Made by a program: the position numbers and the translations under genes | Shown here: positions 1 through 64,000 of the stretch, in pieces | How the letters are laid out: every line of letters starts with the position of its first letter | How positions within the stretch are numbered: the first letter of the stretch is position 1 | The notes under the pieces: generated by a model | Database searches by the model: none | Told to the model about the DNA's origin: nothing | Seen by the model: the letters and a program-made list of their open reading frames with translations, nothing else | Assembly: GCA_020080175.1 (NCBI GenBank) | Contig: JAGHQL010000091.1 | Location: forward strand, 39,570-103,569 | From: Glutinoglossum americanum | Taxonomy: Eukaryota > Ascomycota > Geoglossomycetes > Geoglossales > Geoglossaceae | DNA: 64,000 nt | Direction: 5' to 3'

Positions 1-1
1 T

Positions 2-2959
2 CAAGCGGGTGAGGGAGAAACCGTCATCACGGATAAAGAACTACCTGGAAGGTCAGAGGTGGGTGGGGGGTCGGCTGTTGGAGGTCGATCTGCCTCCGCG
101 AGGTCTAGACAGCTCGCACATTCTGCACGTGCGATGGAATTGCTCCGAGCCGTGGCTGCTCGACATGAAGATCGCTTTTCTGCAGAAGAGTTGCTTTTAG
201 GAAGTGGAACACCGGAGCCCCGAGAAGAGAATGAGACTTTCCTCTCACGCTCGAGCGATGGCAAAGCACCAATATGCTGCATGCCAAATACCATTGGCTC
301 TGAGTTTGCGGAGGTCATAGCCCCTAGCATTGAATACTCGAGAGACAGCGTCCTCACCAAGTCTTACTACTCTGCGTTTAACTCTACTCCACTTCTCCCT
401 TCCCTACGAGGCAACCTCGTCACCGAGCTGTTCATTTGTGGGGCCCTGTCTAATATTTCGGTCTATGCTACGGCTCTGGATGCCGCCCGCCACGGCTATT
501 CGATTACAATACTTAGGGACTGCTTGGGTTATCGAAGTGAAGACAGGCATAGAGAAGCTATGCGGCAGATGACTGAATTGATGGGCGCAGAGGTTATGTC
601 CAGCAAGGAGTTGATTGAGGAAATTAAAAGCGAGCAAAAGGATGCAGCTAAGGCTCAGAAGAGCTCCAGAGTGCCTGTAGGTTCTGCCATGGATAAAGCT
701 GAATTCGAGCAGCTGCTGGAAGGCTTGACGCTAAACGCTGCTGGGCCGTCCGCGACCGCGAGTACAGATACTATCCCTCCTACAGTGAAGAAAGGACAGA
801 CCACTATTGATGCCGACCAACATCTGTCACCTCGATTGAAAAAAGCAACCCCTCCCCCCCCGAATCTTTCTGAAAGCCCCAAAAGCGGTCGCCAAGGAAC
901 AACGATATTGGCTCCATCGATTGAGGTTGATGATGATGCTGACTCGGATTCCAACGAATTAGAACCAATCAAACTCTTTGCCCGGGTTAAACCCGAGCGA
1001 GCTTCGGCGAAAGTCGATGCTGAGAAAGAGCGAGCTGCGAAGATTAACGGAGTGGAAAGGAGAATACCGAAGGGATCAGGGGGGGAAGATACCGCGAGGA
1101 GGCGAACTGAAAAGACTGACAGGCAACCCACACCAACTCTTGGAGTCCTCCAAGCAGCTTCAGCCGCTTTGGCTCAAGTCGCTTCAGATACTACGGCCCC
1201 TACATCCCAACCCGCATCGGCTATATCTAGCTCGACGCTCCTAAATGTCGAAACCGCAACACCGCAGATAATACGCCCTGTATCAAGTGAGAGGGTTTCC
1301 CAGGCAAAGACACGGTCTCCTCCAGTGCTAGGTCCCGGCGATGTAATCGGCGAGGGCGATTCACGGCTTGTTGTAGATATCTTAACTCATGAGCTGAAGG
1401 ATGCAGCATTCGAGAGGTTGAAGAAAGAAGTACATTGGAAGACGATGCAACACCGTGGTGGAGAAGTTCCAAGATTGGTAGCTGTCGAGGGCGAGATAGG
1501 TGGCGATGGCAGTTACCCTATCTACCGACATCCAGCCGACGAATCACCGCCGGTCCTTCCTTTTTCTTCAATCACGCTAGCTATAAAACGAGAGGTTGAA
1601 AAGTTGTTAAAGCATCCTATTAATCACGTTCTGATACAGTACTATCGACACGGGCAGGATTATATATCGGAACACTCTGATAAAACGCTGGATATTGTTC
1701 GTGGTTCAAGCATTGCCAATGTAAGTATTGGCGCCCAAAGGACGATGACACTTCGGACGAAGAAGCCTGCAAAGAACTACGCAACCGCTTTACCTACTAG
1801 CAGTCTTACTCTCAGATGTGAAGAACCCGATGGAACGGATGGCGGCAGCACGGCAGATACTCCTCCAACGCCACCACCGACTAGTATTCTAGCATCCAGT
1901 CCGAACACACAGCCAGCAGCCAGTGGGGCCCAAATAAGACATGTACAGCGGATCCCTATGCCCCACAATTCAATTTTTATTCTCGGGCAAGCGACAAATA
2001 TGCGCTGGCTCCACGGAATTCGTCAAGATAAACGCCCCACCTCGATCAAGTCGGCTGAAGAGACTGCTTTCAACGGCGAGCGCATCTCACTTACCTTCAG
2101 ACATATTGGTACATTCCTCGATAAGTCTGCCGAACATATCTGGGGCCAGGGTGCACGGTCAAAGAGCAAGGAGACTGCCGGCAAGGTGGTCAATGGCGAT
2201 ACCGGAGAGGCTGAGGAAATGATCAAAATGTTTGGGCGTGAAAACCATGAGAGTGGGTTCGACTGGGCCAAATCATACGGAGTTGGGTTCAATGTCTTGA
2301 ATATCGTGACCAAATTGCCTAAACTTTTCTTTAGCGGTGATGTGGCTGGTCTGAGGGTTAGGCTTTGCCTGGCTGAAAAAGACATCCAATGGGAGGTGGG
2401 AACTCACGAGTTGCCTGCTAAGCTGGGGACCTTAAAAGACCCCCTCTTAGGCTTGCAGCCTAGATTCATGGACACCGACCTTGAGGACTCACAAATAGAA
2501 GGCGACTTGGCCATTCTCTCCTACCTTGACGCTTTCTACGATTGCCATGGCCCGACCACACCACCCCCAGACATTAGTCGTGCGACCAAAGCTCGCATCC
2601 TGACAAGAACGCATCGCTCAAATGTTCTGCTCGATGCCTACCGCAGAGCTATCGCTGCTCCCACTCGCCCTCAAGAAACTGGCCGCACTCGCAGCCCAGC
2701 AACCGCAATTGAGCAAGAATTGGATGTTTGGGAGACGTACACCAAAGAGCTGCACCCTGAGCAATTCATCGCGGGCTCTGTATTCTCGATTGCGGATTGT
2801 GCGTTCTGGCCTGTTCTTAGTGGTATTAGACGTGATTGGTCGGGGTGGGATTCCGCGCGGTGGAAGGGCTTGGTAGAGTATCTTGAGAGGATTGGGGATA
2901 GAAGGGCGGCTAAGGAGGCCCTCGATGGTGAGGAGAGCGCGGGAACTAGCGGGAACTAG
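2..2959 (+). CDS. isochorismatase-like / AlkB-like 2OG-Fe(II) oxygenase / GST fusion protein (5' partial)
   Basis: The frame is open from base 2, so the start lies upstream of the window; the first in-frame ATG is at 59. Three modules are visible. An isochorismatase-type end (about 330-560) has the LVTELFICGALSN strand followed by ATALDAARHGY, but the usual nucleophile Cys of the N-x-C-V motif is Ser (codon 458-460). After a low-complexity Ser/Pro/Lys-rich linker comes an AlkB-like dioxygenase (about 1340-2110) with the iron ligands HxD (EHSDK, His codon 1673) and a distal His (WLHG, codon 2012), then an Arg in ERISLTFR that would bind 2-oxoglutarate. The C-terminal third (about 2290-2940) is a full GST fold: RVRLCLAEK, then DLAILSYLDAF, then the helical FSIADCAFWP segment. 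AlkB homologues reverse N-alkyl damage on nucleic acids; the target here is unknown. No intron is needed. Confidence 0.82.
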   Translation, partial: QAGEGETVITDKELPGRSEVGGGSAVGGRSASARSRQLAHSARAMELLRAVAARHEDRFSAEELLLGSGTPEPREENETFLSRSSDGKAPICCMPNTIGSEFAEVIAPSIEYSRDSVLTKSYYSAFNSTPLLPSLRGNLVTELFICGALSNISVYATALDAARHGYSITILRDCLGYRSEDRHREAMRQMTELMGAEVMSSKELIEEIKSEQKDAAKAQKSSRVPVGSAMDKAEFEQLLEGLTLNAAGPSATASTDTIPPTVKKGQTTIDADQHLSPRLKKATPPPPNLSESPKSGRQGTTILAPSIEVDDDADSDSNELEPIKLFARVKPERASAKVDAEKERAAKINGVERRIPKGSGGEDTARRRTEKTDRQPTPTLGVLQAASAALAQVASDTTAPTSQPASAISSSTLLNVETATPQIIRPVSSERVSQAKTRSPPVLGPGDVIGEGDSRLVVDILTHELKDAAFERLKKEVHWKTMQHRGGEVPRLVAVEGEIGGDGSYPIYRHPADESPPVLPFSSITLAIKREVEKLLKHPINHVLIQYYRHGQDYISEHSDKTLDIVRGSSIANVSIGAQRTMTLRTKKPAKNYATALPTSSLTLRCEEPDGTDGGSTADTPPTPPPTSILASSPNTQPAASGAQIRHVQRIPMPHNSIFILGQATNMRWLHGIRQDKRPTSIKSAEETAFNGERISLTFRHIGTFLDKSAEHIWGQGARSKSKETAGKVVNGDTGEAEEMIKMFGRENHESGFDWAKSYGVGFNVLNIVTKLPKLFFSGDVAGLRVRLCLAEKDIQWEVGTHELPAKLGTLKDPLLGLQPRFMDTDLEDSQIEGDLAILSYLDAFYDCHGPTTPPPDISRATKARILTRTHRSNVLLDAYRRAIAAPTRPQETGRTRSPATAIEQELDVWETYTKELHPEQFIAGSVFSIADCAFWPVLSGIRRDWSGWDSARWKGLVEYLERIGDRRAAKEALDGEESAGTSGN

Positions 2960-3870
2960 TGGGAACTAGATTACATAGGTGCAGGTTTGTGTATGCTTGT
3001 CTTTTGACCAGAGGGCATTGGGTGTATATTCTTGTTCGCCCCGGATTAGCTTGCTAGAAGCAAACTGAGCGGCCGTTGCTAGCACTTCAGGGGCACTTCG
3101 TTTTCCGGATCATCGTCAAGGTCCCTTTTATCTGGGGCGTGGTTGTTCGATGGTGTCACCTCCGTTGGAGTTCGTGGTGGCTGTGTATGAACTCACGTTC
3201 ATTTTTACATATCGTGACGAGGGGGGTCTCGCAGTAGTATCCACTGCCGTAACCTGCACATATTCCGTTTTTCTCACGTAATACTGTATATAACTCTAAG
3301 TGCAAAGGGAAATATCACACGAGTTGTCTGATTACTACCTAACGTTTAGATCTTTCTGTACCCGCGGTTTGGCCCTTATTGATTGGATGGAATGATGGAA
3401 TATCCTGTATGAACTACTTCTAGGGGAACGGCCTTGGGTTATTTATATTCCACGTGGCAACATGGTGGATTGCGGATGTTGGACATTTGGGATCGGGAGT
3501 GCCTGCTTGGTGACAGGGTCCTGCCCTTCAAGGTGGCTGACGTGCCCTCACTTCAGTCCATGACATTCATTGCAAATCGCGTTATATAGGAAGGGTGTTA
3601 CTGTAAGAAAAAGGCTCGTTTTTCATATTTGTGAACATGCAGCCTAGAATCTCTTGCCTTTTTATTTCTACCTTTGTTCATCGAGAAAGAATTTCGTGTA
3701 CACGTATGGCGAGCAGCGGAGCAATACCTGCTCGCTTCTGAATCCTGTTCCGGCGAACGTCTTCCTCTCCCTGCTCCTCTTCTCCGCAGATAGTAAGCTT
3801 TGCGAAGACCTAGGAGCCTGTTTGAAAAGAAAACCTTTACCACCCCCTCCCAACCTTGGCGTACTCAGCA
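2960..3870. other. intergenic, convergent 3' ends
   Basis: This lies between the stop of the AlkB fusion (+) and the stop of RACK1 (-). I see only short unrelated open frames and no recognisable RNA or repeat. It probably holds both 3' UTRs. Confidence 0.6.
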
Positions 3871-5137
3871 TTATGTCCTCGACATAACGCCCCATGCTCT
3901 TATCATGTTATCGGTATAACCGGCGAACAGTGTCTGGCCATCAGCGCTCCATGCCAAGCTGACACACTCAGGCTCTCTACTCTTCTTGCCTACTGCAATG
4001 AACTCGGGCTTGAGCTCGTCAACCTTGCTCTTCTTCTCGAGGTCGAAGATTATGATACTGCTGGCGGTGGCGGCACAGAGCCAGTATCGGTTAGGGGAGA
4101 AGACCAGAGCATGGATCTCGTCGCCAGCGTTGAGGGAGTAGAGGTGTTTGCTCTCGTTTAGATCCCAAAGCATGGTCGTGCCATCTTTGCCGCCAGAGGC
4201 GCAAAGGGAACCGTCTGGAGAGATGGTCACGGTGTTGATATAGCCAGCGTGGCCGATGTGGTCAGTTTGGATACGGCAGGAGGCGAGCTCCCAGACCTGG
4301 TGGTTTTCTATTAGCTATTTAGAACAATTTATGTTTTGGTGGATAAGTATTGGTAGGAAAGTATCATCAGTAATTGGTGTACGGTTGTCTCATGGCCTGG
4401 TCTCCCAGACTCTGAAGTAGCAAATACTTAAGAGTTACAAGTTGCATCATCTGATACAATGCAGTTTTAGCTGTCGAGGAGTGGATTGCCTACCTTGACC
4501 AATTTGTCCCACCCGGCGCTGACAATAACTGGATTTTGAGGATTCGGGCTGAATCTCACGCAGGATACCCACTCAGTATGGCCCTTATCTGTAATGGTGA
4601 ACTTGCAATCTCCGAGTGTATTCCAGAGCTTGATTGTTCGATCGCGGGAGCCAGAGACAATCTGGCGGTTATCTGCAGAAAAGGAGACTGAAAGGACATC
4701 GTTGGTATGCCCGACGAAGCGGCGAGTTGTATTACCGGTAGATAGTTCCCAGAGGCGGAGTGTCTTATCCCATGAGGCAGATAGAGCGTAAGCACCATCG
4801 GAGGAAATCACCTAGACAGAGTGTCCGTCAGTTGGTGTTCCGAAACATAGGCAAGTGAGAAGCTGTACGCAATCGGAAACAATATGTGAGTGGCCGTGGA
4901 GACTCCGCTTTGGATATCCATACGAGGACTCATCGCGTGTAAGGTTCCAGATAATGAGTGACTTGTCACGACTCCCTGAGAGAAGCATGTTCGGGCTGTT
5001 CTTCGTTAGCTCTTTCGCTATTTCCTGCTTAAAACCGCTCATCCTCTAACTACATACTTCTCTAGTGAGGTTGCTAAGCTGGTGACCCATCCGCTATGAC
5101 CCTCAAGTACACCCGAGAGGCTCAATTGCTCTGCCAT
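3871..5137 (-). CDS. cpc-2: RACK1 / Asc1 / CpcB ribosomal WD40 scaffold
   Basis: Exons are 5137-5058, 4995-4869, 4811-4494 and 4296-3871 (complement); introns are 62, 57 and 197 nt. The spliced product is 316 aa, the standard RACK1 length, and starts [20 protein letters not shown]. Seven WD40 blades are visible, with repeated GH...WD dipeptides ([65 protein letters not shown]), and the protein ends [20 protein letters not shown]1 sits on the head of the 40S subunit next to the mRNA exit and links translation to kinase signalling; in fungi it is also the cross-pathway control factor Cpc2. The long third intron carries a C/D snoRNA, as the yeast ASC1 intron does. The 5' flank has an AAACCCTAG box. 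Confidence 0.97.
4361..4457 (-). ncRNA. snR24: intronic C/D-box snoRNA, snR24/U24-like
   Basis: It lies inside RACK1 intron 3 (4493-4297). A perfect 6-bp terminal stem, GTATCA (4457-4452) with TGATAC (4366-4361), directly flanks box C GATGATG (4451-4445) and box D CTGA (4370-4367), which is exactly the C/D geometry. Between them is TATTTGCTACTTCAGA, which I recognise as the conserved U24/snR24 guide element, then a C'-like ATGAGAC and a second guide region ending ACCAATTA just before box D. In Saccharomyces snR24 is likewise encoded in the intron of ASC1, the RACK1 orthologue, and guides 2'-O-methylation of 25S rRNA. Its presence explains why this intron is about three times the length of the other two. 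Assignment to snR24 rests on remembered motif similarity, not on an alignment. Confidence 0.85.
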
Positions 5138-5895
5138 GTTGGGTGATCAGTCGACGAGGTGGGCTGGCAGGACCGTTGGTCAGCAAATTCCTCAAGAATG
5201 GGGGGCCATGCGTAAAATTGATGGTATACAATCTACTATGTGGCGGTAGGAGAGGGAATACCTACAAAAGTTCGGGTGAGAGTTGTCGAGACGCTGTGAT
5301 AATCACTGAGGCTCAACTTTCGCGGTCGAGATTCGGAAACCCACAAACTAGGGTTTGCCCTTCATAAGCGAAAACCCCCCCCCAATCTACACGTGACCCA
5401 CCGCTGAATCCCCACCCGGATATATCGAGGTTCTTGAATTATCCTATTCATTCACAAAATTTTTCTATTCTTTCATACCATCTACCGAATTATTATATTT
5501 TCTACCCTAGGCAGCTATAAGACACAGATTGTCTGGGGATTCTTACTCATCCTCGCCTAAGCCCTCTTCCTGACACGATTTCGGCTGTGCACCCATTCCC
5601 GGGGTTGCACAAGGACGGGGCTGAGCATCGTATCCAACTCTTGTAGCCAACGGGGTTCGTTTATTTAAGCCACGGGACCCCATGACTCCTATCTAGGTAA
5701 AAGTTGCCTAAATTTGGATGTTGTGAATGGCAGTGCGGCTGAGATGAAGCGCCCCTCCTCTTGACCTACCTCATCCCAGAGATTTCTACTCTTCTCACAC
5801 AATACAGAGTTGAACAGGCTCTCACTCCTCCTTTGTTATTGCAAGAAGTTACCCAGGTTAGACATCCACCAAGCTCAAGCGTTTAAATGTAGCTA
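5138..5895. promoter_or_regulatory. divergent promoter region, RACK1 and membrane-protein gene
   Basis: 758 bp between two divergent start codons. It contains a C-run near 5377-5385, AT-rich stretches around 5450-5520 and the AAACCCTAG box. I see no coding potential. Confidence 0.5.
5348..5356 (-). promoter_or_regulatory. AAACCCTAG (Tbf1/telobox-like) element upstream of RACK1
   Basis: The minus strand reads AAACCCTAG about 211 bp upstream of the RACK1 start codon. AACCCTA boxes bind Tbf1-type Myb factors at ribosomal-protein and snoRNA genes in several ascomycetes, which would suit a host gene of a snoRNA. A 9-bp match can occur by chance. Confidence 0.4.
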
Positions 5896-6864
5896 ATGTG
5901 GAAGTCGATGAAGGTCAGGGCCGCACCCTCTGTGACCATGATGGGACATTTTCTTTTCTGGATTCACATACTCGCCGCCATCACCATCGTCGGAAAGGCT
6001 GCAGGCCAACTTAATGCTGGCGGTACTCCCGTAGCTCCTACAGACCGTCCTCCCATTACTCCCACAGACGGTATCCCCACAACTCCTACAGACGGGGGTA
6101 GCCCTAGGGTCACCTTTTCCGATAATAATAGTGTGGAATCCCCAGCTTTGACCTTTACGGACTCAGGGTTTAGTCCCACTTCGATATCGGGTTCATTTAA
6201 TTCCCCATCCACCTCTCTAGGAGGTGCAATTCCCGGGCACACTGCGGCAAGTTCAGCAACCGCGCATCCGGGGTCAGTAAACGTTGGCGCTATTGCTGGA
6301 GGAGTTATAGGCGGTGTGGCTGGACTTATCCTAATTGCCCTAGTGGTCATCCTTCTACGTCGGCGACAGTCACCGAAACCCAGCGATGACGATTATGGGA
6401 AGAGTCGATCCGAGTTGACATATAGGACTACGGACATGTCTTCTGACTCTTCTCCTGGTACCTACCAAGCACAATATGGCCAGTTAGCAAAAGCCTACGA
6501 ACATGTGCCTACCGGACCCACACCTGCAGGTTATAGTCATTCGCCAGTAGCGCAGGAACGGCCGAATTATGCGGAGCGACATAGCACCTCACGTGAAGCA
6601 GCTAAAGTCATACTTCCACCATCACTGGTTCACGCTCAGGGCCAAGCGGTGTCACCGGTATCCCCAACAAGAAATGAGCTAGACTCGAGAGAAGTCAATG
6701 AAGATGGTGTCAGCATTCGTTCACCGTCTCCAGACATCGATGCAGATACCCGACTCGATAGCATCCGAGGTCCAACACCAACCCTAGAGTCCCAGGCAGT
6801 CAGAGACCGTGTCCCAAGACTACCGCTTATCTCGAGAGCTAAAGGAGGCACAGAGCCTACCTGA
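5896..6864 (+). CDS. single-pass membrane protein with Ser/Thr/Pro-rich ectodomain
   Basis: One uninterrupted frame of 322 aa from the ATG at 5896; ATGs at 5938 and 5941 fit better as the start because the signal peptide (MMGHFLFWIHILAAITIVG) begins there. After the signal come an ectodomain of about 90 residues, Ser/Thr/Pro-rich with three imperfect PTDxxPxT(P) repeats near residues 48-67, then a glycine-rich single transmembrane helix (about 131-154, GAIAGGVIGGVAGLILIALV) with an RRR stop-transfer, and a cytoplasmic tail of about 165 residues that looks disordered. This layout resembles Mid2/Wsc-type cell-wall sensors and similar fungal surface proteins, but there is no WSC cysteine domain, so I give no family name. 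The sequence shows topology only; a sensing role is inference. Confidence 0.75.
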   Translation: MWKSMKVRAAPSVTMMGHFLFWIHILAAITIVGKAAGQLNAGGTPVAPTDRPPITPTDGIPTTPTDGGSPRVTFSDNNSVESPALTFTDSGFSPTSISGSFNSPSTSLGGAIPGHTAASSATAHPGSVNVGAIAGGVIGGVAGLILIALVVILLRRRQSPKPSDDDYGKSRSELTYRTTDMSSDSSPGTYQAQYGQLAKAYEHVPTGPTPAGYSHSPVAQERPNYAERHSTSREAAKVILPPSLVHAQGQAVSPVSPTRNELDSREVNEDGVSIRSPSPDIDADTRLDSIRGPTPTLESQAVRDRVPRLPLISRAKGGTEPT

Positions 6865-7103
6865 ACACATGTACTTCGAAATTTCCAGTGTTTTTAGCAA
6901 GGTTACACGTTTCATTCTCGCTGCTATATAAACGTTGCAACCACCATTTGTTAGGAAGTGAATTTGAGTGATAGTGTTTTACAATGTGGGGATGAGTCTC
7001 AAATCTCGATAACCTTGATGACTACAAATATTGAGTACACGATGAACCCTCCACCGATCACATCCCGAGGAGCCCGTGGCGTCCAAAGCCTGTCTAGACC
7101 GCC

Positions 7104-7587
7104 TTATCCCTGTGCTGCTGCAGCCCTCTCATCCTCCAGTTTCGCATAGAATTTGTCTCGGTGACGCACTGCAGGAACGTGGTAGCCTGTGAAGCCACAA
7201 TAAGCGTCTGTAACAACTCCCCAGATCCAATATCGGATAGTCCACTCACCGTACCTATTGAAATTTGTTAGCTCTGAAAGTCGAAGTAGCACGATTGGGA
7301 CTATACCAGAAGAAGTAGCCAAAGGAAATTCCGAGGCCTATATCAACGTTAGCTGGCTATCCGCGACGGTAGTTGTTTGCAATGCTGGGACGTAGGGCGT
7401 CGCAAATTCGCAACCTAGTGTCATATAGCCAGGGGGCGAGGCAAGGAATGCCACTGACTGACCGAATGCAACACTAAGGTCAAGAACGAGCCCTCTACGG
7501 AGCATCTACATACCCGTTAGTCGGATCGTAGCAACCCCCAAGGAGTTCTATGATATCACTTACACCAACGATAGGTTTGACAGGCAT
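7104..7587 (-). CDS. COX9: cytochrome c oxidase subunit VIIa (Cox9)
   Basis: Five exons on the complement: 7587-7564, 7505-7463, 7337-7307, 7254-7250 and 7186-7104. The joined 186 nt encode 61 aa, the usual fungal Cox9 length: MPVKPIVG, then MLRRGLVLDLSVAFG, then LGISFGYFFW, then YGYHVPAVRHRDKFYAKLE. One hydrophobic helix (about residues 13-33) would span the inner mitochondrial membrane; the basic C-terminal segment faces one side, as in yeast Cox9. The fourth exon is only 5 nt (GTACG). Without it the frame after ...FFW is lost, and the flanking introns (52 and 63 nt) have normal GTATAG and GTGAGT donors. The gene is divergent to TAF8, with 208 bp between start codons. Confidence 0.9.
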
Positions 7588-7795
7588 TGTGCGGTTTACC
7601 AACAATTTCGACAGAAAGAGACTTCTCGGAGTTGTGGTTTGAGCGGGAATGAAAATGGACTGATGGGAATGAAGCGGTTGATGTTCTTTGCCGAGAATGA
7701 ATAGCCCTGCCAAGACAATACCCGTCCAATCAGAAAATGCCTTCCCTCTCCTCTACATTCGCAACTGCGCACCCAGTCCCGACCTCTACGCGATA
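7588..7795. promoter_or_regulatory. bidirectional promoter, COX9 / TAF8
   Basis: 208 bp separate the two divergent start codons. An upstream ATG in frame with TAF8 occurs at 7688, but the TAF8 product reads naturally from 7796. Confidence 0.5.
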
Positions 7796-8928
7796 ATGGC
7801 GACAGTCCCGTCATCTTCATCTCTCAAGAGGTCGTCCCCCTTATCATCTTCGGACGCGTTGGCCTCAAAGAAACGCCGAAAGGTTTCAACTCATCACCAT
7901 TACCTTCACCACTCCGCGCGCTCACCCCTGACTCCCACAAACGCAGAAATTATTCACTCTCTACTTGAGCGGGCCATAACACTCATTCTAACCGCTGCGG
8001 GCTATAATGGCGCAAACCCCGATGCCCTCCAATTTTTCAGGGTTCATGTTGAAGAATGTGTGTATCCATTTCCCTTACTCTTCGATTGTGCGATTGGCTC
8101 TCTTGTGGCCTTCCTAAACATCAGTAGGCTAGTAGGCTAATGACAAGTCATATAGACATGATACACCAACTTTCTAACATCTCTATTTCTATGACCTCTA
8201 GTCGCCGGACACAGCCCATCCCACCAGACTTTGACTTCGTCCTCCGGAAACAGAATCTTTCTCTCTCATCATTAGAACCTCACCTCCAATCATTGGTGCC
8301 ACCTTCAATCTCTCAGCGATTTCTACCAACACCGCCCCCAGAAGATCCACCTAACCTGCCCCTATCCCCCGTCCTTGGCCCTGTTCTTAGCGGCGCACCC
8401 GATAAGCAAAGGGCTCCGTATGTTCCAACGCACTTCCCTTCATTTCCAAGTAAGCACACTTACAAGACCACTCCTGAGTTCACGGAAAGGGAGAGGGATC
8501 CGCGGAAGGTGCGAGAACGCGCAACCGAGGAGGGTAGACTTGGAGAAGAAGCTTTGCGGAGACTTCTTGGAGCAGCTGGTGGCGGCGGCCATGGTACGAG
8601 TGATAACTTCGGCCTCCGAAGCGCAAACCGGAGACAGAGAGACAGGATGTGGGAGCGGACCGTGGACGCACTTATAAAAGGGGTTGGAATCGCCAATCTT
8701 TCAAACGGGGAGTCGGGAATTGGGGCTTCGCAGGCCTCTGTGGTGGATAACAGCTTAGCTGTTGGGATAACGCAGGAATTTGGTGTAGTGGTAAATTCGG
8801 AGAAAGATTATTGGAGAAAGGGCGCCGTTTCAACGCAGGACAGTCTAAGAAGGCGACGGAATGGCACTGTCGTTATCGACAGCGGGGGCATCCCCACGAG
8901 CGGTGCAGGCCTTATCTCTGCTCCGTGA
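7796..8928 (+). CDS. TAF8: TFIID subunit TAF8
   Basis: Exons 7796-8057 and 8156-8928 with a 98-nt intron give 344 aa. The basic N-terminus (SKKRRKVSTHHH) resembles a nuclear localisation signal. A Bromo_TP-type histone fold follows (about residues 42-107: AEIIHSLLERAITLILTAAG... then IHQLSNISISMTSSRRTQPI). The TAF8 C-terminal motif lies at about 180-195 (HFPSFPSKHTYKTTPEF), followed by ERERDPRKVRERATEEGRL, the typical conserved block. TAF8 pairs with TAF10 through its histone fold and links TAF2 to the TFIID core for RNA polymerase II promoter recognition. An in-frame ATG at 7688 would add 36 residues and is less likely. Splicing after GAAGAAT restores HVEEYMIHQL. Confidence 0.92.
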
Positions 8929-9153
8929 AATTTACTTAATTTTTGTTTCTGAGACTGGATGGCGTATCGGTGGGCGGACCTGGCTTTATTACACTTCGGA
9001 GTTATAGCGTGAGGTGAATCAATTTTGTATACCTAACAAATTGGCCGATAAAGTGGAGGGGGCTAGGTAATTTCACTCTGACAGTGGGAATACATAGAGT
9101 GACTACTTGTCCGATTCGCCCTAAAATAAAGGAAATCCCTCAATTATGTAGTT

Positions 9154-9460
9154 TCAATTCCGCTTTTCGCCCATCCAACTTGTAGTTTCAACGAGGAAAT
9201 TATTCTGGCATCTGTGGGTCTTCAGTAGCTTGTACATTAGAACGGGAAAAAGCGGCTGATGAAATAGCTCACCTCCGAAATAATCTCACCACAGGCTCAC
9301 ACTTGACAATATCACCGTCTAGGTAACAAGAATACTGGACCATTTCTAGCGGTTCACAGTCCTCCAGCCGTACCGCCTGTTTCCGTCGCCGATTATGAGT
9401 CGTCATCTGCACTCGTTCCGATAGCTCGGATGAGGGGAAAACTTCAATTGGTGGTGTCAT
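9154..9460 (-). CDS. SOM1: Som1, mitochondrial inner membrane peptidase subunit
   Basis: Exons 9460-9273 and 9211-9154 (complement), intron 61 nt, product 81 aa. The product starts MTPPIEVFPSSEL and contains CEPLEMVQYSC, then KCEPVVRLFRRC and VETTSW near the C-terminus, which matches the fungal Som1 family pattern of four spaced cysteines and an LFRRC...VETTxW ending. Som1 is required for the Imp1/Imp2 inner membrane peptidase that matures cytochrome c oxidase subunit II and other intermembrane-space proteins. The second exon would be missed without splicing. Only 62 bp separate its start codon from that of XRCC2. Confidence 0.87.
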
Positions 9461-9522
9461 TGAGCGTGAGATCGAAGGGTATAATGAGGAGTTGAGAGTT
9501 CTGGATTAAGAAGCCAGAAACG
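9461..9522. promoter_or_regulatory. very short bidirectional promoter, SOM1 / XRCC2
   Basis: Only 62 bp lie between the two divergent ATGs, so 5' UTRs and core promoters of the two genes must overlap or be minimal. No clear TATA box is seen. Confidence 0.5.
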
Positions 9523-10757
9523 ATGAGTGCGGAGGCGCTGGGGAAAAGGCTGTTGGGTGAGATGAAGGATGAGGAGTTGGATGAGGTTCGCAAAACATCC
9601 ATAAACACCATGGAAGTGAAGTACGATTCATCCTAATATACTAAGATTAGCTACTACATTCGCTTCGTATACTCTGCGAGTACCATCGACGATCTCAACT
9701 GCATATTCCGGCTCTCGATCGCCTGCTCAATATCTTCACCCAGCCATCTCGAGCCTCGCAACAACCACCAGAGCAAGATACGCATACTCCTCAGCAATAC
9801 GGTCCAGAAGGTGCGCATGCACCTCCGGCTAAGGCGAAACCGGCAGTTATCGAGATTACGGGCACATCACCATTTTCCGGAAAGACGCATCTGCTCTATT
9901 ACATCACCGCTGTTGCGATACTGCCCACGGAGTTGAATGGTGTATTTCTTAATGGCAAAGGAGGTGCGGTTGTTGTACTTGATACCGACTCGCGCTTTGA
10001 TGTGCCTAGGCTCAAGCAGGTCATGAAATATTTCATTAGGGCGAGATATCTGGAAGTTGGCGCATTGTTCATTGATGAAGATGGCCTAGAGGATCTTATG
10101 CGCCACGCCTTACTGCATGTGCATATATACCGCCCACAGTCTCCGGCTTCTCTCGTCGCCACCCTAGAGGCCATTCCGTCATACCTCCTCTACAGCGCAA
10201 AAGAGCATTTTTCCAGCGGACGGGCACTTGAAGCCGTTCTCCTTGACAGCGTCAGTGCATTCATTTACCAGGACCGTGGTATAGAGAGCACCGATAGTAA
10301 CCCAAATTGCAATCCTGGAAATCCATTTGCTAAGAGATACCAAGACATCGTGAGGGGCTTGCGAGCGCTGCAGCAGACCTTCAAGTGCGTTATTGTAGCC
10401 ACAGCCTGGGGCCTATTTCCTTGTCACTCAGAAAGGCAGATCTATACCAAAAAGCCGCCTCCACCATCTTTCCGGCCCCACTTACCGGCCGTATGGACGT
10501 CATTCTGCACACTCCGACTAATCGTCACCCGGGATGCTGTAGCAAAATTTGGGCCCGGCATGAGCGCCGAGGAGGCCCTGAAAGATACAGCTGCTCGACA
10601 GGAAGTTGTTGATCGGGGAGGGTTTTCGGGGTGGGTGGATCAGGGGTGGGGGAGCGATGAGTGGAGTGAGGAGACCCGGGAGGCTTTGAAGAGGGTTAAG
10701 GGGGGTGGATTTTTTTGGTTCCGGATTGTGGAGGACGGTGTCGTGATTGAGGATTAA
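9523..10757 (+). CDS. xrcc2: XRCC2-like Rad51 paralogue (DNA recombination protein)
   Basis: Exons 9523-9585 and 9651-10757, intron 65 nt, 389 aa. The first exon encodes MSAEALGKRLLGEMKDEELDE. Exon 2 continues LHSLRILCEYHRR...LHIPALDRLLNIF, then a Walker A motif ITGTSPFSGKTHLLYY. The Walker B region is AVLLDSVSAF, followed by FKCVIVATAWGLF and SFRPHLPAVWTSFCTLRLIVTRD, as in fungal XRCC2 homologues. These proteins act with other Rad51 paralogues in homologous recombination repair. The 5' splice site (GAG|GTTCGC) is weak; the first junction is the least certain part, although it keeps the frame and gives a natural N-terminus. Confidence 0.87.
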
Positions 10758-11421
10758 GGATTGGGAGGTAGATTGAGGGTTTTATGGATGGCGTTATACG
10801 GGGGGATTGCTCGGGTGGCCGGCTGGGTCATTTAGGGGCTTTGGGGGACGCACTTCCACGCATATAGACCCCCGTATGGACTGCCCCACATCTCAACCAG
10901 CAGAGCTCACCATACAATATTTCCTACACCTCATTTCAAGTCGAAGAAACAAACGAGAGCTCATACGAGATATCAACCGCTCAGTAATTGAATATGCCAG
11001 TCTCAGGAACCACACCAGTGATTACCCAGAGGCTGTGTTATTCCCGGACCTGATGTCCCTTTGCATGGCTGTTTCAGACGGAATTTCCCCCTCTTCGGGG
11101 ATCTAGAACTGCCGGCTTGGGTTATGGCTACGACGGTAGAGACGCCTAACGGCACATTGCTACAGAGGAAAATGTGGCTGTGTAGTCTCTGCAGTCCCCT
11201 TTCCTACGCGTAGCTGCGGACAGGTCTCTACGCCGGGCTATATGGTGGGGCGCTGTCACTAGTTCCACAAGTGCGCAGAGCTTGCGTCAGCCCACGACCC
11301 AGGGCATATATTTACTTGCCCCTTATGTGAGTGTTGAGAACCAGTGTCCAAGTTTGCCAACTTCTGTAACTTATAGTGAATTCGTTACCTACACCTGTTA
11401 TCACCCCACAAGTCCCGCTTC
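10758..11421. other. intergenic, convergent 3' ends
   Basis: Between the stops of XRCC2 (+) and the AtuA-like gene (-). Only short unrelated frames are present; nothing recognisable. Confidence 0.6.
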
Positions 11422-13691
11422 TTACACTTTCGACCTCTCCTCCAGAAAACAAACTGGCACATCAACCCATTTATCCCGGATAAAATCCGCAAACCCTTTA
11501 CCCAGGCAATCTAAAGACTTTGAGCTACTAACACCCCTATCAAGCATCCCATACAACACAAAGTGCACTGCGAAAATCTTGGGGAACTCCACGCGCTCGA
11601 GGCGATATTCCTCCCTCCAATCTTTCCCAACTAGATCCTGCATTTTAGCTCTAGACATGAAGGATCGGAGCCACTCCCACGCCATCTCGGTGCGCACAAA
11701 AATGCCGAAGTTGACATTTGGGCCTTTGTCCCCAGAGCGCGCTAGAGCGACATCACCGAGAGGAACGCGATGCGTGGGTCCGAAATCAGTCAAGGCTCGT
11801 GGGGACAAGGTGTCATAGTTATTTCGCTTTCCGAAGGGCTCGTAATAGGAGGGGTGGCCGGCGGGGATTGTGGCTATGGACCCGCCGGGTGAGAGGATGT
11901 TGATGGATTCGTCGAGGTCATTTTGGGGGTAGAGGGCTGGATAGAATGCTAGGTATGGGGTAGGGTAGGCTGTTCGCATGTCTAAGGAACAATGGAATCC
12001 TAGCGTTTTGGATGGACAAATAAGCATAGTGCCCTTAGTGGCATTATGTGGTTATACCAAGGGGCCACCACGGACCTGAGAAGTGCTGCATGCCATATTC
12101 TAGAAAGGCCCGGGCAGGCATTGTAAGTATACGGGGATCATCTGCCTGCGCAAAAATCCGGAGGTATGTAGTACTCCTCAGTTGGGTAGACGGGTTGGGC
12201 TCCGGTGTGCCCACACTACCATATCCATACCGTGTAAGCAGCGGGATTACTTAAGAGCTTAGGCGGGGAACGGACTTACACTTGGAAGTCGAGAACATCG
12301 AATTTGTCTAGCACCCCTGCCTTTTTCAAGCTGTGGCGCACCTGCTTCTCTTGAAGCTCCCACTTCCTGTCGGTGCCATAGCCCGTGGCATTTACCAGTA
12401 CTTGGGATTGATAGCCGGCCTTGTAGAAAATCGCTAGTTTTGTTGTCGGTGGTGGAGGCCGTCCAGTGATCCCCGACAGTTTGACCCTGACCGGCGTCTT
12501 TAGCTAACAATTACATAGAATTGCCGAGGAATTACTTGTCCTTGAGCATACCGGTCCACGCCAACTTGTTCAATTTGCACATCATGCAGAAGTGCCTTGA
12601 CATCGCTGTTAAGGTAGGCGTCCCCTTGTAATTCATATAAGAACTGGCATTTGACAGTATCGACAATCACCATTCCCCTGGTACCAGGGGGTTTAGTAAC
12701 GATGCAGGTACCGTCATGCTCGATTTCTGCGATTGGATAGCCAACGTCGATTAGGGACTCCAGATCGAAATCAGTGAAACCCGAAAAATTCCCTCCGGTT
12801 ACGTATGCGGAGCATTCGATCAGGTGTCCCGCGATGAAAGCCCCCGCGAGCTGGTCGTAATCAGTTTCCGACCATGAATACCACCACCAAGCCGCCCCAA
12901 TAACGGGTGATGCATCAGCGACGCGGCCACAGATGACGATATCTGCGCCTCGCTCCAGTCCCTTTACAATTGCTCTTGCCCCGAGGTAGGCGTTAGCCGA
13001 GACCACAGGCTTTGACGTGGTATCAAGAAGCGCATCTGTGAGCCTGGGCAGATTGGCTTGTTCATTTCCGTGCTCAAGGTGATCTGGCGGCCGCCCATAC
13101 GCTGAAAGATTAGACTTCACATAAGGGAGAAGATCGTCTCCACTGACAAAGGCCACCTTTAGGTTAAATCCACGCTCTTGGATCTTTGAGTGTTAGTTTG
13201 CGTGTTGTCCAGCATAGATAACACATTACCAATTGGGACATACCAATGCGAGGGTCTTCAACGCCAAGCCCTTTGGATTAAGGCCTCCCCCGTTGATAAT
13301 TACCTTGATACGCTTTTGCGAAATCACGTCGATACTCTGCACTATGCCATCCCATGCTGTACGCTCAAACCCATCATGTTTACCAGCAGCGTAGGCATCA
13401 GCATTATCCGCCAGGTTCATCTCTATTCCGGAGAGTCAGTGGCTCTTCTATATAAGACCAATATCGGCTTGACCGACCTGCGAGATAGTCCCCAGTGATG
13501 AAATCGACATCCCCTAGTTCCGCTTGACGGCGCATATGATACCCATAATCACCTTGCTATCGGTAAGCACTTTCCTTCCCGTTTCACATATAAGAGTTTG
13601 ACAAACTCCGAGCTCCAGAGCAATTTGCGACTCTGACGGGCCGCTGGCCTCGTTGCATCCATCTCCCCTTGTTATTTCCGTTTGTTGACAT
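11422..13691 (-). CDS. AtuA-like (DUF1446) acyclic terpene utilisation family protein
   Basis: Seven exons on the complement: 13691-13607, 13552-13478, 13422-13244, 13183-12552, 12486-12280, 12215-12076 and 11999-11422; all six introns are 54-76 nt. The product is 631 aa. Family landmarks in order: RPVRVANCSGARSD near residue 18, DVDFITGDYLAEMNLA, AWDGIVQSIDV, KVIINGGGLNPKGLA, GLERGADIVICGRVADASP, HLIECSAYVTGGNFSG, GITGRPPPPTTKLAIFYKAG, and the C-terminal domain core ALARSGDKGPNVNFGIFV. The family was named from the Pseudomonas acyclic terpene (citronellol) pathway, where the exact reaction of AtuA is not settled. It is divergent to a CoA-transferase gene with a 394-bp shared upstream region, suggesting joint use in branched acyl-CoA breakdown, which is inference. 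Confidence 0.9.
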
Positions 13692-14085
13692 AGCTGCTGA
13701 GTACAACACTGAGACCGACCTCCAACCTGGACACGCAAAATCTGAATTATTACTTTGAGGAACGGGAGCATTTCGATTTATGGATCCTTGCCATCTACAG
13801 ACATCACTCGGTGGCGTCAGAGCCAAAGTCAATATCAAAAGTGCCGACCCGAATTACTTGGACACTGACTGGGAAATTTCTTAGTGAATAACCGATAAGC
13901 GGTCCAGCCTCACTCGAAAACGTTCACGCGCCAGCCGTTTCCGGAGGCTACTACCAACCTCTTGGCAATTAGCGGGGCCTGAATGGTCTCGGCCAACACG
14001 CAAGTCAGGTTGAAGCTATTGACTTTAAACTCCAAGAAATTGCCGCGAATAGTTGTATTGGTACCACTAAGTACACTGCTAGGCG
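13692..14085. promoter_or_regulatory. shared upstream region, AtuA-like / CoA-transferase
   Basis: 394 bp lie between divergent start codons of two genes with related catabolic annotations. Short upstream frames exist but none looks coding. No specific operator could be identified. Confidence 0.5.
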
Positions 14086-16099
14086 ATGTCTATTCCGGCG
14101 AGCGAAGCCCCCTACAGCATCCCGCAAGAGACGGACAAGTTATTCAGAGAAGGGCTGCTGCGGAACCCGTTAATTTCCAAAAACCTGCCTTCAGAAATCG
14201 AAGAATACAGCAACTTAATCAGGTTCCAAGGCTCCGGTGACCCCAGCATACCAGTCAATTGGAGACTCGCGGAAAGCATATCAGCGATAAAGGCTCTCGA
14301 AGGAGCCGTGGTTAATGTCCTACTCAAACGAAAGTATGGATTGGAACCTCAAGAGATTGTTATCAATACGTGTGGACCCTTAACCGTTCCCCGAGGAAAA
14401 CTAGCCTAGCTAACAAAGCTGAGAAAGAGACCACGCCCAGCTATTCCTAATGTCTACGCAATTGTGGAACATTGATCCGAAAGGTGATGCGATTACGGCA
14501 GCTGCTCTAGTAAAGGGGGATAGGAGGTTGATGCAGTACTTCCCCAACTGTGATTTACATCGTTTGGCATCATCGTACCATCGCGTATCGGCCACAAATA
14601 TATATAAGACCAAAGACGGGAGATATTTCCATCTGCATGGTAATTTCTCGCTACGAACATTGTGAACAACGCGCTCATGTAAACAGGCGGTCTAAATCCT
14701 GACCCAACCCTGGAGAGCATTGGCCTTCCCCACGACATGGACGCTGTGTCCGCAGAAGAGTCATATAAACCCTTTATGGAGAAGATGTCACAGATCGATT
14801 CAAAAGAAATGCAACGCCTCGCCTCGGATATCCACTGTCAAGCTGGTACCATCTGTTGGACTACTGAAGAGTACCAGCAAAGTGAACACGGGAAGGCCAA
14901 TGCACGCATTGGTCTATACGAGATACATGCCCACCAAAATAGCAACCAGAAGGCTGGCTGGTGGCCAGACATTCCCCAGACTTCCGCTCTTAGACCGTTA
15001 GCGGGTCTGAAAGTAGTGGATTTAACCAGAATCATCGCTGGACCCACCATAACACGAGGTTTGGCCGAGCTTGGCGCCAGCGTCATGAGGGTAACCGCCC
15101 CGCACCTGTCGGACTACTCATCCTTACACGTCGATTTTAATTGGGGAAAATGGAATTCTTATTTGGACTTCCGAGAAAAAGGAGATTGCGAGAGGATGCG
15201 CGCATTGATTCTAGAGGCGGACGTTGTGGTGACAGGATATCGGCCTTGGGTCCTAGACAAGTTTGGGTTTGGACAGGAGGGAATTCTGGAGCTCTGCAAA
15301 GGTAGAGATCGTGGAATCGTTTACGTTCGTGAGAATTGCTATGGTTGGGGCGGCCCATGGGCGTATAGGAGTGGCTGGCAACAAATTAGTGATGCGGTAA
15401 GGCCAAAAACACATATCTTATGTTAAGGTTCCTGCGATTGATCGACTGGATCTTGCCTCTAGTGCTGCGGAGTGTCAATGGAGTTTGGGCGAGCTATGGG
15501 CAATGACGAACCGGTGACGCCTGTTTTCCCCAACTCGGATTTCTGGTGAGAATTTCGTTTTTACTCTACGTTATTGGGTATTACGCGGAAAGCTAACATA
15601 CCACAGCACCGGTGTCGCTGGCATCGTAGGTACCATCGGGGCCCTCCTCCGTCGCGCCAAAGATGGCGGCTCCTACACTGTCGATGCGAGTCCCTGCAAC
15701 CGCTTAAACACCGGGAATTCAGCTAACCTATAGGCACAGGTTGCTTTGAACTATTACTCCCAATGGCTCACCAACACATGTGGCGTCTACCCGCCCGAGG
15801 TTTGGTCCTCCGTCTGGTCCACCCACGGTCGCGAAGTCCTCCGCCACTACCACAACATGATGTACAGCCTCCCACGGTTTATGGTCTCGCTCGGCCAGCA
15901 CAGTGCGCACAAACTATTTCGTCCAGACTTCTTTGAGGATCGGCCCTGCGGGGCTATAGGGAAAGACATCAGGACTATAAAGCCAATTTTGGAATTTCCG
16001 CAGGGTGCCGTTAAGCTGGGATATAATGTGGGAACCAGGACGAATGGCACAGACCAACCACGGTGGCCGGATGATTTAATGACGGAGGTTGTGATGTAA
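14086..16099 (+). CDS. CaiB/BaiF family (class III) acyl-CoA transferase
   Basis: Exons 14086-14369, 14428-14639, 14687-15396, 15463-15545, 15607-15685 and 15740-16099; product 575 aa. The N-terminal half includes KDGRYFHLHGGLNPDPT and IHCQAGTICWTTEEYQ; the second half restarts with RPLAGLKVVDLTRIIAGP, the class III CoA-transferase signature. ENCYGWGGPWAYRSGWQQISDA follows, then NSDFCTGVAG, whose Asp (about residue 428) matches the catalytic Asp that carries the acyl anhydride in this family. The end contains DVALNYYSQWL. The fifth intron (15686-15739) starts GC rather than GT; using it restores the conserved TVDVALNYY. Substrate is unknown; alpha-methylacyl-CoA racemase and CoA-transfer activities both occur in the family. 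Pairing with the AtuA-like gene favours branched-chain acyl-CoA metabolism. Confidence 0.9.
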
Positions 16100-19000
16100 G
16101 AATGGGCGGGCACTCTTGGCCGCCTGGTCTAGAACTACTTTTACTTGGGCATCCAGCAATACTAGCTAGCGTCTTATTTTTTTTTCTTCTTTCTGCTATC
16201 AGAGATAGGATTCAGTCTTTTTTTTCCACCCAACAAAGGACTTCCAACCCGGTAGCAACGCCGACCCACGTTTCGGCAAAGGTATCCACCCAAGCCTCTC
16301 TCTCTCATGCGTACTCACCCGAAAAAAAAAAAAAAAGGTTTAAATAATTAAAACCACAGGGGGGACATGGCAGGCCACACAAGCGCCAGAGAGGCATCAC
16401 AAACCAATCCCGCGGCGGGAAACCGGGGGGTTTTGTTTCCTTCTTTCTTGTTCGAAATGCGTAGGAAGGAGGGGGTTGTACGTGCAGGGGGGGGAAAAAC
16501 AGTCAGATTCTCATTACTACGGCGGGTTTTTGTGCGTGAGGCGCTATTAGTGAGAATTTTCTGACCAGCGGGGTGTGGCGCATTTTACTTGGTTTTTCGG
16601 GTTGGTTGGGCGGTGGTGGTGGGACGCGTCCCCCCCTCTGGGTCCCATATCGCGGGATGTGGTTGGTCGAGGGGGGTCGTATTTTCTTTGTTTTGTTTTA
16701 GACCGGGGGGGGGGGGGTTCTACACTTTTCTTTTCCTCGCCTTGTTTACTCACCGTGTAGGGTTGGCGAGGGAGAAGGAAAAACAAAATTTAAGTTGGCT
16801 TCGAGATGGGTTTGTCTAGGGAGTGTCTTACAAGGGGGTGAAAGTTGTGGACCTTGGTAGGGCAGATGGCGGGTTATCCCAGGCGTTGGCCATGAATTGT
16901 TATTGGTTTATTCGGTCTCTAGGCGTTATGGCAATATCTGACCCGTGCCTACTCTAATATATTTTGGTAACCACGTTTCAATGTGGGCGTTCGGCTTTTA
17001 GCCGTGGGTGTTTGGCTATATTCCCTGCATGTCTAGCAGCAGGGCATCGTATAGATGGCTGTCGCTATTTCCCTTTCCGTCAGCTTGTTGCGGTTGTACG
17101 AGTGGAACTCTCGTTAACCGCTCGCAGGTAACCCGCCGATGTTCTTTAACGAGTTACCTTTTGCTCGCGGGTGTAATAGAGACTTGCGTGATGTATGCAT
17201 GGACCCGGTCGAGTCTCCGGTTGGCTTTTCCTAATTTAGTTTGTATAGTAGCCCCACTGTGGACCAAGAAACATCCCAACCGCACTTTCTTGTGACCTGG
17301 CATGCTTTCTTAGTTATCATTCACCTAGCGGATAGTAACAAGGACATACGGGGTGGCATGTGTGCGCTGGATAGGATTGCGTCTCACGAGCATTCGTGTC
17401 TGTCGGCGAGCGCAATTGCTACGGTTATGGGGCTGCTCCCGCCGGATTCTGTGCACAGGAAGGATGGGATGACGTATGACGGTATGCTTATGCCTGTGAC
17501 TTAGTAGCCCCTGGTGGTTTATCCTCTCTATTGCAAGAGGCTGAGAAGTTTGTGCCTTCTGGTATCCCTGACGAAAACGAGATCGCGAGCTAGGAGGAAT
17601 AAGGTTAAGTAAAATATGATGGTGGAACCGCGGACCTTCGTATCTAAGGCACGTCAAACTCAACCTTTGCATCGCAGCCCCCACAGATGTTGGCTAGGGC
17701 GCGGAGCCGATTAGAACGGCGTGCCTAGGAAATCTCGTCCTTGGTGATAGCATCGAGAGAAGCTACGCTTCCGTGGATGAATTTTTGGACGCTAGTCAGA
17801 CGTTTCTTAGGCGCATGCGGGTGGGAAGAGAGCGAGTGGGAAACTGCTGACAGAGGGGATTCATATTTACGTTCGAAGGGCTTGGCGATGGTGAAGAGTG
17901 TAGCCCACTTGTTCCAGTAATGGCGGCCCTTTGGTGGCTTGCATGTCATGGATGCGATTTCCTGGGTGGGATTAGGAAGAATTCCCAGGTAATGCCTTCT
18001 CTGACCCCAACTTGGCACCCAAAGCGGATTCACCGGCACCACTCAACTTGCAGCTCTTAAATAGCGCGTTCTTCGGTGAGGGCTAGCCTAGGCATAAGCC
18101 GGTAGCTGGCCATAATCCTGGACGGGATGGAAAGTCAAAGACCGTGTTTGTGTCTCGGCGCTGTGCCTTCAATGGAACCGTTGAGAGGGTGTGGCTTCGC
18201 TGCTGGATTGTAGAAGGCAGAGTCAGGTTTTTCTTGGGTGTCCCTGGATGTATGTCATGTTTTCTCGAGTATTCTGGGGACATAGGTCAGACCTTCTTGA
18301 GTGTTCCTGGGACGTATCCGTGTTTTCCTGAGCAGCCCCGGGACGCATGTCATGTTTTTTTCCCCGTGTTTCCAGGACACGTCAGGTTTTCCTGAGTATT
18401 ACGGAGGCGTATGTCATGTTTTCTTGAGTAATATTTAGGGTAGTCAGCGACGGTCAGCTTTGGTGGGGTGAATCGGTATATCACACTAACAGCCCGGCTC
18501 TCACTCGCCGTCCTCACTGTCAGAGGACTATTTGATGAAGATGTCTAGACGACTTCGATTTAGGATACTATTCAAGGCAGAGGGGCTAATTCGGCCGTTC
18601 CGTTAGTCCTTGATCCCCTAGATCGGTGTTTTGTCTTTTGTTCCGTATTTCTTCTTACATATCCGTCCGTATAAGGGTTCCAACCACACAAACTCGTCCC
18701 CCAAGCCCTATTTTCCTAGCCCTACTTTCTTAAAAAGGCACGGGGGACCTGGCCATCTCCAACACTAACGCCTTGACTAGATGTTCATGGGTGGGAAGCT
18801 GAAGGCAAGCCCGACTACCTTCAGCTATATCGCGGGTCCGCGAACATTGGCGCTTGACATTCTGGTCGCGGAGGCTGCCAAATTCCCGCATGCGCTTGTT
18901 CGCCACAAGCTAGTCATAGCCTTCTACCCTCTCCCCGCGGGAGACCTTGGGATAGTCTGAGAGAGCACCATCGGGGTCATTTGGAGTTGCGTGAGCACAT

Positions 19001-19785
19001 TCCTAGGCCGGGACTGGATGTTTGTGGAGAGGGCCTATTAGATGTTGATAATGTTTATTAGAGAGTGGGAAACCTGATTGCCCCCGATCGAATAGTGTTT
19101 GCGGCGTCCTTTTGTGGGGCAACAGAGCTTGGTCAGTAGGAACAACCAGCGGCTATTGGATATGACGGCGGATTCGGGCACTGACCTTTTTTCGTTATCC
19201 TGAACTCGTGAGATTCCCGAGCTAGCGGTAAGGGAGCCCTGTCTACTCAAGCGTATGCTTCGGCATATCGAGCAATATCGAGTATACTATGTTCCCGCTA
19301 GGGCGGCGGCTTGGTCTACCTAGCTTCCGGTAGAATTCGCCGACGGTGGTATCTTTTCATGCGGAAGCGGAAACGGCGACTTGGCGCGCCGATATCACTT
19401 ATACAAAATCACAAGAGTTTCAGGCAGCTGGCTCCACTATTCCTATTAGTTGTCTCGTTCTCAACTGAGTCCAGTTATTATCTTCATTATAATCTCGTAC
19501 TTTCAATGTCTCTTTCGTGTGGTGGCAGACTGTCAAGAACGCTAATGGGTATGTACCCAAAATATATATAACAATGCTACAAAGTTTGAGAAAATGCCGC
19601 CGCAAAAGTACAATGATATCCTTCGTCAATGACATGTGGCATGTACGACTTCTTTCTGCCAAATGTTACTCCTAAATCCCATAGACGGGAAACAAAAAGA
19701 GAGGGACGGTCCGAATAATTCTGTCAAGTACAAGCAGCATGGCTTGGGAAACTTTCCATGTGCATTTCGATCCTGGATATCAACG
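16100..19785. other. gene-poor region with homopolymers and a degenerate minisatellite
   Basis: No convincing gene in 3.7 kb. It contains a 15-base A-run near 16321, C/G-runs near 16630-16720, the 32-nt minisatellite at 18222, and scattered short frames with no recognisable domain. It may be an old decayed insertion, but no terminal repeats or transposase/reverse-transcriptase motifs were found. Confidence 0.5.
18222..18441 (+). repeat. degenerate ~32-nt tandem repeat, about 6-7 copies
   Basis: Copies follow the loose pattern CYTGAGTRTTCYGGGGAC then GYATGTCATGTTTT. Successive units begin near TTGGGTGTCC, TCGAGTATTC, TTGAGTGTTC, CTGAGCAGCC and CTGAGTATTA. The final unit is truncated at TTGAGTAATATTTAGGG. 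Copies differ at many positions, so the array is old. Confidence 0.7.
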
Positions 19786-21120
19786 TCACATCTGCCGCTG
19801 ATAGCTAGTGTCATAATGGTGCTGACCCGGTGGCGGCGGTGGCGGCGGCATCCATGGCTGTCCCTTCTGCGGATCATACGCCGTCTGTGTCGGATACGCC
19901 TGTCCCTGATAAACCTCCGGACCCGCCGCATAGGCATTGCCATTATTCTGCGGCACGGTCTGGTACTCCGGGCCCGCCGCATAGGCATTGCCGTTATTCT
20001 GCGGCACGGTCTGGTACTCTGGGAACCAGTCTCCTTGCGTAGCAATGAGAACCATGGTCGCGAAGATGATGACGGTGGGGATTCCATAGAAGATCGCGTA
20101 TGCAAGGTCGGCGGCTTGGGTGTATGGGTGGGATAGCGTGGTGAATACTATAGAGTAGATTGCTAGGACTAAGCTGCGGAGGAGGAGGACGGGGGCCACT
20201 ATCAGGAGGAGGTATTTGGATATCTAGAGCTTGTATTAGTGCGGGAGGTTTGGCAGTAGGGATCAGGACGTACCAGGCTAGTGACCTTCCGTGTTTGAGC
20301 GCCCTTGTAGATGACAAGCGCGCAAACCAAGACATCCACCGCCGCGACTAGATATAAACAATGGAACGCCGTGTCAACTTTCTTCCACCTCGCCAGCCAC
20401 ATCAAGGCTCCAGGGCTCGTCGTATTAATCGGCGAGCCCAAAAATTTGAGATAATATATCAAATCGACTATCACAGCGATAAACCAGAGCAAGAACAACA
20501 CACCCCCAAATGCATAGTGGAGGAGATGCCAGCTACGGAACCGGGGAGAGTCTTTCCAGATGCAAGAGAAACGGTTGCGGATCACGGCGTGAGTTATTAG
20601 AAGGAGGAAGACGGAGGATTTCAGAAGGAAGTATTCAGTTACGACATAGATTAGGACGTAGCCGTCTGGGACTGTCTTTTGGAATTCCTTAAGGAAGGTG
20701 TCGGCTATTTTGAGGCCGAGGTAACTGCGTTGGATTGTGGTTAGTGTTGATGTTTGACGAGTACGCGAAAAGAGAAAAATTTCTTCGTTCTGGACACATC
20801 CTTTCCAGCAACCGCTCGAGATAGGGGAGTTTACTGTAGACTCACACGACAGTAGCAGTAATTGCAAACGGCAGCCCAAACCACTTGAACGCTTTCCGTC
20901 CGTTCGGCTTCACGGCGTACGACCACGCCGCGACGAGCAGGAGGCCAAGGACGCAGAGACATATTACCGCGAGCGCAACGATCACGATGGGTTTCTTGAA
21001 GTTGCTGCCGGCGAGCTTGAATTGTTGATTCCAGTTGGTGGGAGCGGATTTCCCACCACTGCTGCCGCTGCTCCCGCCGCTCCCATGGCCACCTCCTTTG
21101 CCGCCGCCTTTTGGTGCCAT
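19786..21120 (-). CDS. fungal multi-pass integral membrane protein, unknown function
   Basis: Exons 21120-20846, 20724-20274 and 20223-19786 (complement), introns 121 and 50 nt, 387 aa. A Gly/Ser-rich N-terminus (APKGGGKGGGHGSGGS) is followed by about seven hydrophobic segments: VIVALAVICLCVLGLLLVAA near residue 47, then FGLPFAITATVV, VLIYVVTEYFLLKSSVFLLL, LLHYAFGGVLFLLWFIAVIV, LVAAVDVLVCALVIY, LLLIVAPVLLLRSLVLAIY and FYGIPTVIIFATMVLIA. The C-terminal tail contains two perfect tandem copies of a 17-residue EYQTVPQNNGNAYAAGP unit and a proline run. The count and loop pattern resemble uncharacterised seven-helix fungal proteins; I cannot assign a receptor or transporter family. Confidence 0.8.
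19923..20024 (-). repeat. 51-nt exact-length tandem duplication inside a coding exon
   Basis: Two adjacent 51-nt copies encode EYQTVPQNNGNAYAAGP twice in the tail of the membrane protein. They are nearly identical in DNA, so the duplication is recent and frame-preserving. Confidence 0.85.
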
Positions 21121-21972
21121 TGTGGTGGTATGCTAGTCGGTGGGGATTGGCGGTTTTGACGGTGAAGGAGGGAAGGAGGAAGGAAATCAATCGGTGGTAG
21201 GAAAGAGAGGAATTGGGACGGAATGCGTGTGGACGGCAGGAACATGGTATTTGTACTCTACGCCGCAAAAATGAGAGAGATTAAGCTTCAACGCGCAGCG
21301 ACCAGTCTCGCTCGAGACCTAATACTTGGCGAGTACAAGAAAAGAACCTTTCCGCTCTTGGCTGGCTGCTCAGCCGCAGTTAGATCCCAAGATCGCCAGT
21401 TTAGCAAATAGGCTTCGAGTGCGGAGGAAGCTTACTCCGCAAAGTATTGGCGTTCAAACCCCTGTGAAGGGTTTAAGCTTATGCTGAGCCTCGTCTATGG
21501 TGAACCGTGACTGGCTGTGCTGGAGCCTGGCAAGCGAAGCATTCTTGTCTGGAGATCGGGTAAACTCTCTTGGGCTCTTGGACTCTCTTGGACCGGGGGC
21601 TGAGTCGTGTTGCCAAGTCTTGGCGGGAGGCTAAGTTCAATGTCAAGACTTTTTATTTCCCTTTTTCTGCCTTTTATCTGCATGACTCGTGCTTGTTCTT
21701 TTGTCCTTTTCGAAAATAGAAACAGAGATTGTGGCGCTGCGGATAGAATTCTTTTGAAAGGGAAAAGGTGCTTCTGTGGGACGCACACTGTGATTATACA
21801 TCAAACTAAGAGCTACCTGCCGTTGAATAGATCCAGACCGAGACAGTAAGATTCTTCTTTTTGTTTTCCCGCCCCCCTTTTCCGTACAACGCCCGTGGAA
21901 GCGCCATCCTATTCGCAGATAGGTTCACAGCCTATCTCCCGAGTAAGGTAAAGAAAAGGAAAAACACGTCTT
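21121..21972. other. intergenic
   Basis: Upstream of the membrane-protein gene and downstream of the Zn2Cys6 gene. Nothing coding recognised; it should carry the promoter of the former and the 3' UTR of the latter. Confidence 0.6.
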
Positions 21973-24424
21973 TTATTTCCCTCCAACCGCCATCGCTGGT
22001 AGGTCCTGATATGCGTCGGCGCATAGCTCGTCTAGGCCCTGCATCTGCTCATCCTCGAGGTATCTCATAATCGCCTCTTCTGTGGCTAGATCCCATGAGT
22101 TCTGAGGGGTGGGCTTTCTGGAGTAGACCTCTCGAGCGACGGTTTTGACCTGATGGAGCACTGTGTTTGCGACGGGCCATACATCTCGTAGGGTCTTCAG
22201 GGCTCCCACGGATAGTCGGACGCGTTCCTTCGCGAGACGAGCATCATCACTGGTCATGAGGAAGGAGCAGGAGGAGAGATGGACAATGGATGCTATGGTG
22301 ACGGCACATGTGAAGAAAGGGGTGTGTCTGATGAGTGGCGTTGGGAGTGTGATGAGTCTTGCGATGTCATCAGCGGCGCCGATTGTTTTCGCCGTGTGGA
22401 ATCCATCCGCCTTGGTAGGAAGAGCGAAATGTCTTGGAGGACTGCAGGATGTGTCGTCAGGGTGCTGTGGGAAGGCTAGATGAGAGCGAGGCCGATGAAG
22501 GAATATAGCGCTCCTAAGTCTCGGACTACTATTAGAGGAGCAATTGATGAAATTGGAGGTTTGTGGAGAATTACGCGTTGGCGATCATGTAAGCTTGGAA
22601 TAGCATTTCATCAACCTGCCCATCTTTATCCACTAACGACCTCTTCGACTCCGGCAGATGCAAGGCCCAGTTGACCAGACATGCATCCGCTTCATCCACG
22701 TCGCATTCCTCTGAAATTCCACGTTGCCCAATAGCCAGGATCTTCCCCACATTCCGAATTGCTTCCACACGATACGAAAACGATGAGAAAATGTGTTCTT
22801 CGTTGGAGAAGGCTGCGTCGTCGATATCCGCCAATCGGACCGGGTCGGGAATATTCTGTGCCCCAAGGAAATTAATCTCTGATAAATCGGAGTCGCGCCT
22901 AGCATATACTTACGCTCGTAACGAAATAGTCTGCCTCTTCACATGGCAAAGGAACGTCTGTCGGAATATTATACAATCGAAATGTGGTTCTCTGATGAAT
23001 CGCTGCGAGCAACCCATCAATGACGTAGAGTTCCCACCAAGTTCTCCTCCAACTCTCCTCCAGCATTTTGCAGCCCTCTCCGTGATTGACGGCAAACTCT
23101 TGGCGATTCATCCCAAGCTCCAACGCCATGTCCACCGCCATAGCAAGAACCTGACCAACTCGCTCTCTCTCACCGCAAGAGTGTAGACCGATGGCAAATA
23201 GGAGTAGCGTTTGGACCGTAAATCCATCTTTCCGATTTTGCGAGTTGAAAAGATAGTGGTTGGCGACTTCCCTGCATGATTCGGTTTGCCCTGTCGGGGA
23301 ATAACATGAGCCGATGTATTGAATGACCGATAGTAGGTGACTCAGTCTTCTTTGCTTCATTTGCTTCAACAGGCTACTTCGAGGAAGGACGAACGGGTGA
23401 GTGGGATGGAAGAACGAGAAGAATAACTCGATAAAATTAACTAGGGTTGTGGGTGAACTGGACCCCGGAAGCCCGGATGGGCCAGAGGAGGTGACTTGGA
23501 TCCATAGATGTCGATCTGACGAGAAATCCGGACGGGATCTTTTGGCTGGATTTCCCGTGTCTGTAATCGTCTCATTCGAGATGAGCGAAGGGGTCGCCGA
23601 ACGCCTCCCGTTGAAGGTCGGGTCGGAAGACGAAAGAGGTGTTGGAGGGTCTGGTCCAGTAATGGGCGTTTGCCGGGAGAAAGAGGATTCTTTGAAGTTT
23701 GCCCGAGTGAGGAATATAGCGCCTTCTGTAGTAGTTGGACACGTTAGGACGAATATCTCTAACCAAGATCATGAATTCAACTCGGAGCATCCAGTATGAT
23801 AAGAGTATTGTGGCTATGGGATGCGGGAATCATGCTGCGTACCACGAGTTTGGGAGTTCAAAGTAACACCGTCTCTTCGGCCTTTTAGGTCCACAACCCA
23901 TCAGTATATCCACTCGAACGGAACGTCATTTCCTTGAACTGACCATCATGTAGGCTCCCCGACGAACAATCCGACGTATCTCCTCTATCGGGATTCCCAG
24001 AAAGCGGCTGTGACTTAGGAGGCACAGATCTTTTGGGTCCCTTGTAGCCTCTCCTCGACTTTAGGTAAAAACATTGACGTCCATCAGCGTAACACCGGGA
24101 GCATGTTGGTGATACAGCGTCGCACTTCAAATGCCGGCTGCGACAACCAATACACGCCAATGCGACCGAGGTCCTGCCAGTCCCACGAGGGGGACCCCCA
24201 AGTTGGTCATGCTGGGGTTCTCCCGCGATCGGTGATTGCGTGGGGTTTGAGTGCAGCAACGGCTGCGATGTGGCGCTTGACGCCTCCTCAGTGGTCTGAG
24301 GCGGTGTGGGCAAGGACACACTCTCGGGGGAATAATAACTCGGGTTGTTCATGAGGCTTTGCTGATATTGTAATTGATTGAGCTCTCCGGACCATGGCTT
24401 TTCTGCTGCAGGGTGAGAAGCCAT
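21973..24424 (-). CDS. Zn(II)2Cys6 transcription factor with fungal-specific TF domain
   Basis: Exons 24424-23914, 23758-22914, 22855-22575 and 22513-21973 (complement); introns 155, 58 and 61 nt; 725 aa. The Zn cluster has cysteines at residues 91, 94, 101, 108, 111 and 118 (CIGCRSRHLKC...CSRCYADGRQC), the CX2CX6CX6CX2CX6C pattern of Gal4-type DNA-binding domains. After a Ser/Pro-rich linker the middle-homology domain begins around FIELFFSFFHPTHPF, with HLLSVIQYIGSCY, EESWRRTWWELYVIDGLLAA, VNWALHLPESKRS and FFTCAVTIASIVHLSS. Its nearest neighbour on the same strand is an ABCG transporter, which it might control; this is inference from position. The first intron is the least certain junction, but it is the only arrangement I found that bypasses the in-frame stops at 23885 and near 23770. 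Confidence 0.87.
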
Positions 24425-24890
24425 TCGATATATGAAGGTCGTCTAGCCTATCCTTGGTCTTGATGCCATTTTGGTACCAAGCCGCACGGGGCAAGTCGGG
24501 GACCTCAGGCGATCATGCCAAGCCCGAGATTGTTCGCCGACCACTCCCGCTATTGTGCCGCTTTAACCATCAGGCTTGGAGCAGTACCTAAAGTTGGAAA
24601 CTAGCATGGGTATAATTCGTCCTCACGGTGCGACCTAGGACCAGGGGGCGGCGGGTGCTTCATCTTAAATTTGTACCTCGAGCCCAACATGAGGTTATTT
24701 TGTGAGATGATAAAAATGATTTGGGACGGAACCGACGGTCCGAACTGAACAAGGGATAGCTTTTGAAAATTCCGTAAAAGCTTCAGGGAAAAATAGTTTC
24801 AATGTTTCTTTTCTAGCCTGAGAGGCCCGCGCGCTCATCGCATAGATGATGAGATTGACAATGGTGCCGATTTAGCAGCATTCATAGAAT
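24425..24890. promoter_or_regulatory. intergenic upstream of the Zn2Cys6 gene
   Basis: 466 bp between the ABCG stop and the transcription factor start, tandem on the minus strand. No motif stood out. Confidence 0.4.
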
Positions 24891-27173
24891 TCAGTGTTTG
24901 CGTAACGCGAGGACCAGCCATCCCAGCAATCTATATCCGAGCACAATTCCAAGGAGAGTCCCGACCCACTCGGCGGTCTTTCCAGTCTTGTATCCGAAAG
25001 AATCCAGTACGCCTTGACCCGAGATCATGCAATGCCTGGCGAGATCCGTTTTATACATGCAAGCACAACCATCTCCACAAGAGTAAGTTCTATAGGCAAA
25101 CTCATTGACCATCATTCCCTGAAAGACCCAAGTTTGCTATATATAGGTCAGCGGGAGAGCCCATCAAAGATGAGGGGACTGAAGCGAGGATTTTATGCGT
25201 ACATAGTCAATGTAGTGGAAGGCGTATCGCCAGAAGACGTTGAGTATCTTCGGAGTTACCAAAAACCCTCCCACGCACATCCACAACCCATTTGCAAACG
25301 CCGTCAGTGCAAGAGCAATGACGAAATTGGGGAAAATCGAGGACACGAGGACGACCAATGATTCAGCAGCGACAAGGTCGATGAACAGCCACATGATGGA
25401 CATCAGGAACCCGGTGGCGCTGGGACGGAAATTTACAAGCCAGTAACTGACCCCGGAGAAAATGAGCGTTATAAGAACTAGAATATAGTTAGCGGCTAAT
25501 AGGTAGGCATTGATGTGGGTTCTTACACAGGTGGGGCAAGCCAACGAGAAAGTTGGCAACCATAAAGGATGTGGCCCCGTACAGTCCATTTGCTCTCTCC
25601 TTGATGAAAGTAGTTCGATCCTCAAGGAACGCGGGCACATAAGCGACAGCCATAAAGGACATGAACGCCGAGCCAAAGAACTGGAGAGGTAGTTAGTATA
25701 AACTTGTATCTAGATGGATACATACTTACGATTGCGTTAATAAATGGTTGAATCGACGCCTGATTTGTATCAAGGCGAAGCCATACCGTTCCCATCATTA
25801 TTGCCAGACCTGAACTTGTCAGCTTGGCAACAAGATGCCCTAGTAAGGTGCTTACCGGTGTACATGGCAATACGGATTCCGTACGCAACCACATCTCTAT
25901 AGCTCTTAATGAAAGATCGATGAACAAGAGTGATTGGGATGAGAAATTTATTGCTGCGGGAGAAATCCTCAAAATCCACGCTGATGAGGTCTTCTAGTTT
26001 GCTACCCCTATAAGCATTGATCTCGGAAATAGCAGCTTCTGCCTCCGATGACCGTGCCCATGACCTTTGCAGTTCCTGCAGCCGGAGACGAGCAGCCTCG
26101 CGGTCTCGGGCAAAGTCAATGTTCGTTTGCTCCAGAAGATACTCTGCGGGGTTCGTCATCATAGGCACTGGGAATCCCAGCGAGTCAAAGTAAGCTCCGA
26201 CTTGTTCAACACGGCCATAGTAACAAGTCCTGCCAGCGGACAGTAATAGTAGCTTATCGAACAGGTCAAATGTGGAAGTCGAAGGCTGGTGAATACTAGC
26301 AATTACAAGCAGCTGCAGGTATACGCGTCAGCGGTAGAAGAGTGTGTGGGTAGTGGGTAACGCACTTTGTACTCCACTGCAACATCCTTAACAAATGATA
26401 TTACTTCAAAGCTCGCCGCGGAATCCAGTCCGCTGGTGGGTTCATCAAGAAACAAAATCTTGGGACTCGTAATAAGCTGGCTGGCCACGCTAACGCGGCG
26501 TTTCTGGCCGCCGCTTATCCCCTTGCGAATTGGCGTGCCAACAAGTGCATCTGCTTGGCCAATTAGGCCGAATGCTCCAAGCAGGCCGTTGATCCGTCGT
26601 ATGCGTTCCTTACTGCCTATCGAGCTGTCGTGACATTGGTATCCGATGCCGGAAGCTACTAACATCTGTAAAGGGGCTCACCTCGGGAGAGAGAGACGCG
26701 CTGCAAAATTGAGCGTCTCTCGAACGGTGAGAGATCCAATGAGCGCATCCTCCTGCTCAACGTATGAGCTGATATGGCGGAACGCCCGTAAGGACGGTTT
26801 GGCCCCATCAACACATATGTCCCCTTCGACTCTCGACCCCGAGGCCGCCCGGCGGTGTGCTAGTGCGTTCAAGAGGGTCGTTTTTCCGCTACCAGATGGG
26901 CCCATAAGAGCTAACATCTCACCTACATAGCTTGTTAGTATTAGAGTTCAGACAAATAGATATGGAGTGATTCTAACCCGCATGGACGCATCCGTCGACC
27001 TTCGACAAAATTTTCTTCGGTTCATTTGATTTCTGGTCCTTCAAGGTTACCGACACGCCTCTCCATGTAAACGAACGCACCGTTTGGTTGTCTAATTGGG
27101 AGGTATGCCTTGCATTTTGCTCGAGATCGAGCTCAATTGAGTTGGCGCTTTCGTTGAAGCTTACTATTGACAT
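24891..27173 (-). CDS. ABCG-family half-transporter
   Basis: Eight exons on the complement: 27173-26978, 26922-26682, 26624-26366, 26312-25856, 25809-25730, 25680-25527, 25477-25203 and 25136-24891; introns 46-66 nt; 635 aa. The nucleotide-binding domain comes first: Walker A GPSGSGKTT, the ABC signature SGGQKRR, Walker B ILFLDEPTSGLD and the switch His in ASIHQPS. The membrane domain follows with about six helices and ends IDYQTWVFQGMMVNEFAY, a cysteine-containing extracellular loop (SCGDGCAC) and a last helix. NBD-then-TMD order and half size place it with White/ABCG5-8-type transporters, which dimerise to export lipids, pigments or drugs. An in-frame ATG at 27197 would add 8 residues. Confidence 0.93.
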
Positions 27174-27612
27174 TTTAACCGTCCCGGCGACGAGCACAGG
27201 TCGTCAGGAGGGAAGGGGCTGCTGCTCGACATATATCCGATTCGGCGGAGTGAGTACAAGCCGGCGAAATAATTTCGTGTGAGCGGTGTATCGGTGACCT
27301 CGACGGGGGCGTCGTGCACGGAGCAGCATATGGTCTGGCGAATCCGAGGTCGCCGACCCGATCGAGAGAGCTCGTGGCACAAACTCTAGCTAATATTACA
27401 GCTAATGTTCCCCGCATGAGCGATAAGTGGTCGCGCGCTTATTCGCTCTCGGCCGGTGAGTAAGCTAACTGCGCTGGTACAGTCGTGGACAACAATATGC
27501 TGCCATGCTATATGTAGTGCTATATACCGGGGATGCTAAATGTCTCGGAGGCTAACTTAGTGACAGAGTGCTCCTGTAAATTTCCCTATTGACAGTGAAG
27601 CGAAATAAACCG
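27174..27612. promoter_or_regulatory. bidirectional upstream region, ABCG / MOT1-type transporter
   Basis: 439 bp lie between the ABCG start (-) and the molybdate-transporter start (+). Short frames here lack recognisable protein features. Confidence 0.45.
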
Positions 27613-28983
27613 ATGTCGCCTCATCCACGCATCTCATATACCCACAACCTCTTTCATTTCCGCCATGGCCTTCTCTCGGAGGTCTCTGGCGGTCTGGGCG
27701 ATCTGGGAACGCTTTTACCGCTGCTCGTTGCACTCACGCTTACATCCTCTATTTCACTTTCCAGTTCGCTGGTCTTCGGGGGCCTTGCCAATATCTTCAC
27801 GGGTATTGCCTTTGGAATTCCTCTGCCTGTGCAGCCCATGAAGGCTATTGCAGCTGTTGCAATTTCGCAGTCGTTTTCGCGTGCAGAGATCGCATCGGCG
27901 GGTCTTTTTGTCTCCGGTTTCGTGTTTATTGCAGCTATTACTGGTGCTTTGCGCTGGCTCACGAGCGTTGTTCCTATCCCGGTAGTTAAGGGCATTCAAG
28001 TCGGGGCGGGTCTGTCACTGGTCATGTCAGCGGGAAAGGTGCTGCAACCGCTTCTTTGGTTCCATCCGTGGGCCGACAACCTCTCCTGGGCCATCTCCGC
28101 CTTCATTGTCCTTTGTATAACGGCACGCTTCGCGCGCTTCCCATATGCCTTAGTTATATTCCTTGTCGGCGTTGCCCTCGCCGCTGTTCTCGCCTCCACC
28201 CATTCGGGAAGTTCCTTGCCCACCCCCCACATCTGGCATCCACACACGGTGGTTCCACTGCCTGAGGATATCCGTAGGGGTGTGATACTGGCAGGAATTG
28301 GGCAATTGCCACTAACGACTTTGAACTCTATCATTGCGGTAGATCATCTAGCACGGGATCTCTTACCAGAACATCCCTCGCCAGGCATCTCGTCTCTCGG
28401 GATTAGTGTCGGTGCAATCAACCTTGTCGGATGCTGGTTCGGTAGCATGCCAGTTTGTCACGGCTCTGGAGGATTGGCAGCGCAGTGGAGGTTTGGTGCT
28501 AGGTCCGGGATTTCCGTCATCCTACTGGGATTGTTTAAACTAGCCCTCGGTCTCGCCTTTGGCGATAGCCTTATCGGTCTTCTAATGCATTTCCCTAAGG
28601 CCTTGTTGGGCGTGATGGTGTTTGCTGCAGGCATAGAGCTAGCCAAGGTTGGCCAATCACTAAACTACGGTGCACGAGACTTACAGGAGGATCTGGAGAA
28701 TGAAGAGTTTGATGGTCAGGGGGTCAGAGAGAGCCTAATTCAGGGGCACTCGAGGAGGGTGGCGAATAAAGATCTACAAGATGGGGAGAGATCTGAGAGG
28801 TGGGTTGTGATGACGACAACGGTTGGGGCACTCCTGGCGTTCGGGAATGACGGTGTGGGGTTTGCAGCGGGTATGTTAGCGTATTGGAGCTTCCAATTGC
28901 CGAAGTGGTGGAGATCTCGAAGGCTTGAACAAATGTCTCCGCTGTTGGACGGCATCATCTGCTGGTGCCGAGGCGCTTTTTAA
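27613..28983 (+). CDS. MOT1-type molybdate transporter (SulP-related)
   Basis: Single exon; start set at the ATG at 27613 (456 aa) because the frame upstream of it contains no further ATG. Diagnostic motifs are EVSGGLGDLGTLLPLLVAL near residue 20 and FGIPLPVQPMKAIAAVAIS near residue 70, both characteristic of the MOT1 (MFS_MOT1) family. VVPIPVVKGIQVGAGLSLVMSAGKVLQ and GCWFGSMPVCHGSGGLAAQWRFGARSG follow. About ten hydrophobic segments are present, and a hydrophilic loop (RDLQEDLENEEFDGQ) precedes the last helices. MOT1 proteins move molybdate across the plasma or vacuolar membrane to supply molybdenum-cofactor enzymes such as nitrate reductase. No STAS domain is present, as expected for MOT1 and unlike sulfate permeases. 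Confidence 0.92.
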   Translation: MSPHPRISYTHNLFHFRHGLLSEVSGGLGDLGTLLPLLVALTLTSSISLSSSLVFGGLANIFTGIAFGIPLPVQPMKAIAAVAISQSFSRAEIASAGLFVSGFVFIAAITGALRWLTSVVPIPVVKGIQVGAGLSLVMSAGKVLQPLLWFHPWADNLSWAISAFIVLCITARFARFPYALVIFLVGVALAAVLASTHSGSSLPTPHIWHPHTVVPLPEDIRRGVILAGIGQLPLTTLNSIIAVDHLARDLLPEHPSPGISSLGISVGAINLVGCWFGSMPVCHGSGGLAAQWRFGARSGISVILLGLFKLALGLAFGDSLIGLLMHFPKALLGVMVFAAGIELAKVGQSLNYGARDLQEDLENEEFDGQGVRESLIQGHSRRVANKDLQDGERSERWVVMTTTVGALLAFGNDGVGFAAGMLAYWSFQLPKWWRSRRLEQMSPLLDGIICWCRGAF

Positions 28984-29361
28984 TTTGGGGCCGGGGACCT
29001 CTCAGAGCAATGGAATAGTTCAAGTTACGTTCACAATTACGAATTTGGGACTCGGTTATAATTTTTCAACAAAATTGACATTTGTTTCTAACCTAAAAAA
29101 GTGTAGGGTACCCGAAGGGCCGGAAAAGAACTCACCATCTCCGTACCGTTTCCTCTTCCCAACAACATTATCCCATTCAAAACGAATGTTAGGGGGTCAT
29201 AAAGGACGCGTGGAGACTGAGCAGGAGGAGCGAGAGTAAGAAGGCCACTCACCGGGTCGAGGATGGCAGAGAATGGTAGCCGTTCGACTCATTGCCTTCC
29301 ACCTGGTGTCCGTTTCCCGGGTGGCCGTTCATCTGTTGCCGTTCACCTGATGGCCATTACT
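28984..29361. other. intergenic, convergent 3' ends
   Basis: 378 bp after the MOT1 stop; AT-rich around 29030-29100. No gene seen. Confidence 0.5.
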
Positions 29362-29691
29362 CTAGTGACCGTTCGCGGGGTAGCCGCTCGCGAGGTTGCC
29401 ATTCGTGAGGTTGCCGTTCGCGAGGTTGCCGTTCGTGGGGTCACCGCTCGCAGGGTTACCACTGGCGGAGCTACCATTCGCAAGGTTGCCATCTATGGGG
29501 CTGCCGTCTATAACTAGCTGTCCCGCTTGGTCAAACTCTCCCCTAGACAAGCAGGAAGCACAGAAAATGGGTGCCCACGTATGTGATTCCGTGAAAGGGC
29601 ATACGACACCCCTTCGGAAATCCTCGCATATGCTGCCCACGACATTGGTGTGGTTGCAGCGAGCGTAGGTAGTCTTGGTGATTTGGCACAT
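29362..29691 (-). CDS. small Cys-containing protein with 5-residue Asn-Gly repeats, hypothetical
   Basis: A single frame of 109 aa. The N-terminal half has cysteines in MCQITKTTYARC, GSICEDFRRGVVC and FCASCLSRGE, a pattern I associate with small lineage-specific fungal proteins. The C-terminal half is built from about ten copies of a five-residue motif of the type NGNLA/SGNPA/TNGNL, encoded by a 15-nt tandem repeat. No signal peptide or known domain. It may be a real gene extended by a coding minisatellite, or a chance frame through the repeat. Confidence 0.4.
   Translation of the reverse strand: MCQITKTTYARCNHTNVVGSICEDFRRGVVCPFTESHTWAPIFCASCLSRGEFDQAGQLVIDGSPIDGNLANGSSASGNPASGDPTNGNLANGNLTNGNLASGYPANGH
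29376..29508 (-). repeat. 15-nt tandem repeat, about nine imperfect copies
   Basis: On the plus strand the unit reads roughly GTTGCCRTTCGYGAG. Its copies stay in phase with the small ORF on the opposite strand. Divergence among copies is moderate. Confidence 0.75.
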
Positions 29692-31574
29692 CTTTTAGTG
29701 TCTGGATTAGTGGAACGCCTAATCGTTTTAATAGAGATTGGTACCTCCTGTCTTGTTGAGTGTGAGGATGGGAGACTGTAGGAGGCTGCTTATGTAGCGC
29801 TTTTCTGACATCAGTGGGGAGGTTGTTCGGTGGGTTGTTTGGGGGAGGGAGTTATAGGAGGTGTCCAGTTGCGTTGAGGTGTTAAGGGTGCTACCGGTGG
29901 TCTTCTTATAGCGAACAATGAACTCTTTGCCGAACACTTGTCCTCTTGCTCATTTGGGAGTCTGCGCTAACGAGAATATCCCGCAATAGTCGCGGCACTT
30001 GCGAACAATGTGGCTTTATACCCTATCACCTAGCCTTTGTCAGCGGAATCTAGCAAGGGAAAGTACCGGGAAAGAGTGAGCACGCTAAGTTGAGGTTTTT
30101 GTTTGGGTTTTCCATTAGGATTCTAGCTCTTTCCGATACTTTCATTGTCTTCCTATTGAGTTAGAAGAAGTGTCGAGTGAGGATATAAAAGAGGAGCTAC
30201 TTCGCGTGGGGTGCCTGCAGCGGCTAGTGCGTGTGTCGGGGTGTTTCTTAAAGTATTCCTTGTTGGGTAGAGCCTGTTTGAGAGTGAGTAGGAGATGAGC
30301 AGATATTGTAGTGGATTTTCGACCTGGCTTCTATGGTGCTTGGAGGTGGAGTTGAGGTGTATGGCGGATTATTTTGGGCTCTCTGTCCGATAGATCCTCC
30401 CCGAGGGCCACTCTTGTGTTATCGTGTATATGGTTCAGGAGGGGGGGGCTCCCATAGCCATGTACACGTCTCGGAAGATTACCATGCATCCCGACGCGAT
30501 ACCTCGTATCTGGGACAAGGTTTTCGTTGTGATTCTCCACCGCTACGCAATTCACCACCGAGATATTCTTTTCTTTTGTACAGAAGGTGGAATCTCCAGG
30601 CAGCAACACCAGCAAGACAGCAGCTGCCGCATTGGCAGCTAGGGGTTTGTGCTTAGAGATTGCCGATGTCCCGAGTCCGCTCTGCAGATTGTATCTCTAG
30701 CGCCAGCCGGCTCCTCGCACAGGTCCGGCATGCTTGAGTATCATGCAGATGTGGTTGGTGGTGCGAACGGAGATGCGCCGGTATGGTGGGATTTCACCAT
30801 GTGTTTGCATCACCGGGTCCCATTTCTATCTGGAAATGCACCGCTCACGCCTTCGGAAAGTCTCTGGTTTGTTGTTCTGCCTCGTGCGTGACATATCTTC
30901 TGGTAAGCATCTAACTGTCCTAGGCTGCCCTCCAAACCTTATTTGTGGGCTTATGCGTAACCTGCGAGTTGTCAACAGATGTGTGAGAAGGTAAGAAGGG
31001 TTCCGCATCTTCGTGCGGAGATGTACGTGCTATGTGTGTTTGTGTGCATTAAGCATGGACATGCACGGCAAGTTATTTGTCAAGGCAACCCCGCTCAAAA
31101 TGCGTTTCATTGTACAGACTCGTGTTCCTGCTGCGCTTCAATTCAGCCCTGCCAATTAGAGCTCGACAGGAGTTCCCAATCCGGATTTCTTTGATTTTCA
31201 ATGATTTTCAATCTCGCGGCTGCATTTCTAATCCAGCCTCATTCGACGAGACAAGTCCGCATGAAACCTGTGTAACCGATCCGGAAAGCGGTGAGGAGAA
31301 CCGACGCACAGGTTGTGTTTTACCGGCCGAGAAGAAAAAGAAAACCGGAGAGGCAGAATAGACTAGTGGTTTGAGCTTAATCGCTTGTTGTCCCTCCGTT
31401 TAAAGAGCCAAACCGAGTATCCCCGCCTTCATTTATTTAACCCCAGCCCTCTCCTCTCCCTTCGACTTAACTCTCGCTCATCACTCGCCTCAACTCTCCA
31501 CATCGTCTCTATACAATCGCTTTTCTTCAATTGATTATCATTGTCAAGAGAACAGTCCAATAAGCACAGCAGTC
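29692..31574. other. intergenic region upstream of the GST gene
   Basis: 1.9 kb with no recognisable gene; several overlapping short frames on both strands around 30330-31360 have no domain signal. The last 150 bp look like the GST promoter. Confidence 0.5.
31427..31574 (+). promoter_or_regulatory. GST core promoter and 5' leader
   Basis: A TATA-like ATTTATTTAA at about 31430-31440 is followed by a pyrimidine-rich leader (CCCTCTCCTCTCCC and CTCACCTCAACT-like stretches). The coding start at 31575 has a C at -1 and A at -4 (AGTCATGG). The spacing from the AT-rich box to ATG is about 135 bp, a typical fungal arrangement. Confidence 0.5.
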
Positions 31575-32503
31575 ATGGTCCTCCAACTCTACGGCATCCC
31601 CTACTCGACCTGTACCCAGCGCGTGCTCATAACGTTACACGAGAAGGGTGTCCCATATGAAATCAATGCCGTAAACCTGGCGACCGGTGCGCATAAGGTG
31701 GGCTCTTTCTTCGTTCTTTTTCGAGAATCATCTGAATTAAGCTTGATCTGACGGAAAATAAAGGACCCTGAATACATGAAGAAACAGCCATTCGGCCAGG
31801 TCCCATGCATTGACGACGACGGTTTCATCCTTTATGGCAGGCCTCCCTCCTAGTCCATACTGAAAGTAGAAATAAATTGGCTAACGGGAGAACCGATAAA
31901 CAGAATCTCGTGCCATCTGTCGTTACCTCGCGATTAAGTACGCCGACCAGGGCACGCCTCTCATCCCTCCCCAATCTGACCTCCAAGCCACTGCGCTATT
32001 CGAGCAAGCAGCGAGCGTGGAGCAGGCCGACTTCGACGCATTTGCGGGCAAGCTTGTTTTTGAGAGGGTGTTTAAGAAGAAGTACGTTTCGTCGTTGCTG
32101 TTATGACAAAGGGCGCGTTTTCACCGCACCTCTGCTTAATGATATGTTCTAACCCAGAGTGAAATAACAATAGGTATAGCGGCTTGCAACCCAACGAAGA
32201 AATGGCCAACAATCTTCAAACTGAACTAGGCAAACGCCTTGACGTCTACGACCAGATCCTCTCTCGTCAGCCATATGCGAATGGATCCGTGCGTCTCCCT
32301 ACCTCTCCGCATCTCGCAGTAGTTAACAAGGTGTGCTCCAGGAATTCTCTCTTGCAGATATCTTCCACATCCCATACGGCTCACTCTTGGCGGCGGCAGA
32401 TGCTGGGGAACTGATTCCTGAGAGACCCCATGTTAAGGCATGGTGGGATAGGATTACGGGGAGAGAGAGCTGGGCTAAGACCAAGGCTTTGAATGCGAAA
32501 TAG
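31575..32503 (+). CDS. glutathione S-transferase (phi/GTT-like)
   Basis: Exons 31575-31697, 31764-31836, 31904-32081, 32174-32288 and 32342-32503; introns 66, 67, 92 and 53 nt; 216 aa. The thioredoxin-like N-terminal domain reads VLQLYGIPYSTCTQRVLITL, then PFGQVPCIDDDGF and the glutathione-binding ESRAICRYLA. The helical C-terminal domain has FSLADIFHIPYG and WWDRITGRESW. The Ser/Thr-rich YSTCTQR segment supplies the catalytic hydroxyl of phi-class and related fungal enzymes that conjugate glutathione to electrophiles. The second intron (31837-31903) begins GC; only this junction gives the invariant ESRAI with the frame intact. It stands alone, although a P450 lies 2.7 kb downstream on the other strand. 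Confidence 0.92.
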
Positions 32504-35177
32504 GGGGTGGTGGAATTGAGCGGGTGGAGGGAAGGATTCATCTCTGGGGATTTAGCTTAGTGGCTGCCTGTTGAAGCTTTCAGTAAGAAATCGAGAGATG
32601 AAGCGCAGCGCGTTGGCTCCCCTTTTCTCGCGGGATCGCCAAAAGCCAAAGCTTTCCTTCATTCGTTCGTTCATCCAATACGTTCAACGGCTCTTGCTCT
32701 GCGAGAGGGAATTTAGACTAAGAAAGGAAAAAGGAATATTATCAGAGCTTAACGCTTCCGTGATAGTCTGGCATTATTGCCTTTGGTGGGTGTCTGCCTC
32801 GCTCCATACGTGCTTGAAGGGGTTCCCGGCTTGGTGCCGCCACCGGGGTGTGACCTTTGAGTGAAGGCGTGACGGACCTGCTTGTGCCCTCGTAGCAGGG
32901 GGTGGAGGGGGATGGATTGGGGGCAGATTCACCGCCTCACAGTGGGTGAAGATATTGTTATCTTCACTTCACGGGAGAGGGACTATTCACTACCTTACAC
33001 GGACACCCCGCTACGCGGATATATTAATTCCCTTTCTTGCGTTCCCAGGCTTTCCGGTTCCAGCTTCTTACATATATCGTCAGCAGGAATAACCAAAGCC
33101 CAGACTCCGCTTCGAACTTTCTCAAGCCTCAAACCAATAAGCGCATAGGTACACCCCCCTTCCTCCACGGTATTCCCCCGAGTTATTACCCTCTTTAGTC
33201 TTCCCGGCATGGGTATTTGGGGTAGAACTCACATCCCTTGGGGCAGATTATTCGATCTAACTACACATACATCCGCCGAACATCCTTCGAGTCTCTGAGC
33301 CGAATTATACTCAAGCCTGCAAATAGGTATGGATGCCTCTACGGTCACTGGCCCCACGGGACCAACTAGTGCTCTCCCCGTACCGAACAATACGGGTGAG
33401 TCACCATTTCATTCTCCTCCCCATTCGCTCCCACTTCCTATGGCGCTTTAAAGCCTTGAGTTTAGTTAGCTTATGTATTCTCCGAAGCGGGGCTTTGCAT
33501 ACTCATGTAGCGCGACTGGAATGCCGGCTTCTCGTGTTACGGCCAACTCACTTCGGTTTAGAGCAACGGGTCTAGTGACGGAAATGCTGGGCATGAGGGG
33601 CTGTTTGGGGCTGCTGAGATATAGTGTGGAGAGGGTGATATCGGGGTGATATCGGGGTGATATCGGGGATATAGATAGGGGTCTTTGGATTTTCCTATGG
33701 AGTTCTGCGTTTTACTGTGCCTTTTTGCTCGAGGGTCATCTTTGTTCCGTGATAACGGAGGATGAGCAACCCTATTAATGAGCTGATATTAGAATACACT
33801 TTTGGCCACATTCAAGTACCTTGAATATGAACCCTTATCTTTAACTAAGCATTATGACACACCAAGACTTCCTCACTGCGTTGGCACTGAAAGGGAGGAG
33901 CAAAATCTTTTGGTGTTAGTTGGTGGTGGGTTCCTCTTAGCACTGTTCACTCGTGTCTTCATATTCCGCTCCGCAAGCTCTAAGACGGTTTTAAGCATGG
34001 CTGGGACGCCTATGCCAGGCTCCCCACCGCAAACGATCAGATAACCCGTTGAACCTACGCTGAAACCAGAGTCTCAATTTCGATGGGTGGATTGTCTCTC
34101 CATCGTACGAGGCAATCTTGGATATATGGTTTACGAGATTTTTAAGCTAGACTATCCCTAACCTTCTTGGGCACGGTAGCCGCAGCTTCAGCTTCACGTA
34201 CCAGGGGCTGTTTTGAAGAATTTCTCTATCCTTGGAGCCTATCTTCCTTGCTGGGCCGGGTTCTAACTGCAGGTCAGTGCCTTAAAGTAGGATCGCTAGC
34301 TAAGATAGTATGCTTGGCGCGAGCTTGCCTTTTCCCGAGGGTCATCTTCCAAGCTTGGTCTACTCCGTTTCGCTGCGTGACGGTTACGTCGCTGGTTTGT
34401 GAAGATCCACCTTCAGAATTTCTCTGTAGACTAGAACATAGAGGCTATAGGAAGTATAGACCTCGTATCGCAGCCCATCCCATTCATCCACCGGGAGCCG
34501 TCTCACCAACTCCAGTATCGCCAGAGGCGAGCGTTTACGCTTGGTTGGCATTACTTTACTTGGCCTCGTTGAGATTCTTGAGTGCAGCGTCAACTCCTCC
34601 TCACGATTCGCGCCACCCGGCGCAGTGCGGTTCGTGCGACTCTCTACCCATCATAGAGCCCGCCCTTTGGGCGTTTTAGATCAAAGCGATCTGAGCCTCC
34701 CCACGACCACAGGTTCTAGGAATCCGTGGGTAGCCATGGCTGCCGCCGTCATCACTTACCCTGGCGCTGTTGAGGATGATTTTGTCTTAAAACAAGGAAT
34801 ACAAAACAGGGTCTGGGTGGCTAAGTCAGCCGCATCAACATTGGCTTTGACGGAAAAACCCCTGAACTGGCGGGGGTTCGGATCTGCGCGGGTCTCCTCG
34901 AAACTGGGTTGTTCCCTTCGTACAAATGGAAGTAGCATGGAACGGCAAATCCACCAGTAATTAGGGGACCCCAGAACATAGTGAGATATATGTTTGAATT
35001 TTGTAAGTTCAGGGGGCAGATACCTAGCCGAACATTACAATGATCAATCACCATGACACCCGCCTGCATTTCTTGATACCTGAAACCTTCGGACCTACCA
35101 GGCCTCACCCTATCTCTAACACCTAACATCTACGCGATACACAGCGATCCTAAACTTACCGTGTATCTGATCTTTAC
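32504..35177. other. gene-free region between GST and P450
   Basis: 2.7 kb with no supported gene. A short direct repeat of GGTGATATCGGG (about 3 copies, 33634-33670) is present. A minus-strand frame at 34384-34593 (LVRRLPVDEWDGLRYEVYTS...) reads like protein but has no partner exons that I could find. Confidence 0.5.
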
Positions 35178-37119
35178 CTACTCCTGGTCGGGCTCAAATA
35201 GGACCTTCAAGTGGCCTTTGAATAAAGGGAGGTAGTAGTCACCCCATTCCATATCGTGGGCTGTTGTTTCGTGAACTTTGATTTCGAAGCGGCGGAATAA
35301 GTGAGCGAAGGTCAGGTGGAGTTCTGCGGTTGCGAGGCTAGAGAGTGGGTAGGTAAGTAAGAGCACAAACCGTTAGGAGGTGGGGGTCTAGGTGGGGGTT
35401 GCAAGGTGTGTCCTTACTTCAAGCCAAGACAGATGCGTGAACCACGGGAGAAGGAAAGCATGCTCCGGTCCAGCTCCTTAGTATTACCTCCGAGCCACCT
35501 CTCAGGGAGAAAGCGGTGTGCGTTTTCGAAGTACTTCTCGTCGCTGTGGTAGACATACGTGCTATGAGAGATGACAGTCTAGGGGAGCGCTTTGTTTCAG
35601 GATACATGTTCTTTAATCTAAGGGGGTAAAGCGGAATAGGGTTGTGGTTCTTACACCTCCTGGCACTTTCCAGCCGCAAATTTCGGTCCCAGAGGGGGGC
35701 ACAACTCGCGGAAGGCGCCCCGGAACGCCATAGGAGAGACGGAGGCTCTCTTTCACGACACCAGACTAGTGAAATTCGTCAGCCCAACGGACACCAACGC
35801 GAGCTAGGGAGAGGGGAAGCGGAACAAGATATGGCAGATTCTCCAACACCGCCGAGTCGACCATTTGGTCCCTCCGTGGTATTGCGTTGCGTAATTCCTC
35901 TTTCAGCTTCCGGTAAACTCGCTGGTCTGAGAGGACATGCCATGTCCCGACCCTCAACGCATTCGCGGTTGTGTCCATCCCCGCAGCTAGCACTAGGACT
36001 GCTTCGGCAGTCAGGGCCTCATCTGGGGGGACTGAGCGGCCTTTATTCTCATCGGGAGTGAGGAGGAGGTCGAAGATTGATGGTATGGAGGAGGTGGAGC
36101 TTCGGGGATTTTGTTTCAGGTGTTGGATGTTGGAGCGGCAGTTCTAGGCGAGTAGTGTTGAGGCGGGCGGTTAGTGGTGGGGGCTTTGATACTTTTCGGT
36201 GAGTATATATTCACCTCTTGGAACTCCACAACAGTCAACATCGGAGGTGAAATTTTGGCTAGAACGCTCTTAGGCAGCATATTCGCAACCCGATCTGCCA
36301 CATCAAAGGTCCTCCGGAAGTACGTGCCCACCATGCCGGTCGTGGTAAGGTCATCAAACGCATCAATGAGATCACATTTGAAATCTTTTGAGCTCAGCGC
36401 CCCAAAATCTTTCTGGTATGCATAATCCATGATGACGTCCGCTGTCAGACACCGGAACGCTCGGGAAATATCAACGACAGTGGATTCCTTGGCAGCTTTT
36501 TGGAGGAGGTTAAGGAATTGGGTGAGTTTGGCATGACATAGGAATTCTACTCTGCGGACGGCGGCCTTGGAAAAGAACGGGTTGAAACTGTCTTTCCGCT
36601 TCTTGGCTTCGTTTGTTTCGAGGATGCAGAGGAGAGAGAGCTTGACTAAGGGGTTGGCATAGTACCCTCCATCCTTGTTAAATTCGGTTCCGACTTTGTA
36701 GGTCCTGGTAAGGTGCTTACGTTCAGCATGCCTTTGTACTCTTTGGGGTAGAGGCTGAGAGAAACGAGATAGTAACTACTTGTAGTACGAGTCCAGGTCC
36801 TTGATGTGAAGCTCGTCCGGCATGATCCGGACAACGGGGCCTTTTTTCGCAACGTCATCCACGAGAACCTCGCAACGCTCCAGAAGACTCACTCACCATA
36901 CTGTTCGTGTAATAGCGCAACGCGCTTTACGAGATGCCCCGCCAGAAACATGTCATAGTAGATGGCATAGAAGCGGGTGGCACCTGCAAGCTTCGGCCCA
37001 GGGAAACCGGCTAGAGGATGGAACGTTAAGCGGTAAATGATGCGAGAAACCTCGAAAAGGGCAGCGAAGGCTATGAGTGATATAGCCCAGTGGTCGAGGA
37101 TGAGAGCTAGGAAAGACAT
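35178..37119 (-). CDS. cytochrome P450 monooxygenase, microsomal
   Basis: Seven exons on the complement: 37119-36897, 36840-36780, 36704-36215, 36143-35826, 35765-35655, 35578-35418 and 35337-35178; introns 56-76 nt; 507 aa. An N-terminal anchor helix is followed by the proline hinge FHPLAGFPGPKLAG. Then come VRIMPDELHIKD, FNPFFSKAAVRRVE, the I-helix oxygen site AAGMDTTANAL, the K-helix ExxR in VKESLRLSYG, the PERW motif and the heme loop FSRGSRICLG with the thiolate Cys near residue 451. The ending NLATAELHLTFAHLFRRFEI resembles fungal secondary-metabolism P450s of the trichodiene-oxygenase-like group. The substrate cannot be told. In-frame stops seen at first sight are removed by a 75-nt intron (36779-36705) and a 60-nt intron (35825-35766), so the gene is intact. 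Confidence 0.93.
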
Positions 37120-38785
37120 GTTGTGCGGGTATCGGATATTACCTCTTTTCGTGTGTGGAAGAAGCAAAAGAGGTCGGCGGAGGTGATATACTACGGGATG
37201 GGATTACCCGAAGAAGACTAGGCTGAGTGGTGCTGAACTCCAGGGTCCGGTTGCAACGGGTGGCTGGTCGCAACGTAAGTACCTCGCTTATGTATTTTAG
37301 CGGAAAAGATACTTAATTCTTCGCTTTCTCAAAATCTTAAAAATACAACTACCACTATTCAAGCTACTAAAGAATTGTTGCTTATACTAATGTGATTTTT
37401 AGGCTATGAACCCCTTATCTGTATTCTACCGTTCTTTGCCGTGCAATTTTTTAATGTCACTCACTACCTCTGCTAATCGAATAACAACAACATATTCCAA
37501 TTATCCTAAATTTTGGTAACCGATAGTGCTTACATCGTAGTACCTATTGCTTACATCCTAAATATGGATAGCTCATATCTGTAGGATTTGTTTGGGTTTG
37601 GTGAGGTTCACCTTGCAACCGGCCATCTCGGCCTCTAATATGTAAAATGGACCATGCAATGTTGCAACCGGACAAAATTGCGATGCCGTTTGATATAGAA
37701 GAGAGAGAAGTGACTTATATCCTTTCCTTACTTCTTCTGTTCTTCTACAGCCTATTAAAGAACCTAGTGGGAAAATTTTTCCGTCTTTTTGAGAAAACAG
37801 GCGTTTCTTGGGTCTGGAAGCCTGCGTTCCTCTAGCATATGAGGAAACTTCACCAACTAGTGAGGAAGAGCTTGAGCGACAGCAAAGGGGCATGTTGGAA
37901 TTTGGGAAAGGCATGGTTGATAAGCGTATTAGTTTCCTCCCTTGCCTCTCGGTCCTCTCTCTGGATGTTAGGGTAGTCGAAATGCACAGCGCTTTGGAGG
38001 AGGAGGCGTGGGGCAGCTCGCCTTAAGGAGGCAGAGGACCGCTGTGAGAGACATGTGAGGTGGTTTGAGAGACGTGAAATTACGTATCAAGGGATGGTTT
38101 CACCAGTTGAACAGCTATTCCCGCCGAAGCCGTAAGTGGCCTAGTCTAGCTTCGCTCCTAAATGCTCGAGTATCTAGATTCTATTGAAAGGTCACGGTAG
38201 CGAGCACGTATATAGGCTAAGCAATAGAACTAAGCCAAGGGCATGATTTCTCAAATGCCATGGGACTTCGCTCCATTTACTCGGATGCCTTTGGGAGGCT
38301 CTCTGGTATCAAAAGGGATCTCGCCCCAGCATGTGCAATCCTGGCGGTACCCCTCGCACTAACTTGCATGGCACTCTGGTAAAGCCCCGAGCGTCTGCGT
38401 AAATGTCGGTGGGAGGAGTGTTTTGTGTTTTCTAGTGGTTTTCAATGGCGTTGATTCTGGGCAACGTAATGCGATTTAGTGGTTTGCCTCTAGGTTGTCT
38501 AGTGGGAGGTGCCTGGATAAGTAACCCGGGCGTTTTTGCAAAGGCGTCTCCAAGAAGACAACAATATGGGCGTTGGCATAGGACTGGGGTTTGTTCAAGC
38601 GAAACGGACAGCATCGGCTGTGCGGTTCCAGGCTGACTTTGTCAGTTTGTGAACATCCCGGGTCGCGGCCTCATCTCATCAACCATCAGCCTCTAACTTC
38701 GCGCTCATCTCACAAAAACCTTGGCAAGCCTTGGCTTATCTTGGCAAACCAATTCTGCACCATCCCGTCCTCTGTCAAGCTATCA
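37120..38785. other. intergenic, AT-rich
   Basis: 1.7 kb between the divergent P450 and CorA-like genes. 37290-37560 is clearly AT-rich. No transposon ends or protein motifs were recognised. Confidence 0.5.
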
Positions 38786-40452
38786 ATGGCCGGGTTACCT
38801 GTAGATTCTTCACCTAGTCCGCCTCAACGCGCGTCAGCCACGACGCGTCATGCGGACGTCGGCGACATCAACCAACACTACATCGTCCCCGAAATCACTG
38901 GGATCAAGAGATTCTCGCGTAAGGCACGTAAATTGACGCACAGCTCCCTGCAGCAATATCAGGGCTGGGAGGCGTCTGGCAACCGCAAGCCCTACCATGA
39001 GTATATCCATCAGCTAGTATTGGCTGGGTGGGACAACCTCCGGGAACTGGATGCTTATATGAACACGGACATTGAGGATCAGGACCTCGTGGTATCGGTG
39101 CTGGACATTGTGGATTCCTACGAGCTTGTGCGACGGCAGGACATCCACGACGGGATAGTGCTTGAGCAATTCCTGAAAGATGAGGGGAACCGCTCCGGCG
39201 TCAGGGTGCGACTCTACATGGCAGAGCAGCGCGGGGACCTCGCAGCTGGTGTGGTGGAGGCATTTGGAAGCGCATTGAGTTTGGATCCGAGGTTCTTCGG
39301 GTGGAGCATCCGTGGCAAGTATGGAGTGGCGCCTCTGGCGCCATCGCAGAGGCATCGTGCGCCATTCATGAGCGTTGGGTTTGGGGTGCCGCTAGTCAAG
39401 ACGGCCTCAAGGACGGATGCGGAGAATTTTAGGGTGTCGGTGTATATCCACCACAATGAGGGGGAAAGCGGTTGGACTGGTTAGTCTTGCTCTTTTTGTG
39501 GGGGCCGTCGCGTCTGAGCCCTAGGAAGGGGATGTGGTGAGGGGTAAGGGGGTTGCGTGAAGTCTGGTTAGGCGGCAAGCTGATACACAGACCCTAACTA
39601 GGGATAATCATCTTCAACTCGCACACCAAGATTTCCCTTTCCCACCGTACACTCATCCATCCCCCCCGCTTTGGCAACAACGAAATCCCCCCTCCAGACC
39701 CCCCAGAACCCAAATCCTTCCGCGAAGTGTTCATCGAATCCTTCGAGGACCTCGAGATCGACCAGGCCACCGCCTCCCCCTTCTACGCAATTCACTACCT
39801 CCTCCGCCTGAACTGTTACTGCTGGAGCCAAGTCATCGCCAGCATCCGCGACGAGGACAGGCGCATCAATGGCATCTCGGACACGTCCGTGAGCCACGTG
39901 GAGGAGATCAAGAAGTCCTTGGCTGTCGTGAAGCGCGGGGGAAGTTTGGGGTGGCGTGGGAGGGACGACGAAAGAGCGAGGGAGAGTCGGGAGGCGCTGG
40001 AGGAGGATTTTCAGCATCTGGTGGAGCAGACGGATTTGCTCTGGCAGACTAGGGATAAGATGGCTTCAATTACGATTCGGAAGTCGGAGGCTAGGAGGAC
40101 GGCTCTGGTGAATTCTTTTACGTATATGTACGTCTCCCCCCCCACCCCTCTCTCCACCTGCCGTAGCTACGTCTCCCCTAATTCCCCGCCCCTGCGGTTC
40201 AGCTTCGCACCCATATCTTTAATAAGCGGTATCTACGGTATGAACGTCTCCCAAATCTCCGGTACCTCCCAAAACCCCGGCATCTGGCAATTCTTCGTCG
40301 CCGTCGTGGCCATGAACGTCCTGATGGTGTTTGTCTTTGCGGCCTCGAATTGGTTGGTGGTTCAGTGGAGGCACGGGCGAAAGGCGGGGTTCGGAGAGGC
40401 TTTTGGGTTTGCGGTTGGGCATGTGGATGGGAAGAAATGGAAGATTGGGTAG
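38786..40452 (+). CDS. CorA-like metal-ion (Mg2+) transporter
   Basis: Exons 38786-39479, 39602-40127 and 40203-40452; introns 122 and 75 nt; 489 aa. The start is the ATG at 38786; the frame is open further upstream to 38591. The long cytosolic N-terminal region is followed by a coiled helical part (HVEEIKKSLAVVKRG and EALEEDFQHLVEQTDLLWQTRDKM). Two C-terminal transmembrane helices follow, the first ending with the CorA signature YGMNVSQ and the second WQFFVAVVAMNVLMVFVFAA. The GMN tripeptide is the selectivity filter of CorA/Mrs2 channels. The family includes plasma-membrane Alr-type transporters and many uncharacterised fungal paralogues; this one belongs to the latter by its divergent N-terminus. 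Confidence 0.85.
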
Positions 40453-42910
40453 GTCTGTGTGGGGGGGGGTTTAAACTTGCTTTTTTGCTGTGGGGTTTGG
40501 TCTTGGGATGTGGAGGGTGGGGGGCTTGTGGGGGACAGAACCGTTGGTGTTGCTCGGTGAGCTTAGCCATTGCTTCGGGGCTTTGCATATACGCCTGCTC
40601 GTAGTTTGTTTATGCGTCTGCGCCCCTCCTATACCCTGCATTGACGCAATATCTCTTCGTTAGGTATGTGGTTTTTCCTCACAACAATCCAGTAGGCTGA
40701 GCGAGGGTAAGCGGTAATCTGGAGGAATCTAAACTCCATGTGCTCTGTCTCCTTAGATAGGCTGTCATTTCTATAGTATTCTTAGCGTTCCGATTAATTA
40801 GCTTTTGCTTTATAGGCTTTAGTGAAGGGAGGAGAGCTGTGTGTGTCTAGTAGGTGGGCGCTATGTAATAGCCCACCAGCTCAGAGCTTGGTAAAACGAG
40901 ATGCGGTAAGGCAGGAGGAAGAACGGCTAGTCTACTTTGATGTAGATAGCTTTGAAAGTAAGGACCTTGTGTGCCTACTCTCTATCCTTCTTCCGTGTAA
41001 TGTGGGATAGACGGTCTTGTGTTTGTAGAGGATATGGGTTGACTGCTCGGGCTTCTTTCTAATGTCGTGGGATAGCAGGAGAGCCTAGGAGGGAGGAGAA
41101 TTGGTTACCGAGACCCTCACCCACCGCCCAACCCGACCACGCAATCAATATCTCCTCCAACATGGCTCTCGCGACACCAAAAAAAAAAAAAAAAAAAAAA
41201 TTAAAACGCATCAAAGAATCCAAAGTTTCCTCTCCGCTCTCGAGGCCCTAGAAACCGGCCAGCTAGACCCGACGCAGTCCAAGGCGCCGCAAATGCGCCC
41301 GCGCGCGCGGAAACACCCCAGCTTTCTACGCACCCGCACGCGAGGCACGGTAAGCTGCCCAGAACCCTCGACGCCTTGGCGCGCAGGCTTCGAAACCCCC
41401 CTCCGTCCAGCCTGAATCTCGGCGCGTGCTCGGGCTGAGCCAGTCGGGGTGCGGAGCTGCTGCGTGTGGTACCGGAGTGTCTATAGGCGGATATGATATC
41501 TCCCGGGGATGCTTGCTTGGGTAGCCCAAACCGCAGCGGGTATTCCATAGGGTCCCGGGTCGCAATTGCCAGGGCGCCTCTCGCTTTGGTCTGCCCTTTG
41601 GTCTCCCTAATGTCCTCTCGAGCCGTGCGGGTGGGTACCTGCGTGTCTGCGTCGCACGGGCTGGAATACCCAAACGCCCGTGGGGAAGTGTTGGTTGGGC
41701 GTGGTTGGTTGGGTCTCTCGGGTGAGCGTAAGCAGGCTGGGCTGGGTGGGTGCGTGCGTGTGTATATGTGGGTATGTGACCCTTAAACCCGCCATCCATC
41801 TATCTATCCAAGGTGTGTATGTATGCAACCGCCTTGCCTTGCCTTGGAATGGATACGGAACCGTGGGTAGGCTATCGTGTAGAACTGCCGTCTCTCCACG
41901 GTCCGCTCGCTGGTTTTTCTGCGTGCGTTGTTGTTGTTGTTGTTGCTGTTGTTGTTGGTTTGGTAGACTCTCCGCGGTGGTCCTGAGCTGTGTGGCGGAG
42001 AGTAACACGGTAGAGTACAGCATCTACGGTATTATGTGGATGGGAGGGATGCGCAAACGCGGCGATGCCTTGACTGGAAATTCCCTCCCTTCGTGGTCGC
42101 GGTCCCGATCCCGGTCCCTTATGCGATATAACCTGCCAAGGTAGACAGACTATCACGCAGAATCGCATCCTACGCATCCTACGCACCCTACGCAAAAATA
42201 ACCCTGCCCTGCCCGTCTCCTCCCCTGGCTTTTATTATTTTGCTTTGTTTTTATCTTCGTCTTTCTCTTCCTCCTTCTTCTCTTCTTCTTTCCTTTTCTT
42301 TCGCTGGGACCGGGGACGTGTGAGTGGCTCTGCCAGGGGGCGGGTGGGCGCCGGGGGGCTTGCATATCACCCTCTTAGAGCCCCGGCGGCTTACCGTTGC
42401 AGCCTTGCGGATACGAGGAGAGAGAGTTGGGCGACGCCGCCTCACCTTTTTTTATTTTTATTACCTTGTCCTCCCATTGCGGTAAATGAAACGCGTAATC
42501 TCCTAAGAGGAGGGGAAACACCTCGTGTTTGTTTTGTGCTCTGGCTTGTTGTGGCTATGAGATGCCCTTATTGGGTGGGATCGGTCGATCGGGGCGGCTG
42601 CGAGCGGTTTGTGTGCGTGCTGGGGGGCTGGCAGGCGGGATTTTGATTAACTCAGGACGCTGAAGTGTCTTCTGGGGGAAGAGGGGGAGGGTTGGGCCAT
42701 GTCGAAGAGGACGTGTATGTTAGGTATATTAGGCAGTTGGTTCCTCCTGCCCACCTTTCTCGAGAATCGCTCGTGAGCTCACCTCGTCTCGTACGGCTTG
42801 AATAGGATAAGATAACTCTGCCAATCGTTTTTACTACACTGTCGCTATATCCCATTTCGCACCGCCGTTCGTTTCTGTCATACTCAACAAATTCGCAACA
42901 AACCCACACG
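40453..42910. other. non-coding, simple-repeat-rich region
   Basis: 2.5 kb without a recognisable gene. It includes a 23-base A-run at 41179-41201, a GTT/GCT trinucleotide run at about 41932-41958, a three-copy CATCCTACG repeat at about 42165-42194 and a pyrimidine tract at 42240-42305. The many frames crossing these repeats are compositional artefacts. Confidence 0.6.
41927..41959 (+). repeat. (GTT)n microsatellite
   Basis: About nine GTT triplets with one GCT interruption. Confidence 0.9.
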
Positions 42911-43560
42911 ATGCGTATCATCTTCCCAGCTAGTCTCGCCATCCTCGCCGGATCCGCCTCCGCCTCCGCCTCTGCTTCTGCGGGGCAGCTCTCGTCGTTC
43001 AACGCGCTGCGTGGGCTCGCTGAACGGCAGATACACCTCTGTACGCCTGTGCCTGAACCGGCGACTTGTGAGGCATCGTGCGGCCCCGGGTACGTGACTT
43101 GTGTTAGCTTTCCAACCTGCTATAATCCCGGGAAGGGAGATGCCTGTTGTTCGAATGGAGGTCTGTCATCCCCTTGCTTCCAGGAGTTTGGTCGGCCCTG
43201 GCTGACTTCGTTCGCTACGTGTTAGACTACTGCCCGGCGGGGACTTACTGTACGGATGGGGGATGCTGCCCCAACGGCAAATCGCTCAAGGAGTGTAGCG
43301 CTACTGTTACATTGAGCGTCATTCCGCCCCCTGTCGTCCAACCGACTGGTGCTGCCACTCAACCTACTGTCCCCATCTACTCTAATACGACGAAGGTGTC
43401 GGCACCGACCATTCCGCCGGCGGTGCCCACCAAGGCGTCGAACGTTTCGGCTACGACCTCGCTGCTGGCTCAGGCAACGGGTGCTGGACATAAGCTGGAT
43501 GGTCGTGATGTTGCTCGCTTTGCCCTTGGTGGGCTTGGCTTCCTCTTCATGTTGCTGTAA
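42911..43560 (+). CDS. secreted Cys-rich protein with probable GPI anchor
   Basis: Exons 42911-43160 and 43226-43560, intron 65 nt, 194 aa. A signal peptide (MRIIFPASLAILAGSASA) is followed by a short Ala-Ser repeat. The Cys-rich region reads CTPVPEPATCEASCGPGYVTC, then CYNPGKGDACCSNGD, YCPAGTYCTDGGCCPNG and ECSAT: twelve or more cysteines, with CC pairs, resembling small fungal surface proteins. A Thr/Pro/Val-rich stalk precedes a hydrophobic C-terminus (FALGGLGFLFMLL) suitable for GPI attachment. Splicing joins CCSNGD to YCPAGTYC in frame. Function is unknown; it is likely displayed on the cell wall. Confidence 0.82.
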
Positions 43561-44671
43561 TTGCATTCGTGGGAAGGGACCAGGGAATAAGCTGTGTGCT
43601 TCTAAAAGAGACTGCAGATAGGTGGATGGGCGTGGAGTTGCTATTTTGGAGACTAATGATGTGGTAGGGAGAGCGGGAATGTCAGTTTAATCGTGGATGT
43701 CTGATTTGAGAAACCCTGTGCCCGTGCCTAAACTTGACGCTGCCCGGGTTTCATGATTGATCGCCTTGCAGCCCTCGCCTGGATACCACCTTTTGTGGGT
43801 TCAAGGTGTATAGCCCGCTGGGGGTGACTACTGCCTAGACATTTATAGCAGGGTCACCGCTTAATTGCTTTGCCTTCCAAGCGGTGAAGCCATGTGGCGA
43901 AGCCATTCCGGCTTGGATTGAACGCGCGTTGGACTGCCTTCCGGTCTCTGTCGGGATCTCGCGGCCACCGTTAGCCATGTAGAAATTGAGGTTGGGAAGC
44001 ACGGCCCCGCGACCTTGTAGCCTGGAAATGCGTATTTCCTCTATCAGCGACCGTTCTGACATACCGCCATCGGATCTACAGATTGGCTGACGACTTTGTG
44101 TTGTAGCCAACCCGAGACACGCGAAATGTAAAGGGGTCTGCATGCATGTATGCCGCTAGATTAGAGTAGAGGGTCTACTGCGCCCCCACCGGAGAGCGAC
44201 AGAGTGCTAGGTGAGGTGGCTAGGTGAACTGGCTGGCAATGAAAGGGGCGGTCGTGTCTGACGGGGGGGCGGCGGCAATTCGCTGGGGGGGTAACGTGCA
44301 TATGTATATAGGTTACACCTCATATATAGGTATAAGTACGCAAAGGAGAAATATCTCATTGTATTGATTGTCTGACATGCATGTATGCGATACGAATGGG
44401 GAATATTTGAGCGGAGATGTGCATTGCGATCATGGGGAGCAGGTCTAGAAGGAAAAACGAACGCCTGATACTCGAGAGGGGATGGGGTAGTCTAGGAAGG
44501 GAAAATAGGAATCGAGACTTAAGAAAAAAAAATGTTTCTTGAAATGCTGACCCCTTCCTTCGGAATGGAGACGCTGAGGCGTGGGCGCACATCTTCATTC
44601 GTCACTCTGCGGATATCCTACTTCCCCTCCTCTGTACAGGGAAAGAGTAATCTCTAGGATCCTGGCGGTAT
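43561..44671. other. intergenic, convergent 3' ends
   Basis: 1.1 kb. A 102-aa frame on the minus strand (43835-44143) has no domain or homologue I recognise, and I do not call it. 44290-44350 is AT-rich with TATATA steps. Confidence 0.5.
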
Positions 44672-46564
44672 CTACACTAGCGGTGGCCGCCCAGCAGATC
44701 CACCCTCACTCCACAGCGTCAGCGCCTCCGTCGGTGTCGATATCTCGGTCGGCGTCGTGGTAGCCGATGACGTCGCAGCCGTGGTCGTCTCTGTCGCCGG
44801 GGATGGTACGACTTCGCCCGGGAAGGGCTTGCGGCCCCACACCACAAACCTGTTTCCCGTCTCTGGTCAGCAATTGACGGCAGTATCGTTTGAGGGACGA
44901 GGGGGACATGCGCTTTGTGATACGCGTGCACGGAGCGATCCCGGATAGCTCGTCGAACGGGTACGAGATATGCTTCTATCTCCTTCTGGTTCCACCCTAG
45001 AATGCGGTGGAAGGACGCTAACGTGAAAGCCTGAAGGCCATCCAGCCAGTTGAGTTCGCTGATCCTTCCGATATACTTATAATGCGGATCCTTGGGCCAC
45101 GGGTTCATGGGCATCTTGAACACTTCCTCGTGCACGTCCACGAACCCTGCTTCCAGGAACCAGCGTTTGAGCTTATTGGCTATACGCATGGGTTTACCAG
45201 CACGCATGGAGGCCTCGTCGCCGATTCGGGTCCAATCCAAGAAGGGCCAATCTGGGGGCATCGTTGCGTCGTCGCAATAGACCGTGGACATGATTTCCTG
45301 CGATGGGGAGAGAGAGTGGTTAGTTCGATGCGAATTCTGGGGGTGTTCCCGGGATTAGGGAGGGGCAGCGTACTTGGGATTCCATCCAACCGCCAGGCTT
45401 GGTGTAGTTGAAACCCTTTTTGATGACTTCAGCGAAGTTCCCGAAGCTTCCAAGTAGGAAGCGGGTGTGGATGTAGTCGAAGGTGTCGTGGGCGTAGAGC
45501 CAATCGTCTTCGTCTGCGTCGTCGATTACGAATTGGACGTTTGGGGGGACCCTGTGGGAGGCGATGGTATGTCAGCGGATCTCCGCCCTTTCGTTTGCCT
45601 GCTCGTCCAGTAGTTCTAGGGAAGCGGTGGAGGGATGGATTGTACTCACCAATCAGGTTGGATAGGGCTGAGATCTGTGCCGATAATCTAGAGAGGGAGG
45701 TTCATTTCTCAGATGCCTGACGAAACCCTCGATTCCCTTTTTACAGGATTGCTCACCTTGCTATCCGGAAACTCGTCCGCTGTCAGACACCCCTCAGTCA
45801 GCAATAACGCGAGAAGCAACGAGAATCGAAAATGCACCCACAGAGTTCAATTGGCCATTGTCCTGTTCCGGTGCCAATGTCCAATATCATCTTTGGGTCC
45901 ACCAGCGGCGCGAAGCGAAGCCTCCCTCCCAAGACATACTTCATGAGCTCGTGTTGTAGATCTAGACGTTCATTCTCGATCTGCATCAAAAACGCACACG
46001 CCATGGGTTTGTCTTAGCGAGAGAACATGGATGGTGGTATTTGGGGAGGGGTCGGGGGTGGTACGTGCCTCGTCGTTGGGGAAGTAGTATGCTATTGCTG
46101 GCCTGTCAGCCTTTGCGGTTGGACGTTGAGTCGCAGGGGTCAGGGACGCCTTACATCCTTCGCGGTATTTGTGGTACCGCCGACCATTCTCAAATATGTA
46201 ATTTGCGACGCTGGGCGACAGGGAGTAGTCAGACGGTCTGTAATGTCTGCCGCGTCAATGTTGTCCCTTGCCGCTTTCCGTTTCCGTCCTGGCAGTGAAC
46301 ATCGGGGTTTCCGCGGAGAAAGCGCAAAGGGAAACGAGTAAGCGGACTCACAGATCGGTGTCGAGGACGGTGTCTTCCGAGTCGGGTCGAGACTGGAAGG
46401 CGTTTAGAAGGTCAGCAGCGCATCCGTGTGACGGGTAAATGTGGTGAAGGCATGCGACTCACATCGGGGACGATATGTCGCTCTTGCACCTGCCTGGGGT
46501 TCACATTCGACGACGAGGATGCGCGATCCTCTTCATCCCGGATGCTGCTCGAACCTCCCAACAT
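44672..46564 (-). CDS. LaeA-like SAM-dependent methyltransferase
   Basis: Ten exons on the complement: 46564-46463, 46392-46352, 46210-46155, 46091-46069, 45980-45842, 45779-45757, 45687-45650, 45551-45374, 45297-44912 and 44849-44672; 387 aa. The N-terminus is Ser-rich, then TVLDTDL, FENGRRYHKYREGSYYFPNDE, ERLDLQHELMKYVL, SAM motif I [52 protein letters not shown] and KPGGWMESQEIMS. The end is HAYHKAFVVWGRKP with a Thr-rich tail. This motif order is that of fungal LaeA/Class I methyltransferases acting as nuclear regulators or modifying metabolites. Introns 4 (46068-45981) and 9 (44911-44850) use GC donors. Two exons are only 23 nt. Further 5' exons cannot be excluded because a CAG precedes the chosen ATG. 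Confidence 0.88.
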
Positions 46565-46975
46565 CTGAGATGCCCACAAAACAAAACGAAATAAAAAGAA
46601 ACAAACAAAAATAACAATAACGATGCACTGGGGCGGGTGTGGAGGTCGAAGTTACCAGCTCGTCGGTAATCGAGGAAGACGTTGGTTTGGGGATGAGGGA
46701 ACCATTGTGGTGGGAAATCTCGCGTGCTTATGTTCCCGAAGACAGGTATAAGGTTGAGGTGCGAGTGCGGCGATGAATGCATAAGCGTTGAAAATGGGGA
46801 GCATCAGCCAAGTGAAGCGCCCATTGGCTTGGCTCCCGGCGACTTTGTTGGAAACCGCAAGCAGGCTCGGGAGGAACATGAGGAGGGGAAGGAGAGCTGG
46901 GGAAAAGCCACCAACCACCGAAGACCAAAGCGAAAAAGAAAACATGACCGACAAGGGCAGATAAACTTCTTCATA

Positions 46976-47056
46976 GTAGGCATGTCCTGGTAGGCATGTC
47001 CTGGTAGGCATGCCCTGGTAGGCATGTCTCGGTGGGTATGTCTTGGTAGGCATGCT
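46976..47056 (+). repeat. ~15/16-nt tandem repeat (GGTAGGCATGTCCT-type), about 5 copies
   Basis: The unit TAGGCATGTCCTGG recurs at 15-nt spacing, with C/T variants in the later copies. Confidence 0.85.
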
Positions 47057-47462
47057 GGGTCCCACCCAGCCCCAGTCCCAGCAGAAGCGTATGAATAAAA
47101 ACGTGGGTTTCACGAGCACACCCTCACGCCAACACCCAAGACGAATGATAGCGTGCCCAACTAGACAAACCAACCTGCCTTCCCGGCGACATCCCGAAAC
47201 CGAGATCGGATCGAGAGAGCCTCAAAAACCGACGAAATTAGAAAATAAGGAACGGAGAAACCTTCCGGGCCAGACCAACGGGCGGCACGTCCCGCGCAAA
47301 GACGCAAACCGCAACATGCTCTCTGGAGCTAAGACGGGGGCGATCGAATTCGGAGTCCAGACCGCGTGCCAAGCGCGAAAAGCAAAAGAAAAAGGAAACA
47401 TCTCGACAAAGGAAAAAGCGTCTCGAGTGGAGTGACGGGAGAGAGGGAGAGAAAGGTGGTGG

Positions 47463-47512
47463 TGTGGAAGGTGGAAGGTGGAAGGTGGAAGGTGGGAAGG
47501 TGGAAGGTGCAA
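47463..47512 (+). repeat. GGTGGAA repeat
   Basis: GTGGAAG and GGTGGAA units recur seven or so times; purine-rich on the plus strand. Confidence 0.85.
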
Positions 47513-47709
47513 GTTGGTTTTGGCTTCCCAAGGTCCCAAGCGAAGCGAAACTTTGGGATTCGGGAGCCGGACCGTTGCAAGCGTGGGAGACACACAGGAA
47601 GGACACAGGCACACACACACACACACGCACACCCGCGTCGGCCGCACCCGTCGTACTTTTACGCGGATCGAGCGAGTGGTTTTGAGCCGAGCCTCGAGGG
47701 AATTAAAAG

Positions 47710-47885
47710 AGAAGAAAAGAGAGAGCGAGAGAGAGACGGTGAGAGAGAGAGAGAGAGAGGGAGAGAGAGGGAGAGAGAGAGGAAGAGAGGGAGAGAGGAA
47801 GTGAGACGGAGATGGGATGGAGATGAACAGGGAGGATGCGGGGGGTCCGGGGTGGGGAGGAGAAGAGAGAGAGAGAGAGAGTTTC
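47710..47885 (+). repeat. (GA)n purine tract
   Basis: Interrupted GAGAGA runs cover most of about 175 bp, giving strong strand purine bias. Confidence 0.85.
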
Positions 47886-48189
47886 GGGCAATGCCGAGCG
47901 ATGTTGGATTAAACTCTCGTTTCATTTCCTCTTCCTTTGGGGATTGTTTTCGACTTGATTTTTTATTTATTCATTTATTTATTTTTCCTTTGAGAAACAT
48001 GCCTCTGTCTGGCTCTGGCTCTGGCTCTGGCTCTGGCCTCTGGTCTCTGGTCTCGGGTGGCACACACGCGACGGGCGTCATGTTCCTGGCAACGCATCCG
48101 TCATCCACCACGCAACAAACTCTCGCTCGTTCCCGACCGACGGGGGTTGGGACGTGTGTGGGTGGGACGTGTGTGGGCCGACGTGGGAT

Positions 48190-48256
48190 GATTTTTATTT
48201 TCCTTTTTTTCTTTTTTTCTTTTTTTCTTTTCTTTTTTTTTTTTTTATATTTTTAT
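48190..48256 (+). repeat. T/C-rich pyrimidine tract
   Basis: Almost uninterrupted T with scattered C; the plus strand is pyrimidine only over long runs, opposite in bias to the GA tract 0.3 kb upstream. Confidence 0.85.
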
Positions 48257-48599
48257 TTCTCGCGTGGAACCCCCAAGAGACGGGGCCCAACGACGTGACG
48301 AGTTGCCGGCGCGCTACGTGGAGAAGAGTAGGTACAAGGTACAGTAGTAGGGTAGTAGTAGGGTAGCAGTAGGGTAGTAGGGTAGTAGGGTAGTAGGTAC
48401 TTGTGCGTATACGTGCGTGCGTGCGTGCGCGCACGCACGCGTCCATTCTACACATATATACTCTGTGCGTGAACCGTAGAGAGACGCACAAACGCACGGG
48501 GCAGCTCCTACATATTCCATGCGTCGCGCTGCCGCAGGCAGAACGCTGGCCCAGCCTTCGCGACTCTACGGGTTTCCTGCGACCCAGACGAATGGTTGC

Positions 48600-48638
48600 G
48601 GGTTTGGGGTTTGGGGTTTGGGGTTTGGGGTTTGGGGG
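48600..48638 (+). repeat. (TTTGGGG)n array, G-quadruplex-type
   Basis: Six G-runs of three to five bases, each separated by exactly TTT. It meets the simplest G-quadruplex pattern and resembles a short ciliate-type telomere repeat, not the usual fungal TTAGGG. Confidence 0.9.
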
Positions 48639-51600
48639 ATTTCCATCTGGCCGTGCATCGCGCGCACGGATGACGCCGCCCGCGCGAAGGAACGAAGGAA
48701 CGAGACCAGCGAGTTATCCGTCACCGCCGACGACGAACGCATGGCGCACGGCGGGCGTCTCCTCTTCTCTACCGTTTTGGCTTCCTCGTCTCTCTGGTTG
48801 GAGGAGAAAGGGTAAAAAAGGCATTTTCGTCGAGTGAGAGGACAGACGGCACTTGCGCGTACGTACGTGCCATCCTATACATTATACATGCGCACACACA
48901 CTGCAGCGTCTTGTCCCGCAGGACGCGGCCCCTGCTCGGGAAGGAGCGCCACTCCCGGACTTCTTTGAAAAACAGACGGAGATAAGAAAGCGGGAGGATG
49001 GTACCCACTGCACACCGCGCACCGCACCGCGCACCGTCCAGAGGACGCGCTGTGGATGTGTATGTGAGTAGTGCACTTGTGCATACATACGTACGGGGTG
49101 CCTTACACCGCAAGCAGCGTTGTACCTGCTCCCCGTTTCGAAACGACGCTGTCTTTTCTTTTCTTTTTCCTTTCTTTTTATTTCTTCCTGGGTCCAATTT
49201 CCCCTCCCGCCGCTCCACAGGAAGAGGGGGATGCGAATCCCGATAACCAGGACGCAGATCAGCGCCATATCGGGGATGGTTACCCGTAGGCTGTTTTAGA
49301 TTCGAGATCGCCGTCTACAACTAAGATTCTTGGGTCGGGATGATGCGGGCCCGAGCAGGGGGCGAAAAGATTCCGAAATTGCCCAGATGCGAGGATGGGA
49401 GGGAGTTGTGGGGATTGCGTGCGAGGTAGGCAAATTGGAAATTTAACGGCGGGAGGGGAAACGGATGGAACAATATCCTATTTGTCGTCCGGATGGTGGA
49501 AGAAGGAGAGGGATCGTTCCGGCTCACCGCATTTTTCCGTCGTTCGGGCCTTCCTGGAGCGAGTTGAAAAAAAAAAATGATGGTGAGCAAGGTAGTCTAA
49601 TAAGTATACCCTACGCGCTTTTTCTGACATGAAGAAGCGGGGTCGTGTCTAGCTGGGAATTAAATTGAAATAAAATGAACCCATGCGCCTCGCTGCTTGC
49701 TTGCCCACTGCTGCTGCCTGGTGGAACCGTAGCACCGCAGAGCCTGCCATCCGGAGCAGCTGTTGGCCGCGTAGAGAGTGACGGCTGCACGAAACTTACT
49801 GTCAACGCGCAAGCTTAACCAGAGGGGCTTGCGGGCGGATGGGATCTATCTCTTTTATGCATGTCTCAGGGGACCGGATGGGCGGGCGGGCGGTTGGCTT
49901 AGGGCGCCGCTCTCCGAGCTCATCAAGCCAGACCAGACCAGGCCGAACTGGACTAGTCCAACGAACCCGCAGAGTGGGTGGTTGACGGGGTGCTCTGGAT
50001 CGGGTGAGGCGGTATCCGAGCACAGCGGATAGGGAGGAGGGTTGGCTGGAGGGGGCTTTCCCCGTTTTCGTGAACGGAGCACGATCGTCCGTGTTCTGGG
50101 CTCTTGAGCGTGGATCGGGAGTGGATACAAAAGGGGTTTCGACGTGGGAATCTGCATGTTGCGTTTTAATTTTTCAGCTTGTTGACTGGTTTGGTTCGAG
50201 TCTTGCGTGGGCCGGGGTTGCCTTTGCCTTGCGATTCGTGGTGTCTGGGGATAAGGTGGTTGGATAAGGGGCGTTCTGGCTCTGAGGCTGCTGGAGAGTT
50301 CCGCCGGCCTAACTCGTTGGTGTGTATGGGAGTCTATCTGCTATTCACTTACCTTATTCCTTACGTGGCACCTTTCCGCGGTTGACTTCCAGTTGACGAT
50401 GCTCTCAGGGAAGACATCCTCCACCCTATTGACCTCCGGGACTGGGGAATTGAAACCACTACCTCTCCTTTCTCAGCCATATGTCTTACAGCTCTTCTCT
50501 CGGCCAACCTCACGTGACAGCATGCCCAGATGCCGGTTTTCATAGGAAGAAGACGGGTATCTACGGGTTACGGGTTGTAGTCTAGGGTGCCGAGCGGACT
50601 GGCTAGTGTGAACTTGTTGGGATAAATAACCCGTGACTGTCGGCGTTTTGTTTTACAAGGGGAGGGGAAATACGATACCCGGGAGGGGAAGGGGAGAGAG
50701 CCTACTTGGCTTCTAAACGGCTCCTCTACCCCACCCAAGCGCTACGACCCAAAGCTCGACCCCGAACCCCTTGGTACATGCAAGGAGTATCATCTCATCT
50801 ATTTCTTTTACCTTTATATGTCAGCTTGCTGCGTTTGTGTTTTTGGGGGTGATGGGATTTGCCTCGGAGGATAGGGTAAAGAAGGGGAGTGGCATAGTGA
50901 TCCAGTTGGGATTCATGAGATGGGGTAGATTTTGGTGGGCGTTTGGGGACAAGTGTCTAGTAATTCGACAGGTATGTACGATGGGTTCTTTAGAGCCAGT
51001 CGTGTCTCCTGCGATTCGGTTTGCCTACAGCTCCTCGATCTATCTGTGATCCCTGTTGCACGGCGGCGTGCTCGCCTTCCTGTCGATGTTGCTCGCAATG
51101 CTGAGCTTGGGCATCTAGGGTTTATTCCATCGGGCAAACCCCAAAGCTATGGGCGGATTTATCCGTCCATAGTTAGGATTCCTCCGCTGAGGAGCTTGCT
51201 CGTGGCGAATGATAGGGCGGGGTGTGCCGTTGGCTTGGCCGCAGAGCGCCTGAGGTATAACTACCCATCCAAACAGTTAATGTTACTGTACGCTTTGGAA
51301 AGCTAGAGGGTTGTGTGGAAAGGAGCGTAGGGAGGGAGAGAAGACTAACTTCGTACCTTGCCTATACTAGTATTCCAAGACACTACGATTGCACCCCGAC
51401 AGCCCCGTCTGAATCTCGAAACTGGTGCAGGGTTAGTCTCCCCGAGTTGTTAACTTATTTCTACATCGTTCGTCGAACGGTTCTCGAAAGGAAACCTCGA
51501 CACCCCGGCCTTCCCCTAGAAAAAGACCTTTCGCTTCTCTGTCTCGTGTCATCTCAAGGGGTGGGAAAGAGGAATCGCTTCTCTTTCGTTTCGATGGTTA

Positions 51601-52627
51601 CCGTGGTAGATGGGGCTGTCGGAGAAGCGGAAACGTCTAGGATTTTGTTTGCAAGTGAGGCGGATCGTATCCTTATATTTTTGGGCGGATTATGTCTAAT
51701 TTTATTCACATTCGCATGGTACGAGGAGACGGAATCCGATTTCTTTTTATCTTTTCCTATTTCGTTGGATGAGACGCTGACCGGAGAGCATTTAAAAGGC
51801 GTTCTCATCCCCTGGCTAATTACAAGCCAGGTTTCTAATGCAACTTCCCCACAAGACCACTCATTCATCGCTTCGGTGAATATCTTCCACCACTCAGTCA
51901 TCGCCACAGCTCTGGGTCCCGAGAACCCCTCCGGCGGGCGGAGCCAAGTGCTGCGGAAGCCACGATAGAGCTTAGGCGGTCCCGGGACCGCGGCGCCGGC
52001 GAGGAAAAGGTGCTAGCGGGGAATGGGTTGATGGAAGTGGTGGAACAGAGTGGGATTGTTGTTCGTTTTTGGGGCTGTCGTCTTTTGGTCGCTGGGATTT
52101 TTTCCCGTTGGAGTTGGGATTTTTGTTTTGGACCCGGGAGAGTGAGGGGAGAGAGCCCAACGCGGTGGATTGGGTTGGGTTGAGCGGTCTCTGTCCTACT
52201 TTTTTTTTTCTTTCGGGGGGCCTGCTTCTGTGCTCGCTTGCCGGCAGAAGGGTCGCAGATGGGATCCTGTATTCGAGAATAGGAAGGGCTAGATCTTACG
52301 CCCGACAACGACCAGCCCAAGCAAATTGCAACTGGGAATATGTGGGGTGATCCGAGACAGGAAAGGATTGTCTTTTCCATATGCCTATGCCCATCTCTTC
52401 TAGTTTGCATTCGTTCCCTTGGGCGGAACAAGAAGTACTGCCAGCATCAGATAGTCCGCACCACAGACGCATGGAAACTGCATAAATTCTGCATAAATTC
52501 TGCAAAACAGCTGGCAGCCTACAGAAAAGCACGCGACATGCACACGGGGGCGGCTTTTGATGAATGGTTCTTGTGCTCGTCTGGCTATCTCTATCCAGTC
52601 GGTTCGTGGCGGGGTTCGAGCAAAAGC

Positions 52628-52648
52628 CCGGGGGGGTTCATCCCCCCG
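52628..52648. other. GC-rich perfect hairpin
   Basis: CGGGGGG then a GTTCAT loop then CCCCCCG form a 7-bp all-GC stem. Nothing nearby shows it is a terminator or RNA gene. Confidence 0.5.
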
Positions 52649-55600
52649 TGTTGGCAGTTGGAGCGACAAACTGACTCAACTTGCGATAACTAGCTCAGCG
52701 TTCAACTTTGATACGGCCCTTTGCGAATCGCGGAAGCGGGAGCGAATGACGTGCAGTCCTCGATTGTCGTGTCTCGTCGTGTCGTCTCGTGTTAAATGGA
52801 TTTTTCTTTTTTCCAGCTTAAGGTTTTTGCGTAAAGACTTACCTACGGGAAGCACGACAGAGGCACAGGCACGGGATTCCCGAGCGATTGGCTGATGGCG
52901 CAAGGGCTGCGCGGGCACTAGCGGAGAGTTATGTGGGAGTGGATGGGGCCGTGGGACATGGTTTTGGCGTTGATGGGCGACGTTATCTAGCTGCGTTTCT
53001 TGGATGGAAGGGAATACGGTAAGATGCGTGTCGGGGGGGATGTGCATGCCAGAGTCGATTGATTTAGAGGAATGGCGAGCGGACTGGATTGGATTGGCTT
53101 GGATTGGATCGGATGGTGTGCACTCTACATGCAACAATATTCCACAGCCGACCGAGCGCCGGTCGTCCACGTACCCCGACGCAACTAACGCCCCCGGCGC
53201 CTTGGTTTTTGCCCTGACCGTTCTTTCCTTCCAGCTTCATGATCCCTCGATTAGATAATGGTAATTAGTCCGACGCGAGCGCGTGAGGGGGAGGAAGGTG
53301 GAGGATCAATAACGAGAACCGCCAAGTCCAGGAGAATGCTAAGTATATATCTACGGCAGAATAACGCCAGTTCCAGTTGGGATATTTCTGCAACCGAGGG
53401 CCTCGAGTGTACGTACTACACACGCATATGTATATGCTAGCTACCTGCAGTTGTCACAATGGCGTCCATCTGCTAACGCACGCTAAAGCACCCGTAAACC
53501 CTTCTATTGGTACTCTGACCCAAGGAAGAGAGCGGCGGAGGCTTGGACGAGTGGGATGCTAGGGAGGGAGCCCGGGCGATTTACGATTTCGCGGCCAAGT
53601 GAGTTCGTCAATGCTGGGCTAGTTAGGCAAAGCATAAGCCGTTTCCTAGTGTAAGATAGACTGCGTCAGTCTAGTCAGGATACCCAAGGGCGTACCACCC
53701 CAGTCTGGCCGTTGCCGCAACGTCGCATGGCTCTCGCCGCCTAGAGGGACGAAACTGAATAGGGAAATAAATTACAGATATACGAGGAGAAGGCGACTTT
53801 CTTTCCTTTTCCCGCGTATCTCGCGATCCGGGGTGGAGGTAGATTAACCAGATCCAGAGTTGCCAATTCGGGGGCCCCAAGCATCCCTCGTCCCGATTAG
53901 AAAACATTAATGGGTAAGCCGGATGGACGAATTTGCGGGCTAGTGCGGCAGCATAAGGCAAAGGAAGGGGAGTTGGCCTGAAATGGATGCAATTGCATGC
54001 TCGGGTAGCTTTGCTGCTGCTCTCTCGCCGCTGAATGCAACTGAGCGGATCGGGGAGGTGAGCTTGGAGAAAGCTAGAAAAAATAAGAACAGAAAATCTA
54101 AAAATCATTACTTGGCCCTTCCCATCTTTTTCGTAATCCTCGTGGGTATGCCCCGGCCAAGACGCCTACCGTTAAAGTTGTCATCAAACCAGTGCCCCTG
54201 ACGTCACTTTACTTGTGCAATCCGCAAACGGGACGAAAGCCTGGAACTCCGAACCATTCAGAATTGCCTACACGAAGCCTGAGAAAAAGGTGAGAGAGCA
54301 CCTGCCAGTCCGCGCCGTTGCTCTGCATGGCCAACATCGCCAAAACTCACATCGGATATCAGATTAAACCCGACGGAGTCTGTCGAGCTGGCGATGATCG
54401 CTTAGAGGGGACTGTAGATTGCTTTTATGAACGTAACCGGGGGGCGGTGGGAGACGGTGGAAAAAGGAAAAAAAAATGAAACGAGAATGCAGTGGTGGTG
54501 GGGCAAGGAAAATAAATGAATGAGACTGGGGTGATGAACCTGGGCTCGGGAAGTGTCTTACCTTTCCCCCGGGGTTGGCTGCGGGGGGTTGACGGTGTGG
54601 TTGCACTAGAATACATCCTACATGGGAGAGGGCCAGCCAGCCATTCTCGAAAACCCTGGAAACGCATTCCAGCTTCGGTAAATCACATCCCTTGATTTCT
54701 CCGGGAAGGATTCCATGGCGTAGTTCCTGATGTAGCCTCGTCCCCCGCTTTTCCCACGCGGTGTGGATATCGTTTCTATTCCCAGTGGGTGGTCACATCG
54801 TCTGACGCGTTTCTGCACGACGGAGCTCCACATCTTCTTCCTTACGAGACAGGAAACAGCGCTTGCGTTGCTGCAGGCGCGACACGATAGGCATGGATGG
54901 TGGGGGCATCTCGTGTTGTGCCGCTATAGCCGCTCATCGCCATTGGAACGGAGTGGTAGTGCCATCACCCGGACTCGGTGCGGGCACCGGAGGAGGCTTG
55001 GCTCAGCCGCAATCTTACATTGTCTCTATGTTATGAACTAGTGTAGGGGCTGCATAAGTTCTGATGGATCGTCCGTAGACTTGACTGCTCTTGAGCTAAA
55101 GATCGGGCAAGACCAGTGAGCACTTGGGGAACGCCGCAAGAAGCAATCTGCGGACGTGCAGCATTTTCGCCTTGCCGCTAGCGCGCATGAGAGTGGGTAT
55201 GGCGGTCGACAAGGAACTGTCAGTGTCAATAATGCGGGGTTGGGGGGCCTGGAGGATAGGCTTCTCGCGTTGGTCCTGTTTTTTCTTTCTCTTTGCTCAT
55301 CGCCCTTCGGGGCGGGAGGCGGAGACCCTAGCCAGCCTTCAGGCAAGGTCGGGGATATTGGTGTGCCCGGGTTTTACTGGATGTAACCCACGAGTCATGG
55401 CTGTTCACTGCAGGTTGGGGGGGTGGTGACAAGGGTGCCTGGCTGGCTGGAGATGGATGAGGGCTTATCAGGGTTCTGCAGGAGTCTTTTGGGAAAAAAA
55501 AAAAGGCTCTTTGCGGCACAGTTGGGGCATTGCATGGACTCAGTCCCATGTCAGGCGATACTAATTCTACTGTTCGTAGGTTTGCCACCCTGATGCTTTA

Positions 55601-55764
55601 GCTTGTTTGTGATATCGGCCTTTGTCTAGACTGACGCGTAGGTGACTAAATCCGCGCGGGGGCGGCCGTAGCCAAGTTGGCTGAAGGGTTTCTGGATTTG
55701 CTGATATCGATGATCCTGGTGTTTGGAGCCGGGGTGAGAGGGGGAGGGAGGGGAGGGAACGGTC

Positions 55765-55897
55765 TATAAGAACGCCGTGAACCCTCCTTGGTTTTTCCTC
55801 TCTCTCTCGACATCGTTCATCCCAGCACCAAACACCAGATTACGAAAGCTCAAACGCATCCGACAAAGACCCAAGACTTAGGACAGCAACATCAAAC
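55765..55897 (+). promoter_or_regulatory. TATA box and leader of the TauD-like gene
   Basis: TATAAG at 55765-55770 is followed by a pyrimidine run (TTTTTCCTCTCTCTCTC) and an A/C-rich leader up to AACATGG at the start codon, with A at -3. Confidence 0.6.
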
Positions 55898-57259
55898 ATG
55901 GCTCCATCTGTTGCGGACATCTACCCAAGCCACATCACTGACCTCAAGGCTCGCGCCGCTGAGGTCGTAGCCCTATCGGCAGAACCAAAGAGCAAGTCAC
56001 TCATCAATAAGCCCCTGAAGCTTTCAGGAGTTTTAGACCAATTCAATTCGTTTGATTTGACCCCAGCGATCGGGCGGGAGTTCCCAGATGCGAGGTTGAT
56101 TGATTGGTTGAATGCACCAAATGCGGATGAATTGATTCGCGATTTGGCTATCACCGGTGAGTTTTTCTCTATCTAGTCCGTTTAGGCCGTTTTGGAGATG
56201 TCTTTTATGGGGAGAAGCCCTCGCCGAAAAAATAAAGGGGGGCGGCGAATGTCCATACCTGTGAACTAGCGACTAATGCTACCGAACGAACAGTTTCCCA
56301 ACGCGGTGTAGTCTTTTTCCGCGCACAAGACGGTCTTTCCAACGACGACCAAAAGATCCTCTGCCACAAACTCGGCCAGCTCGCTGGAAAACCCGAAAGC
56401 TCGACCCTCCACATCCACCCGATTAGCAACACCAGTTTCCAGGGCAACAACGACGACGAAATCAGCGTCATCAGCAACGACCTCGCCACCAAGATCTTCT
56501 GCGACCGCACCGTCAAGACCCACGAGCGCAAGCAATCCCTCAAGAAGGGCTGGCACAGCGACATCACTTTTGAGCCTGTTCCCTCTGACTATGCCATCCT
56601 TCGCCTCAGCTCCCTCCCGCAGAACGGTGGAGATACCCTTTGGGCGTCCGGCTACGACGTCTATGACCGCTTCTCAGCACCGTACCAGAAATTCTTAGAC
56701 TCGCTCACCGCGACATACGCGCAGCCACTGTTCACCCAAGCGGCCAAGGAGAAGAAGTTCCAGCTCTACCCGCACCCACGTGGATCCCCCGACAACATCG
56801 GAACCGAGTTGTCGACCGTACATCCGGTTGTGCGGACGAACCCGGTGACAGGATGGAAGACGGTGTTTGCCGTGGGACATCACGTCCAGCGGATTAACGA
56901 CCTGACCGAGAGAGAGAGCAAGCATTTGCTGGAGGAGTTTTTGAGGATGATCACGGAAAATCACGACTTACAGGTTAGGTTCAAGTGGGTGAATACTAAT
57001 GACCTTGGTACGTTTTACCTTCCCCCCTAACCCCCTAGCTCTGATGTGGGGTTCTCAAGCTAAGACAAATATAGCCATCTGGGACAACCGCTCAACTTAC
57101 CACGCCGCTACCTATGACTACGATGGAATGGGTCTCCGCCGTGGTGAGCGCTCTGTCGGTATTGGTGAGAAGCCATACTTTGACCCGAACAGCACGTCTC
57201 GCCTCGAGGCTTTCGGTGAGGAGGTCATGGAGCCAGGCGAGGGTTTTACCGTCTTTTAG
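55898..57259 (+). CDS. TauD/TfdA-family 2-oxoglutarate dioxygenase
   Basis: Exons 55898-56156, 56294-57007 and 57075-57259; introns 137 and 67 nt; 385 aa. The fold is covered end to end: RGVVFFRAQDGLSNDDQ, HIHPISNTS, the HxD iron ligands in KKGWHSDITFE (His174, Asp176), GGDTLWASGYDVYDR, HPVVRTNPVTGWKTVFAV, and the distal His in WDNRSTYHAATYDYDG (His334) with following arginines for 2-oxoglutarate. Fungal members such as yeast Jlp1 release sulfite from sulfonates like taurine when sulfur is scarce; others act on alkyl sulfates or amines. The exact substrate is not readable. A clear TATA box lies 133 bp upstream. Confidence 0.93.
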
Positions 57260-58142
57260 GCGGTAAGCTAGGGGTTTGGGTGCTGATGGAGTGATATAAC
57301 GAGTTTACTTTTGTGCGGTTTTGAATTTTGCGCTCCTTTTTTTTCTTTGGAGGGACCAATATGTAACAGATGACTGGATTAAGGCAAATTAGGTTGCAAA
57401 GCGCTATGGATCCTGTTTGAAGGAGGCGTTCGTTGGTCATGAGAGAGAGTGGAGAATTTTGCTCGTATATTTTGATTAGTTAGCCTGGCTAGTACAATCA
57501 TTGGAGGATCGAATCTGGACAAATAAGCATGGAGGCTCTTGCCGTGATGACTTATCTGAGGATCCTTTGGAGTGCCTATTCTACAGTAGCTTCTTCTGCT
57601 GCAGCGTAGCTCAGAGGTCATGAAGGCGAGGATTCAGTGTGGCGAAGTTTTGAGGCACTATCATACCACGTTCTCCCCATCCGCTCCGACTTCTCGAGTA
57701 GATACGTCGCCCACAAGTAGAGGCCAAGTAGTTAGGCTTCCGGTGGTGCTCCTCGGGCATACCATTGACTAGGCAGAGTTGGGAAGGTAGACTACACGTG
57801 CAGAAGTCACCGTCCCTACCCTGCACAGAATTGAGCTCATGGAGCCGCAGGATGAGACCCCATAGCCTGTGTTTGTGGCATGATATTATCTACTCCTCAA
57901 TCCGTAGTCCGTCGATCCTTAGGTCGGCGCAGGACCGGAACCCCCTTGCGCAGGTGTGTACCGCTCAGGCATCTAGATTCCGTAAGGCTGAGGCTGACCA
58001 CCAGGCCCCAGAGTCACTAGTGTCAGTACACCACAAGGCTGTGGGTTTCTTGGGTCTCGTTTCTCTCCTCGACTCAGATTCATCTCCAACACCGGAATTG
58101 AGTTAAGTTCTCGGAATCCACTCGCTAACGGCGGCATCGGAG
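57260..58142. other. intergenic
   Basis: 883 bp without a recognisable gene; short minus-strand frames only. Confidence 0.5.
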
Positions 58143-58763
58143 ATGTGTTTCTACAACCAAATCCTGTTCACGCGTAGCGACTCGAAATGGGCTCGCTTTG
58201 TGCAACATTGCAGATCAGGATTGCGTAATGGGGAGGCTTGTGGTATGAGGCTCGTTATCAGCACACAGCGCATGCATGTGAAATGTACGACTTGTTGTAA
58301 GATCGAGACAAAGCTCAGGCGTAGGGTTAGGGAAGTGGAGAGGATCCACCGCCATAACCATGAGGGTAACCGATCTGCGTCAGTCATCAAAGCAATCGAA
58401 GATATTAGAGTTTCAGGCGTGGAAATATTAGCCTTGAGCGTCGAGCAGCAAAAGAGGGGGGCTGACCACAATGGAGGTAGTGCTAGCAATCATGTTTCAA
58501 GTTCGTCTGCCTCCAAGAAACCAAAACTGTCGTTATCGGAAGAGCATGCGGGAGGGAAAGATGCCGGACCAAGGGAGGAACAAGAAAACAGGCCTGTCGT
58601 ACAAGAGGATGCCAACAATTCCTTTTTAGGAGGCTCGACTGCATTGGAGATGTCGCAATCGGGCCTATCGATGGAGCACGTAGAGACACTGGAGCGCCAA
58701 AATAAGAGTATGGAAGATGCTTGCGGCCCTGATACTCTCACTCTGAACAACTTTGGGCCCTAG
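58143..58763 (+). CDS. fungal hypothetical protein, possible treble-clef-like Cys motif
   Basis: Single exon, 206 aa. The N-terminus MCFYNQILFTRSDSKWARFVQHC resembles many uncharacterised Pezizomycotina proteins that begin MCxYxQxxFxCxDWKWGxFxQHC. It continues GEACGMRLVISTQ and KCTTCCKIETKLRRRVREVERIHRH, the usual Cys-Cys pair followed by a basic helix. A short coiled-coil-like part (IKAIEDIRVSGVEILALS) and a low-complexity Ser/Glu/Lys tail follow. I know no function for this family. The second aromatic/Cys positions of the N-terminal motif are partly lost here. Downstream DNA looks decayed. Confidence 0.65.
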   Translation: MCFYNQILFTRSDSKWARFVQHCRSGLRNGEACGMRLVISTQRMHVKCTTCCKIETKLRRRVREVERIHRHNHEGNRSASVIKAIEDIRVSGVEILALSVEQQKRGADHNGGSASNHVSSSSASKKPKLSLSEEHAGGKDAGPREEQENRPVVQEDANNSFLGGSTALEMSQSGLSMEHVETLERQNKSMEDACGPDTLTLNNFGP

Positions 58764-60771
58764 AAGCCGAATCCCTTCAGGGGGGATGGGGGAATACTGG
58801 TGGATTCCGAAAAGCCAGTCTCTGGCAAACCTTCATCAGGCTCCTCAAATCAAGGCCACTACAAAGCCGATATCAGCACCGGGGAGTGTCAACTTGAAAT
58901 ACCAGCGAGCCGCTTCTCCATTCGAGTACCAGCATCAACATTGGGTAAGGAATTTGATCTTGCCCAAGCATCGTTGCCAAATCTATACGGGTAAAGCTGA
59001 CTCCACACTCAAGCGTGATTTTCAAACAGGCCCAAGGAAACACTTCCTCGTACCGGAATATCAAGCGGGTATAGTGTGCTTAGGGGGCGGTCGCTTATTA
59101 AAATACATTCATCTGGTTCTGTCCCAAACCCGGCTTCAGGTAGATATGCTATCGCCAACACTCAGCTAATCCTATTTGGGCAGCCTTTCGCCGTCGAGCG
59201 CGCTCGCGATGGACTTGTGTACGTTGCCTGTGGTTCGGTTCTTACTACTTTTAAGACTGACATATCTCCAGCAGTGTGGCGACCGGCTCTCCGATAATCT
59301 TATCGAATTTTACCCGGGAGCTGCTGAAGAGCTAGCAAGGATCTTGGACCGACCATCGATTGTTAAAGCGCCCAATTGGAAGAATTCGCGACTTCGGAAA
59401 TACTCTCGTCAATAGGTTCCAAGGAGCCTTTGGATTGCCCTCATCTCAAGACAAATGTTCCAAACTCCCGTGGTACAAATCGGAGAAGCTACCTTAGGAT
59501 GACCCTAAATCGGCAGACCTACGCAGCCCCTAGAGCTGCTACCTTCCGGTTTGCATAAACCGCGGTTGGTACACGACGAAGTTAGTCCAACCGGACGTAT
59601 GCTATACGATGTCCTACCAGCACCTATTTGAAATGCTGAGGGAAACATATCAGCATACGAGAGGAGGCTGGAGAACGATCCTCTCATTGAAAGCCCCGCG
59701 AGCGATCAAATTTGTCCAGATAAGACCCGAGAGAAATTCATATCTCAAGGCCGATTAATAAGCGCCCTTAAACGACAGTTGGAAATACATCAGCACGAAC
59801 TAGTAAGCAGTGTGTTATTCCTCCAATAGAGAGAAAGTCAGACTACCATTACTTCCCCACGCCGGCCAAAACCATACCCCCAATTGGAGGAACTACTTGA
59901 TGCATACCTGCCGCCACGTCAAGGCGCTGATACCCTAGCTTTCTGTTTAGATCGGTTCCCCAAGGAGCTCCGTAAACAACTACGAGTCCATTCCAGCGCG
60001 AGTATTGATAATAGGGTTAAGCTAGGGAATCCACATTATCGAAAGATTCCATCCGAGCGGCTTGTAGTGTCTAACCAATTCAATTCGCATGATTGGAGGC
60101 TTGGTGTTCGGGACCTGGTGGCTGGTACTATAGCATAATCTCCAGGTCGCCTGGTCCATATCGGCATATATCATGATGGTTATAGCGTTTACTGTTGGAG
60201 AGCTGCAGGCAGCCCCGGAGTTGTAGTTGGGCGATGTCGTACGGTGCAAGGTATTAATTGGGGCGACCCGACATTCATGCAGCAAAGTCCGGCTTTACCT
60301 GACCATGGCTTTCATTTTTGCTATTGAGTTCCTCCTCCCGCATTTGCGATCCACCGACGAACCCTGGCCGACACGTGGTGCACTTCAACGTTTCAAACGA
60401 GATATTCCACGGTGTTCGTGTGCCGACGGTAACTAGCATAGCAGGGTTCTCTCTTCTGAGTATGGTGAGATGTCAGGTAAACCCCAAAAGAAGCCTTGGG
60501 TTAAAGTGTATGGATCATGCAAGCATTCTAGCGCTTGGTATGCTGCTTTCGTTTTCACTTTTCTAATTGTTTTCATCTTCAATTCGAGCATAAGAAGCTC
60601 CGGGACCGCCCATTAACGTTAAATTCAATCAACCAATCTAATTCTACGCTTTCTACCATACAATTCGAACCGCTGCTATTCAAAGAGAATGCAACGGAGG
60701 CGCGCTTGTCTCCCTCCGATTAGGCAACCGTCTGAGGACATCTACGTCCTTTAACATGTTAGTGGACTCTC
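58764..60771. other. unassigned, possibly decayed coding DNA
   Basis: Several short plus-strand frames (58753-59169, 59076-59297, 59884-60138) read like protein, for example EELLDAYLPPRQGADTLAFCLDRF, but I could not join them with sound splice sites, and no domain is recognised. They may be remnants of a degraded gene or of an unknown multi-exon gene. Confidence 0.4.
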
Positions 60772-61035
60772 CTAATGGATGGACTTATCGGGAACCTTAG
60801 TTAAATAGAACGAAATCTCGCGGTATCCGAGTGATCCTCTCATATAGGTAAGGTAATAGAATGTATTCTGGTTACCCCCGATTGTGTGAGGCCCGCGAGC
60901 TCCGCAGTTTAGGCAGCCAGTATCAGCACACCTTATCTCAAGTCGGCCACACCCTTTCATTTTACCGCAGCCGCACCCTCCACCTAAGGTTTCAAAGTGT
61001 AGAGTAGAAATGGGGCCAATAGGATAGTTAGCCAT
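60772..61035 (-). CDS. small Cys/Gly-rich protein, hypothetical
   Basis: An 87-aa frame: MANYPIGPISTLHFETL, then GGGCGCGKMKGCGRLEIRCADTGCLNCGARG with seven cysteines in about 30 residues, spaced like a small zinc-binding or disulfide module, then a neutral tail. No signal peptide. Coding status rests only on the Cys-rich core. Confidence 0.3.
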   Translation of the reverse strand: MANYPIGPISTLHFETLGGGCGCGKMKGCGRLEIRCADTGCLNCGARGPHTIGGNQNTFYYLTYMRGSLGYREISFYLTKVPDKSIH

Positions 61036-61764
61036 ACAGATTAGGTGGGGGGTGTGTCCACATCAAAACGAAAGGGTGTGGCCGAATGGATATGGGGCGG
61101 GCCGGTACTGACCGCCCATGTCTATCAGTAGTAGTAGTAGTAGTAGTAGTAGTAGCAGGATGCCTCCTGGACTACTAGTTAGGGCTATTTTAATTCCCTT
61201 TATTAGCCCTATTGGTTACCTATGAGTAAAATTTTTTAATTTAGTTAATTAATCTTTGGTGTGGCTGCGCAATATTGTTGCCGGCTATGCTGCTGGGCGT
61301 CATGCCGCTTCACGAATCGCTAGTTCACGAATTGATGCGAATTCGCAGCGAAAGCAATGCGATTGTTGCACAATGCACCCCGTAGCTTATTGCTTTTTTT
61401 TTACCTCATAAATTTCAAGTAGAGGTAATTTAATCTATCGATGCGACCGCCATGCAGCTTGGCGAGGTAATTCGCTCAAAGATGGCGACCAAAGTCATAT
61501 TGGCCCGGTGGCTGGGCTACCCAATCAAAATCTACTTCCGAACTCGACTTTATGGCCCTACGGCAGTTTTAATTTGAGAGGTGGTGTAATTTTATTCGAT
61601 ACATTTGTTTTCCGTGTCTGAGTCATAAAATTTGCTGACTTTTGCCTTTATGTTTTGGACTCATGAAATTGTTTGTTCCGGTTGTCTCGTCGCATGCCAT
61701 TCGGAGAAACTGGGGCAAAGTGAGGCGGGCAGTCCTGAATAAGGGGCGGGGCATGTATCGCAAT
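61036..61764. other. intergenic with AGT microsatellite
   Basis: 729 bp. Includes the AGT array, an inverted pair TTAGGGCTA / TAGCCCTA at about 61180-61213 and AT-rich stretches. No gene seen. Confidence 0.5.
61126..61156 (+). repeat. (AGT)n microsatellite
   Basis: Nine to ten AGT triplets, the last followed by AGC. Confidence 0.95.
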
Positions 61765-63227
61765 TCAAGGGGCAAAGAATGCAGCAAGAGCCACCAGAAC
61801 CCAATCTGCTATCAGCAGCACGCCCTGAATCCTAGACGGCAGCCAGTATTCAGCTATTCTCCCCAGCACACCCCACATAATGGGAGCACTTACCATGTCG
61901 ACTTTGCATCCATAACGAGATAATTTATTAGAATCACACTCGCGAAGAGCGAGGCAACTTCGAATCCATCAAAGTACAACGTCATCTCATCGACGTGCAT
62001 AATCCAGCCCAAGATCACCATCACAGGAGTCACGAACAATGCAGTTTGCAAGCATTTTCCAAGGGTTAGGTTCAAAGTTCGATCCATTTTGTCCTGTGTT
62101 GCGCTTTTCACAGGCGCGATGTCGTTGTTGAGTATTGGGAGGAGAATAAAGCCAATGAAGGTCTTTGAGAGCTTGGTTTTCTGGCTTAGGGCGTCGATAC
62201 TGTTGACTGCGAATTGAGTATTAAATGCTAACAGAGTAGTTCCGAAAACTAAGATTAAAAGGGTCGTGACAATAGAAAGTTCTGGCAGTATTTCCTTGTC
62301 TGGTTCGTACGCCGGTACTGCACGCCCACCAATTCCGCTAGCCAGCTCTCGGCCAATAGCCGCAATGCCCTTTTTCGATGCATCCTCAGGTTTGCTTTTC
62401 ATTAGCTCGGCTTTTGGGCTTGGCCTCTGAAGGGCTTCTTTGTGGGTGATGAGTTGGAAGAAAAGGTACGCCGCATATACAAGGAGGAGAACCACCGAAG
62501 CTCCGCGCGACTGTCGGGTGATACCGATATCTGGTGTCCCAGAAAGGAGGTGTGAGGTAGTTGGCACAATCAGACTGGTCGCAGCAAGAGACAGTAGATT
62601 GGCCAAGGTATGGGTTGCCGTGGCATTATAAAATTGCTCGATTCTCCCCCAACCGCCAAGTACAAAACTGACGCCTAGCATCAATAGCATGCTAGAAACC
62701 ATACCACCAATCAGAGATGTCTGCAAGACCGCGATCTGCCGGCCTTTCAATAAAAGGATAGATGTGATCAATTGGACTGCATTACTGGTTCAAGACCCTC
62801 ATTAGTATCCTATCAACTAGGCGTACAACGTAACAGGCTCTCAAATGGGTTACCTAAAGGTCATGGAGAGCAAATCGCCAAACGTATCACCAATACGAAG
62901 GCCGATTTCATCAGAGGCAAAGCCCAATAGACCGGACATCGGAAAAACTGCAAAGAAGTTGACAATAAAATTAGTGATGCCGTCTCCGTAGATGTAGTTG
63001 ATAGCGAAACCCGCCGGCATGAAGCAGAGGAAGATATTAATCCATGAGTAGCCGAGACTCGCTCGTATCTGCCCCCAGAATGTGAACTTCAGCCTCCGTT
63101 TTGTCAATCCTCCGCGTTCCCCTAATACCTGGCCTATAGAACCCCTTCTGCTCAAAAAACGCCGCCTAATAAGTCGCTCTTTTCCTGCTAACGGCCGGTT
63201 TGTATCGTGAGCTGGCCAGCTGGTCAT
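61765..63227 (-). CDS. CAX/VCX1-type Ca2+/H+ exchanger-like protein lacking catalytic Glu residues
   Basis: Exons 63227-62854, 62784-61894 and 61831-61765 (complement), introns 69 and 62 nt, at least 443 aa. In the same frame coding-like sequence continues upstream to about 63460 (YSQEGDYSPNYNPSSPTRPR, then DLEYAGHRSSD) without an ATG, so an upstream first exon is likely. Eleven or so hydrophobic segments follow the CAX order: WINIFLCFMPAGFAI, GLLGFASDEIGLRIGDTFGDLL, then repeat 1, VLQTSLIGGMVSSMLLMLGVSFVLGG, LLSLAATSLIVPT, a cytosolic loop, FIGFILLPIL, repeat 2, and the final TWIQGVLLIADWVLVALAAFF. In active exchangers both repeats carry GNAxE-type motifs; here they read SNAVQ (residues 125-129) and NNDIAP (344-349). 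Calcium/proton antiport on the vacuole is the family role, but it is doubtful here. Confidence 0.82.
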
Positions 63228-63460
63228 TTCGATGTCGTCATCATGGCTAACTTCCTGATTTGCCCCAGAACTCGATGGCCATGTTCGAGCTTTATTAGGC
63301 CCTGGAGAAAACCCCTCTGCTAAACTGGTTCGATCGGGAAGGCAATCGCTAGAGCGATGACCTGCATACTCCAGATCAGTTGTGCAGCGGTGTTGTCGAG
63401 GTCTTGTGGGACTGGAAGGATTGTAGTTAGGGCTATAGTCCCCTTCTTGGCTGTACCACG

Positions 63461-64000
63461 CATTCCTCCTAGCCTGAGTACGAAATTTATCTTATTGACC
63501 ATATCAGCAACTTCTCATGGATGACAACGGACAGGCAGGAGCTGTCCGAATGTAGGGGAGTTAAATCGATTCACTCACGCATCGTTAACGACGAATTCTC
63601 CGCGAGAGGGTTAGGATGAAAATTGCGAAAGATTAATTATGTCAGAGCTATTAGTTTGAGCGTGACGAGGGATAGAAAGTACTCGGGCAATAACAAGATA
63701 GATAGAATGGTTATTTAGCAATAAGCGCAAAGTAAAAACGAGGTGAATAGCCTAGGAAGCCGATAGAAGAAGGATAGCGGGGTATGCCCCAGTCTTTTTG
63801 GTGGCAACGGTCGCTTACCCGGGTGGCTAAGCGAGCGAGTTCGACCTATACTGTCAACTTGTACTATCAACTTCCCTTTTGAGAATGGTGTTATACTTAC
63901 TCAAATTTCATAGTAATCATAAAACAAGATAAATAACATAGATTAACCCTGTATAGTCCATCGGTTAACAATTTTGGTCATTCGCGCGACAGAGTCTCAA
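63461..64000. other. AT-rich flank
   Basis: It may hold the first exon and promoter of the exchanger-like gene. An ATG followed by a GTGAGT donor occurs on the minus strand near 63580, but it does not join in frame. Otherwise nothing recognised. Confidence 0.4.

Follow-up and report, generated by a model that had tools for sequence, protein, structure and literature searches.

A probable five-nucleotide microexon in the COX9 gene of the fungus Glutinoglossum americanum

Introduction

Tiny exons, down to a single nucleotide, have already been published from a fungus and from plants, and the candidate pentamer GTACG in COX9 described here is a further example. In Fusarium, the available text on CYP621A reports a 1-nt exon with RNA reads and 20 orthologues (PMC12940212). 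Like the COX9 pentamer, it is found in a filamentous fungus, is required for the frame within a conserved motif, lies inside an apparent over-long intron, and is flanked by AG and GT. The Fusarium exon, however, has a single nucleotide, belongs to a P450 gene and is backed by RNA, whereas the COX9 pentamer is a prediction from the DNA sequence. Among plants, a 1-nt exon was described in APC11 of Arabidopsis, for which the authors, in the accessible part of their report, favour intron definition plus stepwise removal (PMC4674806), and a 5-nt exon is included among the small plant microexons reported from rice (PMC8831610). These are tiny exons like that of COX9, but they come from plants and, in the same portions of the two reports, were confirmed by RT-PCR or cDNA.

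Short exons of other kinds are also known in fungi. The Xlr2 gene of Trichoderma virens, likewise a filamentous fungus, has a regulated 20-nt microexon, which the excerpted report presents as a glucose-controlled switch (PMC11121469), whereas the COX9 pentamer shows no sign of regulation. The P450 genes of Phanerochaete chrysosporium combine microexons, the shortest exon in the available text being 6 bp, with introns of 45–55 bp (PMC1184071); these resemble COX9 as short fungal exons but occur in a gene family of a basidiomycete. The recursively spliced (RS) exons, as far as the available text on them goes (PMC6224609), share a further feature with the COX9 pentamer, the first bases of which recreate a donor after upstream splicing that rivals the true donor. 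The RS exons whose inclusion depends on the exon junction complex are from animals, while the recreated donor of COX9 is a candidate. In a search of the open literature that covered microexons in fungi, very small exons and the structure of COX9, none of the matches listed had a COX9 microexon in its title or at the start of its abstract.

Results

The COX9 gene, which encodes a small protein of the respiratory chain (cytochrome c oxidase subunit 9 / VIIA), was analysed in a window, i.e. the whole stretch of 64,000 nucleotides of DNA under study, where it occupies the minus strand as five exons of 24, 43, 31, 5 and 83 nt with a predicted 61-residue product (MPVKPIVGMLRRGLVLDLSVAFGLGISFGYFFWYGYHVPAVRHRDKFYAKLEDERAAAAQG followed by a stop). 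Exon 1 (7587–7564, 24 nt) encodes MPVKPIVG as aligned to solved Cox9 chains and is followed by intron 1 (7563–7506, 58 nt, GTAAGT...ACTAAC...TAG), exon 2 (7505–7463, 43 nt), and intron 2 (7462–7338, 125 nt, GTCAGT...GCTAAC...TATAG). Exon 3 (7337–7307, 31 nt) encodes ...SFGYFFW and ends in phase 2 with the letters TTCTTCTG. Intron 3a (7306–7255, 52 nt, GTATAG...TTTCAATAG) has a weak donor CTG/GTATAG (the slash marks the splice site), a strong acceptor TTCAATAG/G and a branch-like GCTAAC at 14 nt before its end. It is followed by the putative microexon GTACG (7254–7250, 5 nt), intron 3b (7249–7187, 63 nt) with a strong donor ACG/GTGAGT and the acceptor CTTCACAG/G, and the last exon (7186–7104, 83 nt including the stop, GYHVPAVRHRDKFYAKLEDERAAAAQG). 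With its first base the pentamer completes a Trp codon, its next three bases encode Tyr, and its last base opens the conserved Gly codon; the spliced junction containing it is predicted to read TTCTGGTACGGCTACC. When it is left out, a single 120-nt gap remains and the join of 7307 to 7186 (TTCTGGCTACC) gives a frameshifted product, FFWLPRSC..., with a stop after 51 residues. A sequence-only reading of this DNA had placed the pentamer inside an otherwise single 120-nt intron, with a GCTAAC branch site in the first of the two resulting introns and a frameshift upon skipping; the pentamer was recovered letter for letter and the other two observations were reproduced. The long intron 2 also contains an AG/GT at 7414, but the donor there scored −4.81, and a composite intron 2 is therefore not supported. 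A reading frame on the plus strand (MATVPSSSSLKRSS..., starting near 7796) is oriented divergently to COX9, and the ~208 bases between the two (7588–7795) are a possible shared promoter.

The identity of the product was ascertained with phmmer against solved structures, where residues 1–57 aligned gapless to the best Cox9 chain with an E value of 1.1e-12. Nine hits were obtained at E up to 10, of which seven were Cox9 sequences, every one covered across the junction, and the other two (E of 0.79 and 1.5) were unrelated to Cox9; judged by these seven solved sequences, the five-exon product matches Cox9 along its full length. The best-matching chain 8c8q is presumably from fission yeast, and we take chain 6giq to be from baker's yeast. 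Gly occupies the junction position in all seven aligned homologues, which amount to about three separate proteins, as four of them represent a single yeast protein in different forms and two others resemble each other. The Pfam search of the product returned COX6C only, at 13.9 bits and below the cut-off of 22 bits, and no match was obtained when the raw frame, with X in place of stops, was scanned against Pfam, or when the window was searched with Rfam. A search of all 317 contigs of the assembly (25.8 Mb) found COX9 at one locus only, as three pieces, and a search for relatives among viral contigs found none. From the gene and its introns, we infer that the source of this COX9 is a fungus.

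The requirement for the pentamer was examined by enumerating all splice paths with up to three GT/GC-AG introns of 35–250 nt each between 7337 and 7000. Out of the 175,202 paths, one intron set only within the coding part, 7306–7255 plus 7249–7187, restored the conserved W-aromatic-Gly-Tyr/Phe-His. No second junction giving FFWYGYHVP was found among these paths; outside them, an AG-CA intron (7302–7188) is the sole non-canonical single intron that would restore the motif with Gly. A product of equal length with Ser in place of Gly is possible without a microexon, through a single canonical intron of 115 nt (7301–7187), a near-equal alternative that the sequence-only reading had overlooked. The earlier claim that joining the exons needs the pentamer is therefore upheld for the Gly motif but not for a full-length frame as such. 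Taken as an internal microexon of 15 nt or less, the pentamer is bordered by GT-AG introns of ordinary size (52 and 63 nt) and is needed for the conserved protein as far as the Gly motif is concerned, the Ser version being available without it. The contribution of chance was estimated by shuffling the interior of the 115-nt intron while the first 6 bases, the last 3 bases and the preceding exon were held constant, and with them the CTG/GTATAG site. A microexon path keeping the motif arose in 20 of the 20,000 shuffles, and none had equally good splice scores. In a scan of 427,138 strand bases, an acceptor at least equal to that of 3a was followed within 1–15 nt by a donor at least equal to that of 3b once, at this locus. 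As the thresholds were derived from the COX9 site itself, this count indicates how rare such a pair is but has no value as a test. A sequencing slip was rejected as the cause of the pentamer, because one inserted or lost base cannot explain five missing bases. Of all the splicing patterns found, the one with the five-letter exon appears to agree best with the relatives.

The splice signals of the genome were learned by spliced alignment of conserved housekeeping proteins with an aligner that knew GT/GC and AG but no consensus. From 27 loci picked, 17 were aligned, the other ten being weak matches or additional parts of genes already represented, and these 17 yielded 58 introns. The 43 high-confidence introns, i.e. 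those flanked on either side by four or more identities in eight residues (locus L036 was dropped), were kept, and 15 stayed outside the main score matrix. The lengths of the 43 ranged from 49 to 137 nt with a median of 71 nt, and donor position 5 was G in 40 of them. One of the loci, L023 (C84 of the same genome, ~16381–17415), is a second protein phosphatase 1-like copy having two intron positions in common with the main copy L020. It carries GDIRGQ, GNFDGR and RGKHE versus GDIHGQ, GDYVDRG and RGNHE in L020, motifs that we take to have a metal-binding role in protein phosphatase 1, and on account of these changes L023 may be an inactive paralogue.

Introns 3a and 3b both fall within the reference range, in agreement with the earlier view that 52 and 63 nt are normal for this genome. 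The 3b donor, also rightly described before as strong, scored 3.01 and equalled or exceeded 31 of the 43 reference donors; the 3a acceptor (2.44) did so for 41 and the 3b acceptor for 33 of the 43 reference acceptors. Three of the four sites flanking the microexon are thus good, whereas the 3a donor CTG/GTATAG (−1.17) lies below all 43 reference donors, and this weak donor is the main point against the microexon; the lowest reference donor, when references were left out of their own training, scored −1.5, i.e. under the 3a donor. Removal of 3a would recreate a donor CTG/GTACGG at the junction, which scored 2.06, at or above 19 of the 43 reference donors and higher than the 3a donor itself, while the true 3b donor 5 nt downstream scores higher still. 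The hexamer GTACGG serves as a donor in the Ypt1 gene of the same genome. No CTRAY branch motif was found in intron 3b, where the best match is GCTTAT, and 13 of the 43 reference introns are also without CTRAY near their end. The order of donors, 3b, recreated, 3a and that of the 115-nt intron, was unchanged when 57 introns, or 26 from the seven best-conserved genes, were used for training.

Among the explanations that dispense with the microexon, the single 115-nt GT-AG intron, by which exon 3 would extend to TATA and the product would read FFWYSYHVP in 61 residues (predicted junction TTCTGGTATAGCTACC), survives best but is very unlikely. It is canonical, in frame, of equal product length, has one intron fewer, and is the sole intron set giving the FFWYSYHVP product; the Ser version loses merely 2.9 bits against the best solved chain (50.8 to 47.9 bits in phmmer). 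Its donor ATA/GTCCCA, however, scored −6.48, below all 43 references and such that 97% of the GTs in the window are equal or better, and stayed the lowest of the four compared under two other training sets (−4.84 and −8.85). It also swaps out the Gly that the aligned homologues have in common and leaves the strong AG/GTACG/GTGAGT inside the intron as a coincidence. The signal-plus-length sums were −2.0 for the microexon and −10.09 for the 115-nt intron, a lead of 8.1 natural-log units in which the prior cost of the extra intron is not counted. That cost, put at ~5 units from a rough guess of one intron per ~200 coding bases, takes back part of the lead; conversely, the lead grows through the fit of the pentamer to the codons and through the chance AG and GT that the 115-nt intron would need at the right places. 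When a spliced aligner was run without splice scores, with an intron penalty of 6 and one Cox9 chain, it chose the 115-nt intron; without splice scores, the cost of an extra intron roughly cancels the gain from the Gly.

It is even less probable that 7249–7187 is normally retained, leaving one 52-nt intron. Because intron 3b is a multiple of three (63 nt) and free of in-frame stops, its retention would give an 82-residue protein with a 21-residue insert and not a truncated one; among the seven high-confidence reference introns of a length divisible by three, six contain a stop. The sum for this arrangement (−2.87) is close to that of the microexon with one intron fewer, and therefore only the protein decides between them. 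The insert splits the Cox9 match into two separate pieces and lowers the best-chain score from 50.8 to 33.4 bits (−17.4), and the segment is bounded by good splice sites at both ends. The splice signals thus favour the microexon strongly over the 115-nt intron and hardly over retention of 3b. With splice signals and protein conservation combined, the 5-nt microexon is supported as the best reading.

There is similarly little chance that the pentamer is skipped, or lost through recursive splicing, in much of the mRNA as a means of lowering Cox9 output: the recreated donor equals or exceeds 19 of the 43 reference donors, its hexamer is a donor in Ypt1, and such donors are described in the available text on animal exons (PMC6224609), but the higher-scoring true donor lies just 5 nt on and skipping would frameshift a gene with one locus in the genome search.

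Discussion

With high confidence, the features of the locus are best explained by a constitutive 5-nt exon GTACG between two short U2-type introns, which are probably recognised by intron definition and removed stepwise, 3b probably first. Splicing would be of the ordinary kind, one intron at a time. Since introns 3a and 3b are both short, each should be recognisable across itself, and since a spacing of 5 nt would hardly allow the acceptor and the donor to be occupied simultaneously, the two introns would be removed in succession. The strong donor of 3b and the weak donor of 3a suggest that the downstream intron 3b with its GTGAGT donor is probably removed first, and that the weak-donor 3a would then be removed against an exon of normal length, which would leave GTACG in the mRNA. 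If 3a were removed first, CTG/GTACGG would form at the junction, and splicing from this donor would remove GTACG and cause a frameshift. The sequence-only reading had regarded an exon of this size as near the limit for exon definition. However, the shortness of introns 3a and 3b is compatible with intron definition, so that a limit on exon definition is probably of little relevance here, and published exons reach 1 nt.

The pentamer was also compared with two known classes of nested splicing. The upstream junction recreates a donor (CTG/GTACGG, 2.06), as in RS exons. The arrangement does not fit a spliceosomal twin intron (stwintron), in which inner removal mends the outer signal and removal of both yields the frame, because splicing from the recreated donor would produce the frameshifted 7307–7186 join that lacks the pentamer. 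A more far-reaching proposal, in which GTACG would be an RS-type microexon included according to intron order and COX9 output would thereby be set by two splicing steps 5 nt apart, is doubtful. Under this proposal, removal of 3b first would lead to Cox9, whereas with 3a first the recreated CTG/GTACGG would compete and cause the frameshift or, alternatively, the exon junction complex would hide both donors and 3b would be retained in an 82-residue form. In human cells, the available text on the complex reports that some donors located on a junction or no more than 15 nt from one are repressed by it, and that its loss increased skipping in 26.8% of the RS exons tested and inclusion for 5.3% of hidden microexons (PMC6224609). 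A Mago homologue was found in the genome (two matches, best E 2.9e-17), and the exon junction complex may act in this way in this fungus. On intron order, the accessible part of a study in human cells gives 58% of SRRM4-dependent microexons as strongly downstream-intron-first and roughly equal shares of order for control microexons (PMC10250204); thus, downstream-first order is not a general rule.

If the constitutive microexon is true, it adds a 5-nt exon to a fungal housekeeping gene, and annotation programs may well overlook the COX9 pentamer or substitute the one-intron Ser version. The gene would also allow the handling of splice sites at a distance of 5 nt under intron definition to be tested cleanly, because a wrong intron order would leave distinct products.
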